Assembly (NCBI GenBank): GCA_001600175.1
Contig: BCJC01000006.1
Coordinates: 124,001 to 188,000 of the forward strand
DNA length: 64,000 bases
Direction of reading: 5' to 3'
Source: Erythrobasidium yunnanense
Lineage: Eukaryota > Basidiomycota > Cystobasidiomycetes > Erythrobasidiales > Erythrobasidiaceae
Shown here in pieces: positions 1 through 64,000 of the stretch. Each line of letters starts with the position of its first letter. Within the stretch, counting starts at the first letter, position 1. The notes beneath the pieces were generated by a model that saw only the letters and a list, made by a program, of their open reading frames with translations, searched no databases and was not told where the DNA came from. The translations under genes were made by a program, and so were the position numbers.

Positions 1-310
1 CCGCGACCTTTTCGCCGGGTGCCTCGTCCGTGCAGTAGACGTAGCCAGCTTGTCTCAGCTGCGGGGTGAACATTTCCCAGAAGTTTGCACAGTATATCCT
101 CCGTTGGGCTCTCGGTGAGATCGACGATGCAGAAAGCTTTTCTGGACGAGCTGGCACACTTTCGCGTTCCATGCATATCTGTTTGTCGTGGCTGGCATTC
201 CTTGAAGTTATCGGGCTAGGTTTGCTGCCACCGCTTCGAGTTCTACTGCGTGGGTTGGCGATACCGGTACTGGTAGAACTGCTTTTGCGACTTTCGAATG
301 GAGAGCTCAT
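1..310 (-). CDS. Kinase-like protein paralogue, N-terminal part (runs off left edge)
   Basis: An open frame begins at an ATG at 310 on the minus strand and stays open to the window edge, giving about 103 residues. The first 50 are Ser/Arg/Thr-rich (start MSSPFESRKSSSTSTG). Then comes a segment ending QLRQAGYVYCTDEAPGEKV. This layout resembles the start of the neighbouring kinase-like gene at 521-1816, which also begins MSS, has a Ser/Arg-rich head and then a W..(8)..QRAGY block. I infer two tandem same-strand paralogues. The catalytic part lies outside the window, so kinase identity is by analogy only. An overlapping plus-strand frame (66-350) is its shadow. Confidence 0.5.
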   Translation of the reverse strand, partial: MSSPFESRKSSSTSTGIANPRSRTRSGGSKPSPITSRNASHDKQICMERESVPARPEKLSASSISPRAQRRIYCANFWEMFTPQLRQAGYVYCTDEAPGEKVA

Positions 311-520
311 CTCACTTGATTCCTGTTGGCCAGAGCCAGACGATGTGTGAGCTAGCGGAGTCAGACACTCAAAATCTGCAAATCTGAAGGATGTGTCCCT
401 CGACAATCGTTGCGGCGGTGCTTCTCGATTAAACGTCTGACTGACCGATGGGTAGCATCTAATCGAATCGTGAACATGAGGTGTTCCTAGTGAGGATGGA
501 TCTTGCTGTGACTGTGTATC

Positions 521-1816
521 TCATGCATTGCCTAGCACTTCTAGGAGCCGCAGACAGCATTTCTGCATCTTGTTTTTGTGGACTTGAGGATCGATAGCTC
601 CAGTCGAGGAAGCATCGCGCATCGTTTGCAAGAGACGGGTCAGTCGAGGTAGAGGATAGCGTTTGAGCATCTTCGAGGTGCGCAATACAAGAAACCCGCG
701 AATCAGCGCTGCCCTCCCAGTCGCAATGAGCAGAAGAAGCAGAGTGACGCACCAGCTGAAAGCCATCCAAGAACATTTCCCCAACCTTCCTCATGTCGTC
801 CTCAAGCAGTGTTCTCCCATTTCTCGCCTCAGAATCGCGTACATAGATTGCGCTTCCGCGCTTGCTGGCTTCGAAATCTATGATTGTGATCTTGCGGGTC
901 TTAGGATGAACGAGGATGTTGCGCGCTGCTGTATCCACATGAGCGATCTCTTGCGAGTGGAGGAAGGCATAGGCCTATCAAAAACAATCCACGCTCAGCG
1001 ACTCATCCTACTCAGGGGACATGGAGATGATGCGGAAGCTGCACCTACCTCGAAGACGGAGACTATGAAGTCTAGCCAGGAATCAGGAGTCTTCCAGAAG
1101 TTCTGCTCTCCGAAAAGAGCAGACATGATCCCGCTTGGCTCCATGACGATGAAGGTGCAAGACCAGATATCGTGCTTTGTATATAGCGTGTCGAGGAGGC
1201 CTACCGCACACATAGATATATCAGTGATAGTCCGCTCTGCTTCTGGAATGAGCGGTGACTTACGGACTGTATGATTATGCTTTTTCGCTCGCAAATCTGG
1301 ACTGTTCAGAGATTGCATGATCTCTAATTCCTGGCTTTTTTCATCCTTCTTCTCCAGTATCCTTCTAACAATCACAAGTTTCCTATCCTTCACCCGCTTC
1401 GCTTTTCGAACTAGATCCCAAGCCTTATCAGGGAAGATGTCCGCATTATACTGATCTCTGTGTTCTTCTGTATCAGGAGTAGAGCTTGTTGATGCATTTG
1501 TGCCTTCAGATGACGGCAGCTGTAGACGGTAGCCTGCTCTCTGGATCTCTCGATCCATGATTGCCCAATATCGAGATGAGCGTAAGCGAAATGGAGGCCC
1601 GCTTGAATTGCTGCGACTACGGCAGAGCCTTCGTCCGCGATCCTGACAGGCACTACTGCAGGAGGAAGAGCGTGAAGAGGATGATGAGGGGCGGCCGCGC
1701 TGCTTCACGCTAGAGGAAAGCTTCGGATTCGTTTTGCTGCTGCTAGTTGACATTAATGATGTGCGGCTGATGCCTCTGTTACCAGCGCGATTTGAAGACG
1801 GCTCGTCTGAACTCAT
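521..1816 (-). CDS. Protein kinase-like (atypical fungal kinase fold)
   Basis: Several exons encode a Ser/Arg-rich head (about 75 residues) followed by a compact kinase-like domain. Visible elements are an N-lobe strand KLVIVRRILEKKDEKSQE with a candidate helix-C Glu, a hinge-like FIVMEPSG, a catalytic-loop motif HVDTAARNIL (H-x-D..N) and a metal-binding DFE (IIDFEAS) in place of DFG. A short C-lobe ends YPLPRLTRLLQTM..LLEVLGNA. Introns are inferred at about 1200-1270, where they join NHTV to LLDTLYTK, at about 970-1050, where they join FIVSVFE to AYAFLHSQ, and near 700. The DFE/HVD combination is typical of small fungal protein-kinase-like or APH-like families rather than classical Ser/Thr kinases. 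Substrate is unknown. It lies beside a truncated likely paralogue at the left edge. Confidence 0.65.
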
Positions 1817-2349
1817 TGTTTGCCGATCACTATCAGGGCTGTAGGTGTGAATGCGGGAGGGTGGTCAGCGCAATAGCAAGGCTGGATGACTAGCCAGTGA
1901 GTCTCTGTCTCCTCAGAGTGAATACAAGAGTAGCAGAGCGAAAAGGCGATGCTGAATGTCCAGCAAGCGTCTGACAAAAGGACCTCTCCCGCAGCGCGGC
2001 AGAATGCGAGAGGAGAGGTATGGGCAGGAACTTGAAGTTGAGCTTTGAGACATCAGTCATGAGTAATGTATGATGAGATGTCGCGGCACGAGCGCCTCTG
2101 GGAGGAAATACGGATCGAAGACAGGTACAGTTTATTGCAATCCGAGCTGGATGAAGGTAGCTGCATCCATGATAGTCCACGTTTTGTGAAGTGAGAGGAC
2201 TGTGTTGTCCTTGCTTGTTGTAGGTAAAGCTCGATGCCATCGAAGACGAGGTGACGTCTTGCTCGCGATTCCGACGACCTTGCTCCCAATTCTGGCAGGT
2301 GTTACGTTCTTGTCTACATACCACCACTCCCATCAATACGATATAAACC
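1817..2349. promoter_or_regulatory. Divergent intergenic region, kinase-like gene / DUF2945 gene
   Basis: This 533-nt gap separates the start codons of the kinase-like gene (minus) and the DUF2945 gene (plus), so it should carry both promoters. Several frames stay open in it, but none has recognisable protein character. I see no convincing motif beyond an AT-rich ACGATATAAACC just before the downstream ATG. Confidence 0.4.
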
Positions 2350-2876
2350 ATGGCAGATCAAGTCAAGAAAGGCGACACTGTATCGTGCGTGTTCATCTTC
2401 CAGTCGAGCGGAGTCCAAGGATCAAGAAGCTGACCGGTTCGATTGTCCGCAGATGGAACTGGGGCAGCGGTGTATGCATATCTTCTTCCAAGAGCATGTC
2501 AACACTCTGCGAACGACGAAAGCTGACTTTTCCTTCGACCGTCCTCGATTCGATGTGATCAAAGCAACCCGAGGGCACTGTCAAGTCTGTCAATGAGGAC
2601 GAGACAACTATCAAGAGCAAGAACAACAAGGACATCAAGAAGAAGGGTACTGAGGATAACCCAGCGTGGGTCCTCCTGCTTCATTCATTCATCTATCACA
2701 GCTCATTGTTGACGCTTTGTCCTTTGTCAATGCCAGCGTCGAAATTGAGCAGGAGAACGGCGTGAGTACTGAGTAGAGTTCTCAGTAATCTGATGAGTAA
2801 TAGAGCTGATGTATCATTGCTGTCGCAGAATCCCGTCTTGAAGAAGGCCAGCGAGCTCAACGAGGTTGACGCTTAG
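2350..2876 (+). CDS. DUF2945 / hypervirulence-associated TUDOR-domain protein
   Basis: Five exons give a protein of about 75 residues starting MADQVKKGDTVSWNWGSG, then QPEGTVKSVNEDETTIKSK, and ending in ASELNEVDA. The K-G-D-x-V-x-W-x-W-G-S-G opening, the x-G-x-V turn and the final NPVLKKASELN match the DUF2945 (HVA1 TUDOR) family of small fungal and bacterial proteins. The exons cover essentially the whole domain, which is the family's usual size. The first intron joins ..GDTVS to WNWGSG, the second starts after GGT, and the last two are short. The name comes from a Cryptococcus protein linked to virulence and metabolism. The biochemical role is not established. Confidence 0.85.
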
Positions 2877-3719
2877 GCAATCCATCAAGCCATACCCGCG
2901 TACAAGCACATCTTTGTAGCCATTCCATTCACACTTCAGACTACAGATATTATACAATACCATTCTGCCGCATTATTGGCTGTCAACAATGAAGTCTGCC
3001 GTTTATGCATGGCTGCACGGATGTCTCGGGCGTGTGACATTTGTCGTTGCTCTTCCCTAATTCGACTGATAAGAACATCGCTCGAGCGTTGATGTGATGG
3101 ATCTGAGCGCAGTCTTGCTCTTCCTTTGCTGTTGAGACCTGACGATGACGAGGGCTGATGACGACGACGACGATGATGATGCTTGGTGTTGTGATGATGA
3201 CAGAACGCGTCTTCATAGGCGCGTAGATATGTTGTAACTAGTGTTTGAGTAGATGTTGAATGCAATAATGCACTGCGATGCCAGAGTGCCCTCGACGCGT
3301 CTCCCTAGGACTGTGATCGGAGTGATCGAGGAATTGCAATAAACAAACAGCGCCCAAAGAGAGGACTGCTGCTGCGCGCTAGCGGAGGGAAAGAAGAGGA
3401 CATAGCTGTACTGCATTGCACAGACCTCTTCCCTCTTGCCAACCGACCGACTGACCCTCACAAAGGACCTTACACTCTTTTTCAAGACTCCCTCCCTCTC
3501 CCTCTCCCTCTCCCTTACTCTCATTCTCAGCAAGATAACACCTCCTTACATTCTTTCAGGAGGGTTACACTTTTCAAGAATTCAAGACTTCGGATTAAAC
3601 ACTTTCCACCCTTTCAACACTTGGTCCATCAAGGCGCCAAAGAAGGCCTGTACTCCCCCTTCTAACACTTTCCATACCACATTCGACTGGTCGAACAACA
3701 CCAATACTACTAAACAACA
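2877..3719. promoter_or_regulatory. Intergenic / promoter with CT-rich tract before the GH128 gene
   Basis: This 843-nt gap lies between two plus-strand genes. Nothing in it reads as a protein. At about 3480-3530 there is a strong pyrimidine tract (repeated CCCTCT units). It is followed by CT- and AC-rich sequence up to the ATG at 3720, as is common in fungal promoters and 5' leaders of highly expressed cell-wall genes. Confidence 0.45.
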
Positions 3720-5697
3720 ATGGCTCCCATATTCAAGACATCCCTCGCCTTACTCAGCGTATCAGCAGCACTGCTATCGAGCATAGACGGCGTGAACGCA
3801 AAAAAACACAACCACAACTATGGACGACATATGAAGATGGCAAAGAGAGGATCACTGTTTGAGGATCTCAGCAAGAGAGCAGATGAACTGGCGCCGTTTG
3901 GGTATGATAGATGTGAGTGGACGAGCGTTAGCGAGTACCCAGCGAGCGCGAGCGTTAGCGAGGCCAGCGAGCACAGACCAGCGAAGCGTTAGCGAGCATG
4001 CAGCATAGAGAGCGGCGAGCGTTAGCGAGCAGCCTCTTATCACTGCACGCTGCAATAGCTGCAGAGTGCTGTGCTCTTTACTCTCATCTCACATTCCCTC
4101 CCTCCTCCGCCTCGACGCGCACAGACCCGCACGTGCTTTGCTTGGCTTTATCCGCAAACAACACGATCAATCTCCCATTTCAATCACGCATACTGACGCA
4201 TTACTCTCTCTTGTGTGATTGTCTACAGGCGGAGTAGCGCGCTCCAAGCCATACGTCAAGAAGCCCTCTGCGTCCCCTCAGCCTTCGAGCAAGTGGAAGC
4301 CTTGTCCTCCCGGAACGCCCGCGTACGAGGCTGCTCAAGCAGACTCGAATGGCGAAGATGATGATGGTGAAGATGGCGCAAACGATCAGGAGGCTGTAAC
4401 AACTACTTCGTCGTACTACGACGATGGAAAGAACTATAAAGTCGAGGTTGTCACTGGAACCGGATCAGCTACGAAGACTGGCGCTGCTGCCGCTCTAGGA
4501 AACGTCGATGCTGGTAACGATAACGTTGATGGTGCATCTGCGACCGCTGCACCCGCATCGACCTGGGTTCCCGAGTCCAGCTCTGCTACTTCTGCACCCG
4601 CCGCCGTCCCTACTCCATCTGAGTCGTCATCTTCATGGTCTGAGTTTTCGTCATCTTCATCATGGACTCCCGAGCCTGCTCCTTCATCCTCATCTTCGTC
4701 CGATGATATCCCAGTAGCCTCGCCAAAGACAAAAGTCAACCTCGTCAAGCCTGTAGGAGGATGGGGTGAACAGCCCGCTTCTTCCTCCTCCTCGAAGGAA
4801 GTAGCTGCTCCTGCTCCATCACCTCAGACTCCTGCCCCCGCACCTGCACCTGCACCTGCAACTCCCGCAACCCAGGATGGACAAGGAATGCTCGGACTTA
4901 CCTGGGACTGGCTGAACGTGAGTTGTGCTCTTCCGCAGAAAGGGCAGTGAAGGATCAGTGAGCTAATGTGAATATAATGTAACTTGCAGCCATCTGGCGC
5001 ACTTGCAGCTTGGGCCGGCGCCAAACGAGTCTACACCTGGTCTGCCTTCCCTCCCTCTGATCCTCTCCCCGGCGGGATGGAGTGGTATCCTCAGTACTGG
5101 GGTCCCGGCAAGCAGGGTGATTTCGAAGCCCAAGTCGCTCGAGGCATCATCAAGCCCGGCATGACTATTCTCGGTTACAACGAGCCCGACCAAGCTGGAC
5201 AAGCCAACTTGGGCATTCAGGACGGTATCAACTCTTACCTTGCACAAATCACACCGTATGCGGACCAGGGCTACAGACTCGCCACTCCAGGATGCACGTC
5301 CGACGATAATGGCTTCAACTGGATCAAGGGTTTCGTAGATGGATGTGCAGGAAGATGCAAGTTCTCAGTCCTCCAGACTCACTACTACGGCACGGACGCA
5401 GATAAATTCATCGCATACATCCAGAACCTATACGATACCTTCGGACTACCAATCATCGTCTCTGAATACTCGGCAGAGACATTCGGAAACGGTCCTGCAT
5501 TGTCCAAAGGAGAAGTACACGCATACGTACAGAAGACACAAGACTGGCTCAAAGCACAATCGTTTGTGGAATCATACTTCTACTTCGGACCAATCACGTC
5601 TGGTCAGATGGGTGGTGTAAATCTCAACAACCAGATGATCAGCGATAGTGGTGCAATCAACGACCTCGGCTGGCAGTACCTCAACTCCGGAAAGTAG
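3720..5697 (+). CDS. Secreted GH128-type (Asl1-like) beta-1,3-glucanase
   Basis: Three exons. Residues 1-27 form a signal peptide (MAPIFKTSLALLSVSAALLS..GVNA). A long linker rich in Ser, Pro, Ala and acidic residues follows, typical of cell-wall proteins, then a catalytic domain of about 230 residues. The catalytic domain shows the family hallmarks: KRVYTW, PQYWGPG, ILGYNEPDQAGQAN (E is the likely acid/base), QTHYYGTDADKF and IIVSEYSAETF (E is the likely nucleophile). GH128 proteins are beta-1,3-glucanases acting on wall glucan, so a role in wall remodelling is likely. The first intron (3913-4228, 316 nt) is far longer than others here and carries a repeat. The second removes about 70 nt after WDWLN. 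The plus-strand start has a good context (ACAACAATGG). Confidence 0.9.
3921..4030. repeat. Four-copy GAGCGTTAGCGAG repeat inside the first GH128 intron
   Basis: The core AGCGTTAGCGAG occurs four times, at about 3924, 3951, 3985 and 4018, spaced 27-34 nt. Variant GCGAGC units lie between the copies. The repeats sit just after the splice donor (GTGAGT at 3913) of a 316-nt intron. No inverted-repeat ends or coding potential are seen. Confidence 0.8.
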
Positions 5698-6630
5698 GCG
5701 CCGCCGCGCTTCCTACTCCAGTAGCCATCCTTCCGATTCTTCTCAAAGGCAATCAAGTTACCCCCCGTCATCATTCGATATCCGCACACCTTACGGTTCT
5801 GCAACCCTGCTAGAAGTTTCTCTCTCCAAGACTGTCGAATATTCCCTCTTTCTCTTTTCTTCATGGCTGGTAAACCTCTTTATTTCTGCTCTACTTTTAG
5901 TTCCCACTGATCATTGGTGAGTGAGCACGCTTTCCTTCTTGAAATGGATTATGTGCTGATGTGATTCGTCTACCATTAGCTAAGCCTCTTCCGAACTATG
6001 GTTTCCTGTCTTTCCAAGGGAATGCAAGCTACATACACAATCACCTGGAAGAACGTATTTCACTCCACCGCAGAGGCACGCACCCAACTTACACTCAAAG
6101 CACAACGAGCCGATCAACACACCATCTCCTTCCCCTCTCCTTCCTTTTCGTCTTTCAATAGCTAGTCTGTGAACATGACGATTACTTTATATTCTTGTGT
6201 AATATGCTACACTTTCTATTCCCGCTAGTTCGGTGAATTCACCTCTTCCTCTTCTTTACCTCGTTGATCAGGATTGGTCTAGCTTTCGTGCGTGCGGAAA
6301 TGGATACCTTCTTCCTTCTTTCATCGCTATCTGATTGATGTACGCCTTGTACGGTTACCTTTAAATCGCTGGTTTGCCTTAGCTCTAATTTGAAGAGGGA
6401 GTTTATAACCTGCTGCTTGACTGACATCTACTGCTTGTCGGAACACATTACTTCTCGACTACTCGTTCTTGATCAATGCCCAGCAGTCTCGATTTGGACT
6501 GGAAACGCAGCCAGACAGCAAGAGCGTGAAAAAGGCTAGAGACTGATCTGCGCCAACTCAAGCGTCTCTGGATCCTCTATACCACAAGCAACTGCTGATA
6601 CTGGATACCTCTCCTCCTGTTCTGCTCAAT
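5698..6630. other. Intergenic stretch after the GH128 gene, nothing recognised
   Basis: This 933-nt gap lies between two plus-strand genes. The sequence is rich in short pyrimidine runs. Short open frames on both strands lack coding character. It presumably contains the GH128 3' UTR and the promoter of the next gene. I see no repeat or RNA structure I can support. Confidence 0.35.
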
Positions 6631-7397
6631 ATGCCCTCCCTTCTTGGTGTTCTATCCGGCTTATGGCCACGCAAAGCCGGAGAAAGCCCTCCACCCTACC
6701 CTGCTGCAAACACTCGGACTGAAGTGTTGGAGCACGTCGAGTGCGTAAATATGCGCCAGAGACTGTGGTGAAACAGCTGATGGGCGTTGGAACAGTTTCA
6801 TGCAACCACGCCTGCGACAGCTCCAGTACCACTTTCATCCGCATTCGGATGGCGACAACCATAACTTCATTGTAAGTATTCCTCCCCTATCACTCAGATG
6901 TACCATGTGATGTTGGCTGAGATGTGTCAACTCAGGACGCCCTTCTATCCGATCTCCAAGATATTAAGCACATCTGCACCGACGATAATGCCTCTATGTT
7001 CGATGCGTTGTTATCGCCTATCCTACCACACCTGAATGAACTGGTGGTCCTGAAGACAAAGCCATGCGAATGGGTCGACTACTGCCAGCTGAGGCTCGGA
7101 GGTCTGTACACCCGATTCCTATGGCGGCAACTCCTCTCGGCTATTCTTTCAATCGACGATCAAGCATACAGTAAATCGATATACCGGCTTTCTTGGCATA
7201 AGAAAGCGGACGCACTCAAACAAGAGTCGGTAAAGGATTCCTACCAAGAGAGATGGCCAGGACACAGTGATCTCGAGATACTCTGGCCCACAGACTGGTT
7301 CAGCAATAGTTGCAAGTGTCGACCGAACTGCGCTGTCCGACCGAAATGCAGCTGGTCTTGGCTCAAGTCGCACAAACGGCCAAGGTCCGGATACTAA
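6631..7397 (+). CDS. Unknown protein with Cys-rich C-terminus
   Basis: A spliced gene is supported mainly by its last two exons. One reads GRWNSFMQPRLRQLQYHF..DNHNFI and joins, through a GTAAGT..CTCAG intron (about 6872-6938), to DALLSDLQDIKHICTDD. The latter continues as one frame of about 150 residues to a stop at 7395-7397. The tail NSCKCRPNCAVRPKC has four Cys in a short space. The 5' exon is uncertain. An ATG at 6631 opens a plausible frame (MPSLLGVLSGLWPRKAGE), but I could not find one clean splice into the next exon. No family is recognised and no signal peptide is obvious. Confidence 0.4.
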
Positions 7398-7638
7398 TAT
7401 AGCATCAGCCTTGCTTTCATTACGGCTGTCGTCAGTCGCGCATTACATTTCAGTCGTCTAGCAGTGTCCTTCCTTTCCCTGTAGCTTCCCCGTCATGCGT
7501 ATTTTGTGCATATGTCTTCATTCTCATTAAGCAGATGACTCATATTCTCAGCTGTATTCTAGTTGAAATGAAGCCTACTTCGTTGGCCTTTACTTCGTTG
7601 GTTGATTGGACGGCGATATGTAGAGAGCCTGGCAAGAC

Positions 7639-9089
7639 ATGTCATGGGCGTGGCCTTCTGCTTCACTCCTGCTCCCGCCTCTTGTTCTCACGTTGCAGGC
7701 TTCTCTTCTTCAAGTTCCTCAATCCTCCGCCTTGCGTATCTTTCGGTTCTTGCTAGGGATTCTATCAAGCATCACGATCTATACGAGCTGCTCTACCTTT
7801 TTCGAACCGAAGAAGAACTTTATCCTCTTCAATGCAGTGATACATATCGCTAAAGCTTGGGCCATACTGCGGAGCATAGAATTCGCGACTGCTCGACATC
7901 AGTACTTCTGGATCGGATATCAACGCGCATATGATCCGCAAGAACGGCCTTTGAGAAGCAAGGAAGAGATAAACAGAAGCGTATTACAGGCTATCTACTA
8001 TGGATGGGCTTGCGTCTGTAGCATGTACGGGCTAGCTAAACGACTTCGATAAGTCACAGAGATACTGATTCTGTGCGAGACAGGCGCGGGATAGGATGGG
8101 ACTGGGGTATTTCAGGGAAGAACATACCTACAACTCATCCTCTGGACTCCAATCTGGCCTTCGTAGCCTCCCTTCTTATCAGGATAGCCTGGCTGCATCC
8201 CGCGACTGTCGCTTCCGTAGCGTTTCTCAAGCTCTCACGCGAGACAGGAAGTACAGGGAAAGCTCTCGAGTACCTCTTAGGCTTGAACCTCGATCCCAAG
8301 ATAAGCTGGCTCGCTGGACTCGTAGGCAATGTTATGAGTTTCGGCGTAGGACTATTCGCTACTCTCGAATTAGGATATGCACTCCTCACTCTTCTGGCGT
8401 TTGTCTCTACGAACATACTTCGCCTTCTACTACCCCAATCGCTGGCGCCCGCACTATTCGAGAAACGAGCTTGGCCGAGGTTGATGAACAGACCGTATCG
8501 AGGTACTTCGCTCTCTGAGTTCTGGGGCAAGAGGTGGCATGCTCTGTTCAGGAGGCAGTATGTGTTTCTGGGCTCGTTACCTGCAACAAGGATAGCGGAA
8601 AGGCTAGGGGCGGGCCAGCAGACACAGCGGGCTTTCGGTCTTATGGCTGCTTTCTTCCTCAGCGGAGTCATGCACGAAGCTTGTGAGTATAATGTATGTC
8701 AGCACAGAAGTATAGAACTCTGACACTACGCTGCGATCCAGACAATGCAGCCACGCCATGGTTACCGCGCGATCCATACTACCGCAGCTTCGCCTATTTC
8801 TTCGTTCAGAGCTTTGGTATCCTCCTCGAGAACATCTACAGACAGATCTCCGGCAAGCGAGTCTCTGGAATAGCAGGCTTCATCTGGACTTTCGCGTTTC
8901 TCTCTGTCACAGGGAGTTGGATGGGCGATTGCTGGTGAGCACAATCGCATGCCCGAGCTAGACCTCCACTGAGCGAAGCGTTGCATGAACAGGATCGACA
9001 GAGGGCTTGTCGACTACTTGCCGCCGGTCAACTATTGGGAATGGTGGAGAATCTATGTACCTCTTGGGTTCATCATGCCAGATCTGTAA
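7639..9089 (+). CDS. Wax-synthase / MBOAT-like membrane O-acyltransferase
   Basis: At least four exons encode a polytopic membrane protein. Family marks of fungal wax synthase-domain proteins are RGIGWDW near the first splice, then NRPYRGTSLSEFWGKRWH (FWGxRWH) and FLSGVMHEACEY, where GVMHE carries the likely catalytic His. The protein ends YWEWWRIYVPLGFIMPDL. Several hydrophobic spans are visible, for example VASLLIRIAWLHP and FGVGLFATLELGYALLTLL. The first intron (about 65 nt) runs from GTACGG to GAGACAG and joins ..VCSM to RGIGWDW. The family acylates alcohols or sugars at the ER or lipid-droplet membrane, and the acceptor here cannot be told. Preceding and following genes are unrelated. 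Confidence 0.8.
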
Positions 9090-9321
9090 GAGGTAATTTG
9101 ATCCGTAATAGTCTATGTAGCTAGAACAATCGAGCATTCAAAGCGGGACCCTCCATGCCATACGTGAAAGAGAAACTCGCAAAACATTCTATCTACTGCG
9201 TATGTACTGACTCAAGACTGACCCACTATGCTAAATCCAGATCGCATCTTATGCCTAGATACTCTAATTCTGAAATTTCTATGATTGATCGTCGTGCACC
9301 TGTGAAGATAGCAGGGCCTGC

Positions 9322-11672
9322 CTAATACGCGAACTTAAAGTCCCACCTCTTGGCTCCTTCGTCTTTCGTCGTCTCGACATACGTTTGTTGCTCCTGCCAT
9401 AGCCAAAGCGTCAACTTCCATGCCGACTAAGATTATGCTGACACCTGAACTCACCTCCGGTGTAAGAGCATTCCACTTCCTCTCCTTATATTTGTTTCGA
9501 AGCTTGTAGTATAGAGCGGCTGCAGGCGCTTGTAAGGTCGCGACTACACAGATGATGATGAGCTGCCTGTTTCCGCGACGGTCTGGGTTTCACAGTCAGT
9601 CAATTTCGTCCTTAAAGGCACGAAGCAGTCGAATTCTCACAAGACGGCGCGTCATCCGCCCGATATACGTTAGCAGCTCCCAGGGATTCGAAATGGAGGA
9701 TAATATTGTACCATGATGCCGAGACTGTGCGAGTTCGGACAGAGCCCGCATTTCGCGAGATCCAGGCTACGATCAATGGAATGCCTATCATGCGATTTGA
9801 GATGTAAGCAGAGATTCTCGGCTCGACTGGCTCGGTGCGTGACGTACTGGATGGCGTCGCTACAAGAAGAGCTGAGACTGCATAGGCAGCCCAAGGATGC
9901 AGCTCATTGACGGGCCTGATGTACAGAGTCACGAGGAAAGGAAGCGTCTGACGGAGGGTAGGCTTCAGCAATCGATACGTGGAGAACTTGCTCAGCCTTA
10001 CGTATAGCGCCATAAGACCAGTGCCGATCCAGCGCGATCCGATGCGCTCTGAGAACCAGATGCCCCCAACTGTATTGACGAGGCCTATGAAGTGCGCAGG
10101 GACTGCGATTGTACCCGCCAATGAGCTGTGTGTGCTGAAACTCGTATCAAAATGGCGCTTACTTGTAAGCAGATTTGTATTCGTGACAGTGAAGTGTAAC
10201 GTGGTCTTGAGAGTATAGGTGAGGTACGTTCCGATGGGTCTGCGACAAAGTCGGCATCAGGCGGAGCCATTGAAATTATTCAGGGGCATTGCTTACGAAG
10301 AAGGAATGCCAATGAGAAAGCCAATCAGATACAGCGGCCAGAGATCGTAGTCTTTGAAAGCATCGATAAACATAGTGAGAGTGAGACCCTGTCGATTGTG
10401 CATTTGTCCCTTGCCAGGATCATCTCGAAGGATCTTATTTGCGATGATTTTGTGCTGGCGCTCAGTAAACCATCCGTGTGGAGCTACGAAGCGACGCTTG
10501 GTCTGAGTCGGGCCAGGAACGAACATTACAAATCCAATCAGGCCGATGAGGAGAGTGATACAGCCCTCAATAAGGAAAAGATACCTCCTGGAAGCAGACA
10601 ACCGCTGAATCAGCAATAGGCTCGCCCATCTCCACGAAGAATCAGTTCACCATCCCGCGTAGCCACCAACGCCGTCGAGCTTGAGCAGGCCAACAGCGAT
10701 CAACGACATGAACATTGAACAGACCCTGGCAAAACCCCAGAACAAGCCAAGACGGAGCGGGAGCTCGAACTTGGTGTAGCTGCGGTCAAGATTCAGCACC
10801 TGAACATGGAGACCAGATCGAATGCTCTTACAAGTATGAAAAGTAGAGAACGGCGTCACACAGAAAGCCGCCTTGCGCCCACCCGAGAATGAAGCGTGTC
10901 GCCAAAAAGCCACTCTTGTTCTGCAGCCAAAATTGGCTCAGCCCAACTATGGACCAGGCGGTGATTTGTGCTGGGATCCAATAATCTGGACCAACGCGCT
11001 TCGAAATGAGTTGAGACGGTATCTCGGCCAGCAGAAAGCCAACCGAGAATAGCGTATTGCCGAGGTTGAAGTCATTTGTTGTGAGTTTAAGGTCCTTGAG
11101 AAGGCCAGCAGATACTGCGGACCCAACTTTGTGCAATATAAGCGCATCAGCTACGGTACGGCTTGTGTCTAACGGAAGATACACACTATTCGAGGTGTCC
11201 ATGTGAAGCGCCAAGAAACAGATCATCATCCACGCAGTGACTCTGAAATCCAAAATTCGTATGACGGCCTTTTCTTCTCGCCAGGTCCATCTGAAAGAAG
11301 GATCAAAATACTGAGATATTGTCAGTGATGAGATGCGTAGTAAGCTGTAGATCAGATTACCTGGTAGGATTCCCAGTTCGACTTGGGTTGAGCAGCGAGA
11401 GCCAGCTTCGGATCGTCGAAGACCGAAGCCTGAGTGGCCACTGCATCCAAATTGATGTCTTCTTTCTTCGTGAACAATTGGCGGAACCACGGCAACTGTT
11501 CGCGCTCTTCTAGATTCTTGCCAAACGCTGCAGCTTTGAAAGAGCTGGCATCCTTCTCGTCAGAAGGAGAATCTCCATCATACAGGTCATGCTTCTTGGG
11601 TTGTCCACTTTCAAGACTGTGTGCGACTGAGGTCTCCAGCACAGGCAGATTCGCAACGGGAGCAGAAGCCAT
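9322..11672 (-). CDS. MFS transporter, allantoate permease / sulfonate-type anion:cation symporter family
   Basis: About eight exons. The hydrophilic N-terminus (about 100 residues, start MASAPVANLPVLETS) contains the DPKLALAAQPKS block. Next comes FRWTWREEKAVIRILDFRV, the entry to TM1 in Dal5/TNA1-type carriers. TM segments include AWMMICFLALHMDTSNS, TLFSVGFLLAEIPSQLISKRVGPDYWIP and FLATRFILGWAQGGFL. The C-terminus ends AKRWDFKFAY, typical of the family. Members import small organic anions such as allantoate, nicotinate, pantothenate or sulfonates with protons across the plasma membrane. The gene is divergent from a TauD-type dioxygenase (12496-14250), which favours sulfonates or related organosulfur compounds as substrate. 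That part is inference from context. Confidence 0.8.
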
Positions 11673-12495
11673 CGCGAGCTAGCTGAGGTGATTAGGCAGA
11701 GAAGGAATTCTTCAGCCTCTCGATAGCAATGTGAGATGGGAAGAAGAGGAAGATTTCATTTCTCTACGGCAGGTAGACCACAGATAGACCTTGCGGGTGT
11801 GGTTCCCTGCCGTGCCAGAGGCGCCATGCCAACGATTTACAACACCATCAGGTGATTTGCCGGGCGGCACGCTAATCCAACTGTGATATCTGGTACTTGA
11901 CGGTCCCGACAAATACCCGTGCGGTCGAAGCATAACTTCGCGGCCTTGCCTGTAGTATCGAATCTCATTGTCTCGAACGCCTTGTCAGCGCTGATAGGCG
12001 CCATAGTAGTGGGAAAACTGTTATGGCCCTTCGCTGATAGGATGCCGTCGAATAAGAGTCGGAGGTCGCCAATCGAGGCGGCCAATAGGAGAAGTAGCCG
12101 GGTCGAAGATCGTCTATCCGGCAGCACCTTCGCAATGCTGATTGATTCGTAAGGCACCATCAGTGATCCAAAGATAGCACCTATGATATCTTGTCTGGGT
12201 AACTCAGTCAGTTTACGGCAGACCTCGAGGGGAAAGGTTGAGACGGTTGCGGTAAAACAGTATGAATGCGTGATAAGCATGGTTGTATGGCGCATATACA
12301 GTTGATACGGGTCGGCCGTCCTTTTACAGTATAGTGGGGTAGCTGGATGGCGTGCTGCCGGGCAGACCTGGCGCACGTAGACGATGCCGGCATGTTGTGC
12401 AGAGGAAGGGCGGACCATCAAGAGTCGTGGTGTAGACAGGATGTGCGCTCTTGGATTCACTTACGACAGCGAAGCGAGAAGCAGGGATACAGATC
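11673..12495. promoter_or_regulatory. Shared divergent promoter, MFS transporter / TauD dioxygenase
   Basis: This 823-nt gap lies between the two start codons. A 207-codon minus-strand frame (11837-12460) crosses it but has no domain, no signal and no supportive splicing, so I treat it as chance. Several GATA-type hexamers (for example TGATAA, GATAGG) are visible, but such short sites are not decisive. The divergent layout suggests co-regulation. Confidence 0.45.
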
Positions 12496-14250
12496 ATGGC
12501 TCCCTCAGGCAAATTCTACGATCCAGATCAGGTGTGCATTGGAAGCTTGCATTAATAGATGATAGTTTTATTCTTATGAGTGTGATGATACGCCTTCTTC
12601 GCTACCGCAGGACTTCGAAAGCTTTTCAGGCTTCCCAGAAGTGCAATCCAAGACCTTTTCGCATATTGCAAACGATATTGCCGGAGAACCCGCCAACAAG
12701 CAGCCAGAGCAGCCCTACCATGGACCACGAGACCGCGGACTGGATGCAGACCCTTCCTTGAAGAACTTGCTGGCCCATGGAGAGCGAGTCGACCTGACCC
12801 CAGCCATCGGAACCGAGCTTCGGGGTGTACAGCTTTCGCAGCTATCTGACGCAGCCAAGGACGAGTTGCATCTTCTGCTGGCCGAACGAGGTGTCCTGTT
12901 CTTCAGAGGTATGGCTAAGAGTATTGGAGTTGCCGGCATTCGGTACCAAGCCAAGTGACGCTCGTGCAGATCAGGACATTACCGATGCTCAGCAAGGCGC
13001 TCTCTTCGACTACTTTGACCGGATTGAAGGGAACACCCCGGAGCAATCAGAGAAGCGTGTGCACGACATTAGGGAATTTGGCGAGTCTCTTTTCCGCCCT
13101 ATATCCTTCACGAGGCCCAGCTAATGCAGATTCTTCCCTCCTATCTATCTAGAACAAGATTGGCGACAGACCTACACATACTATCCATGGAGATTCGCAG
13201 ATGCTCATTCTGATAAAACATACGGAGTGAGTTAATTTGCCGGGCAATCGCATACTACATATACGGATACCGTCTAGTATGTAACAAGAGACTGATTACA
13301 CGCTTCGACTTCTTCCTGCCGCTTGCGCGACCAGATCAATCCGCCAGCACTCTCTCTGCTCCGCATCACAGACATTCCTGAAGGCGGTGGTGGAGACACC
13401 ATCTTCACCTCGCAGTACGGAGCCTATGATGCTTTATCCGAGCCCCTCAAGCAGTTCTTGTCTTCGCTGAAGGCGGTACACTCTTCTCGCGACTTCTACG
13501 ATGCGAAAGCACAAATCGATCAGAAAGCTCTTCCATATGCGCCCATCGAGACACTGCATCCTCTGGTCATCACACGTATGCAGCTCCGCCAACTCATAAA
13601 ATGTCCACTAACTTCGCAAGCTCCCTGTCGCAGATCCCGTCACCAAATGGCGAGCCCTGTACTACAATACCAACTTTGGCGGCAGGATTGCTGGACTCAA
13701 GTATCCAGAGTCTCAGTCCATTATCGACTTCCTGGGCCGTCACTTCGAGTCAGCGCAAGATCTGAAAGTTCGCTTCCGATGTGCGTGATTATACTGATGC
13801 CGAGATCCTTGTAAAGCACGAGAGGACTGACGAATGCTACACAACAGGGGAGAAGAACAGTGTCGCCATCGTGAGCGATGGCTCCCGAATATCGTGTATC
13901 GCCAAGCTGACGCATTGTTCCTTGTTTCAGTGGGATGGGCGTGCTACATTGTCAGCTCCCGTTCCTGTTTAGCATTGACGCAGCTCATACTGACTCTCCT
14001 TCAACTTGCACAATAGGCACCAGGCAACACACGACTACTGGCCTGTAGGTCACCACGCTGTCATTGCATCCCTGCCCAAGCTAATTCGCTTTCCTCAAAG
14101 AACCCTCGCGCAGGCCGTCGCGCTACTTCTAAAGGAGATATTCCTCGATTTGACCCAGCTTCGAAGTCTCGCAGCGAAGCTATCGGCGTCACTTACACCG
14201 GTGTTCCGCTCAAGGCGAAAGTCAAGACCAATGGGATCAATGGTCACTAG
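12496..14250 (+). CDS. TauD-family Fe(II)/2-oxoglutarate dioxygenase (taurine / sulfonate type)
   Basis: Eight or more short exons. The first codes MAPSGKFYDPDQ, then DFESFSGFPEVQSK. Conserved blocks are VDLTPAIGTELRGVQLSQL, ERGVLFFRDQDITDAQQ, the metal motif H-x-D as DAHSDKTYG joined to INPPALSLLRI, GGGGDTIFTSQYGAYDAL, then WDGRATLHQATHDYWP with the distal His. It ends with PRFDPASKSRSEAIGV..NGINGH. Family members hydroxylate taurine, alkylsulfonates or sulfate esters, releasing sulfite or sulfate with 2-oxoglutarate as co-substrate. The metal-binding exon is very short (about 13150-13215), so automatic gene models may miss it. In the common WHSD motif the Trp is replaced by Ala. It is divergent from an organic-anion transporter, supporting a role in sulfur scavenging. 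Confidence 0.85.
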
Positions 14251-14550
14251 AGCCGACCGTAGAAATGCCTTGTGCCTTCTATAGGGACTCGCTTCTGTCT
14301 GACTTTACATCCGGTGTCTTTCACAAGTTGCGCTTGTACGTATAGTCTAACTTATAAGACAGAGAGAACTTGCATTTCTGCAGCCATAATACTACCTCTT
14401 TGTTTGCCTATAAGAGCTGTCAAGTCTTGATGAAAGACCATTGTTGATGCCGTTTTTGTGATCCGATCAAGCAAAAGAGCACGACGACCTGTAGAAACCG
14501 TTGAAGACTTGCATCGATGCAGCTTTCACCTCGTTGATTCTTCCTGAACC

Positions 14551-15607
14551 ATGTCCACTGAACACCTGAACGGCGCGATTCCCGCGACTCCATCTTTGGC
14601 CGAGGAAAGTCGGAGCCAGAGCGCGCCAGCAAATCCAGCAGCAGCGCCAGCAGAGCAGTATGGCCATGCAGTCAAGCCAACTATGATCCCAGACTGGCCG
14701 CTATTGAACTGGAACAATACGCCTCAGAATACTGCATGTATCGCCTTCATCCTGGGAGGCGTCTTCGCATTTGGATTGTCCAACATCAGATCGCTATTGG
14801 AGACGCAGAGACGGCCTGATGGACGTCTAGCACGCTTCGTAGCAGCTCTTCTTGGCCCTAGGTTGGGCGTATACATCGCATGTTTGGTAATCTTCCATAT
14901 GATGGAATTCTTGACCACCGCGATATGGAACCCAAAGAAGGTCGAAGTCAGATGTGAGCAACATGCTAGCCTCTCTAAGTTGAGCTAACGGTTCTGTTTC
15001 AGCTTTCCTGCTTGAAGACCAGAAGCACAACGCTGCACACGCTTTCGCGTTTATCGAATATCTCGTAGAAGAGACCTTCTTCCCCGATTCATGGCTAGCA
15101 TACAAGCACAGGCATGGTCTCCTAGCACTGGGTAAGGGCTACCTTGTGCGCTGCGAGATCTGCCCTTTCTAATCAGTCTCTGCCTTCTTTCCAGGCCTTA
15201 TCGTCACCCTGGCCGCACAATACCTCCGCTCTTTGGCTATGGCTACTGCAGCCGCCAACTTTTCGCACCTGATAGTGTACGAGAAAGCGCCTGCGCATTC
15301 GCTCGTGCGAACTGGAATATATGGCTGGTCCCGGCATCCAAGCTACGTCGCCTTCTTCTACTGGGCACTCGGTACGCAGATCCTGGTCTGCAATCCTGTC
15401 TCTTTCTTCGCGTTCTCTGTCATTCTGTACAGGTTCTTCGATCATCGCATCAAGGGTGAGCCGACGCTTATAAACCGCTTGAAGCTGCTTTTGCTGATCA
15501 CTTGACCTGTCTGTACAGTGGAGGAGTGGTATCTAGTCAGGTTCTTCGGCAGGGACTATGAGAACTATCAGCGCGAGGTCCCAGCCCGTATACCTTTCAT
15601 CCGGTAG
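14551..15607 (+). CDS. STE14: Protein-S-isoprenylcysteine O-methyltransferase (ICMT)
   Basis: Four exons. A disordered N-terminus of about 55 residues is followed by hydrophobic spans (NTACIAFILGGVFAFGLSN; LGVYIACLVIFHMMEFLTTAIW). The conserved ICMT C-terminal core then reads FSHLIVYEKAPAHSLVRTGI, YGWSRHPSYVAFFYWALG, FFDHRIKVEEWYLVRFFG and YENYQREVPARIPFIR. The RHPSY and E-E.. elements bind S-adenosylmethionine in this family. The enzyme methylates the prenylated C-terminal Cys of Ras/Rho proteins and of a-factor-type pheromones at the ER membrane. Total length near 280 residues fits. The last intron splits HRIK from VEEW. Confidence 0.92.
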
Positions 15608-15964
15608 TGTCGGTCTTCACTTGACATAGTTGGCCTATGAGCAAGCATCATAGCGATGTTCAAGACGGTCCCACGATCCATTGCATGTGCAAAAGTCATA
15701 TATAGCATCTCCAGGCAAGCAATCAGTAAACTCATTATCTGCATGTGCAGCAAAGATTCCGCTGCCTCCTTCGCTTACTGTGACAATTTCTTCTTACGCT
15801 AACGTCTGTAAAAGACTGACCTGCGCAGATTTCTATGAGACCAGCTGCCGTTGAGAGGTGACAAAGGCCGACACTGCAAAGGGGCCGACACTGCTGACCT
15901 GGGGATCTGCTGCACGACTCTGGCTGACTTAAAGACAACACATCACAAACAGGTACCAATTAGA
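15608..15964. other. Intergenic stretch, ICMT 3' end to Ser-rich gene
   Basis: This 357-nt gap lies between two plus-strand genes. No coding signal or repeat is seen. It presumably contains the ICMT terminator and the next promoter. Confidence 0.3.
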
Positions 15965-16549
15965 ATGCAGCGCTCAACATCTCGACAGAGTTCTATGAAT
16001 CGCAGCGATGGTACAGCAGCCGTGCCCGGCATGCCCCTGAGCAGAAGATCCTCGCAAGAGTCGCAAACCTCCACCACAGGACTGCTCTCGCGAAGTACAG
16101 TCAATGCAGCCCAAGCGCCTCCGCCTCTCGTGCCTCGTAAGCTGAGCGGCCAGGGAGCAGTTCCTTCGATGTCACTGAAGAGGAGGGCGTCCCAGACATT
16201 CATTACAGAACTCTCCGCGCCTAAGTCAGCCAGCACAAGACAGTCAACGCCTATTCGGCACCTGTCCCGCAAGACGAGCGGCCTTACGACGAGTCCGTCT
16301 ACGCTCTCAGCAACAAAGAAATTCCTTGACCTTGAGGAGCTCCGTGTATCGTGCGCGAAAGAAGGCATTACACGAAACGAACTGGATGCCGTTGTTGAGC
16401 TGGCCAAGCTACAAATGTCTCCCGCATGCGTCGAAGCTCTGTACATTATCCTCGAGAGCTTCAAAACCAAGGTGGAGCTCAACCTGAAAGCCGGCCAAGA
16501 TGGACCTAAACGCACAATGCCGCCGGACTCTCATCGAGCTAATAAGTAA
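15965..16549 (+). CDS. Ser-rich protein with C-terminal helical module (MOZART2-like?)
   Basis: Single visible frame of 194 residues from the ATG at 15965. The first 120 residues are Ser/Thr/Arg-rich and disordered, with repeated RRSSQ, RKLSG, RRASQ and RKTSG motifs, which are good basophilic kinase-site consensus. A helical block then reads LDLEELRVSCAKEGITRNEL, DAVVELAKLQMSP and ACVEALYIILESFK. The pattern (short helix, Gly-Ile turn, helix, x-SP-x-A-V) resembles the spindle-organising MOZART2 family that binds gamma-tubulin complexes, but the match is by eye and weak. A second frame with coding character (16500-16733, ISKIDNELERNLKIK..) overlaps the 3' end. It could be a further exon whose splice I could not resolve. 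Confidence 0.45.
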   Translation: MQRSTSRQSSMNRSDGTAAVPGMPLSRRSSQESQTSTTGLLSRSTVNAAQAPPPLVPRKLSGQGAVPSMSLKRRASQTFITELSAPKSASTRQSTPIRHLSRKTSGLTTSPSTLSATKKFLDLEELRVSCAKEGITRNELDAVVELAKLQMSPACVEALYIILESFKTKVELNLKAGQDGPKRTMPPDSHRANK

Positions 16550-16866
16550 GATCGATAATGAACTAGAGAGGAATCTCAAGATCAAGCGTGCCACGGTGCC
16601 AGACCCTGCCGATCTACGAGAACATCTGGGATGTTTCGTGGGGGTCCTTCTGGCGATTAGCGATCTGGCTTTTAGAGAAGAGCGCCGCTCACTGTTCATG
16701 AAGAAGCAGCGTCAATCGAAAGAAGGGCAGTGAGGGATCATTGATCCGTCTCTCCGAGCTTGCAGATTTCGGTAGGAAAGGCTACGAGAAGGCACCTTAG
16801 CAGCGCGTTCGACATCATACTCAAACGTTACAAGGCCAGCCTATGCTACATGATCGCTTCAAACCT

Positions 16867-17900
16867 TTATACGCGCTTCTTATTCCCGCCATCTGCTGAC
16901 AGCTTTGCGACTTTGACCGCCTTTGGTACCATGAAGTTTACAGTTGCATCCGAGGCGCAAATACCGACGTAGATAGACACAGGCTCAGGGAAGCTGATGT
17001 CATCTGCGAACTTCTTGTTGTTGGATAGCTTGGGCATAATGTAAGCGACTTGCGCTTTCTTCGTAGCTATCGTGAAATGCGTTTCCTGCCATTCTTCCGT
17101 CCCGATAACATTGTCGTTGATGCGCGGTAAGGACGGCTGAAGCAGACCAAGACTGATAGGTAGCCAATCTGTGCTGAATGGAACAGCTGGCAAACGCTTT
17201 GATCTTTCAACGAAAGCAGCGAAGAATGGTTCGGAAGAGCCAGCCAGCGACACGCTTATCTGTACGCTGCCGTCAGGCTCGTAAACAAAGGAGAAGTCGG
17301 CTTTGTGCTACAAGCAGAAGTCAGGCACGCACTTTTCGCGCCTGATTGGCACGCCCACCTTCGGGATATTCCAGTTCTTTCTGCCTGCGCGTGTACTGCT
17401 TGTCAGTCACCGCTTCTCTAGTGATATACAAGCCTTGTGAATGCTGACCGTTGTATATACTAGCTTCCGTCGATACGTAGATTCGCGTGATTCTCGTATG
17501 CTTGAGCTTGTCTAGCTTGCCGTTGGCTCCCAGAGTAGCGGTTTCATACCAGCCAGGGATGTACATAATCTCATCGTATGGGCCTACTCTGCTATGTCAG
17601 CTGTTTGAGTACTGCGTATTCGATGTCGCGCACGGACCGACAGGTGATGTCTTGTAGCGGAAGATGTTCAGGCAGTAGGGTGTACGATAGAGTGTTGAAT
17701 GTTCAGCAGCTGCTAGAGCATTCTCTTCGCGCGTATCAAAGCTTCCAGGCGGTAGTTTGGGTTGATAGGAATAGCCCAGAAACGTGTATGTCTCGGCAGT
17801 AAGTTGCCAGGGTCTAGCAAGACATTAGCTTTCTGAATGGTGAAGCATGTATGCTGTGTATTCACGCTGGTGCATCCGGCATGTCGGCATGGTCAGTCAT
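16867..17900 (-). CDS. Acetoacetate decarboxylase-like protein
   Basis: Spliced from an ATG at 17900 (MTDHADMPDAPA) into PWQLTAETYTFLGYSY. Further exons give YCLNIFRYKTSPVG, PYDEIMYIPGWYETA, RITRIYVSTEASIYN, GRKNWNIPK and HKADFSFVYEPDGSVQ. The motifs YDEIMYIPG, TRIYVSTEAS and GRKNWNIPK are the signature of fungal proteins in the acetoacetate decarboxylase (PF06314-like) superfamily. Introns are 40-90 nt. Bacterial members decarboxylate acetoacetate through a Schiff-base Lys. Most fungal members have unproven substrates, so I do not assign one. About 300 residues, near family size. Confidence 0.75.
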
Positions 17901-18162
17901 CGAGAGCTGGCGAAGGACGTGCAAAGTAGTCAGAGTGAAGTCGAGAGCGTAGAGCCAGAGGCCCCAGGCTAAGTATTCTGCGAGTAGTTGAATACAGAAT
18001 GATGCAAGCGTGAATGAGAAATTGGATGGGAGTCTAGCCAAGATTAGTACAGACAACACGCGCGCACGCACACCTTAACTGCCACTACCACTGCTACATA
18101 CAGCAAAATACCATGCGACTTATGTGACAATGTTCTAACACATTACGTTGAGTTCGAGAATG

Positions 18163-20086
18163 CTACGGTTTCTTGGTATTTAGAGAGTAGACGGCTGCCG
18201 ATCGTCCAGCAAACATGACAGGCGTCACTTGCAGCTTCTTCTTCTTGTTTATCTGATAACTTCCACTATCTGACGCTTGCGAGCCTTCGATAACGAGAGC
18301 AGAGAGCGATCGGCCGTAGACCGCTCCGCTGTCTAAGCCGATGCTGAACTCTCGCAAGTCGAGTCCTCTTGCAGCTGCATGTCCATATCTGAGTGAAGAC
18401 GAAGCAGATAAGTGTCAGCTGACCAGGCTGCGAAACATGGGCATGTCGACCTACACGACATTAAGGGCACGACGAGTTGGCTTGGTCTTGTGCGCTGACC
18501 AATCAGAGTTTGCGGTCGCAGTATCATTCTTGTTCATGCCAGCATCCGTTTCGACGTCTTCCCCCGTACCCATAGGCTCTTGCCGTTTTTCTATCATGCG
18601 GACTCGCTCGTCCTCGCTAGCATCTTCTGCTGCAGCTGGACCGTGCAGTCTACCACTTGACTGGCCTGCAAGCTGATCGGCCGTACTTTGCAGCTCGAGC
18701 TGTACTGCCTTATTATGATCTTGACATGCCTTCATGACGGTATTCCAGATGGGTGCCCAAGGCTTGCCTTTCTTGTTGTCTTTGGATACCTTGCCTTTCT
18801 TCGTGACGCTTCGCATATTGAGTAGCGTATAAGGGTCGCGATTGCCCTTGACGGCAGTCAGAATCGCCAGCTCAGGATCCGCCTGGCTTAAAGCAGCGGA
18901 CTCGTCGCCCAAGATCGGTTCGAACGAAGATAGAGAAGAGGAGATTGAGAGATCTGACGTAGGCAGCAGCTTCTGCGCCTCGCTCATGTCCAAAGCCCCG
19001 AGGGCATCCATCAACGGATCGTCGTCCAACGTATGCACATCGCCATGCTTGTGCGAGTTCTTAGGTATCGTCCAAGGTAGAAGACCTGCATGCACCACGT
19101 AGGCATGCAGCGAGCGAATATGTAAAGTGAGACTCAGGCCTTCCAGCCATTTGGCAGAGTCTTTGGGAAGCGCTCTAGCAATGCGATAGTGCTCGTCTCG
19201 CCATTTGTGTTTCAAAGGTGCTGGAGCGTCTTCAGGAGGCTCTAATAATGCGGTCGATCCCTCCTGTTCGCCCTCCTGACTCTCCGAAACTGCGAGCAGT
19301 GATGTTGCCTCTAGGTAGGAACGGAAGTTGATAACATCTTGATCGTGATTACCGCGGACGGCATACACAGACGGCCCCAAGCTACGAACGAAGTCGACTG
19401 TATCGAGCGATGCCTGTATCGATGGATGTTTCGCGACCAAGTCACCGACGAAGACCAGTGTATCGTTGTGTTGAGCAGTCGTCTGATTTGTATAATCCAG
19501 CTCGGATAGCAGTTCCCTAATTTCGACAAGCCTTATCAGCCCTTGCAGGTCCTGATCTTGGGTTCATTCGCTGAGCCTACTTGACGGTATCGACCATTCC
19601 ATGCACATCTCCTACTATGATAAGTCTGCCTGGACCGTCTACATCCCATTCCAGGTCTTTATGCCATGTATATTTGCGGAATTGCTCAAGGCCAACGCCG
19701 TCATCCTCGACGTCTTGCGCATCTGCGGTTGTATCGTCATCGTCGTCGTCTTCTTCAAGTTCTTCGTCAGTCTCCGACGTTTGGAGTCCATCATCATTGC
19801 TGGTCGACGTTGACGGCTGCGGCAGCTGCTTGTTCGGGAAGACCCAGGTGCCGAGGTGACTTGCTTTCTCAAGGCCAGCTTCAAGAGCATCCATACTCTT
19901 GCTGCCAGCAGGATCAGGATCTGTAGCTGCGCTCCAGAGAACCAGAAGAACAAAGATGGCGACAACGCCTACGCTGAACGCTCGTATCGTTGACCGAGGA
20001 TGCGTCGGTTCTGGCAGAATCGCATCGAGCAGAGTCTCCTTCTCGCTCAGCCGCCTTTGCTGCCGAGAAGCGCTAACTGCTGACAT
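18163..20086 (-). CDS. PPN2: Vacuolar calcineurin-like metallophosphatase, PPN2-type endopolyphosphatase
   Basis: Three exons. The N-terminus is cytosolic, then one TM span (STIRAFSVGVVAIFVLLVLW, about residues 32-51) and an acidic Asp/Glu-rich linker. The metallophosphoesterase core follows: GRLIIVGDVHGM (GDxHG), DTLVFVGDLVAKHPS (GDxV) and SVYAVRGNHDQD (GNHD). Later come LHAYVVHAGLLPWTIP (VHAG), DPYTLLNMRS, WAPIWNTVM and YGHAAARGLDL (GHxxxRG), ending in FSIGLDSGAVYGRSLSALV. This set and the TM-anchored topology match yeast Ppn2, a Zn-dependent vacuolar endopolyphosphatase. The loop between GNHD and VHAG is longer than minimal and acidic. The membrane anchor places the catalytic domain in the vacuolar lumen by analogy. 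Confidence 0.82.
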
Positions 20087-20470
20087 GCTGCTTGCTTATC
20101 GCATGGGTAGGTCAGTGAGAGAAGAGATAAGACAAGATCTTCAGAGCCATGATACCCCTAAGGTCAGATGCATGAACGTGCTATCGCAATCATGGAGGTT
20201 TACGAGCCTTGTCATCACGCTATAATGCAATAGACTACAATGCAGGGACAACGCTATAGGCTCACAACGCCTGTCTTTCCAGCTGTACGAAAACTTTGAC
20301 TTGGGCTCGCGATATGCGAAAACACGAGGAGAACGTCTATATCTGTATCTATATCAATATCAAGGAGAGTGTATGTCGCAGCCGCCCGAAGTACGCCTAG
20401 CTGTAAATGTAAAAAAGTCAGACAAGATCGCGTTCCGCCAGGCAGGGCGACCTACGATTTGAACGCTGAT
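20087..20470. other. Intergenic stretch upstream of PPN2-type gene
   Basis: This 384-nt gap contains the promoter of the minus-strand phosphatase and the 3' flank of the next minus-strand gene. A short TATCTATATC-type run lies near 20340-20360. Nothing else is supportable. Confidence 0.3.
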
Positions 20471-20917
20471 TCACCGCATAACTTTGTCGTCCGCATCCTT
20501 CGTGCTTGCCTTGGGCTTTGCCAGTGGGCTTCGCTTAATCGCTTTCACCAGGCGCTTTTCGCGCAACTTCTCCGCCTCTCTGCCCACATTACAGTCGTGC
20601 AGGCTGCCTTCTCCACAGTGGTGTCTGTCTTCCAGTATCGCATCTCTTTCACCAAGATCGGCGTCTCCAGAACGCGGATTGAGCAAAGGCATCGGAACTG
20701 CTCGAGGAGCTTTGAACGAGCGTGGAGAGCGGACTTTCATGTTGGCATTGGCATTCGGAGATGCTAGTGAGGGAGGCGCGCGTGCTTGTAGTGGAGATCT
20801 GGCCAGAAGACTGGAGCCTAGAATCCCATTGGCAGATGGGATTGCAGCGCTCTGAGCATCGAGCGCAGAGGCGAGAACGAGGAAGAGGGAAGCGACTAGT
20901 GAAGCTGAAGCTCGCAT
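20471..20917 (-). CDS. Small secreted protein, no known domain
   Basis: Intronless frame of 148 residues. It starts with a clear signal peptide (MRASASLVASLFLVLASALD, cleavage likely after ..SAA) and then a basic, Pro/Ala-rich mature region. The motifs LLARS and RSFKAPRAV and several KR/RR dipeptides (EKRLVKAIKRS) could be Kex2-type processing sites. Two Cys (HHCGEGSLHDC) lie 8 residues apart in the middle. Size, signal and lack of a domain make it a candidate secreted effector or processed peptide precursor. That is inference. No homologue is recognised. Confidence 0.55.
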   Translation of the reverse strand: MRASASLVASLFLVLASALDAQSAAIPSANGILGSSLLARSPLQARAPPSLASPNANANMKVRSPRSFKAPRAVPMPLLNPRSGDADLGERDAILEDRHHCGEGSLHDCNVGREAEKLREKRLVKAIKRSPLAKPKASTKDADDKVMR

Positions 20918-21522
20918 CTTGTATATGCTTTGCGAGATGGTTTGGTGTAGAGGCAGAGTGAAGACAGTTGTAACGGAAAGTGAGGTTGCCGCTTAAAGCT
21001 CCCGTGTTTTCTAGCGTCGAATGGATCCCAAAAGCCTGAGCGGAAGTGCTACGAGCTTTCGGCAGTTGTACGTCGTTTGGGGATTATATTAATTCCTTTG
21101 TTTACGAAACCGCGACACAGTCGAAGAATTTGGTAGTGTAGGAATGCGGTCCAGCGCCGATGGTGTGACTATCAAAGTCTTGTTTTTTGTATGATGAGGG
21201 AAAGGAAAGAGGTCCGTCGAGGATTGTAGGTACAGAATGCAGAAATCGCCGGAGCCAGCCGGTTTTGAAATTGGTCGAAATCGAAAGAAGTCGAGTAGGG
21301 AGGAACAGAGATACCACGTCAGTACTCATGTATAGCGAAGTGAAGTAGCACGTACCGTGCGCTTATCTGCCTTTTGTGCTTCGATGGTCCGTGCCAAAGC
21401 TTTGGGCATCCTGCTCAGGACCTGTCGAGATTGTGCCTGGCAAGCTGACTTCTTGGCTGAGCCTGTCACTGCCACCTTGTTGTGATGCTCTATCATCTGG
21501 TCTTCAAATGCTTTCCGGGACA
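20918..21522. other. Gap between small secreted protein gene and unknown gene
   Basis: Most of this 605-nt stretch is promoter for the secreted-protein gene. A 65-codon minus-strand frame (21326-21523) abuts the stop of the upstream unknown gene. It could be an unrecognised 3' exon of that gene, but I found no convincing splice. Confidence 0.3.
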
Positions 21523-22640
21523 TTACCAGCCGTGCCCTGTGACGATACTCGGATCTCTTGCCGCCGAAATTGAGTCTGGACGTCTCGGGGTTGGACCATT
21601 ATCATGGGGTTCCGCAGCTTCAGGTGTTAAGCCTGCTTGTCTGGCGATGTTCGAAGCATCCTTTGCCGGATCCTTGGGTAAGATGCTGGCTGTCACAACA
21701 GTCGTGATCTGTACATCTTCGCTGGCGACAAAGGAATGTACAGATGTTATAGATAATGCCACGTCGCCAGAGTTCTGACCAGCAGCAGATTGGATGAGGC
21801 TATATGTGCCAGTTTCCGCATTGGCCAGGGCAACTGGGAGGTTCGAAGCCGATGAAGCGCTGGCGGCAGAAGGTATCGTCGAAGCACGGCTTGTTCCGCC
21901 TCCGCCTTTTGCAAGCTGAAGAGCCGTGCTGCCTGTTCTGGTGAGATTGTTCCGTACGATGGCTTGCCGTTGCGGGCTCGTTAGCTTTGTCACCCATTCT
22001 CCTGATGTCTCCTCGACAGTCTCAACGACTCGTTCACGGAAGGCTTCAGGAATGAAAGGTGTGACAGCCAGCGCTTGATCAACGACAGAGCCGAGTATCC
22101 AGCTTTCGAGAGTGGCAGAACAGACAGCAAGTAAGGCATTGCTGCACTTTGTGAAGGGGAGTCTGTCACTCACCCTCCTTGTAGTGCTCGACGTATGTTC
22201 TTGTTGATCTTGCCAAGGTCTTCTTCTTCGTCTTCTGCGCGGGGATTAGACGCGACAGCGATGTTACCGGTTGCAGGCGGAAACGGAGATGGAGCATTGG
22301 CTTTCTTTTCGTCTGTAGACTTGCTCTTGAATTTCAGGAAGGACGAGCTTGATCGAGTAGGCTTGGGCGAGTCTGTTAAAGCCGGTCTTGCAGTGCTTGA
22401 CAAGGTTGCAGACGATGAGCTAGCATGGTAAGGCGATGGTTTAGTAGATATAGCAGCGCTTGAATTGTATGCATTGGAAGGCTCGTTTGGCACTGCTGGG
22501 CTCGCTGGAGGACTGGCTTGCATGAGCGCGCCAACGATTGTAGCATAGTTCTGCTGGGTAAGGTGGCCTTGTTCATGGAGGTATTCAATCTGTGTAAGCA
22601 CCTGGCCGTACAGAAAGCTGACAGCATCGAGGCCTGGCAT
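21523..22640 (-). CDS. Unknown protein, head to head with UBA4
   Basis: Two exons are supported. The first starts at an ATG at 22640: MPGLDAVSFLYGQVLTQIEY, then LHEQGHLTQQNYATIVGALM. A Ser/Pro/Ala-rich linker follows and the exon ends DLGKINKNIRRALQGG. An intron of about 70 nt joins it to WILGSVVDQALAVTPFIPE and EETSGEWVTKLTSP. The frame then runs to a stop at 21523-21525. The N-terminal helical pair resembles the leading segment of fungal Lsb1/Pin3-like proteins, but no SH3 domain follows, so I do not name it. The C-terminal end could extend further by splicing. Its start lies only 63 nt from the divergent UBA4 start. Confidence 0.45.
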
Positions 22641-22703
22641 CGTATAGAATCGCTCAAAGCGAAAGCCAAAGGTTCGGTCAAAGACGATACTTGGCGCGTA
22701 TTG

Positions 22704-24309
22704 ATGAACGAGCAGCGGAAGCGCGAGCTTCAACAACGTATCTCTGAGTTGACGAGCGAGCTGCATGACCTGGAAGAAGAGCTGCGACATGTCGAAAGCG
22801 AAGAAACCTCGTCATTCAAACTCCCTATGCACCTTGATGAGTACAGAAGATACGGCAGACAAATGATCCTTCCTGGCTTTGGTCTGCAAGGTGCTTGACG
22901 CGAATGCATGCCCTCTGCGTATCCAGAAAATCTTTACTTACTCGCGCACATGATCCGTCAGGCCAGCTAAATATGAAGAAGGCGAAAGTCTTAATCGTGG
23001 GCGCAGGTGGACTTGGTTGTCCTGTCATGCTCTACCTTGCGGGAGCGGGCGTAGGTGAGTACCAATCTGGTCAAAGTGGAATCGGTCTCGTGGTGAAGTA
23101 ATCATATCTTGGGCCGAAAAGGCAACATAACGATTGTAGACTCTGATACTGTCGAAGTATCCAACCTACACCGTCAGGTCTTGCATTCATGCGATCGCGT
23201 AGGCATGAGTAAAGCGGAAAGCGCTAAGATCGGGATGCAAAGGTAGGGTCTTGTCGCACCCTTGACATGAGCGTGTCGACTAAACCTCTCAACACAGAAT
23301 CAATCCTCGTGTCAATGTCGAGCCCATAGACACGCGCTTCATCAAGGACACCCTACAGATGATCGATTTGGCGAGCTTCACGCTTGTTGTCGACTGTACA
23401 GACAACGCTCGGACGCGGTATCTACTATCAGACGCCTGTGTCAAGGAGGATGTTATACTCGTCAGCGGAGGAGCTGTAGGCCTAGAAGGCTGGTCTGGCG
23501 TTTGGAATCTTCCGCCTGCCACTGGGACAGCCTCAAACGGTAGCAGTGGGAGAGGGCCCTGCTTGAGATGCATATATCCGCAAACGAAACATGACAATAG
23601 CGGGAATTGCGAAGACGAAGGAGTGCTGGGTACAGTTACTGGAGTGATAGGGACGCTTATGGCGAATGAGGCCATAAAGCTGATTGTCGGCATGCATGGT
23701 AGGCGAGCACTCTCGCGCAGACTCGCGTCTTGTTGACATCAGCTACAGAGCTCAAGCCAGCAATGACTCTTTTCTCCCCGCTCTCGACCCCGATGTTCAG
23801 GAACCTCAAGTTACGAGGTCGAAAGCCCGGCTGTCCAGGCTGTGACCCAGCGGCTTCTAATACGATACCAGATAACGACGATATAATTGAGCTGTGTGGC
23901 ATACCTGAAGAGGATACCGATGCACGAACATCGGCAGAAGAGCTGCAAGAAGCGCTTCGATCTGGCAAGAGGCTCCAGATAGTGGATGTAAGACCAGAGA
24001 TCGAATATAGCATATGTTCTATCCCAGGTTCCTTAAGTATGTCTGTTAAGGACGCTCTATACCTTGTACAACCTGACTTTTCCCGCAGATATCCCTCACA
24101 GCCGTATCTTACGAGATCCTTCGCTCCTGAATACTCAAATCGATAGCTCGGATAAAGACATATACTTCGTCTGTAGGAGAGGCAACGACTCGCTATTGGA
24201 CGCTCGCACTCTTACGAAAAGTCTGTCTGGCTCTACAGCCTCCATCAAAGATCTGCGCGGAGGTCTACGGGCATGGAGTAGCATACACAAAGACTTTCCA
24301 GCATATTGA
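22704..24309 (+). CDS. UBA4: Adenylyltransferase and sulfurtransferase UBA4/MOCS3
   Basis: Multi-exon gene. An N-terminal coiled coil ([20 protein letters not shown]) leads to the E1-like domain: [27 protein letters not shown] (ATP-binding glycine loop), [17 protein letters not shown] and [18 protein letters not shown]. Zinc-type pairs CLRC and CPGC follow, with the helix [19 protein letters not shown]. The C-terminal rhodanese domain contains [20 protein letters not shown] and the active-site loop [10 protein letters not shown], with Cys as persulfide carrier. It adenylates and thiocarboxylates Urm1 for tRNA wobble-uridine thiolation, and in some species activates the molybdopterin synthase small subunit. 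The first intron joins LPGFGLQ to QLNMKKAK. Divergent from an unknown gene across 63 nt. Confidence 0.92.
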
Positions 24310-24468
24310 ACGGTCCAGCAGCAGTTGCGCACATCATGATTGGCCTCAGACAGTTCCTTCTATAATTAGCAACTTTATCTTTTCATCAGCGCGCGGGGAG
24401 AATTTCTTTGCGAAAGCCGAAGTCGCAGAGCTCGTTGCATTTCTGGCTTGTAACGACTGCATGCGACC

Positions 24469-26750
24469 ATGTCTGTCGCCAACGCAGGACCTGCTACAAC
24501 GGCAGCCTTCCCTGAAGCCAATGACACTGGAAAATTAGCAGAAGAGAACAAGAACGGCCATAACAAGGATGACATCGACATAACCGTACGACCGGTAAGA
24601 GAAGGCTTGCTAAGGAGCTAAAATACAATATGCACAGGAACGCTAATTCCGTCAGTATAACAGGTAGCTCCAGATCAATTCGACCCAGCCTATGAAACCT
24701 CTCGCAAAGAATTGTATAGCTACTATCTTTGGTACATAGGGAACAACGGGTTGGTGAGGAAACTCTCAAATGCATGCATCTTAACACTAGAAGCACTTTA
24801 CCGACGCTTCTGAGGCAGTCCTTGTTCAATTTCGGTCCCACCGCTTTCCAAAAGTGAGTTCAGCGAAGTTCATTATGGTCTTAAGCACCTCTCTGCTTGC
24901 CTAAGCGTATTGCTGACCCCTTCTGCCTTGCCAGCCTGATGTACCAAGCTTCCGACGCCAGCGAGACACTTCACTTTTTTGGAAGAACCCGAACAATCGA
25001 ATCTATTGTATTGTTAACCAATGGTATATCCTTCGCTATACAATGCGCTCTCTTTCTCCTCCTCGGAAGTCTCGCAGACTATGGAAGATGGCGACCATAT
25101 ATCCTCATCTTCTGGACCATCGTGGGTGTTGGAGTAGGATTTGGCTGGTTGGGTGTCTACACGCCAGACAAATGGCGGATCGGAGTCGCTCTCTACATGG
25201 TCGGGTCAGTCCTGGCGCACTGCCATTCTGTCTAGCTGCTGATTTCGGGTGCGTACATCAGACTGATCGCATATCAGCTCACAATAACCTTCTGGACTGC
25301 TGCTTTCCCTGGTTTGGCTCGGAATCTTCCAGAAATGCGGGAAGCCGCTGCCAAATATGAGGATGGTCAAATAACTCGAGAGCAGTATGATTTCGAGGAC
25401 ATGATGCAGCGCAACCGTATATCGAATGTCGCTTTCATTGCTCAGTCAGCAGGGGAAATCCTAATTTTGGCTATTCTGGTTGGGATCCTGTTCGCACTAC
25501 ATGTGAACGACTCGGTAGCGAACAATAACTATGGTCTGGCGGTGTTAATTGCTTATACTACTGGATGCTGGATCGTCTTGGCCATGCCTTGGTTTGTTTG
25601 GGAGAAACACCGGCCAGGAAAAGCTATACCACCTGGTCTCAATATCATCACAGTCATGTTCTGGACTCTTTGGCGCGCCATGGTCCAAATTTGGAAGCTC
25701 AAGCAGACTCTGCTTTACTTGGTCGGATATTTGTAAGGACCCCTAAAGTGCTTGATCGTGCGCAGGCAGATATATTGATTGAGCTTGTAGCATTCTTGGC
25801 GACTCTCTCAACACGACAGTCACCGTCATCGGGACCCTCCAGAACTCAGTGGTCTCGTATAATACGCTTACGCTCACCTACCTACTCATTGTCGGAATTG
25901 CCGCTCAATTGGTGGGTATATGGCTTTTCTGGGCGGTACAGAAGAAATTCAAGCTTAGTACAAAGGTGAAGAAAACCGTCTCAGATCAACATATAACGGC
26001 GTCCTGACCCCTAGAGCTGTGTTACCCAGACTATGTTCAACTTCGTAATGATAGGGATCTTGCTTCTTGATGGGTGGGGTATGATTGGCATTTGGACGCA
26101 AAAGGTAAGTCAGAGAAGCTCTGTATTGGGCAAATCCCTGACCTGGATCTTCCAGTTCGGATTTCATAACGTGTGGGAGGTCCGTATATCCCAACGCAAC
26201 CATTTTAACGCGGCTGAACGTGAAATGTAGTTCTGGCTGTATCAAACCGTATACGGGTGAGTTTCTGAAGGTTCAGAGCGATCTCCAGCTGATTGAACCG
26301 TGTTTTCCAGACTTTTCGTATGCCCCTGGTACAGGTAGGCGTTCGATGTGATCTTAAATGATTCTACTTACAATTACTGATGTATATAACTTCACTTCTC
26401 TAGCTGTAAGTGCTTCGCTTTCGCCAAGAGCCGAGAACTAAAATCGAGAATCCGCAGATTCGCAAATTATGATTTCCGAGGTAACACCGAGAGGTTACGA
26501 ATTCCTCATGTTCTCCCTCTTCTCTATTATGGGCAAGACATCAGCGTTTATCGGACCGATCGTGTCTTCCGCAATTATCGACGCATCGCCAAACGGAAAC
26601 AACAGTCTTCCCTTCTACTTCTTGTTTGGTCTGACAGCAGTCGCCTTCGTTCTTCTTGCTTGGTTTGTGGATCTGAAGAAAAGCCGAGCGGAACAGGAGG
26701 CATTTTTGGCTGCCGAAAGGGAGATAAAAGAGGCTAGGGATGTGATGTAA
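24469..26750 (+). CDS. ATG22: Autophagy-related vacuolar amino-acid efflux protein Atg22-like
   Basis: Many exons. The hydrophilic N-terminus (MSVANAGPATTAAFPEANDT) reaches DQFDPAYETSRKELYSYYLW. A polytopic MFS-like membrane protein follows. Spans include VLLTNGISFAIQCALFLLLG, PYILIFWTIVGVGVGFGWL, LIAYQLTITFWTAAFPGLA, ISNVAFIAQSAGEILILAIL and LIVGIAAQLVGIWLFWAVQK. The C-terminal part MISEVTPRGYEFLMFSLFSI, MGKTSAFIGPIVSSAI is the most conserved stretch of Atg22. In yeast Atg22 exports leucine and other amino acids from the vacuole after autophagic breakdown. Atg22-like paralogues are common in filamentous fungi, so the exact substrate is open. Exon borders between 25740 and 26460 are inferred. 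Confidence 0.8.
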
Positions 26751-26861
26751 TCAGGGAAGCACTGTGAAGTCATCGACCTTGTGTAGACCATTGAACACCC
26801 GACATAACGCCGATCCGCTTGTCAACACTAGCCAATGCAATCTAAAATTGTTTCAATACGA

Positions 26862-27810
26862 TTACGGGGCCAGACGCTCGATCTTCCACTGATTGCTCGA
26901 GTTCAGAGTATACCGAGCTCGATCATGCAATCTACATCGATTCTTTAGCGTTGGAGCAGCTGACAAGGTGTAAGGCTCACCTGTTCTCGCGGCCTACCCA
27001 AAATTCCACCTCGTGCGGCACTATCCTGACGCCTCCCCAACTCTTGGGTAGAGGCACAGTCTTCCCTTGATCCAAAGGATCATCGGCTTTCCGTGTCGAG
27101 CTTCCCAACTCAATGCCATATTTCGCCTCGTTTTGCTTGACGAGATCCTCCAGATCGTCTCGCCCACTAACGACCTGACTCTGAGGACTTGAATGTGCGC
27201 CTATCTGGCTACCGATTGGCCGAGATCTGAAGTACTCGTAGCTTTCTTCCGCACTGACTCGCTCCACCTTACCGGCGACCCGCACAGATCGGTGCATATC
27301 TCGCCAGTACCAACATGCAGCTGCTTTCGTGCCTTCTTTCTTGTCTAGATCAGGACTGAGGCCAAGCTCTCTGCCTTTCCGGCTTTCGTAGTTCGTGAAG
27401 AATACGAAACCGCGTTCGTCGACTTGCTTGAGCAGAACCATCCTCACGCTTGGCTGTAGAGTCTCTGAATCTACTGTAGCGATAGAGACTGCTTCTGGCT
27501 CCGGAACACCCTGACTTTGAGCTTCGCTGAACCACTCGGAGAACTGCTCGATCGGCGAAGCTTTCAAGGAAGACAGATCCATAGGAGGAGCATGATACTG
27601 ATAATGGCCGGTAATCTGCTGGTACGCCTTGCCGGCGCTGCCATTTGCGAAAGAAGTCGTGTCTTTCGATGACGGCGTCGTTTTTGGCTCGTCTTGCGTC
27701 GACTTGGACGTAGAAGCTACATCGGAAGACATGGCGTCCATTGAGAGGTATCTGGTAGAACGTATCAAAGGTCGAAGGGAAGGACGAAAGAAGATCGCGC
27801 AACGGATCAT
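26862..27810 (-). CDS. PDX3: Pyridoxamine 5'-phosphate oxidase
   Basis: Two exons. The N-terminus MIRCAIFFRPSLRPLIRSTR is basic and possibly mitochondrial. An internal ATG before DAMSSDVAS could give a cytosolic form. The catalytic domain includes PIEQFSEWFSEAQSQGVPEP, SVRMVLLKQVDERGFVFFTN (FMN site), YESRKGREL, AACWYWRDMHRSVRVAGKVE, YFRSRPIGSQIGAHSSPQS and VRIVPHEVEFW. A final short exon adds LHDRARYTLNSSNQWKIERL and AP, the classic PNPOx C-terminus. Its intron starts GTGAGC near 26976. The enzyme makes pyridoxal 5'-phosphate from PNP/PMP using FMN and oxygen. An insertion (SSTRKADDPLDQGKT) lengthens the loop before the substrate-binding end. Confidence 0.93.
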
Positions 27811-27961
27811 GCAGATGCGAACGAAGTCAAGCTGGGCAACTTCCGGTCTGTCAAGCTGCAGCTAGCATATCGGTACACTTGTGGTCCTACTCTCTTGTGC
27901 GCTGCAACGATCTAGCATGGGAACGCACAACAACGCTTCTACAGGTCGCTAATCCCGCGAT

Positions 27962-29358
27962 TCAATCCTCAGATACCTCCTTCAGCATATATAGCATAGT
28001 ATCTGCCCATAGGATACTCGAAGGAGAGCGCTCAGGATGCGCTCCATCTATGTATTTGTCCTTCTGACCCGCTATCAATCTTGCCCAATCATTCACCCTG
28101 AACCGACCTTGCAGTTCTGGCAGAAGATCACCATGCTTTACTTCATCGAGCACACTTCTTATTAATGCATCCAGCTGAGCTGCTCGAGGCCAGGGCGCCC
28201 ACATGTATTTCTCGGAGGTATAGTACATTGTCCTGTAGACAAGCTGGGCTTTTGGGAAGACCTCTGCCACCGTCTGTACCAGATACACGAGAGATGCTCG
28301 CTGCTTCTGCATCCTCTCAGGCGTAAGATCCGTGAAGAGCGACATGAAGGTCGACAAATCGGTTGCATTCACAGTGAGATCTACTACCAGTGTTAGCCTG
28401 ACTCATCTTCTCGGACTGACGATTAGCTGATTCTCACTCTGAGCTGCGATGTCTTCTTCAGACCAGCGCCGGGTGTCCCAAAGACCAGACTGAAACTGGA
28501 CGAGCGAAGGATTGATGAAAGAGCTGTCTTGATAGTGCTCCGCCAAATTGCGTATGAGAGGGATCAGAATTGCTTCTATGCGATCTATGTATCTAGCTGC
28601 GACAATTTGCGTCAGACGTCCTCCATATTCAAGTTGCGCCTCAAAGACTTACAAGGCGGATTGTAGTATCTATGCCCTTCTAACATCGCTCCCGTATCGT
28701 CTATCCCGTATGTGAAGAGATTGACCACATTGAGATAGCTAGATTCGGCAGTCTGGACACGACATAGCCAAGGTCTGGTGTTCTCGTCGTCTCTTCGATT
28801 CATGAACAGCTCCCTCTCTAGGCGAGTATCGTTTGCCTGCGTTCTTGCATAGTCACTGATGTAAGGCGGCGGGGAGAGACTGTCACTCGGCAGTATACAT
28901 CTCTTTTCGGCTTGAACGTGGCCAGCTTCAGTGATGAGTTCGCAGAAGTCCTTCAGATGATAGCGGTCGATACTGTCGCCGAGGAGGAGCACTGTATGAT
29001 TCCGCGAGGTAAGCCAATGCCGGCTGTCTTTGGCGGAAGAAGCGGTGGTAGATGAGGTTACGGGGTCAAGGAAGGAGTCGCGCAAGAGTCGTGAAGGCTT
29101 TATTGACGGGTCTAGAGGCTGCCATAGGACCTCGCGAGGATCTGGACTGTTCACGACATAGCCATGCGTTTCGAAGGGATTCTTGCTGAGTGCGATTGGA
29201 GATATTGCTGCGGGAGCCGCTGCTGGTGCGCATCCGTGTGAAGAGTTGGCAGCGATCTTTATGTAAGGTTCGCGAACCAGGTCAACGAGAACTGAAGTCC
29301 GCCAGACCGTTACGAGAAGGACTACTGCGATGGTTGTGAGCAGCAGCGGTACGGCCAT
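27962..29358 (-). CDS. Type II membrane SGNH/PC-esterase-like protein
   Basis: Several exons. It starts MAVPLLLTTIAVVLLVTVWR, a signal anchor, then a lumenal domain. The block HTVLLLGDSIDRYHLKDFCE has the G-D-S nucleophile motif of SGNH hydrolases. A late block reads YIDGAHPERSP (D-G-x-H), fitting the Asp..His pair. Intermediate exons contain NVVNLFTYGIDDTG, LVQFQSGLWDTRRW and FPKAQLVYRTMYYTSEKY. This architecture is like fungal and animal PC-esterase / O-acetyl transferase-type Golgi proteins that modify glycans, but the exact family and substrate are not certain. It is divergent from RCM1 with 271 nt between the starts. Confidence 0.6.
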
Positions 29359-29629
29359 AGCATTGTGCAGTCTTGAAGAGAAGTCAGTAGAATGCCAAGA
29401 GGGATGTCACGCCAAACTTGTGAGCAGAACATAGGGAGATTCTCGCAAGGAGGTGTCTTCAAGCAGCCCTTTCGAGCGCTCAGACAAGTTGGGAATCCAG
29501 TAGCAGCAGCTTGGTCACAGCCTGCAGCCTCTACGTTAGTCGCTTTACGCAAGGCTCGGCCAGCAACGAGGTCCAGTCTTCGACATCTTTTGCAAGAAGG
29601 TCGGCTCGTTTTCGCAGCTTGTTCCCTAT

Positions 29630-31571
29630 ATGGAGTTCTACTCGACATGCGCGCGCATTCTGGACACGATTGATTCTTCTTCACCATCTTCTGCGCTCTC
29701 TCTGAGGGATCTCTGCGTCAATGCCGTCTCGAACTCGTCGTCTGCGAAAGCCTCTGCCAGCCGATGTTATGCCTTGGTCGCAGAAACACTCAAATACCTC
29801 CCTACTCTCAGCAAGCTCGTAGCGTCAACAGATATCCTCAAACAAGAAGCTAAAGTGCTAGGAAAGAAGCAGTCTCCAAGCCCGAAAAATCTGGTTATCG
29901 TCCTGGCTCATGACCTGCTTTTCGCGAAGAAAGGCATTGCTTTACCGAAAGAGCACAAGCTGAGACAGGCTGTAGAGAGATACGCCGTTCGGTGAGCTGG
30001 AAAGACTGTTTCCAAGAGCATCTGCTGACGTTTAAACAGATTTCGGGCCAATCTACAACGCGAGAAGATACGTGCTGGCGTCAGTGTAGATCAGGGTCTA
30101 CAAGTGTCGATAGACAAGTATACCACTGAACGAGGGGAAGGAAAAGGCAAGAAAAGGGCTAGAGAGCAGGATGATCCGGAAGAACAGGTTTCAGACAGTC
30201 TTGAAGGCAAGATACGCTGGCTTAGAGTGAACGAGAACAAGTGGACAGTGAACGAAGCGGTCTCCTACTTGATCACCAATGCGTATCGGGAAGTATCAAG
30301 CCTGGAATCGCTAGTTACGAAAGGAGGGTGAGTTCCAACCGTATATGGACTGGACTACGTACAAACCGCTGACAGATCTTATCCAACAGGCGCTCCTTCT
30401 GTGTCGACGAGCATATTCCAAATCTCATCGCATTCCCACTCTCTTCGCTCAATCTTCCGAAACTCGAGCCATACAAAGACGCGCGCTTCATAGCGCAAGA
30501 CAAAGCAAGTTGTATGCCCGCCTTCCTGCTTCTGCAAAATATCGTCGGAAGCCCGTCAAGCGGTGCGGACGAAGTAGTTATCGATGCAACGAGCGCGCCG
30601 GGAAACAAGACTAGCTATGCGGCTGCGACACTACATCGTCTTGGTAGAGGCCAGGTATTCGCGTTTGAGAGAGACAGCAAACGTTATTCCCTGCTTAAGC
30701 AGATGCTGTCAAAAGCCGGCTGCAAAAGTAAGTCTCGCGCTCGTTACGTATCGGGATGATGCTAACTACGTTTCGTTCTAGATGTGACAACTGTACTGGC
30801 AGACTTCCTAGACAAGACATCGGCGGAAGAACCTTACAACAGCGCTACGCATATTCTGGTAGATCCTTCTTGCTGTGCGTCCGATGCAGTCACGCATCAT
30901 GCAATACAATACTGACAATGATTTGTCCAGCCGGCTCTGGTATCCATTCTGATCCTATATCTTCGCAACAAGAGCTCCAAGCTCGCCTCAAGCCGCTGTC
31001 TGGCTTTCAGCGGCACATCCTCGCACACGCACTTCGCTTTCCCAATGCACGAAAAGTTGTCTACTCAACATGCTCAGTCCACTCAGAAGAGAACGAGAAT
31101 GTGGTATTTGATGTGCTCGACAAGCCTGAATTCTCAGACTGGAGTGTCCAGCCTAGGGAGAAGACGATACCGGACTGGCCGATCAGAGGTATTGATGTCG
31201 ATGGTCAGTGGGAGGGTAGAGAAGAGAGTCTGGAAGGAATGATCAGATGCGAACGTCGAATGGGCACGCATGGCTTCTTCGTGACTGTTCTGGTCAGAGA
31301 CGCGACGACCGGGACATTGGAAGACGGCGTGGAAGAGGAAGGAATGGATGAGGATGCAGCTCTCAGGGATAGTAGTGAGGGAGAAGAGATCGACGCGGAC
31401 GGCCTGTCATTCGAGAGTTCAGCTTCGGATGAAGCTTCAGTAGCCGCTTGGGTACAGGCCAAACCTCAATTCTCTCTTCTGCGGCTCGCTACGGTCAACA
31501 GGAATAGGCGTAGAGCGCAAGATGTGCTTCAAGCAGCCGAGTACTACAGGAAGCGTGCGAAGCTCGCTTGA
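29630..31571 (+). CDS. RCM1: 25S rRNA cytosine-5 methyltransferase, RCM1/NSUN5 type
   Basis: Five exons. The N-terminus (MEFYSTCARILDTIDSSSPS) reaches ALVAETLKYLPTLSKLVAS and FRANLQREKIRAGVSVDQGL, as in NSUN5. The Rossmann core follows: VVIDATSAPGNKTSYAAATL (SAM motif I), GQVFAFERDSKRY and TTVLADFLDK. Motif IV is HILVDPSCSGSGIHSD, split by an intron within SCS. Motif VI is KVVYSTCSVHSEENENVVFD. Cys in PSC and STC serve as resolving and catalytic residues in the family. It methylates one cytosine in large-subunit rRNA in the nucleolus. An acidic tail of about 100 residues follows the core, with a final basic RNRRRAQDVL..KRAKLA. Confidence 0.92.
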
Positions 31572-31827
31572 ATGCCCCGTACCTTTCCATGTGCCGCATG
31601 TTGTAGCTAATGCACGCTTATGCAGCATATACTTCACCCAAACTTACATTTGTCAACTCTTTGTGCCTTGTTTCGGCTCAGCATCATCGCATTTGAATGG
31701 TTAGCGGACCTAGCTGACCTACATCGCTACAGAAAGGCTGACCAGAGCATCGCTATAGACCGCACAGTCGCATTCACCACCTGCATCTCCTGAGCAAACA
31801 CGTAACACTCAAGCAGCATCATCGACA

Positions 31828-33478
31828 ATGAAGCCGGCAGCCAACTTGGTCCAATTTCTGACTGCAAGCCCGACGCCTTGTATGATCTGGCTCCTGCACT
31901 GGTCAAGCGTTACGCTGACTGAGCCTGCGCAGACCACGCCGTGCACAACTGTGTACTCCGACTCGAGGCAGCTGGCTTTACCCGACTTGCCGAAAGGTCT
32001 GAGTGGGACATCAAGCCAAGCGGGCGATACTATGTCACTCGGTACGTCCTCTTGTCCATTGCACATGGGCTGCGAACCTGATCTGCGACCTTCCCTATAT
32101 CAACTTTCCGACCGAAATAGAAACCAATCCTCCCTTATAGCTTTCACAGTACCTACGTCCTTCAAAGCTGGCGTCCCTCATCCTGTTGCGATAGTCGGCA
32201 CCCATACAGATAGCTGTAACTTCAAGCTTCGACCTGTCAGCAAGCGAAAGCCAGCTGGAGGAAACTACCTAGCTGTGGGTGTAGAGACGTACGGAGGTGG
32301 TCTGTGGCATACCTGGTCAGTCCCACAACCCAGTGTCGGACGATGATGCTGATGATTTGGCCATTTCGCAGGCTCGATCGAGACTTGAGCGTAGCCGGAC
32401 GTGTCATTACAGCTTCACAAGACGGCAAATACATTCCACACCTCGTACACATCAAGAAGCCTCTCGTCAGGATCCCCACTGTTGCGATTCATCTCGACCG
32501 CACACAAAACGATGCCATGAAGTACAACCAGGAAACGAGCATGCAAGCTATCTTGGGGCTAGTTAGTGATCAGACGAACGCTTCTTCGGCCGATGCGAAG
32601 AATAAGGACGCTCTTGATATCTCTGCGAACCACCACCCTCGTCTGCTGGAATTGATCGTCGAAGAACTCGCTGCAACAGGCGTAAAGGGCGTGTCAGGTG
32701 CAAAGATCGCTGTATCAGATATTCACGACTTCGAACTGTCTCTAGTGGACAACCAGGACCCCTGCTTAGGCGGTGCAAACGATGAGTTCGTCTTTTCTGC
32801 CAGATTGGACAATCTGTTCAGTACTTTCTGCGCGGCCGAAGGACTAGCAGACTCTGAGCCTACAAAAGACACAATCAATCTCTTCGCTGCGTACGATAAT
32901 GAAGAGATCGGAAGTGTGTCAGCTCATGGCGCCGAGTCCAATTTCCTAGAGGCTATCGTACAAAGGGTTTCTGGCGAGCCAAAGATATACAATCAGACTA
33001 TCGCCAACAGCTTCTTGCTCTCCTGTGACATGGGGCACGCTGTGCATCCCGCGCCAGATCATGTCTCAAAGCATCAGAGCGAGCATAAGCCAATGATGAA
33101 CTGCGGGCCGGCCATCAAGACGAACGCAAAGGTTAGCATGGGCGCCGTATCTGGAAGGTCATATACTGATTTAGTCTGTCGCAGATTCGCTACACGTCTC
33201 TTGCGCCTACTACCTTCTTGCTTCGTCGCATTGCTGAGAAAGCTGGCGTACCTCTCCAAGAATTCGTGGCTCGTAACGACATGCCCTGCGGCAGCACAAT
33301 TGGCGCGCTCGTGTCGAAAATGGGCCTACGAGCTGTAGATATTGGATGTGTGCAATTGTCGATGCACAGTATCCGAGAAACAGCTGGATCAGAAGATGTT
33401 GGAATGCTCATTGAGCTCTTCAAAACGTTCTACAAGCACTTTGCAGAGGTAGATGCAAGTCTGAAGATGGATGACTGA
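31828..33478 (+). CDS. APE4: Aspartyl aminopeptidase, M18 family
   Basis: Five exons, start [17 protein letters not shown]. Zinc-peptidase marks are [17 protein letters not shown] (HTD), the glycine-rich [20 protein letters not shown] with [44 protein letters not shown] (D ligand) and [20 protein letters not shown] (EE). The C-terminal [20 protein letters not shown] and [20 protein letters not shown] follow, with [10 protein letters not shown] supplying the last His. This is the cytosolic dodecameric enzyme (DNPEP/Yhr113w) that removes N-terminal Asp and Glu. In yeast Ape4 also travels to the vacuole by the Cvt route. About 480 residues, typical size. Confidence 0.93.
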
Positions 33479-33887
33479 CTAGCAGTAGGCCACAAGCCAG
33501 GGAGGGCTAGCAGACTCTAATCTAGAGACCGTAATAAAAGTAGCTCATCGGACATGAAGAAGGTATGACTATGCGTAAGAGTCAGTCTAGTTCGGTAGAA
33601 GCATAGGCAAAATGCAAATATCCGGCTTCGGCAAATGCGACAGCCAGAATGACTCCAGATCGCGGAAATTTTCGGCTTATATTGCAATACTCCAATGATA
33701 TATTACCAAGAAAAGGGTATAAGGCATTATATATCACTTATTGGGTGTTCGCCGCAACCTGCAGCTTTCCTCGCTGCCTACTCCCCGCCTTCAAGCCATT
33801 TCTTCTTGCTTTGCACGACACCTGCTTCGCATGTCGCAGGTGGACACTAAGCGTGATACCTTCCTACCTCACGCGCTTCTCGCTGAT
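33479..33887. other. Intergenic region between convergent APE4 and IRC22-like genes
   Basis: This 409-nt gap lies between two converging 3' ends. It is AT-rich around 33660-33740 (TATTGCAATACTCC..ATATATTACC, then GGCATTATATATCAC), consistent with poly(A)/terminator sequence. Any open frames look like chance. Confidence 0.4.
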
Positions 33888-34890
33888 TTACGCCTTCTTT
33901 CCCTTGTTTGCTCTGGCGGACCTTCTTGGCGTAGCGCTTTCGTTTCCTGATGTCTCTCCATCGCTGGTAACGTTTCCAGTAGGAGTTACTCCTCCTGTTC
34001 CTTTGGCGACCAAGTTCCTTCCGCTGACAGTACGTCTAGTCCTGAGGTGGTGCTCTGGAATCCACTCATTATCGACACCCTGTGCCGTGCCAGATACCGG
34101 AGTACCAGCTCGTGGGGTGGGTGACTTGGCGACTACGGAAGTCGACTTTGAACGCTTGGTCCGGGCGCTGCCTGGCTTTCCGCTGATCTTGGGAGCGATG
34201 AAGGCGGTATATACCCAGTAGAGCGGTAAGCCGAGGAGGGCTAGCACTAGAGGGTAGAGGATAAGGCTGCGAATTACTTGGTCAGCTTGTGTCTGCGTGC
34301 GAACGGGATTATACCTACAGTTGCAAGTCGAACCACGAGCCCTTTGGCTCTCTGATGGTGACGCTTCCGTCGTATGCCACGACTCGATGGACAGCCTTCT
34401 TGAGGTCTGATGTCTCGGTGTAGTCTACGTAGACGGTAAATCCACAGTCCTGCTCTTTGAGTTCCGAGTAGAAACGGTAAGGCACATCTACAGGGCCGGT
34501 CCTTCCTCCAGCAGGCAAGACGAGGGAGTACTTTGCAGCTGTTGTGTTTGCCAGATGTCGTTCTTTTCCACCGCTTTCTCGCAGAGCGCCGCTGATACTG
34601 TCGATAGACAGGTCGGTTTTCGCGTGGTTTGCGAGCTTCAAGATGATCGTGTTTGGCTGGCCATTGTAGACGATACTCAGAGGATTGTCTTCAGCAAAGG
34701 CGCCGTTGGCTTCGAGGTGCGGCTGGGAGGAGAAGATGGAAGCGGCAGCTGAAGGACATGGTTAACCCATTTCAAGACGAGCATTAAGGCAGGGTAAGCT
34801 TGGCTGTAAGCTGAGTCGAAATGCATCTAAACACTTCTACTTACCCAAGGTAAAGCTCCCAGCAAGCAGCGCAGTCGCTCGTAGCAGCAT
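33888..34890 (-). CDS. IRC22: IRC22 / TRAP-alpha (signal-sequence receptor alpha)-like ER membrane protein
   Basis: Three exons. A signal peptide (MLLRATALLAGSFTL) is followed by a lumenal beta-sandwich: NGAFAEDNPLSIVYNGQPN, TIILKLANHAKTDLSIDSIS, AAKYSLVLPAGGRTGPVDVP, YRFYSELKEQDCGFTVYVDY and FDLQL. A TM span (LVLALLGLPLYWVYTAF) and a cytosolic basic Ser/Thr tail follow. Putting N-linked features aside, the pattern 'NNPLxIVYNGQP..LKLxNHA' and 'PYxFYSELKPQDxGLTVxVxY' is that of the fungal Irc22/TRAP-alpha family near the Sec61 translocon. The role is not well defined in fungi. Confidence 0.8.
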
Positions 34891-35292
34891 GATGGATCCG
34901 GTCGTTCTGAGGGGAAAGGCTGGCTACTCGAAATCGTCAAGAAAACCTGAAGAAAATGGGCGTACTTTGATGTTTTATAACCAACAATGCTATCTACCTG
35001 CTTCCTGCGCTGTTCTGCGCTCTCATCCTGCCCTCGTCGTCGTGCCGGAAGATGCCTTTGTGGAGACCGCTTTCAAGGGAATGAACTAATGCTGCAACGC
35101 TGCCTTTCTGCCTGCTAACACTATCGCTGAGTCTAGACCAAGTGCCTACACTGCCTGGAGGTCGTCCGAGGGCTGCTAATCTACCTCTGCTGCAACCTGC
35201 CATAACGCTTCATCGAACCGAAATCAGCAGCAAGTCTGGCCACACCTGCATGGCTAGATGAGTAACGATATTCACAGCTCAAGCAGCGAGAG
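34891..35292. promoter_or_regulatory. Divergent promoter, IRC22-like / MSB2
   Basis: This 402-nt gap lies between the two start codons. A plus-strand frame near 34889-35089 has no protein character. No specific element is recognised. Confidence 0.35.
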
Positions 35293-38200
35293 ATGACAAC
35301 AGACCTCGATAGGGGACGGCCGCCATCCCCTTGTTCGCCAGCATCGACACCATCACCAGCAACACATTCGCTTAAGAAACATCATATCATCACCGCCATC
35401 CTTCTCAGTATCCTCTTCGTGTGCTTATCGCCCGCTCAGAGACGCCTCGACCGCCAAAGCCTGCAGGGCAGGCTCCGCGAATCGGGGGTGGTCAGTCGAA
35501 AAAGTACGCTTGTACGAGCGCACAGCGGGCATAGGCAAACGATGGACGTAGCGGACGCCTTCAACAGCTTCCACCTCCGTGGGATAGGTCATAGGGGGGT
35601 GCAGGTCAAACGGCAAGGTGGGTCAGCTCACAAAGGGATGATGGAGCACCGCTGACTTTTGAGGATTTATAGCGCCTGGTATACTCTCTGTACCTGTGCC
35701 TCCGCCTCAACAGACGATAGGTACGACTACCACCAGCGATAAGAACGATCCCAACGGCACAACCAACACCGGGACTGGGACTGGCACTGGTACTGGCACT
35801 GCAAGTAATACTGGAACAGTTAACCAGAATCAGCCGACTGTTCAACCGTCAAATACTGGTGCGGGCACGCAGACAGGATCTGCAACATCACCAAGCGAGA
35901 CAGGAAGTACCACCAACAAGGGTCAGAATACTGCTACATCGACTATCATCCCTACTAAGACCGATGGAACTGGAGATACTACGACTAGGCCGGACAGTCA
36001 GACTACGCCTCAGAATGGCGTCAGCAATACCGGTGCTAGCAATACCAACTCCAATACGGGACAGAACTCTGCGACGTCGACAGTGACGCCGTCTCAGACC
36101 AACACTGGATCGGCGACTAATACGAGACCTACAGAAACTCGTCCTCCTCAGCAAAATACAGAGCCTACTTCGACGGTTCCGCCAACGGCTACAGGGAGTT
36201 CTTCCAGTACTACTCGGTCGGATACTGAGCCTACGACGACTGTCAGGCCTACTGCCTCCTCCACATCTAATCTGCAGCCGACTAGCACAACAGTACCGAA
36301 GCCTCCGCCTTCAGAGACAGATACACCAACTTCAACGAGAATCCCTACACCCAGCTCAAGCTCATCCACGACGCCGTCCGTTACTACGCCGCCAATTGTG
36401 CCAAGTCCATCTTCATCTAGCACAAGCACGACTCGACCGACGACAAGCCAAGATACTCCTTCTGTTTCTTCGACAAGTCCGACCAGAGGAGATACACCTA
36501 CGCTGCCAACATCGTCCACCAAGAGCACGAGTCCGTCAACCACCGAACCTTCAGTATCGCCGTCCACAACACCAAGCTCTACTCTTGTCAGGCCTACTCC
36601 TTCGTCAAGTACTTCGCAAACACCTTCTACCGATGATGATGACCTTTCAACAACACAGCCGTCTACTTCTGTCAGGCCGACTCCGTCTACGACTCTGCCT
36701 ACACCTTCGACCACAATGACGACGCCTTCGCAGAGCGAACTGCTGACTTCGACTTTCGAACCTCCAAAGACGACTTCCAAGCTGCCCGATCCCACGCCGA
36801 CGTCAACTGACCCACCGGTGTCTACTTCTAGTACAGAGTAAGCAGCGCAACCCTCCGAACCTGCTGTATCTGACCTCTCTGTTCACTTTCCCTCACAGTC
36901 CGTATGACTGGGTGCCTTCGTCAACCCTACTGCAGAACCCAGATGTGAAGCCTACTACAGAAAAGCCGACAAAGGAAGAGCAGCCAACTAGCTCAGGCTT
37001 GGCTACGAACACTTCCGAAAGTAAGAGTGAGCCCACGTCAGCCACGAATCCAACAACAGCTACGCCTTCCACTACTTCTTCGGAACCCGCACTTCCTTCA
37101 GACTGGCCAAGCAAGATCGTTCCGCAAACCAATGTCACAGACGATAAGGATACGCCTGCTATCGGTGCAGTTGGCGATGCACCTCATGCTACGGACAGTA
37201 CTCTCATCTCCATCCTTCTATCAACGAGCCTGTCGTGGAGCTGGCTTCTCTCGAACAGTGATGCTTCTGCTCAGGTCTTTGCCTACATGCCTCCACTCAT
37301 CGCTGGCGCTCTCAAGTTGGATGACTCGGAAGTGGTTACTGCATCTCTGGAAGCATGGGAGCCACCAAGATGGACCGGCGAGCCAGCAGATGTGTAAGTC
37401 CCGCTCATTTGCTCCTAGACTATGCTAATGCGATTCTCAGCCGCTCCGTTTGGCTTGGCTACATACCTACAAACAAAGTGGATCCTCTGACTGTTCTGAT
37501 GCTGGATCCTCGTAGTCGCTTCTACACCGGGACTTCAGAGAAGAACATCACGGCGCAACTCGTAGGTACAGACCATTGCGCAGTAATGTCAGTGCTGACG
37601 GTTTCTCCCTCCTTCTTCCACCTTGGGTCATATACTGCGCGATGCCTAGGCCGCCGCTGTCGATCCTATGCTTCCGCTGTTGGCCTACTATTCGTATCGC
37701 GGCCAACAAGAAGACGAAGACAAGTCGAAGTCGAAGACAGACGAAGACGACACTGGCACAGCGCCAATGAGCAACAAGAAAACAGCATTAGTAGCTTCAG
37801 CTGCTGCACTCGGCGCCATCTTGCTAGGTGTCGGAGGATTCTTCGCTTCTCGATACGCAATAAGGAAGAAGAAAGAAGCTCGATATAGCGATCAAGATAA
37901 CCAGGAAAATCAGCAAGACCCGCAAGGCGGCGCAAGAGGGCTGCGTGGTGACTCCCCTTCGCCTGAACCCACAGCTGGTGTCTTCAATTCGCCAGTCCAG
38001 TCACCGCGGCGTTGCAGCGTCTACGCGTCTTCATATAACCCGCATGAGAGGTATCCTGACGAAGACGAAAACGATTTCTACAATCACCAGCCGGCGACTA
38101 CAATGCCTTCGCAAGGCGATGATGGACGCTCTCTGTTTGATTCACCATTGGATGTCAATCCTGCGGCATCTACATCCTACGAACCTCCGCTCAATGCCAA

Positions 38201-38588
38201 CACAATGAGATCTGCAGCGGGCAGCAGCGTACAATCTGAACTTCTGCGAAAGCGCTACTCTTCGGTCGACTTCGGCCAGTCACACCAGCAGTCTGATGAC
38301 TGGTGGCAGCGAAGATCACAATGGGATAATCCTGCTGCACCACCTATGCCTCAAAATCGCGGACCTACGCAACCTCATCCAGGTCCTGCCCCAGCCTACG
38401 AGCCGCCCGATCGGCCCTTCTCGGGAGCTTCCGTTAGTGTGTATTCTGCACACACTCTGCGGCATCCTCCTACAGGACAATGGTCGACGAACTACGGTCG
38501 ACAGTCTGAGCACTATATACCCCGCCAGTCGAGAAATGTGCATCCTTCAAGCATCTCCGCTCCCTATTTGCAAGACAATTCGTTGTAA
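35293..38588 (+). CDS. MSB2: Signalling mucin Msb2
   Basis: Multi-exon. The N-terminus has a hydrophobic span (HHIITAILLSILFVCLSPAQ) after about 28 residues, acting as signal or anchor. A mucin region of about 400 residues is almost only Ser, Thr, Pro and Gly, including a (Gly-Thr)n run. The conserved membrane-proximal domain follows: WPSKIVPQTNVTD, WSWLLSNSDASAQVFAYMPP, LIAGALKLDDSEVVTASLEA, VWLGYIPTNKVDPLTVLMLD and AAVDPMLPLLAYYSYRG. The TM helix is VASAAALGAILLGVGGFFAS, and a cytosolic tail of about 230 residues ends ISAPYLQDNSL. This MHD-like domain and topology are diagnostic of Msb2, the plasma-membrane sensor feeding Cdc42/MAPK pathways (filamentation, appressorium formation, osmostress). 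The long minus-strand frame opposite the mucin repeats is a compositional shadow. Confidence 0.9.
35773..35803 (+). repeat. Imperfect GGNACT microsatellite coding (Gly-Thr)n in MSB2
   Basis: Tandem six-base units (GGGACT/GGCACT/GGTACT) encode the Gly-Thr run at the start of the mucin domain. Such runs commonly vary in copy number between strains and change mucin length. Confidence 0.75.
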
Positions 38589-38790
38589 GTGTGATATAGC
38601 ATTACTTCTGTACAGACTGCCGTAATCTGCAGCGTTTCTCCTGCTTCCTTTGCTCAAGCCTCACGCGACTTATTTTGTCTCGTCGCGACTGATTTCGTGC
38701 ATCTCCCTCCCCTGGCTCACAAGCCCAGCTACGCTTAGCTGGGTTGCATCTCTTTCTTGTTTGGCGAAGTATCAACTGTATCAAAACGAC

Positions 38791-39258
38791 ATGGCGGATG
38801 TAGCATTCTCTCGAGTATCGGTGAGCAGGTCTCATTTCTACTACCCAGCTTCTTCAGCTTAGGCTGCACGTCAGAACGAAGCAGATCTGCGGGCGCTGAA
38901 CAAGCAGCTCAGACTCGAACAATTCCAGAGAGACCAGCTTCGGCATTGCTTTGTCACAGCTATAGAAGAAGGAGTCTGTCCAGTCACTGGCGTCAGCGCT
39001 AACAAGCTCAGGGAGACTATGTAAGATATCAAGCTTATTCAAAAGCGTGCAGAGATCAACTTACCAAACGCTTGCCCAAGGCTTGATCTTTGGATGGACA
39101 TCAAGGCTCTCGAATGGCAAATTGTCAAATCAAGGAATAGAAGCTCTTCGGACGGCTCAACGAGAAGCAGAGGGGCATCATCCGTATCAGATACAAGTAC
39201 AACCGAAACCCCTAACACATCATCATCCGCTTCGAGCTCTATGCCGCCGCATATATAG
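38791..39258 (+). CDS. Mini-gene resembling the N-terminal region of the adjacent RecQ helicase
   Basis: Three exons, start MADVAFSRVS. A coiled-coil segment follows (AARQNEADLRALNKQLRLEQ, FQRDQLRHCFVTAIEEGV), then CPVTGVSANKLRETM. A 60-nt intron (39021-39080) comes next, then LDLWMDIKALEWQIVKSRN and a Ser/Thr tail ending SSSMPPHI. The RecQ protein 1 kb downstream has [28 protein letters not shown], then an intron, then [15 protein letters not shown]. The two match in order, share PVTG.S..KL, and have an intron at the equivalent position. About 134 residues. No helicase part is present. It is either a partial duplicate of RecQ or a stand-alone protein sharing this module. Function unknown. 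Confidence 0.6.
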
Positions 39259-39582
39259 ATCATGGCTGAGGTGGGTCCGAACGGATGTCGGCAGACTGCA
39301 GAAGCAGACTGACCCAAAGATAGCTTCCCTTCTACAACTAAAATATATTCTGATGTGCTGGAAACTGCATGAATCGGGACAAAGACTGAGTGAGCTATTG
39401 CATGTAGATAAGCGGCCATCCAGTAGGCAGTGGAGGTCTCCGCACACAAGCGTAGTCGCGTTTTGAAGTATGTCTTTGTCGTATGAAATGCATGCTATGA
39501 CTTTGTTGCACCGTCTGAGCCAACCTTGACCGCGACTTATATTGTTTACCTCTTGCTCTGCCCAACTCGATTTTATGGCAGA
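39259..39582. other. Gap between RecQ-like mini-gene and RecQ helicase
   Basis: This 324-nt gap lies between same-strand genes and is presumably the RecQ promoter. No helicase-like coding remnant is visible here, so the mini-gene does not simply continue into the main gene. Confidence 0.35.
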
Positions 39583-42500
39583 ATGGCCGCAAACCGCAGA
39601 GGCCCGTCTGGGAACCTTGAGAAGTACACAGGACAATCTAGCTATGTAGCGACAGCGCCGGCTCCAGCTGGCAAAGCGTTCCAACTCGCTGGTCTGGCCC
39701 CCGCTCCCCAAATTGGCGCGAAGAAACAGCAGGTTTGGCGGCTGTTTTGACAGGTTTGAAAGCGTGTATACGATAGCTGAGATGTTGTTCACATCAGGGA
39801 ACCATGCACAAAGCTGTTGCGAGCTCGACGACCTCGACCAAGGCCGTCAAAGAGAAGAGCGAGCTCAGATCTGTTTCGAGCATGGGCTTCGCAATGTCTG
39901 GTGTCAAGAATCCATCCTGGTATGGCAACGAGAGCAGGACTTCGTCTACTCTCCAGTCTGAAGACAGCAGCTCTGCGAATATGAGCACCTCCAGTCGAAT
40001 ATCAGCCGCGAAAAGGCGACAGGCAGATGCGGGCAACGACAGCGGCTTCGTAGACATGACCACAAGTTCCTCCTCTTCCTCCAAATCAAAGGCGCCTGCA
40101 AACGTAGCATCGCCTGCACCTCTCGCTGTCGCTTCTTCCGTAAGGGTTAATAGACTGCACACGTGAAGTAATTTGGCTGAGAAACACGTTCAATACACAG
40201 GGACAGAGCAGCACTGTTGACCTACAAGAGGAGCTGAAGAAGAAATGTACGAGGAGGGAGACATTGCGCGCTCGCTACATAGACACGATGGATCTGGGAA
40301 TGGATCCAGTGACTGGCTGGTCAAGCGAGAAACTCTGCAATGATCTGTGAGCTACTTTCTCGTTCCTTTCATGCAAAAGACCTCGCTAATGAAGCCTCCG
40401 TGCCCACAGAATCACTCTCGGCAAGGAAATTGCGATGCTTGAAGAGCAAATAGGAGCATCGGGTACTACGAGCAGTTTTGGCAGTCATCAGAATGCTCAA
40501 GTCCAAAAAGTTTCCTCCGCCCATTCTACAAGTACGGTTGTGTCAGCCGCCAATTCTTACAAAGCTACATCGACCTCGAACATAGTCAGCAGAAAGCGGA
40601 AGCAAGAAAATATAGTGCAAGAGGAGGAAGTGCCGGAAGACCTATTCGATGAATCCTTCCACATTGATGAAGATGACGAACCAGCGCCGGCGAAGCCCAT
40701 CAACAAGCGACAGCCACTTCGCATCACAACGGCGCATAACTCTCCAACTAAGCCAGTCCAGACACTGCGAAACGTTCAGCCTGCAGCGAAGGTGGCATCC
40801 GCCAAGCCAGCTCTCGCTAAACAGCCCGTATTGCCGAAAGCTTCCTCTTCCAAACCGGCAATAGAGTACCCCTGGAGCAAAGATGTCCGGAAAAATCTGA
40901 GACAGCGCTTCAAACTACAGAATTTCCGGAAGAATCAGCTCGAAGCCATCAATGCAACCTTGAGCGGGAAGGATTGTTTCGTCCTGCTGCCAACAGGTGA
41001 GCTTGCCAGACGGATCCCTATTATGCTCTTCTGCGACTGACCTTAATACGTTCAGGCGGTGGCAAATCGATGTGCTATCAGCTACCAGCCCTTGTCCACA
41101 GCGGGACCACTCGAGGCGTAACGGTCGTACTCTCTCCTCTCATATCCCTCGTCAAGGATCAAATCATGGGCCTCGTAGACAAAGACGTTTCTGCCATGCC
41201 CTTTAACAGCTCAATGACGCTAGAACAACGTAGAGAGGTGGTGGCAGGACTCCAGTACATGCCAGAACCGACGCTTTCCCTCGTCTATGTGACGCCGGAG
41301 CTAATTGCGTCCAGCGAGAACTTTCGCAACGTACTGCAAAGACTCTACCAGAGGAAGAGATTGGCAAGATTCGTTATTGATGAAGCTCATTGTGTGAGCC
41401 AATGGGGACATGACCTTCGTAAGCTCCTCTTAGGCGTCTTCAGAATTCTCCTGCTTACACCGCTGCCCAGGCCCCGACTACGCCAGATTGGGATCGATCA
41501 GACGAGACTTCCCAGGAATACCCATAATGGCCCTTACCGCGACCGCAAACGATCGCGTCAAAGACGACATCATCAAGACGCTGAACATCAAAGGTTGTGT
41601 AATGCTTGACGCCTCTTTCAACCGCTCGAATCTCTACTATGAGGTCCAACTGAAGACGAGGAATGTCTTGAACGAGATCGCTGAATTTATCCAGAAGGAC
41701 TACGCCGGACAGTGCGGTATCATCTACTGTTTGAGTCAGAAGATGTGCGAGCAAGTCGCAGATACGCTGAGGAATAAGCACGAAATAAAGGCCATGCACT
41801 ACCACGCGGCGTAAGAGACTCGGTTCAGACTCCACTGGTCTAGCATAGCTGACCTTTCCTGGCACCTCCCAACAGGATGGACAAAACCGACCGCGACAAC
41901 GTTCAGGCGGGCTGGCAACGTGGCAAGTACGATGTTATCTGCGCTACAGTAGCGTGAGCCTTTCGCTATAACTGCACTTGTCGTTTGGCTGGCTGATGAC
42001 AGAAGCTACTACAGCTTCGGTATGGGTATCGACAAAGCAGACGTCCGCTACGTTATCCATCATAGCAGTAGGTTTTCAAGTCAGGTCACTCCGGCAGCAG
42101 TCTACTGACTATGTTACTTTACAGTGCCGAAGACACTCGAAGGCTACTACCAAGTAAGGGGAGTCCAGAGCTTAAGCAGTACAGAGCTGAAATCTATATC
42201 AGGAGACCGGCCGAGCAGGACGAGACGGCAAACCCTCTGTTTGCATTCTCTACTATAATCCGGGAGATACAGCCACTCTACGAAAGATGATACGCGATCC
42301 CAAAATGTCACGCGAAATACAGAACCACAACGAAGAGATGCTGAATCAAGTTACCGCATTCTGCAACAATCCTCTCGACTGTCGACGAACGCTTGTCCTC
42401 AAGTATTTTCAACAAACATTCTCTCGCGAAGAGTGCGGAGAGAACTGCGATAATTGTGTCTCGAAGAATTACCTCAAATACCCTCTGGTCGACGTCACGC

Positions 42501-44252
42501 ATCGCGCTAAGCAGATTGTTTCAATGATCAGAGCTGCGCAAAGCAATCCGGATATTGGGGATATCACGGCAAAGCAATTCGCAGATGCTTATCGCGGTTC
42601 GGAAAGTAAACAAGTCAGTATGCATTCTCTTTGCGCTGAATGTAGTTCATCTGACACCGTAATCAGATCAAGGACAAAGGCCTCAATGTTCTCGTCGGGG
42701 CTAAAGGGGGCGCTGACCTTACTCTCACCGATACTGAGCGCCTCTTCAATTTGCTTTCGAGCGAGGGTATTACTCAAGACAAGACTGTAGCCAAAGGATC
42801 ATATTCGTTTACATACCTTACTGTGGGTTTATCAGATCGCATATATTAGATTTCGCTAAACTCGGTCCGTACAGCTTGGGCGCAATGCTGGTCAGCTGAG
42901 CCGTGAGAAACATCTGGAAATGGCCTTTGTTCCTCCCCCACCCAAGTCAAAAGCATCAGGCAAAGCAGCAAACAAGTCAAAGCAGCCAGCCGCCGTCAAC
43001 ACTATCCCTCAAGCCTTCTCGAGGCGCGATCAACAGCAAGACGAAGAAGAGGAAGAAGAGGAAGAGACAATCATCACCACAAAAACGCAGACCGTCACCA
43101 GAAAGAGGAAGAGCAGGGCTGCGCAAAGTAGCAAGAGGAAAAGTCGACGAGAAAGCTATGACAGCCGAGATGAAGACGAGTACGAGCCTGAGGACGAGCC
43201 TGATGAGGACGATCTCCACTTCGTCGTAAACGATAGCGATACCCTAACCGAGGGCGACTCGAGCGATGATGAAGAAGAGGACTCCGATCTAGAGGTCATG
43301 AACCCTGAAGTATGGAGAACGGCACGACAAGCCACACAGCAACCCGCGAGAGCCGAACCATCAAAGGGATCGAAGAAGCGCAAAGTCGAGCCGGAAATCC
43401 AGGATCCTGCTGAGGCGCTCTTTGCGGAGCTGTTCCAAGTAGTGGTCGACGTGAGCTAGTGTCTCTGTGATATTACACTCTGTGGACTCGCGCTAATGTT
43501 GCTGCCGCAGTGGGTGTACGCTCAGGATGCTGAGGTTGAAGATTCGCTACAGACTGCCATCCAGATGATCGCTGAGCAATGTCCGACCGTATGATAGATC
43601 TGCTAGTTCTCACGATACCTACTAACGATGTTCACCAACAGACAGCTGCTGAATTCACCAGTATTCCCGGAATGACGGAGGAAATATACGATGAGGTAGG
43701 CTGCTAAACGTAGGAGCTGATTTGAAGTGTATACTGAAGCCCAATGTCCTGTCCTACCAGATCGGAGGCCAGTTGCGAGTGAGTCGATCGTCGTAGCCAT
43801 TGCGCTCCGTCCCCTCTCTAAATCCTAGCTCTCTTCAGAAAATTACGATGAAGTATGCGAAGCGAGCTGGGAAGATGGTCGCTTCTCAGGCTCCGGTGGC
43901 CACGAAGGCCTCTGCAGTGAAGTTCAAGCCAGCTAAGCCCGCTGGTCGTACAACATCTGTCCAATCGATCTCATCTGGATCCACGAGTTCCTCGAAGGCC
44001 GCAACTACCTCGAAAAGGTAGAGCACTCTCGTACTGCTAGTGACCGCGCTGAGACGTCATGCCAGGTCGAACAAAAAGGAAACATCTACAATTCGATCGA
44101 ATAAGGAGGGAGATATTACAGCGCATTTAAGGAACACATATACATATCAAGAACCTACCAATAGTCGAGGCAGCGCAAGAGGAGGTCAGCGACTAGGCGG
44201 AGTTCCTGCTGCACGAGACGGAATAGCTGCGATGCCTGTTCGACGAGGATAA
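39583..44252 (+). CDS. SGS1: RecQ family DNA helicase, Sgs1/Rqh1/BLM type
   Basis: Large multi-exon gene. A disordered N-terminus (start [20 protein letters not shown]) includes a coiled coil with [10 protein letters not shown]. The helicase core follows: [37 protein letters not shown] (Walker A), [34 protein letters not shown] (DEAH), [51 protein letters not shown] and [19 protein letters not shown]. The RecQ zinc module is [18 protein letters not shown], then a winged helix. A Lys/Ser/Asp/Glu-rich linker leads to an HRDC domain ([40 protein letters not shown]). The tail is basic and Arg/Gly-containing. It unwinds recombination and replication intermediates with Top3-Rmi1 in known systems. 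Parts are duplicated on both flanks. Confidence 0.92.
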
Positions 44253-44789
44253 TGAAACCGGTCGAAGAAGAGCAGTACATCACTCGTTGAGCAACACAAC
44301 AACAAGCTATGAAGGACATCGAACCCCCAAGCTAAACGAATTGTAACAAAGAACAAGGCTTTTCGAGATTTATGCACACGCACCACTTCCATTTTCGTAA
44401 GTAGCTTTCATCATGCAGTAGTATTGTCATTGTAGTCCTTTCGCTATGCATACCTCGGTAGTATTGGAAATGTGCAACTCGTTATATGCTTTCTTCCACC
44501 TCCCCTTCCTTCCCTTCCGTCCCATCCCAGCTTTCCTCCCATTTTCTCCCGCTCACATAGTAAGGCTCACCATCTTCGCACTCACCCATAAGATTCCATC
44601 GTGATACATTGACGTAAATTAAGCAGACCATCGACGAGTAAGCAGACGATCGTCGAGTCTCAGAGTTTACCAGACCTTCGGACTTCGAGCCTGTTTGCTG
44701 GTTGGTCTTCCGGCAATCAAGCAGTCAGATCCCGGAGCATCAACCTAGGTGAAGAAGCAAGTACAATCCCTTCGAGACAGATAAAGCGC
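44253..44789. other. Gap between RecQ and its 3' partial copy
   Basis: This 537-nt stretch has a pyrimidine-rich tract at about 44490-44555 (CCTCCCCTTCC-type runs), like promoter or leader sequence. A near-duplicate short motif, GCAGACNATCGNCGAGT, lies at about 44620-44660. No helicase-core remnant is seen. It may be the promoter of the HRDC mini-gene. Confidence 0.4.
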
Positions 44790-45539
44790 ATGAAGACAGC
44801 AGTCCAGGAGGCAGAATCGCCAGCTGGCGGCCCTGAAGGCTCCCAACGAGACGACAGTACACTTGCTCAAAGTAAGGGAGTAATAAAGTAACCTGGAGCG
44901 GCTGTAGCGAGCTATGACAGCAAGGATGAAGATGAGTATGAACCTGAAGATGAACCGGATGAGGATGACCTGCACTTCGTGGTCAACGACAGCGATACCC
45001 TCACAGAAGGCGACTCAGATTACGAGGAAGACGAAGACTCTGATATTGAAGTTATGAACCCTGAAGTCTGGAAGGCTGCTCGTCAAGCCAATCAACAGCC
45101 CTCCACAGCAGAGGCTTCACAAGGCTCCAAGAAACGCAAAATCGAGGCAGACTTTCAAGATCCGGCCGACGCACTGTTTGCAGAGCTCTACCAAAAGGTC
45201 GTCGACGTGAGCGCATCCTTCTGCGAAAACATGATTCAACCGTTATCGACACCAATGATGATTTGTGCAGTGGGTGTGCGCTCATGATGTTGAGATCGAA
45301 GATTCGCTGCAAAATGCAATCGAGACGATCGCCGAAGAGTGTCCGACAGTACGCTAGATCTACTGTTTTCCAAGTCTTCTACTAACGAGACCTATAAACA
45401 GGCAGCAGCCGAGTTTACCAGTATACCTGGTATGACGGAAGAGATATACGACAAGGTACGCCGAAAGGCGTTCACTTTACGGTGAGGTGACGCTGACGAC
45501 CTCTTCTGTCAGATCGGAAGTCAACTAAGATTAAGATGA
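44790..45539 (+). CDS. HRDC-domain mini-gene duplicated from RecQ 3' end
   Basis: From an ATG at 44790 (MKTAVQEAESPAGGPEGSQR), a 36-nt intron leads into [40 protein letters not shown], then [58 protein letters not shown] and [20 protein letters not shown]. These match the RecQ acidic linker and HRDC domain residue for residue, with conservative changes and the same intron positions (after VVD, after CPT, after YDK/YDE). The helicase core is absent. The donor after SQLR that RecQ uses next (GTGAGT) is TTAAGA here, so the frame probably stops at 45537-45539. The predicted product is about 190 residues with one HRDC domain, a nucleic-acid or protein-binding module. The 5' exon is inferred. Confidence 0.6.
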
Positions 45540-45589
45540 TTGATACAGCAGATGACAGGCCAGCCTCTCAAGTCTACTTCTCTGCAGAA

Positions 45590-45932
45590 AGTTACCATCA
45601 AACACGCAAAGCAGGCTGCCAAACTGGTTCCCACTCACGCTTCGGTGCTGAAGAAAGGCCCTACTAGCAAACACAAGCCATCACAGTCCGCTAGACAGAC
45701 CACATCCGTCCAGTCTATCTCCTCCGGCACCACAAATTCTTCAAAAGCAAATTACGACGAACAGCCGTACATGCATTTCCTCTCCCCCTCGGTTTCTGGT
45801 TGACTAACGCTTTAAGCTAGATCGACCAAGATAGAGACATCTTCGTCTCACGTACATGCAGCCCTCCAACGATTGAGATACGCATCTGGTGGACGAAGCA
45901 GAACTTCTGCAGTGCCCGAGTCCAAACAGTAA
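45590..45932 (+). pseudogene. Relic of the RecQ C-terminal tail exons downstream of the HRDC copy
   Basis: Sequence after 45590 still reads like RecQ's tail: KVTIKHAKQAAKLVPTHASV against [20 protein letters not shown], then [17 protein letters not shown] against [18 protein letters not shown] further exon-like piece (STKIETSSSHVHAALQRLRY ..SGGRSRTS) follows. The splice donor needed to join it to the HRDC exons is missing, so it is likely untranslated. Conservation of frame suggests the loss is not old, or that an unrecognised splice exists. Confidence 0.5.
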
Positions 45933-46260
45933 GGTAGCACCAAAGCAATCAGGCCGTGAGCGATTTATCAGACACAGCAGGATCACGAGATATCATGAGG
46001 GAGACGTGTGAGGGGACACTTCAGGTTTAGCGCAGATATAGTCTTCTGCAATATCGTAGCTTTAGTCTGAAGCAGTAGTATCATACTTTCGTTAAACTTT
46101 CGAGCAGTGACTGTACTGTTAGCTTAGCGAGTATTATGCAGATCTACTAAGTAACTGAATTTTCAATTTCCATCGCATCGAGCTGACAGGCTGCCACTTT
46201 TTCGGCTGGCTGTTCAACGCAATTCGCAAACAGGACCGTCTGCATCTATCGCGCACAATC
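45933..46260. other. Gap between convergent RecQ 3' copy and GAL7
   Basis: This 328-nt AT-richer stretch lies between converging 3' ends. It is likely terminator sequence for both sides. No repeat or gene is seen. Confidence 0.35.
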
Positions 46261-47727
46261 TTATTCTCTCTTCTTGTAATGCACCTCACCGCAGTCCTTC
46301 AGTCTCCCCGCCGCCTGTTCCGCCGTCAGGTCTCTCTGCGTCTCTCCGTAAATTTCGAATCCGACAATGTGTTTCCTAACACTAGCGCTTCTCAGTAGCG
46401 GTGGGGAGAAGGAGAAGTGAAGCTGGGCAGAAGAGGCGTAGGTCGTGTCGTTCAGAGTCGGGGTCTGGTAGATGCCCATGCTGTATGGGAAGGAGCATTG
46501 GAAGACTGTGAGCAAGCCAACGAGTCAGTGATGAGCGGTTATAAAGAAGGGGCCAAACGCACGATTATCGTATCTGCACGTCATTTTCCGCAATACGCTC
46601 GCAAGGTCTGCCTTCTCTTCCTCTTTCAGTTCAGTGACATTTCCGATCCTTCTTTTATTCGGACAGATGATGACCTCAAAAGGCCAGAGTGCCCAATACG
46701 GCACAAGAGCCACGAAGTGTTCTGAATTGAGTACCATCCGAGCTGACTTGCTCTTGATCTCCGTCTGTGCGTAGTCGAGTAGGAGGCAGGATGAACTGGA
46801 TGAGGAGGAAGTGTAGGCTTGTTGAGAGGAAAGAACTTTGAACGCCTCGGTCGGGATGTAGGATAGAGACCAGGCTTGGCCGTGCGGATGAGGATTGGAA
46901 CACCCCATCATGCTGCCTTTGTTCTCGAAGCTGTACCCACGGGTCAGACGTGTCGAGGATCTAGATGTGCAGGGAGGAAAGGCTCACATCTGGATGTATT
47001 TGATCCAAGGCAAAGAAGTGGATATATCCGTATACAGATCTTGCCTGCACGAGAGACACATGCGGTTCAGCGCCCAGTTCAACAAAAGAAGCTGGTTGGT
47101 TTCGCTCACCAAGCAGAGATGACGCTCAGCATCTCATCCTGGTTCAGCTGGGCCATCGTCAAGTCGTGTCTTGGGGAGAAGCAGATGACATAGCATTTCC
47201 CTCTTGCTGGTTCTGCCTTGTACAAACTTGCTATTGACTTGTTCGCCTCAACATCTGCTCCTTCTGGACTCAGATTCGCTGGGAAATCGACTTCCTCCTG
47301 TCGCACAGCTGCATAGTCGTTCTAGAACACTTCAATCAGTTTATGGTGCTCATGCTATTGGAGGATTGGAAATAGACTGACTTCGAAGCGGAAAGTAGAC
47401 TCGTACTTTGGGTTGACATCTTCTCCTGCGCGCTTATTTCCAGGGCATAGGTAGCATTTGGGATCATACTCGGGCAGTTTTGTATGGTCAGGCTCTTCCG
47501 TCTGGCCTTGCCATGGTCGCTTTGTGCGGTGAGCTGTAAAGAGCGTCAGGATGGAGGTGGGAGTAAGTTCGAGGATTGTTAGCCATGCAACATACGAGAA
47601 CACAGGACCCATTCCTGCTTGAGCGGGTCTGCATAAAGAGTTAGCTCTTTCTTTCGCGTTTTTCTTTCTGGCTTTCGCTCTCACTCCATCGCCTGTGACT
47701 GTGCTCGGAAGGATCAAAGGATTGCAT
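46261..47727 (-). CDS. GAL7: Galactose-1-phosphate uridylyltransferase
   Basis: About six exons. Exon 1, MQSFDPSEHSHRRW, joins NPLKQEWVLCS and then HRTKRPWQGQTEEP. Family blocks are YDPKCYLCPGNKRAGEDVNP (zinc-site Cys pair), YVICFSPRHDLTMAQL, MFENKGSMMGCSNPHPHGQA (HPHGQ, with the His that carries the UMP intermediate), HFVALVPYWALWPFEVIICP and YSMGIYQTPT. The end is FEIYGETQRDLTAEQAAGRL. A Ser-rich insertion (about 7 Ser) follows HGQA..QQAY. This Leloir enzyme converts galactose-1-P plus UDP-glucose to glucose-1-P plus UDP-galactose in the cytosol. It is divergent from GAL1 across 171 nt. Confidence 0.95.
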
Positions 47728-47898
47728 AACACTCTTGTGAAAGGCTTAAGGGAAAGTGTTAAGCAGATTGTTAGGAGTTCAACCTGTCGTAAACCGTCCG
47801 CCTTGAATTCACCACGTGCTGCCTTTGACGTCTTTGAAGTCTTTTTCTTTCGCTTTTCAAGGGCTGACCTTTACAGGATCTTGACAAGACTGCAAAGC
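47728..47898. promoter_or_regulatory. Divergent GAL7-GAL1 promoter with CACGTG
   Basis: Only 171 nt separate the two start codons. A perfect CACGTG palindrome (E-box for bHLH factors) lies at about 47813-47818, near the middle. No Gal4-type CGG-N11-CCG is seen. A pyrimidine-rich run (TTTTTCTTTCGCTTTTC) precedes the GAL1 start. The arrangement implies co-induction, possibly through a bHLH factor rather than Gal4, which is inference. Confidence 0.55.
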
Positions 47899-50013
47899 AT
47901 GGACAAGCCTATCACCACGTTCAACGAGCTCCCCGAAAAGCCGCGACTCCAGCATATTCTGGCAGCTTTCGAGAAGAAGTACGGCAAAAAGGCGCAGTAT
48001 GTAGCAAGAGCGCCGGGAAGGGTGTGTCATCGCGATCTGTTTGATGACGGTAGGTTCTGGCGCTGACTGCGATGCCATCAGGTCAGTATTATCGGAGGTG
48101 AGGAGCCTACGATGACAGCCGGGAAGAATCTGGTATTGACAGCTGCTTTTCGCGGTCGCCAGAGCATATCGACTATGCAGGTGAGTTCGCAGTGGTCCAT
48201 GATCAATGTATGTTACTGACTGTCCTGCCAGGCCTCAGCGTCATGCCAGCTGCTATCGACAGAGACGTTCTTATGGCCTGTCATGCAAGCGCGAGCTCCT
48301 CTCCCTCCTCTTCCTCAAGGATAACGATATCCAATGTCAATGATGCCAAATTCCCTGCTGAAGAGGTCAACTTTCAACCTGGAAAAGAAGGCCCGGTATT
48401 GGATGCAAAGGCTCATAGCTGGGTCAACTACTTCAAGGTTATAATCGATCCATATGTAGTATTGTTCTGAATGCTCACATTAGTATGCAGGCAGGCTTGA
48501 AAGGCGCTCTGGGCCACCTTTCGGAAGAGCGCTGTTCCAAAGCTATCAATCTGGAGATAATGGTAGATGGCAATGTGCCGCCAGTAGGTCTACTCACTTA
48601 TCTTCGTACTCATAAAAACACGCTGAGCAAGTATATGCAGGGCGGCGGACTGTCATCTAGCGCAGCGATGGTCGTCTCTTCCGCTATCGCTTCTCTACAA
48701 GCATATGGCGCTACAAAAGAGACCACACAAGGCCAGCTCGCCGAGATCGCCATCGAGAGTGGTGCGTCCGATCCCGTTCCCTTCATCCTTCCGCCCTCTC
48801 CCTTCTGACCTTACTCTATCCTTCTCTTAGAACGGCTCGTCGGCGTCTCGAGTGGAGGCATGGACCAGTCCGCCAGTATATTCAGCAAGCCCAACTATCT
48901 GCTAAACGTAGGCTTTGTGCCGAAACTGGTCTCTACGCTCGTTCCCTTTCCGGATGGAGAACCGTCGCTTTCGTATGTCATTGCGAATTCTCTGATCACG
49001 TCAGAGAAGGCCAAGACTGCTAAATACCATTACAATCTACGAGTAGGCTTGTTCTGCATTCTTCTGATTGAAGATAAGATGGGCTGAACATGCGTACTTC
49101 TGCCTTGCCAGGTCGTCGAGATGCGAGTCGCAGCCGTGATACTAGCTTCCTATCTAAACCTCGACATGCCCATGGATCTCCCGACTCCTAAACACGTCAT
49201 GGACGCTCACTTCGCCTCTACTCCCACACACACAGTCAGCACATTCTTGATCGAGCGCAGTAGAAGGCTAGGAATGATGCTTGCGCTTGTGGAAGATGTG
49301 TTTGGAGATAAGAAAGAGGGCGAAACTTGGAAGGAAGTATATGCGCACCTGGGAGGGATCAGCAAGAAGGAGTTCAAGGACAGATTCCACCCGACTTTCG
49401 AGATCGAGGCGGATAGATTGCAATTATACAAGCGGATAAAACATGCTGTAGGCCCGTTCTCTCTCATTCCTCCTTCTGAATCACTGCTAATCTGCTATGC
49501 GACGATAGTACTCGGAAGCTCGACGAGTCTACCAATACCGCGGCCTGCTCGAGAATGCAGAATACGGTCGGGCAGACCCTGCACTGGGCGAGAAACTGGG
49601 CGACCTGATGAATGACAGTCAGACGTCTTGCAAAGACTTGTATGGCTGCTCGTGTCCGGAACTGGACGAGCTCTGTGAACTTGCGAGAAAGGCAGGGAGC
49701 TTGGGTAGCAGGTGCGTCGCTGTGTTTCGGCTGCAGCATGCATGGTTATAACTCTGATATCTGCTTCTTCAACCAGGTTGACTGGCGCAGGGTTCGGAGG
49801 GTGTTCTGTAGGCTGTTTGAATGGTTCGAAGCAGGCACGGCTGATTGCGATATTCAGGTCCATCTGGTACCCAAAGAGCTGGAAAGCAATCTCATCGAGA
49901 CACTGCGGAAAGACTACTACGCCAAACGCTTTCCAAACCTTACGGAGGAAGAACTGCAAGAAGCCATTTTCTCAACGAGGCCGGAGGAGGGCGCTTGTTT
50001 GTATATTGTGTAG
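47899..50013 (+). CDS. GAL1: Galactokinase
   Basis: Many exons, start MDKPITTFNELPEKPRLQHI. GHMP-kinase marks are YVARAPGR, then VSIIG, then EHIDYAG (galactose-binding motif, encoded mainly by an 18-nt micro-exon at 48163-48180) and LSVMPAAIDRDVLMACHASA. The ATP loop GGGLSSSAAMVVSSAIASLQ begins a new exon after NVPP. SERLVGVSSGGMDQSASIFS and NSLITSEKAKTAKYHYNLRV follow, then the C-terminal LTGAGFGGCS joined to VHLVPKELESN and TRPEEGACLYIV. It phosphorylates galactose at C1 in the first Leloir step. Length of about 510 residues and the extra YHLV-less loop are like fungal Gal1/Gal3. It is divergent from GAL7, and both encode consecutive pathway steps. Confidence 0.95.
48163..48180 (+). other. 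GAL1: 18-nt micro-exon of GAL1
   Basis: The upstream exon ends ..ATTATCGGAG before GTGAGG. The sequence AGCATATCGACTATGCAG is preceded by GCCAG and followed by GTGAGT. The next exon starts GCCTCAGCGTC after TGCCAG. Joining them gives G-E-H-I-D-Y-A-G-L-S-V, the invariant galactokinase sugar-binding motif. No other reading keeps the motif. Confidence 0.75.
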
Positions 50014-50039
50014 TTTGTTCGAATCTGCTGTTGGAAAGA

Positions 50040-50320
50040 CTTTTCAGCTGAATCTGCAGAAATGGGTGTTCAGTCAGTCTATCAAAGGCCGCTATCGCGG
50101 CGGTAGCCGTTTGTTCATGCTGAAAAGTGAACGATTTCTGGCTGATCAATGCTGGCATCGACTATAGCGGCCTATTCCAACCAAGCTGAAAGCTGTTTCT
50201 GCAGGTTCAGTGGAAATTGTCCATAAGCAGCATCAACAAGCGGTTACCGCCGCGATAGCATCCTTTGGATATGCTGAAAGCGTTTGTGCGGATTCAGTAG
50301 AAATCGCCAGAACTAACATA
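50040..50320. repeat. Long imperfect inverted repeat (foldback) downstream of GAL1
   Basis: The left arm, about 50078-50120, reads CAAAGG..GCTATCGCGGCGGTA.CCG.TTGTT.ATGCTG. The right arm, about 50228-50275, is its reverse complement (CAACAAGCGGTTACCGCCGCGATAGCATCCTTTGG) with few mismatches. Weaker inverted similarity extends outward to about 50045 and 50310 (CTGAATCTGCAGAAA against TTTGTGCGGATTCAG). The loop is about 110 nt and carries a third degenerate copy of the GCTGAAAGC..TCTGCAGGTTCAG unit. It sits between the convergent GAL1 and dehydroquinase-like genes. It could be a MITE-like foldback, a structured RNA or a bidirectional terminator. No target-site duplication was evident. Confidence 0.65.
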
Positions 50321-50331
50321 ATACAGCCCAT

Positions 50332-51195
50332 TCACTGCTTCTGCTCGTCTATCAATGCCTTCGCCTGCAAGAGAGCCATCTCATAACCTAGAGCACCGCA
50401 CCCAACGATAGTTCCGCTGCACAGAGGCGCAAGTATTGACTTGCGGAAGGACTCGGCAGCGAACCTGTTTCGAAGTAGGTGAATCAGTCGTACAGCTTGG
50501 ACGCTAGACTCCACAGCCAAACGTACATGTTTTTGACGTGTACTTCGATCCAAGGTGTTTTAGTCTGTAGTAGTGCATCGTATATCGCGTAAGAGTCTGT
50601 ACGTTCGTAATCAGCTAGGAGCTCATTGTATAGAGCTCGGTGAGGGTACAATGGCAGAGCCTGCACGGAAGATCTGTCAGTACTGAGTAGCGCAGTCCAC
50701 AGAATTTTCACCCACGCTCCTGGACTAAAGATGATAGCTCCATATTGTCTGTAGACACCTCTCGAATTAAGCCTTAGATACCCTAAGCTTCCTTTCCAAG
50801 CTACACAAACCTGGCAGCGTGAATATGGTTGATGAGGAAGCCTGGCGAGCATGGATAGACTTAGTAAAGATATCAGCAGATAGTAGAGATAGCAACCGTA
50901 CCTTCTACGTTCGATTGCGCAACTACTAGCTTGAGTCCTTTCGATTCTGCGAGCTTGGCCACGTTTTCCTCGATCTTCTGGATTGGCGTAAGAGACTCTG
51001 GAGAAGCGCCTTCTATCCTCTCGTTCATCATGTTATGGCCAGGGCCTGATAGATATAGCAGAGTCAGTAAGAAAGGCCGTCACGTGATGCTCTTGTCATG
51101 TACGCACCTCGAAGCAGCAAGACCGTATCCAGCTGCCGGGCGTTCTTGAAGCCATCTTCGGGCGAGACGATCTCCGATAGGCGCGTGAAACTCAT
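50332..51195 (-). CDS. Type II 3-dehydroquinase-like protein with altered active site
   Basis: About six exons, start MSFTRLSEIVSPEDGFKN. Type II fold landmarks are recognisable in order: LDTVLLLRGPGHNMMNERIE, ESLTPIQKIEENVAKLAESK, LVVAQSNVEG joined to FLINHIHAAR, QYGAIIFSPGA, YAIYDALLQTKTPWIEVHVK, then ESFRKSILAPLCSGTIVGCG and ALGYEMALLQAKAL. In known enzymes the first strand reads LLNGPNLN, the lid has R..YG, and the core has N-x-G-A-x-T-H. Here these are LLRGPGHN, ERIEGAS (no Tyr) and SPGA, followed by about 26 inserted residues with no TH. The later EVHV His and FR Arg remain. It may be a changed-function or inactive relative of the catabolic quinate-pathway enzyme (QUTE). Confidence 0.75.
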
Positions 51196-51630
51196 TCTGT
51201 GGATAGAAAGACAAGCTGTCGAGAAAGCAGCAACACCAAGGCGCACGGACGAAAGAGGCCGCTAATTGCCGGAGGTGTCGACACGGCTTTGTCAGGAAGA
51301 GGAGAGAGCGGCAGTAGTGAATAAAAGTATGCACAGATGAGAGGAGTACTGTCGGTGGTCAGCATCGCACAGGTCATCTTCTTCGTCTTGCTAGATGATG
51401 TCTCTTGCGATGCGAAGCAGAAAGCTTCGTATACCCAGGGAACGCAGTGCTGCGTTCTTCAATGTTGCTGTTACTGTTGAAAGTGACTGAAATTGTAACA
51501 TGAGGCATGGAATCGTCCAGCAAGCATCTCCTGGAAGAGGCCAGCTGATAGCCGGACTGGAGCTAGGAACTGCTGTCTCGCGTGTCGGTATGCTGCCCAG
51601 ATGTATGCATTACTAGTCCACTGAGCCTTC
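51196..51630. promoter_or_regulatory. Divergent promoter, dehydroquinase-like / Alba-domain gene
   Basis: This 435-nt gap separates two start codons. Minus-strand frames cross it (up to about 51377) but read as chance. No motif is assigned. Confidence 0.35.
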
Positions 51631-52722
51631 ATGAATAGATTGCTCGAGCCACGACAGAACGTCTTGACGCTTTGCGCACCGACCTACTCTATGGATTCAG
51701 ACTGGTCAGCTATCCGGATCACTTCTGGCTCCACGATCCAGACTGTAGTCGCGACGTCTCTTGCGCATCTGGCGAACCCAACCAGCGGGCCTCTGATTCT
51801 TCATACATTGCCAACGACATCGAGCTCGTCTCTTCAGAAATCCAGACATGCAGGGTTAGGGAAGCTCATCAGCATCGTCGAGATCATCAAGCGCGAGTTT
51901 GAGCAGCATCAGAAGGATGCACTGGCAGCTGCAAGTAGCGCGAAAGAAGGCGGCAGTCGAAACAAGGGCAAGAAACGGGCAGCAGATCAGCTAGACGAAG
52001 CAGCAACCAGTGCGGAACAAGAACAAGATAAAGAGAATGCTGGTGCTGAGAAGTCCCAGCTTCTGCGGCTGTATCAGTACAACGAACTCAGCTGCTTCGA
52101 GAGACTCGCGACAAACAACGCGCAAACTGGCAACGACGATAGTGCTTCAGACGATCCTGGTGACGATGGAGACGGAGATGCTGCAGATGGAAACCCAGGA
52201 CAGGCTGAAGGAGACATCACGGAAGCTCAGAAACGCTTGAACGATGCTATCGAGAATCAAGTCATTCGAGGGCGCAAGCGGTGAGCTGCATTGGATCTCC
52301 ATGATAGACCTATGCCTGACGTGATTTGTAGACCGCGAAAGAAGCATACGCCATGCTTGAAGATCACGCTCCACTCCACCCGTTTACCGGCTTATGAAGC
52401 CTATCTCACCTCGCAAAACAAAGAGTTCACTCTCCAACAACCACCTAAACCTTCTTCTTCGCGCAAGCGAAAGCGTCCCAGAAAAGCGAAAGGCCAGCAG
52501 GAGAAGGAGACCGCTATAGTGGAGAAGACAGGTGCAGAGGGTGAGGCCGTGCAAGGAGAGGCAGACGGAATGCTTGTGGACAGTCCCGCCGTGCAGACTA
52601 TCTTCACAGCGCTCGAAGGTGGAAACGGGCAGTCCGATTCACAAAAGACACAAAGCTCAGATATGGGCACGGTTGTGACTGCGCCTGAGCCTACTGGAAC
52701 TACTTCTACGGTGGTCGGTTAG
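51631..52722 (+). CDS. Alba-domain protein, RNase P/MRP subunit type (Rpp25/Pop6-like)
   Basis: Two exons. The Alba core begins SAIRITSGSTIQTVVATSLA and contains LGKLISIVEIIKREFEQHQK, equivalent to the A-x-x-K-A-V-x-x-A-E-x-x-K helix. A long inserted Lys- and Asp/Glu-rich segment (about residues 105-215, with KKRAADQLDEAA and DDPGDDGDGDA) interrupts the domain. The final strands appear as LLRLYQYNELSCFE and, after the intron, HTPCLKITLHSTRLPAYEAY. The tail (SSSRKRKRPRKAKGQQEKE) is strongly basic. Nuclear RNase P/MRP subunits Pop6/Rpp25 have this fold and basic tails. An alternative start is MDSDWSAIRIT, 20 codons in. The role in tRNA and rRNA processing is inferred from fold. Confidence 0.65.
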
Positions 52723-53002
52723 CGTATAATGCCAGGGCAGAAGGCCGGATGCGTTAGGTGATAATATGGGCCTAGAATTGCGATGCTTTGTGCTTGTTGT
52801 TATAGTATTATTTCGCTAGGCCAGCCGCGTGCGTTCGATCTAGCTAGTAACTACCTAAAGTTGAAGGCTAGATATATCCCATTGCTGCTACTGGAGAGGC
52901 CAGATCTACTGGACGCTTGAACTCTTGCCCTGTTCGCGATTTGACCTAGCCATTCTTAGGCTACGCCAGTACACGATGTTAATGCGATTTCGGTTGGCTG
53001 GT

Positions 53003-54140
53003 TTATCGGACCTTCTTAGCAGCAACCTTTCCTCCCGTCGTCGGGCCTGAGATCTTGAAAGCCTTCATGATCTGTGCATACGAGTCGAGCATGATCGCAA
53101 AGGGGATGAAGACCCAGAGAGCTAGCGAAGGTAAACAGTCAGATGGATCGCTACATATTGATTGACAAGTCTTACTGTTCATGAGCTAAAGAGAGTATCA
53201 AGCAGGTCAGCTCGATGGACATACTCATGCCGAGACGGACGCACGGCAAGATATACCCAGAGGTGAAGGAAATTGTCGGTGCGCAGATTTGGTGAGCCAG
53301 TCAGCCACTGTCGCAGGGATATTAGCGAGAATGCAGGAATAGGGTACAAGGCGGTCTCACTTCAGGGCAGAAGGTCATCCATCTTTTGCGATTGTCAGCT
53401 CATGTGCGATTCCAGTCTCGATCGACCTCACCCTCCATATAGTTCGCCTACAATCGAGGATCAGCTTGGATGAAGAAGAGCGGGTGTCTAGCTCAACACA
53501 CCAGTACTGAGGATCAAGAGCCAAGGGTGTCTAGCCATAGAGTTCTTGGAAACGAGGTATGCGATGTATAGAGATAGAGGTCCGCCTATGATTACAGTCA
53601 GAAGCTCGAGCGAGACGACTGTTGCATCGGCTTGTCCCCAGCGGACATCTGCTTTGGCGTATTCTCTCCCTGATGTGAACTGAATCAGTAGAAGGTTCTG
53701 TCGACAAGGCGCGAGCTCACATAGAGCAGCAGCCCAGTTTGTGCCGGTGAAGGCGGTCCGACCGAATGTGCTGCAGAGAGACCTTCTTCAGCTTGTACCA
53801 CAACATTATTCTGGTCAGTAAACGGACCTGGTCCATAGGAAAGCTCCTTCGAAGATGCTGGAATTCCAGAAAGGTCAGTTACAGCGGGGTGGAGACGCGC
53901 TTTGCGCAAGAACCATTCACAGGTGAATCAAGCCATCAAAGACCTGGCGAAGCAGTCAACATAGCTCGAATCATATGAAGAACCACTCACAAGCCAGACG
54001 AAGACTGCTTGGTCTGTCTTCCTCGTACGTTTCGGTAGCAGCGCCTTTCCAGCTTGATGCGCGACCGCTAGGAGCGCGACGACAGCCAGCAACGAGTAGA
54101 TCGTAACAGCGGTAATGATGGGATCGTCCTGCTTCGCCAT
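53003..54140 (-). CDS. EXPERA / emopamil-binding protein (sterol delta8-delta7 isomerase type)
   Basis: Several short exons. The protein starts MAKQDDPIITAVTIYSLLAV with a first hydrophobic span. It then reads KRTRKTDQAVFVWLV, GPFTDQ..QAEEGLSAAHSV, GRTAFTGTNWAAAL, WREYAKADVRWGQADATVVS, LELLTVIIGGPLSLYIAYLV, HPWLLILS, ELYGGWMTFCPEV and WVFIPFAIMLDSY, ending AAKKVR. The EYAKAD(V)RW and LELLTVIIGGPLSLYIAYLV segments, plus a four-TM layout, match the EXPERA domain of EBP. EBP-type enzymes isomerise the sterol B-ring double bond at the ER. Most studied fungi use the unrelated ERG2. Exon borders are approximate. Confidence 0.75.
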
Positions 54141-54825
54141 GGTGCTCTGTCTCTATGGTCGAATGGTCGTTCTCAGTGCGAAGGTGAGGAAACCAAGCTC
54201 AACGCTTGCGGATGCGTCGAGCTATGGAGCTATAGCCAGAACTTCGCACTCTGCAAGAATGGATACAACAGAACCCTACGTATGGACGTCTATAGTCAGG
54301 CTAGCATCAACCGCGACGGCTCGCGCGAATCTTTCTAGAACTCGGCTCGTACGGTTCCCATCAGACATCATACAAGACACTATCGATGCAGCCTACCTGG
54401 ATGTCTGCAGAGGCTTCGCAGATCGTCAGCACATCCACAGCGGAAGAGGTTGGCCTCTTTTTCCTCCTTTCCGTAATTCTCGTCGAGTCCCCTCCGCATC
54501 CTCAGCCTGACTTGCAAGGCAACAAACGCGCTCTTCTGACCTGCAGAGGCAGCAGAGGAAGACGTCCGGTCGGCAGGGACTGACTCCGATTCGCGTTGGG
54601 AAATTCGATTGATACAAGGGCGAGTACCAAGGATGCAAATGGCACTTCGCATCACCTTCACCTCCACTCACAAGGGATGTGGAGCGGGGTGCGGCAGGCC
54701 AGCTCACTGCAAATCGCCCTCAAAAAGCCATCTCCAGCATCCTGCGCTCTTTTTCTGTTCGAACCAAATGTCGACTCTACATCGAGCAAGCTCCAGTATA
54801 TATACGCGCGATCAGATAAATCAAA
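54141..54825. promoter_or_regulatory. Divergent region, EBP gene / first CSG-family gene, with TATA box
   Basis: This 685-nt gap separates a minus-strand start (54140) and the first gene of the small Cys-rich family (54826). A clear TATATATA element lies at about 54796-54803, some 25 nt before the plus-strand ATG, so the transcript may start very near the ATG or the ATG may be reached by a short leader. Open frames here have no coding character. Confidence 0.5.
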
Positions 54826-55155
54826 ATGCCTCTACCATCTCTACCGGATCGCCGCTGCGACCACAGCATCCCCAGCCGCAGCCGCGGCAGCAGGTCCTGC
54901 AGTGGTACTATGACATTCGACTCGGAAGCCATACAATACGTATGTCAGACCTACTCGACGGCCCATCGCTCAGCGGCTAAGCAAGCAGTGATGGATGCCT
55001 GTCAAGCACTGGGTCATATCAAGAGAAAGGATGACTACACCCAACAGGTGGGATCGCGACGTGGTCCTGGAGGCGATGTGCCTAGGTATGCGACCTTCCG
55101 CATGACCTCGTGTCAACACTGCGGCTACGAGTTCGAGAAGTGTCTAAGCGCCTAA
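54826..55155 (+). CDS. Small Cys-rich protein, CSG family member 1
   Basis: Intronless, 109 residues, start MPLPSLPDRRCDHSIPS. It contains the family motif CSGTMTF (Cys25), then Cys40, His47 and Cys59, and ends SCQHCGYEFEKCLSA with a C-x2-C pair. Spacings CSG-Cys to next Cys = 15 residues, and that Cys to the following Cys = 19 residues, equal those of the second member. The first Cys is 14 residues before CSG rather than 5. There is no signal peptide. Repeated Cys/His spacing suggests a small zinc-binding fold, which is inference. No known family is recognised. It is the first of three tandem genes on the same strand. Confidence 0.6.
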   Translation: MPLPSLPDRRCDHSIPSRSRGSRSCSGTMTFDSEAIQYVCQTYSTAHRSAAKQAVMDACQALGHIKRKDDYTQQVGSRRGPGGDVPRYATFRMTSCQHCGYEFEKCLSA

Positions 55156-55780
55156 ATACAAGTCTTCCGGCACAGTCCTTATCTTCGCTTCTGCAATCAA
55201 TAACCTCCCTAATAATCATGTTTGCGCTGCTGCGCTGGCCGCGCCTTGTCATTGTTACAGCTGGAGCATCTACATACTGATATGAAATCGCATATCTACT
55301 TTCACCATTTCAATGTTGCGGTATATAATGCTGAGTATAGTGCGTTCGACTGATTCCTTTCTCCCCACGTCGTTTTGTCATCACAACTGTAGACAGCTCG
55401 TTTACACGAATACGTACGTGGACTTCAACCCAAGGAGCATCATTTCGGCACCGCCTTGAAGCGCCTGCAACACGAGACTGATGCACGTTAACGCATCGTC
55501 CAGCAGCCTTCCTGAACGTTCTAAAGGGTCGGTACTGCTTCAACGATCAGACATGCGCGACCAATACGACAACTCGCAAGTTTCAAGCTACTCGTACTTT
55601 GTCATCTCCTATGCTGACTGATTATTTTCTAGCCTGCCCTTTCTTCAAACGGCGACCTTTGTCGACCATCATGGCGGTGGAGCGTTTCATTTCCAGATCG
55701 CCTGTCCTCCTCACTATTTGAACAAACTCCGGTGGCATCAGACGTGCGACGCCTTCAATCAACTCCACGCCCTTCCACGA
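55156..55780. other. Spacer between CSG-family genes 1 and 2
   Basis: This 625-nt spacer has short frames on both strands without family motifs or coding character. A TTG-initiated extension upstream of gene 2 (from 55718) reads through but lacks an ATG. Confidence 0.35.
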
Positions 55781-56119
55781 ATGCTTGTCCCGCATCTGTT
55801 GAACGAAGCCTGCCCTGAAGAGGCATGCAGCGGCATGATGACGTTCGATCCAGACAAGATCAGGTACATTTGTAAACGCAAGCCCTATCAGCATCGTCGT
55901 GATGCTGGTCTCAAGCTGCTAGAACGTTGTCAGACCCTCCTTCATGGCGCCCGTCATTACGAAGAATGCTTCAACAGAGGACAACAGCTTACTAGAGGTG
56001 GAAGCTACCTTCAATTGAGACAAATCTACGACACGTACGAATGTTACAGATGGCGTTACAAAATACGCAAAAGCAGGGGTATATCAAGCGATGCTCTCGA
56101 GCGTCCTCGGTGGCTATAA
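55781..56119 (+). CDS. Small Cys-rich protein, CSG family member 2
   Basis: Intronless, 112 residues from the ATG at 55781 (MLVPHLLNEACPEEACSGMM). Cys11 and Cys16 form C-x4-C-S-G-x-M-x-F. Cys31, His38 and Cys50 follow at the same spacing as in member 1. The C-terminal half, FNRGQQLTRGGSYLQLRQIY then DTYECYRWRYKIRKSRGISS, matches member 3 (GRGLQLTKRGSYMGVEFYDT, YICPTCSYNKTVSRGISKA). The second Cys of the terminal C-x2-C pair is Trp here (CYRW), so one putative metal site is altered. Lys/Arg-rich. No signal peptide. Function unknown. Confidence 0.6.
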   Translation: MLVPHLLNEACPEEACSGMMTFDPDKIRYICKRKPYQHRRDAGLKLLERCQTLLHGARHYEECFNRGQQLTRGGSYLQLRQIYDTYECYRWRYKIRKSRGISSDALERPRWL

Positions 56120-56519
56120 GGGCCGGGTTCACTCTTATCTACTATGACTGTGACGCCTCCTTCTTCTCCATACCGCATGACTGTCTCTGCTTTCGGGTGC
56201 CCTCTCTTCACATGGCTTGCATGCTTACCGTGGCTTCTGCGACGCCCCAGCCGTGGTCGCCTTGCTAAGTCAACGAATATGCATAGATCACCTTATTCCT
56301 TGAAAGATATACCGAGGCCTGGCTTATCGACTCCACAGAAAATCAAAGATTCAGTACGATACCAAGTGTCCCGTCGTTACCCTTGTTGACAGTAATGGCT
56401 GTGTCCATACTGGCTTTCGCATGCAAACCTCACATCCCTCTCTCGCCTCTCCTCTCTTACTCAATCTTCTGACATATCTCCACAAGACACCACTCTTGAG
56501 TAACAAACTACCTCTAACC
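56120..56519. other. Spacer between CSG-family genes 2 and 3
   Basis: This 400-nt spacer has CT-rich sequence (CCCTCTCTCGCCTCTCCTCTC) at 56430-56460, likely promoter/leader for gene 3. No other feature is seen. Confidence 0.35.
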
Positions 56520-56834
56520 ATGCCTGCCGGTATCCCCAGACTCCAAGACATCAACTGCTATAAGGACCGCTGCAGTGGCAAAATGAGGTTCAGTAGCTCC
56601 AAACTGAGCTTCGTCTGTCGTGAGAACGAGCGTCATCAACTCAATGCGGCCCCAACGCTGCTGCAGTACTGCCGGTCGCAGGGCCATCAAGTGACGCACG
56701 CCGAATCGTCAGTCGGCCGTGGACTTCAACTTACCAAGCGTGGCAGCTACATGGGAGTCGAGTTCTACGACACTTACATCTGTCCTACGTGCTCATACAA
56801 CAAGACCGTTAGCAGAGGTATCTCGAAAGCTTGA
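56520..56834 (+). CDS. Small Cys-rich protein, CSG family member 3
   Basis: Intronless, 104 residues, start MPAGIPRLQDINCYKDRCSG in a good ATG context. Cys13 and Cys18 make C-x4-C-S-G-K-M-R-F. Cys33, His39 and Cys51 follow. The C-terminal part has RGLQLTKRGSYMGVEFYDTY and an intact C-x2-C (ICPTCSYN), ending SRGISKA. It looks like the most regular member and is the best template for family searches. No signal peptide or membrane span. Function unknown. The shared architecture with members 1 and 2 and the tandem layout indicate local duplication. Confidence 0.65.
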   Translation: MPAGIPRLQDINCYKDRCSGKMRFSSSKLSFVCRENERHQLNAAPTLLQYCRSQGHQVTHAESSVGRGLQLTKRGSYMGVEFYDTYICPTCSYNKTVSRGISKA

Positions 56835-56956
56835 GTTATGCATTTCAAGCAAACGCGATGTAGTTTCCTAACCAAATCGTACAATCCTATCCTTCCTTCC
56901 GGCTCTTCTGTACGTTTGCCAAAAGCTAGCCTCTCGTTTCTTGCCTCATGTCCCGG

Positions 56957-56981
56957 TACCTGTACCTGTACCTGTACCTGT
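56957..56981. repeat. TACCTG hexanucleotide tandem repeat
   Basis: About four head-to-tail copies of GTACCT/TACCTG lie between CSG gene 3 and the alpha/beta hydrolase gene. It is a simple microsatellite, useful as a marker. No coding role is seen. Confidence 0.8.
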
Positions 56982-57039
56982 CATCTTGCATCAGCTCCAA
57001 TATTGATGGAGAGTGGGTATTCATTTCTGCATCCACGTA

Positions 57040-58757
57040 ATGCCTTTCAGAGTGTCCCAAAAGGTATGTGTAGGTTTTAAGCGGTCCATAGCACCAGGCT
57101 CACTGCAGTCAGGCCTGAAATTCGAGTATGCTTCTATACCCTTCTCACCTTGGCGGCCTTGTCTACCCTTCATCGAGCGCAGAATACCACCTATAGGACC
57201 TGCTGCCCTATTCTATCGCTACTTCAGAGTCTTCTGGATTGCCGTGACGTTACCGACCTGGATCGGAGTTGTCTGCTTGTTCGAATTGCTGCCACGGGCT
57301 TGGGGAGACAGGATCAGCAATGCACTACTACCACGAAGAAAAGGCTGGACTCTATGGCAAAGATTCACTTATCCGATCTTGGCGAGAGCTGTCTGGTAGG
57401 TCTCGTGTTCTTTCTAATCTATCGCATCTCTAAGTTGGTGTACAGGGCAATCACATTCGGGCTCCCGCCAGCAGCGTCTCCTGTGACTGAGCGCTCGATA
57501 CCACCGCTTGCCTACTTCTATGGCAGAGGGACAGACATAGAACCTGTCAATCTCGCCTTCGAGAACGCAAAAGACGAGAAGCTATGGATACAAGACGACG
57601 CGATTGATCCTAGAGGCAAGATCGTACCGCAAGACTACCTAGCTGGATTTTGGATCAGGCGGAAGGGAGCGTCAAAGGCGAAAGCAACTGAAGGCAAGGA
57701 TATCGAAGTGGTTCTATACGCTGTTGGCGGTGGCTATATCACAGGTAGGTGCTTATGTCAAGGTATGTGCGCGTACTGAGCTGTTTGCAGGCCACCCTCT
57801 TGAAGCAAGCCGAGTATTCGATATCGCCCGAAGGTCTGGAAAGCCCGTCCTAGGCGTAAACTACCGCAAAGCAGTGACGCTCGAGCGTGGCTACCCAGCA
57901 GGCCTCCAAGACACCATCTCAGCCTATGCGTTCCTCATGCGAAAAGGCTATACTCGAATAGCAGTAGCTGGCGACTCTGCAGGAGCAGGTCTTGCCATCG
58001 CTTTAATGCAGTATCTGGCACGTTTATCAGAGAAAGAGAAGGGGATGCGTCCGCCTACGCTTACACTGCCCCGTAAAGCATGCTTCTACTCGCCGTGGGC
58101 GGATCTAACCTTTTCGCATGACTATGGACAAGCTGTCTACTTCGACATCAGTATGTCAAATACATTTCGATCCTCTACAACAAGCTGAGCAGCTTCCTTC
58201 GCAGTACATACGACTATGCTTGCGGGAGCTGCATCGGCTTATGGCACGAATCTGCTCAACTATGACGGTGCGAGCGATAATGATCGAGAAAGTATCGCCA
58301 ACATGAAGCGATCTCATCCTTATCTATCACCTGCACTTAGTGAGTCGCGGATAGAAGGGCGTGAAAACTGGGCTGACCGATTTGCGACAGAAACGTCCAT
58401 CCCGTCTTTGACACGGACCCGGAAAGCAGCGACTATGCTTCAGCAGGATACGACACAGTAGGTGTTTCCACCTTATGCAGAGTCCAGCTAAATGGTGTCG
58501 ATGCAGGTTCCTTATCTTTTACGGTGGAGCAGAGTTGTTTCATACCGAAGACATGGCGCTTTGCGAGAATCTGCGGACTGCTGGCTTCGACGTAGAGGAG
58601 TATGCAGAAGAAGACGAAACTCAGTGAGTGCTCTGCCATGATGAATTGCAACCATAGAACTGACTTTGCATTCAGCGGCTTTCTGCTAGTCCCGACGTTC
58701 ATGTCGCTAAAGGTCTTGCCGGCACTCGAGAGGATGGCAGCGTTCTTGGGAGATTGA
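57040..58757 (+). CDS. Alpha/beta-hydrolase fold-3 protein (steryl acetyl hydrolase / lipase-like)
   Basis: Multi-exon. The start MPFRVSQK joins, through GTATGT..CTGCAG, to SGLKFEYASIPFSPWRP. A hydrophobic region follows (LPTWIGVVCLFELLPRAW). The hydrolase core has VEVVLYAVGGGYITG-type oxyanion loop (actual IEVVLYAVGGGYITG), HPLEASRVFDIARRSGKP, VLGVNYRKAVTLERGYPAGL and RIAVAGDSAGAGLAIALM (G-D-S-A-G nucleophile elbow), then FYSPWADLT. A later exon gives RFLIFYGGAELFHTEDMALC with the acid, and the end is GFLLVPTFMSLKVLPALERM (His expected just before GFLL). The family removes acetyl or short acyl groups from sterols and lipids, often at the ER. Confidence 0.8.
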
Positions 58758-58957
58758 TAGACGTTATGAGAGCTGTCGTTGTACACCTAGGTCGCACACA
58801 CGTGAGGGCTTCAGATCATCACCAACCGAAAGAGCTTCTCAGACTAGTCACTTCTGCCTTAGACGCTCGCTACCTACCTCTCTTCGAAGTCAGTCTTGCC
58901 TCTGTCGCAGCGGTCGCCCAGACTGAGAGACACCTTGCACAGAAAGAGCCGGTCGAG

Positions 58958-60556
58958 ATGCAGAACCAGCTTGGGCGACAGCAGCGCATACTCTCGAATT
59001 TTGCGTGCAGCTGTAGCTGCTCGTTATCATCTAAATCTTCTCCGCTGCGATGGCGATGGACTACCAATGCTGCCGTAGAAGCTGCATCTTCAAGGTCAAG
59101 ATTCGGTCGGCGGAACTTCCGTACTTCATTGTACGCAGCATCAGCTTCGATAGCATCTTCGAGTGCTGGTGTAGGACTGCTCCAAGGACCATCAAAGCGG
59201 CCGCTCGAGAGCTTCTTCAAGCACAATTCTCTGGCTCGAAAAGTAGAGCAGGCGCAAGATACCCGTTCTGCAGAAGACAGGATTCTTACAGCAGAAGCGT
59301 CACATCTTCCTATCCGTTCTTCCTCTCCTCCCTTCATCAGCCATGCTGCTCCACAAATACCGGACACAATAGTGCCGCCAATAGCGACTCCTACATCTGC
59401 CTGGAGAGCTCTCGATAGTCCAAAAAGCTTACGAGCGCAGTTGAGCATATACAAGCAGCTAGCGAAAGGACGACTATCAGCATGGGTAGTCCTGACTTCC
59501 ATGGTGGGTTACGCAATGTGTCCTACGGATCCTGCTGCAGCTGCATTAGCGATGGAAGCGCTTGTCCAAGATACCTTCGGTACAGCGACTGTCACCAATG
59601 CACTCTCGAGCTCGCTGGACAGCACGGCTGCGGCGAACACATTCCGCGTAACGACTCTTTTGGCGACGGCAGCTGGAACCGCTTTGTGTTCCGCTTCTGC
59701 CAACACGTTCAATCAGCTTATTGAGATTCCGTACGATGCTCAAATGCCAAGAACGCAAAAGCGACCTCTACCCTCTCACCTCATCACTCCCCTCCACGCA
59801 TTCACTTTCGGATCTCTATCGGGCATCAGCGGTCTTGCATTGCTAGCCTCTGTCAACCCGCTAACAGCCTCTCTTGGACTGTTGAACATCGTGCTCTATG
59901 CGGGAGTGTACACACCTCTCAAGCGTCTAAGCGTAGTAAACACCTGGATCGGAGCGATTGTAGGGGGGATACCACCTCTTATGGGCTGGGCAGCATGCAC
60001 AAATTCCCTTGATCCCTTCTCAGGACAAGCAGGAGCTTGGGTTCTAGCTACTATTCTCTTCGCATGGCAATTCCCACACTTCAATGCTCTTTCTTGGACG
60101 ATTCGTTCCGAGTATGCAAGAGGTGGATATCGGATGCTCAGCGCCATTAATCCAGGAATGAATGCTCGGGTGTCGTTAAGATGGTCATTGGCGTGCGGAG
60201 CAGCAGCTGCGGTCGGTGCACCGCTCGTAGGCTTGACGAGTTGGACTGTCGGAATGGTCACGCTCATTCCTAGTGCGCCCCTAGCGATATACGCATGGCG
60301 ATTCTGGAGGGCGGGATCTACCAAGTCGCTGCAGGCAGCAAAGCAGTACGGAGTCATGAATACTGTCAAGGGAGCAAGAGCGACGGATAAAGACCCGAGA
60401 GATGCTTCTGCTAGAAGCCTGTTCTTCGTCAGCTTGGTGCATCTACCACTTCTTCTAGCGGTAATGATGGTAGGGAATGTACTTGAGAGCTGGCTGGCAT
60501 CGTGGAGGTCAGATTCAGATGGTACGGAAACAGAGTCAAAGGCAGCGAGCGCGTAG
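58958..60556 (+). CDS. COX10: Protoheme IX farnesyltransferase (heme O synthase)
   Basis: Intronless. I choose the ATG at 58958 (MQNQLGRQQRILSNFACSCS) because the next 50 residues are basic, Ser-rich and free of acid (WRWTTNAAVEAASSRSRFGR), as for a mitochondrial presequence. An upstream in-frame extension to about 58754 would overlap the preceding stop codon. The UbiA core shows LSAWVVLTSMVGYAMCP, SANTFNQLIEIPYDAQMPRT (first Asp-rich motif N..D..MxRT), IVLYAGVYTPLKRLSVVNTW, GAIVGGIPPLMGW, FAWQFPHFNALSW and RGGYRML. It adds farnesyl to heme b at the inner membrane for cytochrome oxidase. About 530 residues. The loop DPFSGQAGAW is normal. Confidence 0.93.
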   Translation: MQNQLGRQQRILSNFACSCSCSLSSKSSPLRWRWTTNAAVEAASSRSRFGRRNFRTSLYAASASIASSSAGVGLLQGPSKRPLESFFKHNSLARKVEQAQDTRSAEDRILTAEASHLPIRSSSPPFISHAAPQIPDTIVPPIATPTSAWRALDSPKSLRAQLSIYKQLAKGRLSAWVVLTSMVGYAMCPTDPAAAALAMEALVQDTFGTATVTNALSSSLDSTAAANTFRVTTLLATAAGTALCSASANTFNQLIEIPYDAQMPRTQKRPLPSHLITPLHAFTFGSLSGISGLALLASVNPLTASLGLLNIVLYAGVYTPLKRLSVVNTWIGAIVGGIPPLMGWAACTNSLDPFSGQAGAWVLATILFAWQFPHFNALSWTIRSEYARGGYRMLSAINPGMNARVSLRWSLACGAAAAVGAPLVGLTSWTVGMVTLIPSAPLAIYAWRFWRAGSTKSLQAAKQYGVMNTVKGARATDKDPRDASARSLFFVSLVHLPLLLAVMMVGNVLESWLASWRSDSDGTETESKAASA

Positions 60557-60758
60557 ATGGCAGAGAATGCGGTGACTTCGATGCTGCCAGAATTTGGATG
60601 CCCAATTCTACTCTGATCTAAACGTTCATTCGGTGCCAGACTTGTCTAGGACATATTGTCGTTGTATATAACTTGCAAGTAGTCTTACCGCGAGCGAAGG
60701 CCGTCAATGATGACGCTCTTCTATGGTACTAAACCTACCGACTCGGCCGTGAATTGCA

Positions 60759-62693
60759 ATGGCAGCTTTATTAACAGCAACAGAGAGTACCGAAACATTG
60801 ACTGAAGAAGCTCTGAAGAAGCTCAAGGTGTAAGCCGAAAGGCTTCACTAATAGATTGTCCAGGCTGAGGCTCGCCTGCGAAACAGCCCCGAATTGAAGG
60901 AGCTATGCAAGACCAAGAAGCTGCCCGTATCTGGAACCAAGCCTGTCCTCATTGCTCGTTTGCTGGGACAACCTGCTCCTATTCCTGCGCCTTCGAACAA
61001 ACGCAAGAAAGACGCGTCAAGAGCCGAGACTCCGGTGCTATCAAGTGCAGCCGCACAGGATAGCACTGGTTCCAATTCAGATGGTCCTAATTCAAATGTC
61101 ACAAATACCATATCGCAAGCGAATGCGAGCATCTCTGCAGCGAAAGCGAAGGTTCCGAAAGGCAAAGCGAAAGCTAAGGCGAACGAATCTTCCGCCGTCC
61201 AGACTGGCCAGAAAGGCGACGACAATGACCAAGCCAATACTGCTGCTCCGCTTGCAACACAGCCTGCCAAGAAGAAGGCAAAGGTCTCATCTGGTCCTGC
61301 AGGGATTCCAGATGTGCAGAATGCGCCGCAGAAGAAGCAAGCCATAGTCTCACAAAATACTATCGCAACCACCTCTGGTATTGCTGCTCTCACCGCTTCC
61401 GCAGCTCAGCGAGCGATTCCTTCGACGAATCCGACTTCTACGGTGGCAGCTCGCAACGTCTTGCTTCGAACCAGTAGCTCCTCCCCTTCAGCAGTTACAC
61501 CTAGACCAGTTGTTGCTAAACCACCAGCGGCAGCTCCTGCGCCTACCGAAGCTGTCCCGCCAGCACGTCTGGTTCCCGGGAAACGCGCAATACCCGCCTT
61601 TGCAGCACTCAAGCCAATAGCAACTGATGTAGGTGCAGATGCAGCGCCATCTTCCAGACCAAGAGGTCCAAATGCACCGCTTAGTCACACGCTCTCAAAG
61701 ACAAGTTTTCATACGGCAAAAGCAGGCAGGAACTCAGACAGTCACATTCCCCCAAGATCCCGCACCAAAGCATTTAAGGCTCTTGTACCAAGAAAGGACT
61801 CAATTGCCCACGAAATAGCCGCAAATCGCTCGTACTCGACAAGTTTGCTTGCTGGAACCGCATCCACAACTTGCGACACCGAATTATTGCTTCAATCGTA
61901 CTCATGGATGGCGCTCTTACTCGGCTCACAGTCACTGTCATCTTTCTTGTCCAAGTCTATTATGGACGACGGAAAGCGGCTGCAAGTTGCCCTTTCATAC
62001 CTTCTTACAAAGCTCTACACGCTCATCGGCATCGCTGAAGATCTTGCCGGGCTTGAGAGTGCGCTCAAATCTGTAGCCCCCATCACAAATATCGACTCTT
62101 GCACAGAAGACGTCTCGCTCGTAAAGTGCTCCGATGGCTGCATACATCACGTACTCAACGCATCAGGGGAAGTCATCGGCACCCAATGGAACGAAGCACC
62201 TGCCAGCATCGAGACACAGGCAGGTTCCAACGCAGAGCTTGTCATACGCCCCGACTGGAAAGCGTATCTAGACGAGAAAGGGCAATCCTCGACTTCGCAT
62301 AGCATCTTCAGCTTGGTTAGAAGCCCAGACGAAGAGTCTTTCGATCACGGTATCAGCAAGCATTGGCTCGGGATGCTAGAGAACAAGCATCATAGTCAAG
62401 AAGCCAGTAGTCTCCTCGCAGCGGCCAGAGCTTACGTCCTCTGCCATGTTGCAGTATGCCACGCCATTCCTGCACGAGCCGATCGAAAGTCTAACGCTGG
62501 TAATTAGCCCAATGCAGTCAGCGGCTCTTGTCAGACACTGTCCGAACAACAAGCCGAATTCAGCGGACTTGGCGGAGCATCAACAGCGGCCAAAGTTCGC
62601 AAGCCAAAAGTATCACCGTTTCTGTACGTCCGTGCCAAACGATTCCGCTGTAGGCTGCTGAAATGGTTGGCAGGCCCATCTGTCATCAAGTAG
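60759..62693 (+). CDS. SAP-domain protein, unknown function
   Basis: Three exons. Start MAALLTATESTETLTEEALK. A 36-nt intron (60828-60863) falls after LKK..LK. The SAP motif follows directly: LKELCKTKKLPVSGTKPVLI, ARLL. A long Ala/Ser/Lys/Pro-rich linker leads to a C-terminal helical domain (ELLLQSYSWMALLLGSQSLS; LQVALSYLLTKLYTLIGIAE; HWLGMLENKHHSQEASSLLA). A last intron (about 88 nt, GTATGC..TCAG) joins YVLCHVA to TLSEQQAEFSGLGGAS, and the protein ends RCRLLKWLAGPSVIK. SAP domains bind DNA, often at scaffold/matrix regions, implying a nuclear role. The C-terminal half is not recognised. Confidence 0.75.
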
Positions 62694-62985
62694 AAAGCGT
62701 CAGCTTCAAAGGCTTGCATCCGTGTATCGCGCTGATACAGACATCAAGTCGAGCACAGTACGTCAGTCAGATAAATACTTGAGGCGTACTGATATCAACC
62801 CAGCTACACGTTACGACTGACCGGCCAAAGCATAGGTGAGGAGGACGAAGGTGTACTGCCGATATTTCAGGACATGATCAAGTGCGATAGTCGTGGTAGG
62901 CCTCTGTAGTCGTAGGAAAGCTGGTCTGCGACAGTTCACCCCATGCAATGCTTGTTTCGCGACCTTCTTTCTTGACAATGCCTGC

Positions 62986-64000
62986 ATGACCGACAGGCAG
63001 TCGATATAGTGTGTTCTGGCGGCCTTAATCAGATTTGATAACTGACTTCTCGCTGCGTTCCCAGCTCTTTCGGGTCGCTCCTGCGGCAGCTGCACGCTCG
63101 TCAAGGCCAGCTGAGTGCCGAAGCAAACGTCGAAGCTGCTGGCGATTTCCTTCAGAAACGCGCAGAGAAGCTCAAGAATTGCGCAAATCCGTTTGGTAGC
63201 CCTAATGCAGCGAATCGGACAAAGGTAGAAAGCGGCAGCTTGACCAGCGATGATGGCCAGGCTATCCAGCTCAAGCCAGAAGAGCGCGAGCTCGCCAAGA
63301 GCATAGCGCAACGACTTGTTCTGGACGAAATCCAAGCTGCGATACTGCTACTTGCTTGGAAGAGACACAGAGCTGGCGACGAGCTGACCCAGACGAAGCT
63401 CGAAACAAACGACGACTTCTGGACCGACTTTACGCTCTTTACCTTTTCCGAGAGGCTCGATGTTATCAATACAGTTACACATCTGCTCAAGATAGGTGAG
63501 TCTGGTTCGGCCAGGCTTTCTGCCTGTCTTTGCGAAGATATCATGCTAATGGGCGCGGTATCCAGTCCCACAAGATGCAGACAATGACGTGAAGAGTACT
63601 GCTACGATCTTCCTGAACAAGTTGCTAGATCCGCTGCAGACAGGCCCCATCGCAAAGTCGCTGTTGGATCGCATAGTGCACTTGTCGAAGACACCGATAC
63701 CTCAGTCAGCAGGCGCCGATACTCCTCTTTGGGCTACGCAGCATGTACGCGAACAGCATGCCCTTCTACAAGTCTACTTCCTTCTCTACTTCAACCGAAT
63801 GTATCCGGATGGCCGCTCCCTTCTGGATATCCTCTCGTGCATTACAAGCTGCGAATGGGGAACGCTACAGGTCAATGAAGGATACTTTGATTTGGAGACC
63901 AGGATGCTGGCTAGCGGCCTTCCTAGCCATCTCACCTTGGTAGCTCTGGAGAATCTAAACCTCGAAAGAGCGGCATCACCGCAGGTTGAAGACTATACGC
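62986..64000 (+). CDS. NUP188: Nucleoporin Nup188, N-terminal part (runs off right edge)
   Basis: Exon 1, from an ATG at 62986, codes MTDRQSIY. An intron of about 55 nt (GTGTGT..CCCAG) joins SFGSLLRQLHARQGQLSAEA and KNCANPFGSPNAANRTKVES. Then IQLKPEERELAKSIAQRLVL and DEIQAAILLLAWKRH follow, as in the Nup188 N-terminal alpha-helical repeat. After another intron (KI joined to VPQDADNDVKSTATIF) come LQVYFLLYFNRMYPDGRSLL and the frame continues past the edge. Nup188 is a large scaffold of the inner pore ring. About 300 residues are visible of a protein usually near 1,800. The minus-strand frames here are shadows. Confidence 0.82.

Follow-up and report, generated by a model that had tools for sequence, protein, structure and literature searches.

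Three uninterrupted ATG-to-stop open reading frames (ORFs) lie on the + strand, all within 2.0 kb of the window, the 64,000-nucleotide stretch analysed here (positions 124001-188000 of contig C6, in a genome of 20.9 Mb and 10 contigs). The three encoded proteins are homologous, with similarity beyond chance. In our estimate there is about an even chance that old local duplication has produced a small family of orphan Cys/His proteins that are basic, are not secreted and are probably stapled by zinc. The coordinates, strand and lengths agree with the preliminary description of this DNA:

54826..55155, + strand, member 1, 109 aa, net charge +5
55781..56119, + strand, member 2, 112 aa, net charge +8
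56520..56834, + strand, member 3, 104 aa, net charge +8

The preliminary description set these intronless genes apart from their neighbours. The three frames are uninterrupted, but the contrast with the neighbours is weak, as the window has other uninterrupted genes. In particular, COX10 (heme O synthase, UbiA family; 58766-60556), two genes downstream of the trio, is a single uninterrupted ORF of 596 aa, and the lack of introns is therefore weak evidence. A PNPOx-family gene (26977-27810, 277 aa), ~28 kb from the trio, is uninterrupted as well. Just downstream of member 3 lies an alpha/beta hydrolase gene (57040-58461, limits by eye), which is apparently split by introns; its ORF 57937-58188 matches Abhydrolase_3 and Say1_Mug180. 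A 90-aa antisense ORF (55622-55894, - strand) overlaps the start of member 2; it has no Pfam match, and its codon usage is like that of random frames. Elsewhere in the window, a direct duplication pairs 43154-43999 with 44910-45748 (853 columns, 68% identical, blastn E 1.4e-84). Its first copy holds an acidic tail ORF (42920-43459) just past a RecQ zinc-binding stretch, and the two may be one gene. The second copy, about 1.75 kb downstream, is also open in one frame.

Pairwise protein identity is 38% for members 2 and 3, 28% for members 1 and 2, and 25% for members 1 and 3. The corresponding Smith-Waterman scores of 171, 96, and 72 are 29.4, 15.1, and 8.4 s.d. above those of shuffled sequences, and none of 5000 shuffles reaches the observed score in any pair. 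In protein searches of the own genome, the best other matches of each member are the remaining two members. The E-values are 1.4e-15 and 3.0e-15 (reciprocal queries) for pair 2-3, 4.8e-6 (query 2) and 2.4e-6 for pair 1-2, and 0.072 (query 3) and 0.089 for pair 1-3. The DNA similarity of pair 1-3 is not recognisable; most of the DNA-only alignment of this pair lies out of frame (35, 34, and 35 in-frame sites vs 63, 60, and 59). Two families of short DNA repeats coincide with the conserved protein blocks:

54897..54918, + strand, DNA of the C-S-G-x-M-x-F motif in member 1, reference copy of direct-repeat family D1, the sole direct repeat found in all three genes
55825-55846, another copy of D1
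56570-56591, another copy of D1
56025..56038, + strand, DNA of the YDTY block in member 2, repeat family D11
56764-56777, second copy of D11, in member 3

Protein searches with each member find no fourth copy in the 20.9-Mb genome, within their sensitivity. A weak match of member 1 at C1:4618272 (E 0.36) was rejected; it is a C-x2-C stretch in another reading frame, RING-like by eye. The YDTYxC codon pattern has four matches in the genome, two of them known, and the other two, in frame, are not members. The DNA of 54200-57000 matches only itself in the genome at the sensitivity of the search, with no sign of a dispersed repeat. The upstream 400 bases have one 7-mer in common (counting its complement; null mean 5.3) and no common 8-mer. 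With the members within 2.0 kb and no further genome copy found, the proposed local duplication is supported. That it was recent is disfavoured by the 25-38% identity and by synonymous sites near saturation. The members are most likely old, diverged in-place duplicates, or fast-evolving ones. Judging from the identities, member 1 was probably the first to branch off, with members 2 and 3 separating later.

C-S-G-x-M-x-F is present in all three members, and the spacing after it is as first described: the next Cys lies 15 residues on in each member, a His comes 7, 7, and 6 residues after that in members 1, 2, and 3, and another Cys lies 19, 19, and 18 residues past the preceding Cys. The alignment has 18 invariant columns, including five Cys and two His. 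Among these seven Cys/His columns are two that the earlier list omitted, the Cys before the motif (C11, C11, and C13 in members 1, 2, and 3) and the His of a C-x4-H found in three of three members:

Member 1: C11, C25, C40, H47, C59, H64, C96
Member 2: C11, C16, C31, H38, C50, H55, C88
Member 3: C13, C18, C33, H39, C51, H56, C88

The first Cys pair is C-x4-C in members 2 and 3 and C-x13-C in member 1, which has nine extra residues between C11 and C25. A C-x2-C is completed by C99 in member 1 and C91 in member 3, near the end of the protein rather than at its terminus as had been described. Member 2 reads C-x2-W at this position and so lacks the final Cys. The C-terminal block reported for members 2 and 3 is shared, except that member 3 reads RGSY, not GGSY. 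The seven conserved columns, together with an excess retention of Cys (see below), make a small zinc-binding fold plausible, with member 2 lacking the last Cys.

The absence of a known family, as claimed from the sequence, is borne out within the limits of the tools: no credible relative appears in Pfam, NCBIfam, PHROGs, PDB sequences, or a search of 5.8 billion proteins. Pfam and NCBIfam give no match over the cut-off for the trio. In the 5.8-billion-protein search, which depends on shared 5-residue words and could miss fast-evolving or distant fungal relatives, member 3 finds no candidate and the three-sequence alignment finds 36, none at E <= 1. As a control, COX10 in the same search has environmental relatives as its best 11 of 120 listed matches (61-82% identity over 54-88% of its length); among its listed matches with an organism name, Mixia osmundae is best at 48%, followed by Tilletia walkeri at 46%. 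The source is therefore probably a basidiomycete that has no close organism-named relative in this database. Rfam gives nothing at gathering scores over 53.5-58.5 kb, and no relative is confirmed in viral contigs (28 pattern stretches) or in prokaryote genomes (71). Listings from literature searches, too general for a claim about what is in print, do not name the family. PHROGs gives weak touches only. Gasdermin (E 0.044), a phage HNH family (0.0078), and a further phage family (0.25) are too weak to use, and touches to PDB sequences at E 0.65-1.2 (lowest 0.65) were not used.

The absence of structure and family matches may be compatible with a known fold. Of the alternatives, the trio being diverged members of a known zinc-binding family (zinc ribbon, THAP-like C2CH finger, or DUF3716-like), missed by profiles with three sequences, survives best, and we regard it as rather unlikely. 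The C-x4-C ... C-x2-C layout resembles zinc ribbons, and the C-terminal C-x2-C-G-Y-x-F of member 1 resembles the UPF0547 (PF10571) zinc-ribbon knuckle, with a weak match at E 0.0043. However, this match covers 13 residues around the C-x2-C and is below the cut-off (17.6 bits vs 29), Pfam lists UPF0547 for neither member 2 nor member 3, and member 2 has an incomplete knuckle. Residues 47-106 of member 1 also touch the phage HNH family mentioned above. A zinc ribbon has two complete knuckles of C-x2-C type; in the trio, member 2 lacks the last Cys and the first pair is C-x4-C or C-x13-C. The THAP-type C2CH zinc finger has the pattern C-x2-4-C ... C-x2-H. The trio resembles it in the N-terminal position, in the C-x4-C of members 2 and 3, and in a later C then His, but has C-x4-H instead of C-x2-H, C-x13-C in member 1, and further conserved ligand candidates; Pfam lists no THAP match for the trio. 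DUF3716 (PF12511) is a fungal Cys-rich domain, and the C-x2-C-x-Y near the C-terminus of the trio resembles the second half of its layout. Pfam does not list DUF3716 for any member up to E 10, where HMMER filters drop weak matches, and the DUF3716 model is silent in the own genome and in 14 control genomes as well.

Lineage-restricted (orphan) families of small Cys-rich genes in tandem arrays are a general kind in fungi. The trio is like them in being small, single-exon, tandem, and fast-diverging, with no homologue found. It differs in having no visible signal peptide, a basic charge, and invariant His among the Cys. The proteins look intracellular and metal-type rather than disulfide-type.

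M1, P4, L6, and C11 align across all three members, and the chosen starts are therefore supported. A stop lies three codons upstream of the ATG in member 1; in member 2, the 53 codons back to a stop contain no in-frame ATG. In member 3, an in-frame ATG at 56421 would give a protein of 137 aa; the added stretch is rich in pyrimidines and is matched by nothing in members 1 and 2, and the presence of a signal peptide with this ATG is ambiguous. At the proposed starts no signal peptide is visible by eye, as first noted. The sequence TATATATA (54797-54804) precedes the member 1 ATG by 22-29 bases and would leave little room for a 5' leader if used. That the proteins are secreted and effector-like, with their Cys in disulfides and a true N-terminal exon or start missed, is unlikely in our view. 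Small size, richness in Cys, tandem arrangement, fast evolution, and lack of a found homologue would all suit such proteins, as would the upstream ATG of member 3 and the leucine-rich stretch that follows it. However, the upstream sequence of members 1 and 2 offers no in-frame ATG between start and stop, the conserved residues begin at the proposed Met, and an odd number of invariant Cys with two invariant His suits metal better than disulfides. The suggestion of an effector-like role is thus disfavoured. The best reading by eye is that the members are non-secreted, with secretion possible through an unseen upstream exon.

A further reading is that the genes are decaying or unexpressed copies of a family once functional and now drifting. 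Neutral decay was simulated at the observed nucleotide differences of 47, 58, and 60% (pairs 2-3, 1-2, and 1-3; 2000 runs, fixed alignment). The observed protein identity is reached in 0 of 2000 runs for each pair, and the Cys count is matched in 6, 1, and 0 runs. Because the real alignment had been optimised on protein, the simulation was redone with realignment. Identity is then reached in 8, 24, and 4 of 2000 runs, the Cys count in 7, 6, and 1, and the alignment score in 0, 0, and 1 (same order of pairs). In every pair, both the protein identity and the number of Cys retained are higher than in simulated neutral decay; therefore, the proteins have probably been under selection. In addition, simulated decay brings about 4 stops on average and leaves 0.011-0.015 of runs stop-free, whereas all three frames are open despite the 47-60% nucleotide difference.

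Rate estimates are limited by saturation of dS, with 5 of 9 dN/dS estimates giving no result (LWL85 for two pairs and YN00 for three). NG86 gives dN 0.58 and dS 2.07 for pair 2-3, dN 0.89 with no dS for pair 1-2, and dN 1.09 and dS 1.80 for pair 1-3; LWL85 gives dN 0.57 and dS 1.19 for pair 2-3. The excess of identity at codon positions 1 and 2 over position 3 is within the codon-shuffled null (29, 59, and 99 of 500 for pairs 1-2, 1-3, and 2-3). Codon usage of the trio is like that of random frames of the window, 0.75, 0.64, and 0.58 of which score as high. By comparison, 12 pieces of five other ORFs, some not verified as genes, stand at 0.008-0.50 under a training set that differed slightly. 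Codon-position asymmetry and codon usage thus lend no support to coding. These two results favour decay, as do the Cys missing from member 2 and the nine-residue insert in member 1. Given the open frames and the excess of protein identity and Cys retention, we consider decay quite improbable. With moderate certainty, these comparisons argue that the proteins, above all their Cys, have been under constraint.

An AlphaFold model of member 2, computed from the three-sequence alignment, has mean pLDDT 73.1 and pTM 0.49, with the ten-residue blocks from 61 to 100 at pLDDT 80-88. The model suggests a beta-beta-alpha-beta-beta-beta fold and has no significant structural match. A single-sequence model of member 3 (pLDDT 55.6) was set aside; ribosome entries make up 31 of its 50 listed matches, at E >= 0.7, and are taken as meaningless. 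It is highly improbable that the fold is a RAD52/ERF-like single-strand annealing DNA-binding one, with a long antiparallel sheet, one helix, and incidental Cys. Such rows recur for the member 2 model but without significance: no TM-score by model length is above 0.33, and most rows have a VIA rmsd of about 7 over 88 residues. In addition, a handful of PDB entries account for many of the rows through their several chains. No RAD52 is among the 50 matches listed for the member 3 model. The least tenable alternative, chance ORFs with an accidental motif, could appeal to the CSGxMxF codon pattern, which occurs 10 times in the genome vs 9 for a reversed-pattern control, but is refuted by the shuffles for all three pairs. 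Homology that extends past the motif also speaks against it, as do the seven matches other than the trio, which in frame lack the shared block.

For the orphan Cys/His family that we favour, we propose the following course. Two in-place duplications of one small ancestral gene, either ancient or accompanied by fast evolution, would have produced the three genes, each encoding a basic, non-secreted protein of ~105 aa. Each protein retains C-x4-C (C-x13-C in member 1), a Cys at +15, a His at +6/7, C-x4-H, and a Cys near the end (C-x2-C in members 1 and 3). In the expressed protein, zinc bound by the Cys and His would staple a small beta-beta-alpha-beta-beta-beta domain. The simplest arrangement would have a first site made of C-x4-C and C-x4-H and a second made of the middle Cys with its His and the knuckle at the C-terminus. 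The stapled domain may present its basic surface to a nucleic-acid or protein partner. In member 2, the second site would be lost or changed. The copies are likely not equivalent, because member 2 lacks the last Cys.

In a more specific version, this fungal lineage alone would have a new, small metal-binding fold. Its beta-beta-alpha-beta-beta-beta core would carry two Cys/His sites that interleave (C-x4-C...C-x4-H and C-x5/6-H...C-x2-C), and after duplication in place the second site would have been modified in member 2, with a change of function. We hold this version to be doubtful.

Novelty is modest, as lineage-specific families are a common finding and fungi often have orphan tandem families; what would set the trio apart is the putative metal site and the way it is altered in member 2. 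If the proteins are expressed and bind metal, the trio would show on a small scale how a metal-binding family specific to one lineage diverges once its gene has been duplicated locally; otherwise it is an ordinary orphan family. In the former case, the one copy without a candidate ligand would provide a test of the gain or loss of a metal site.
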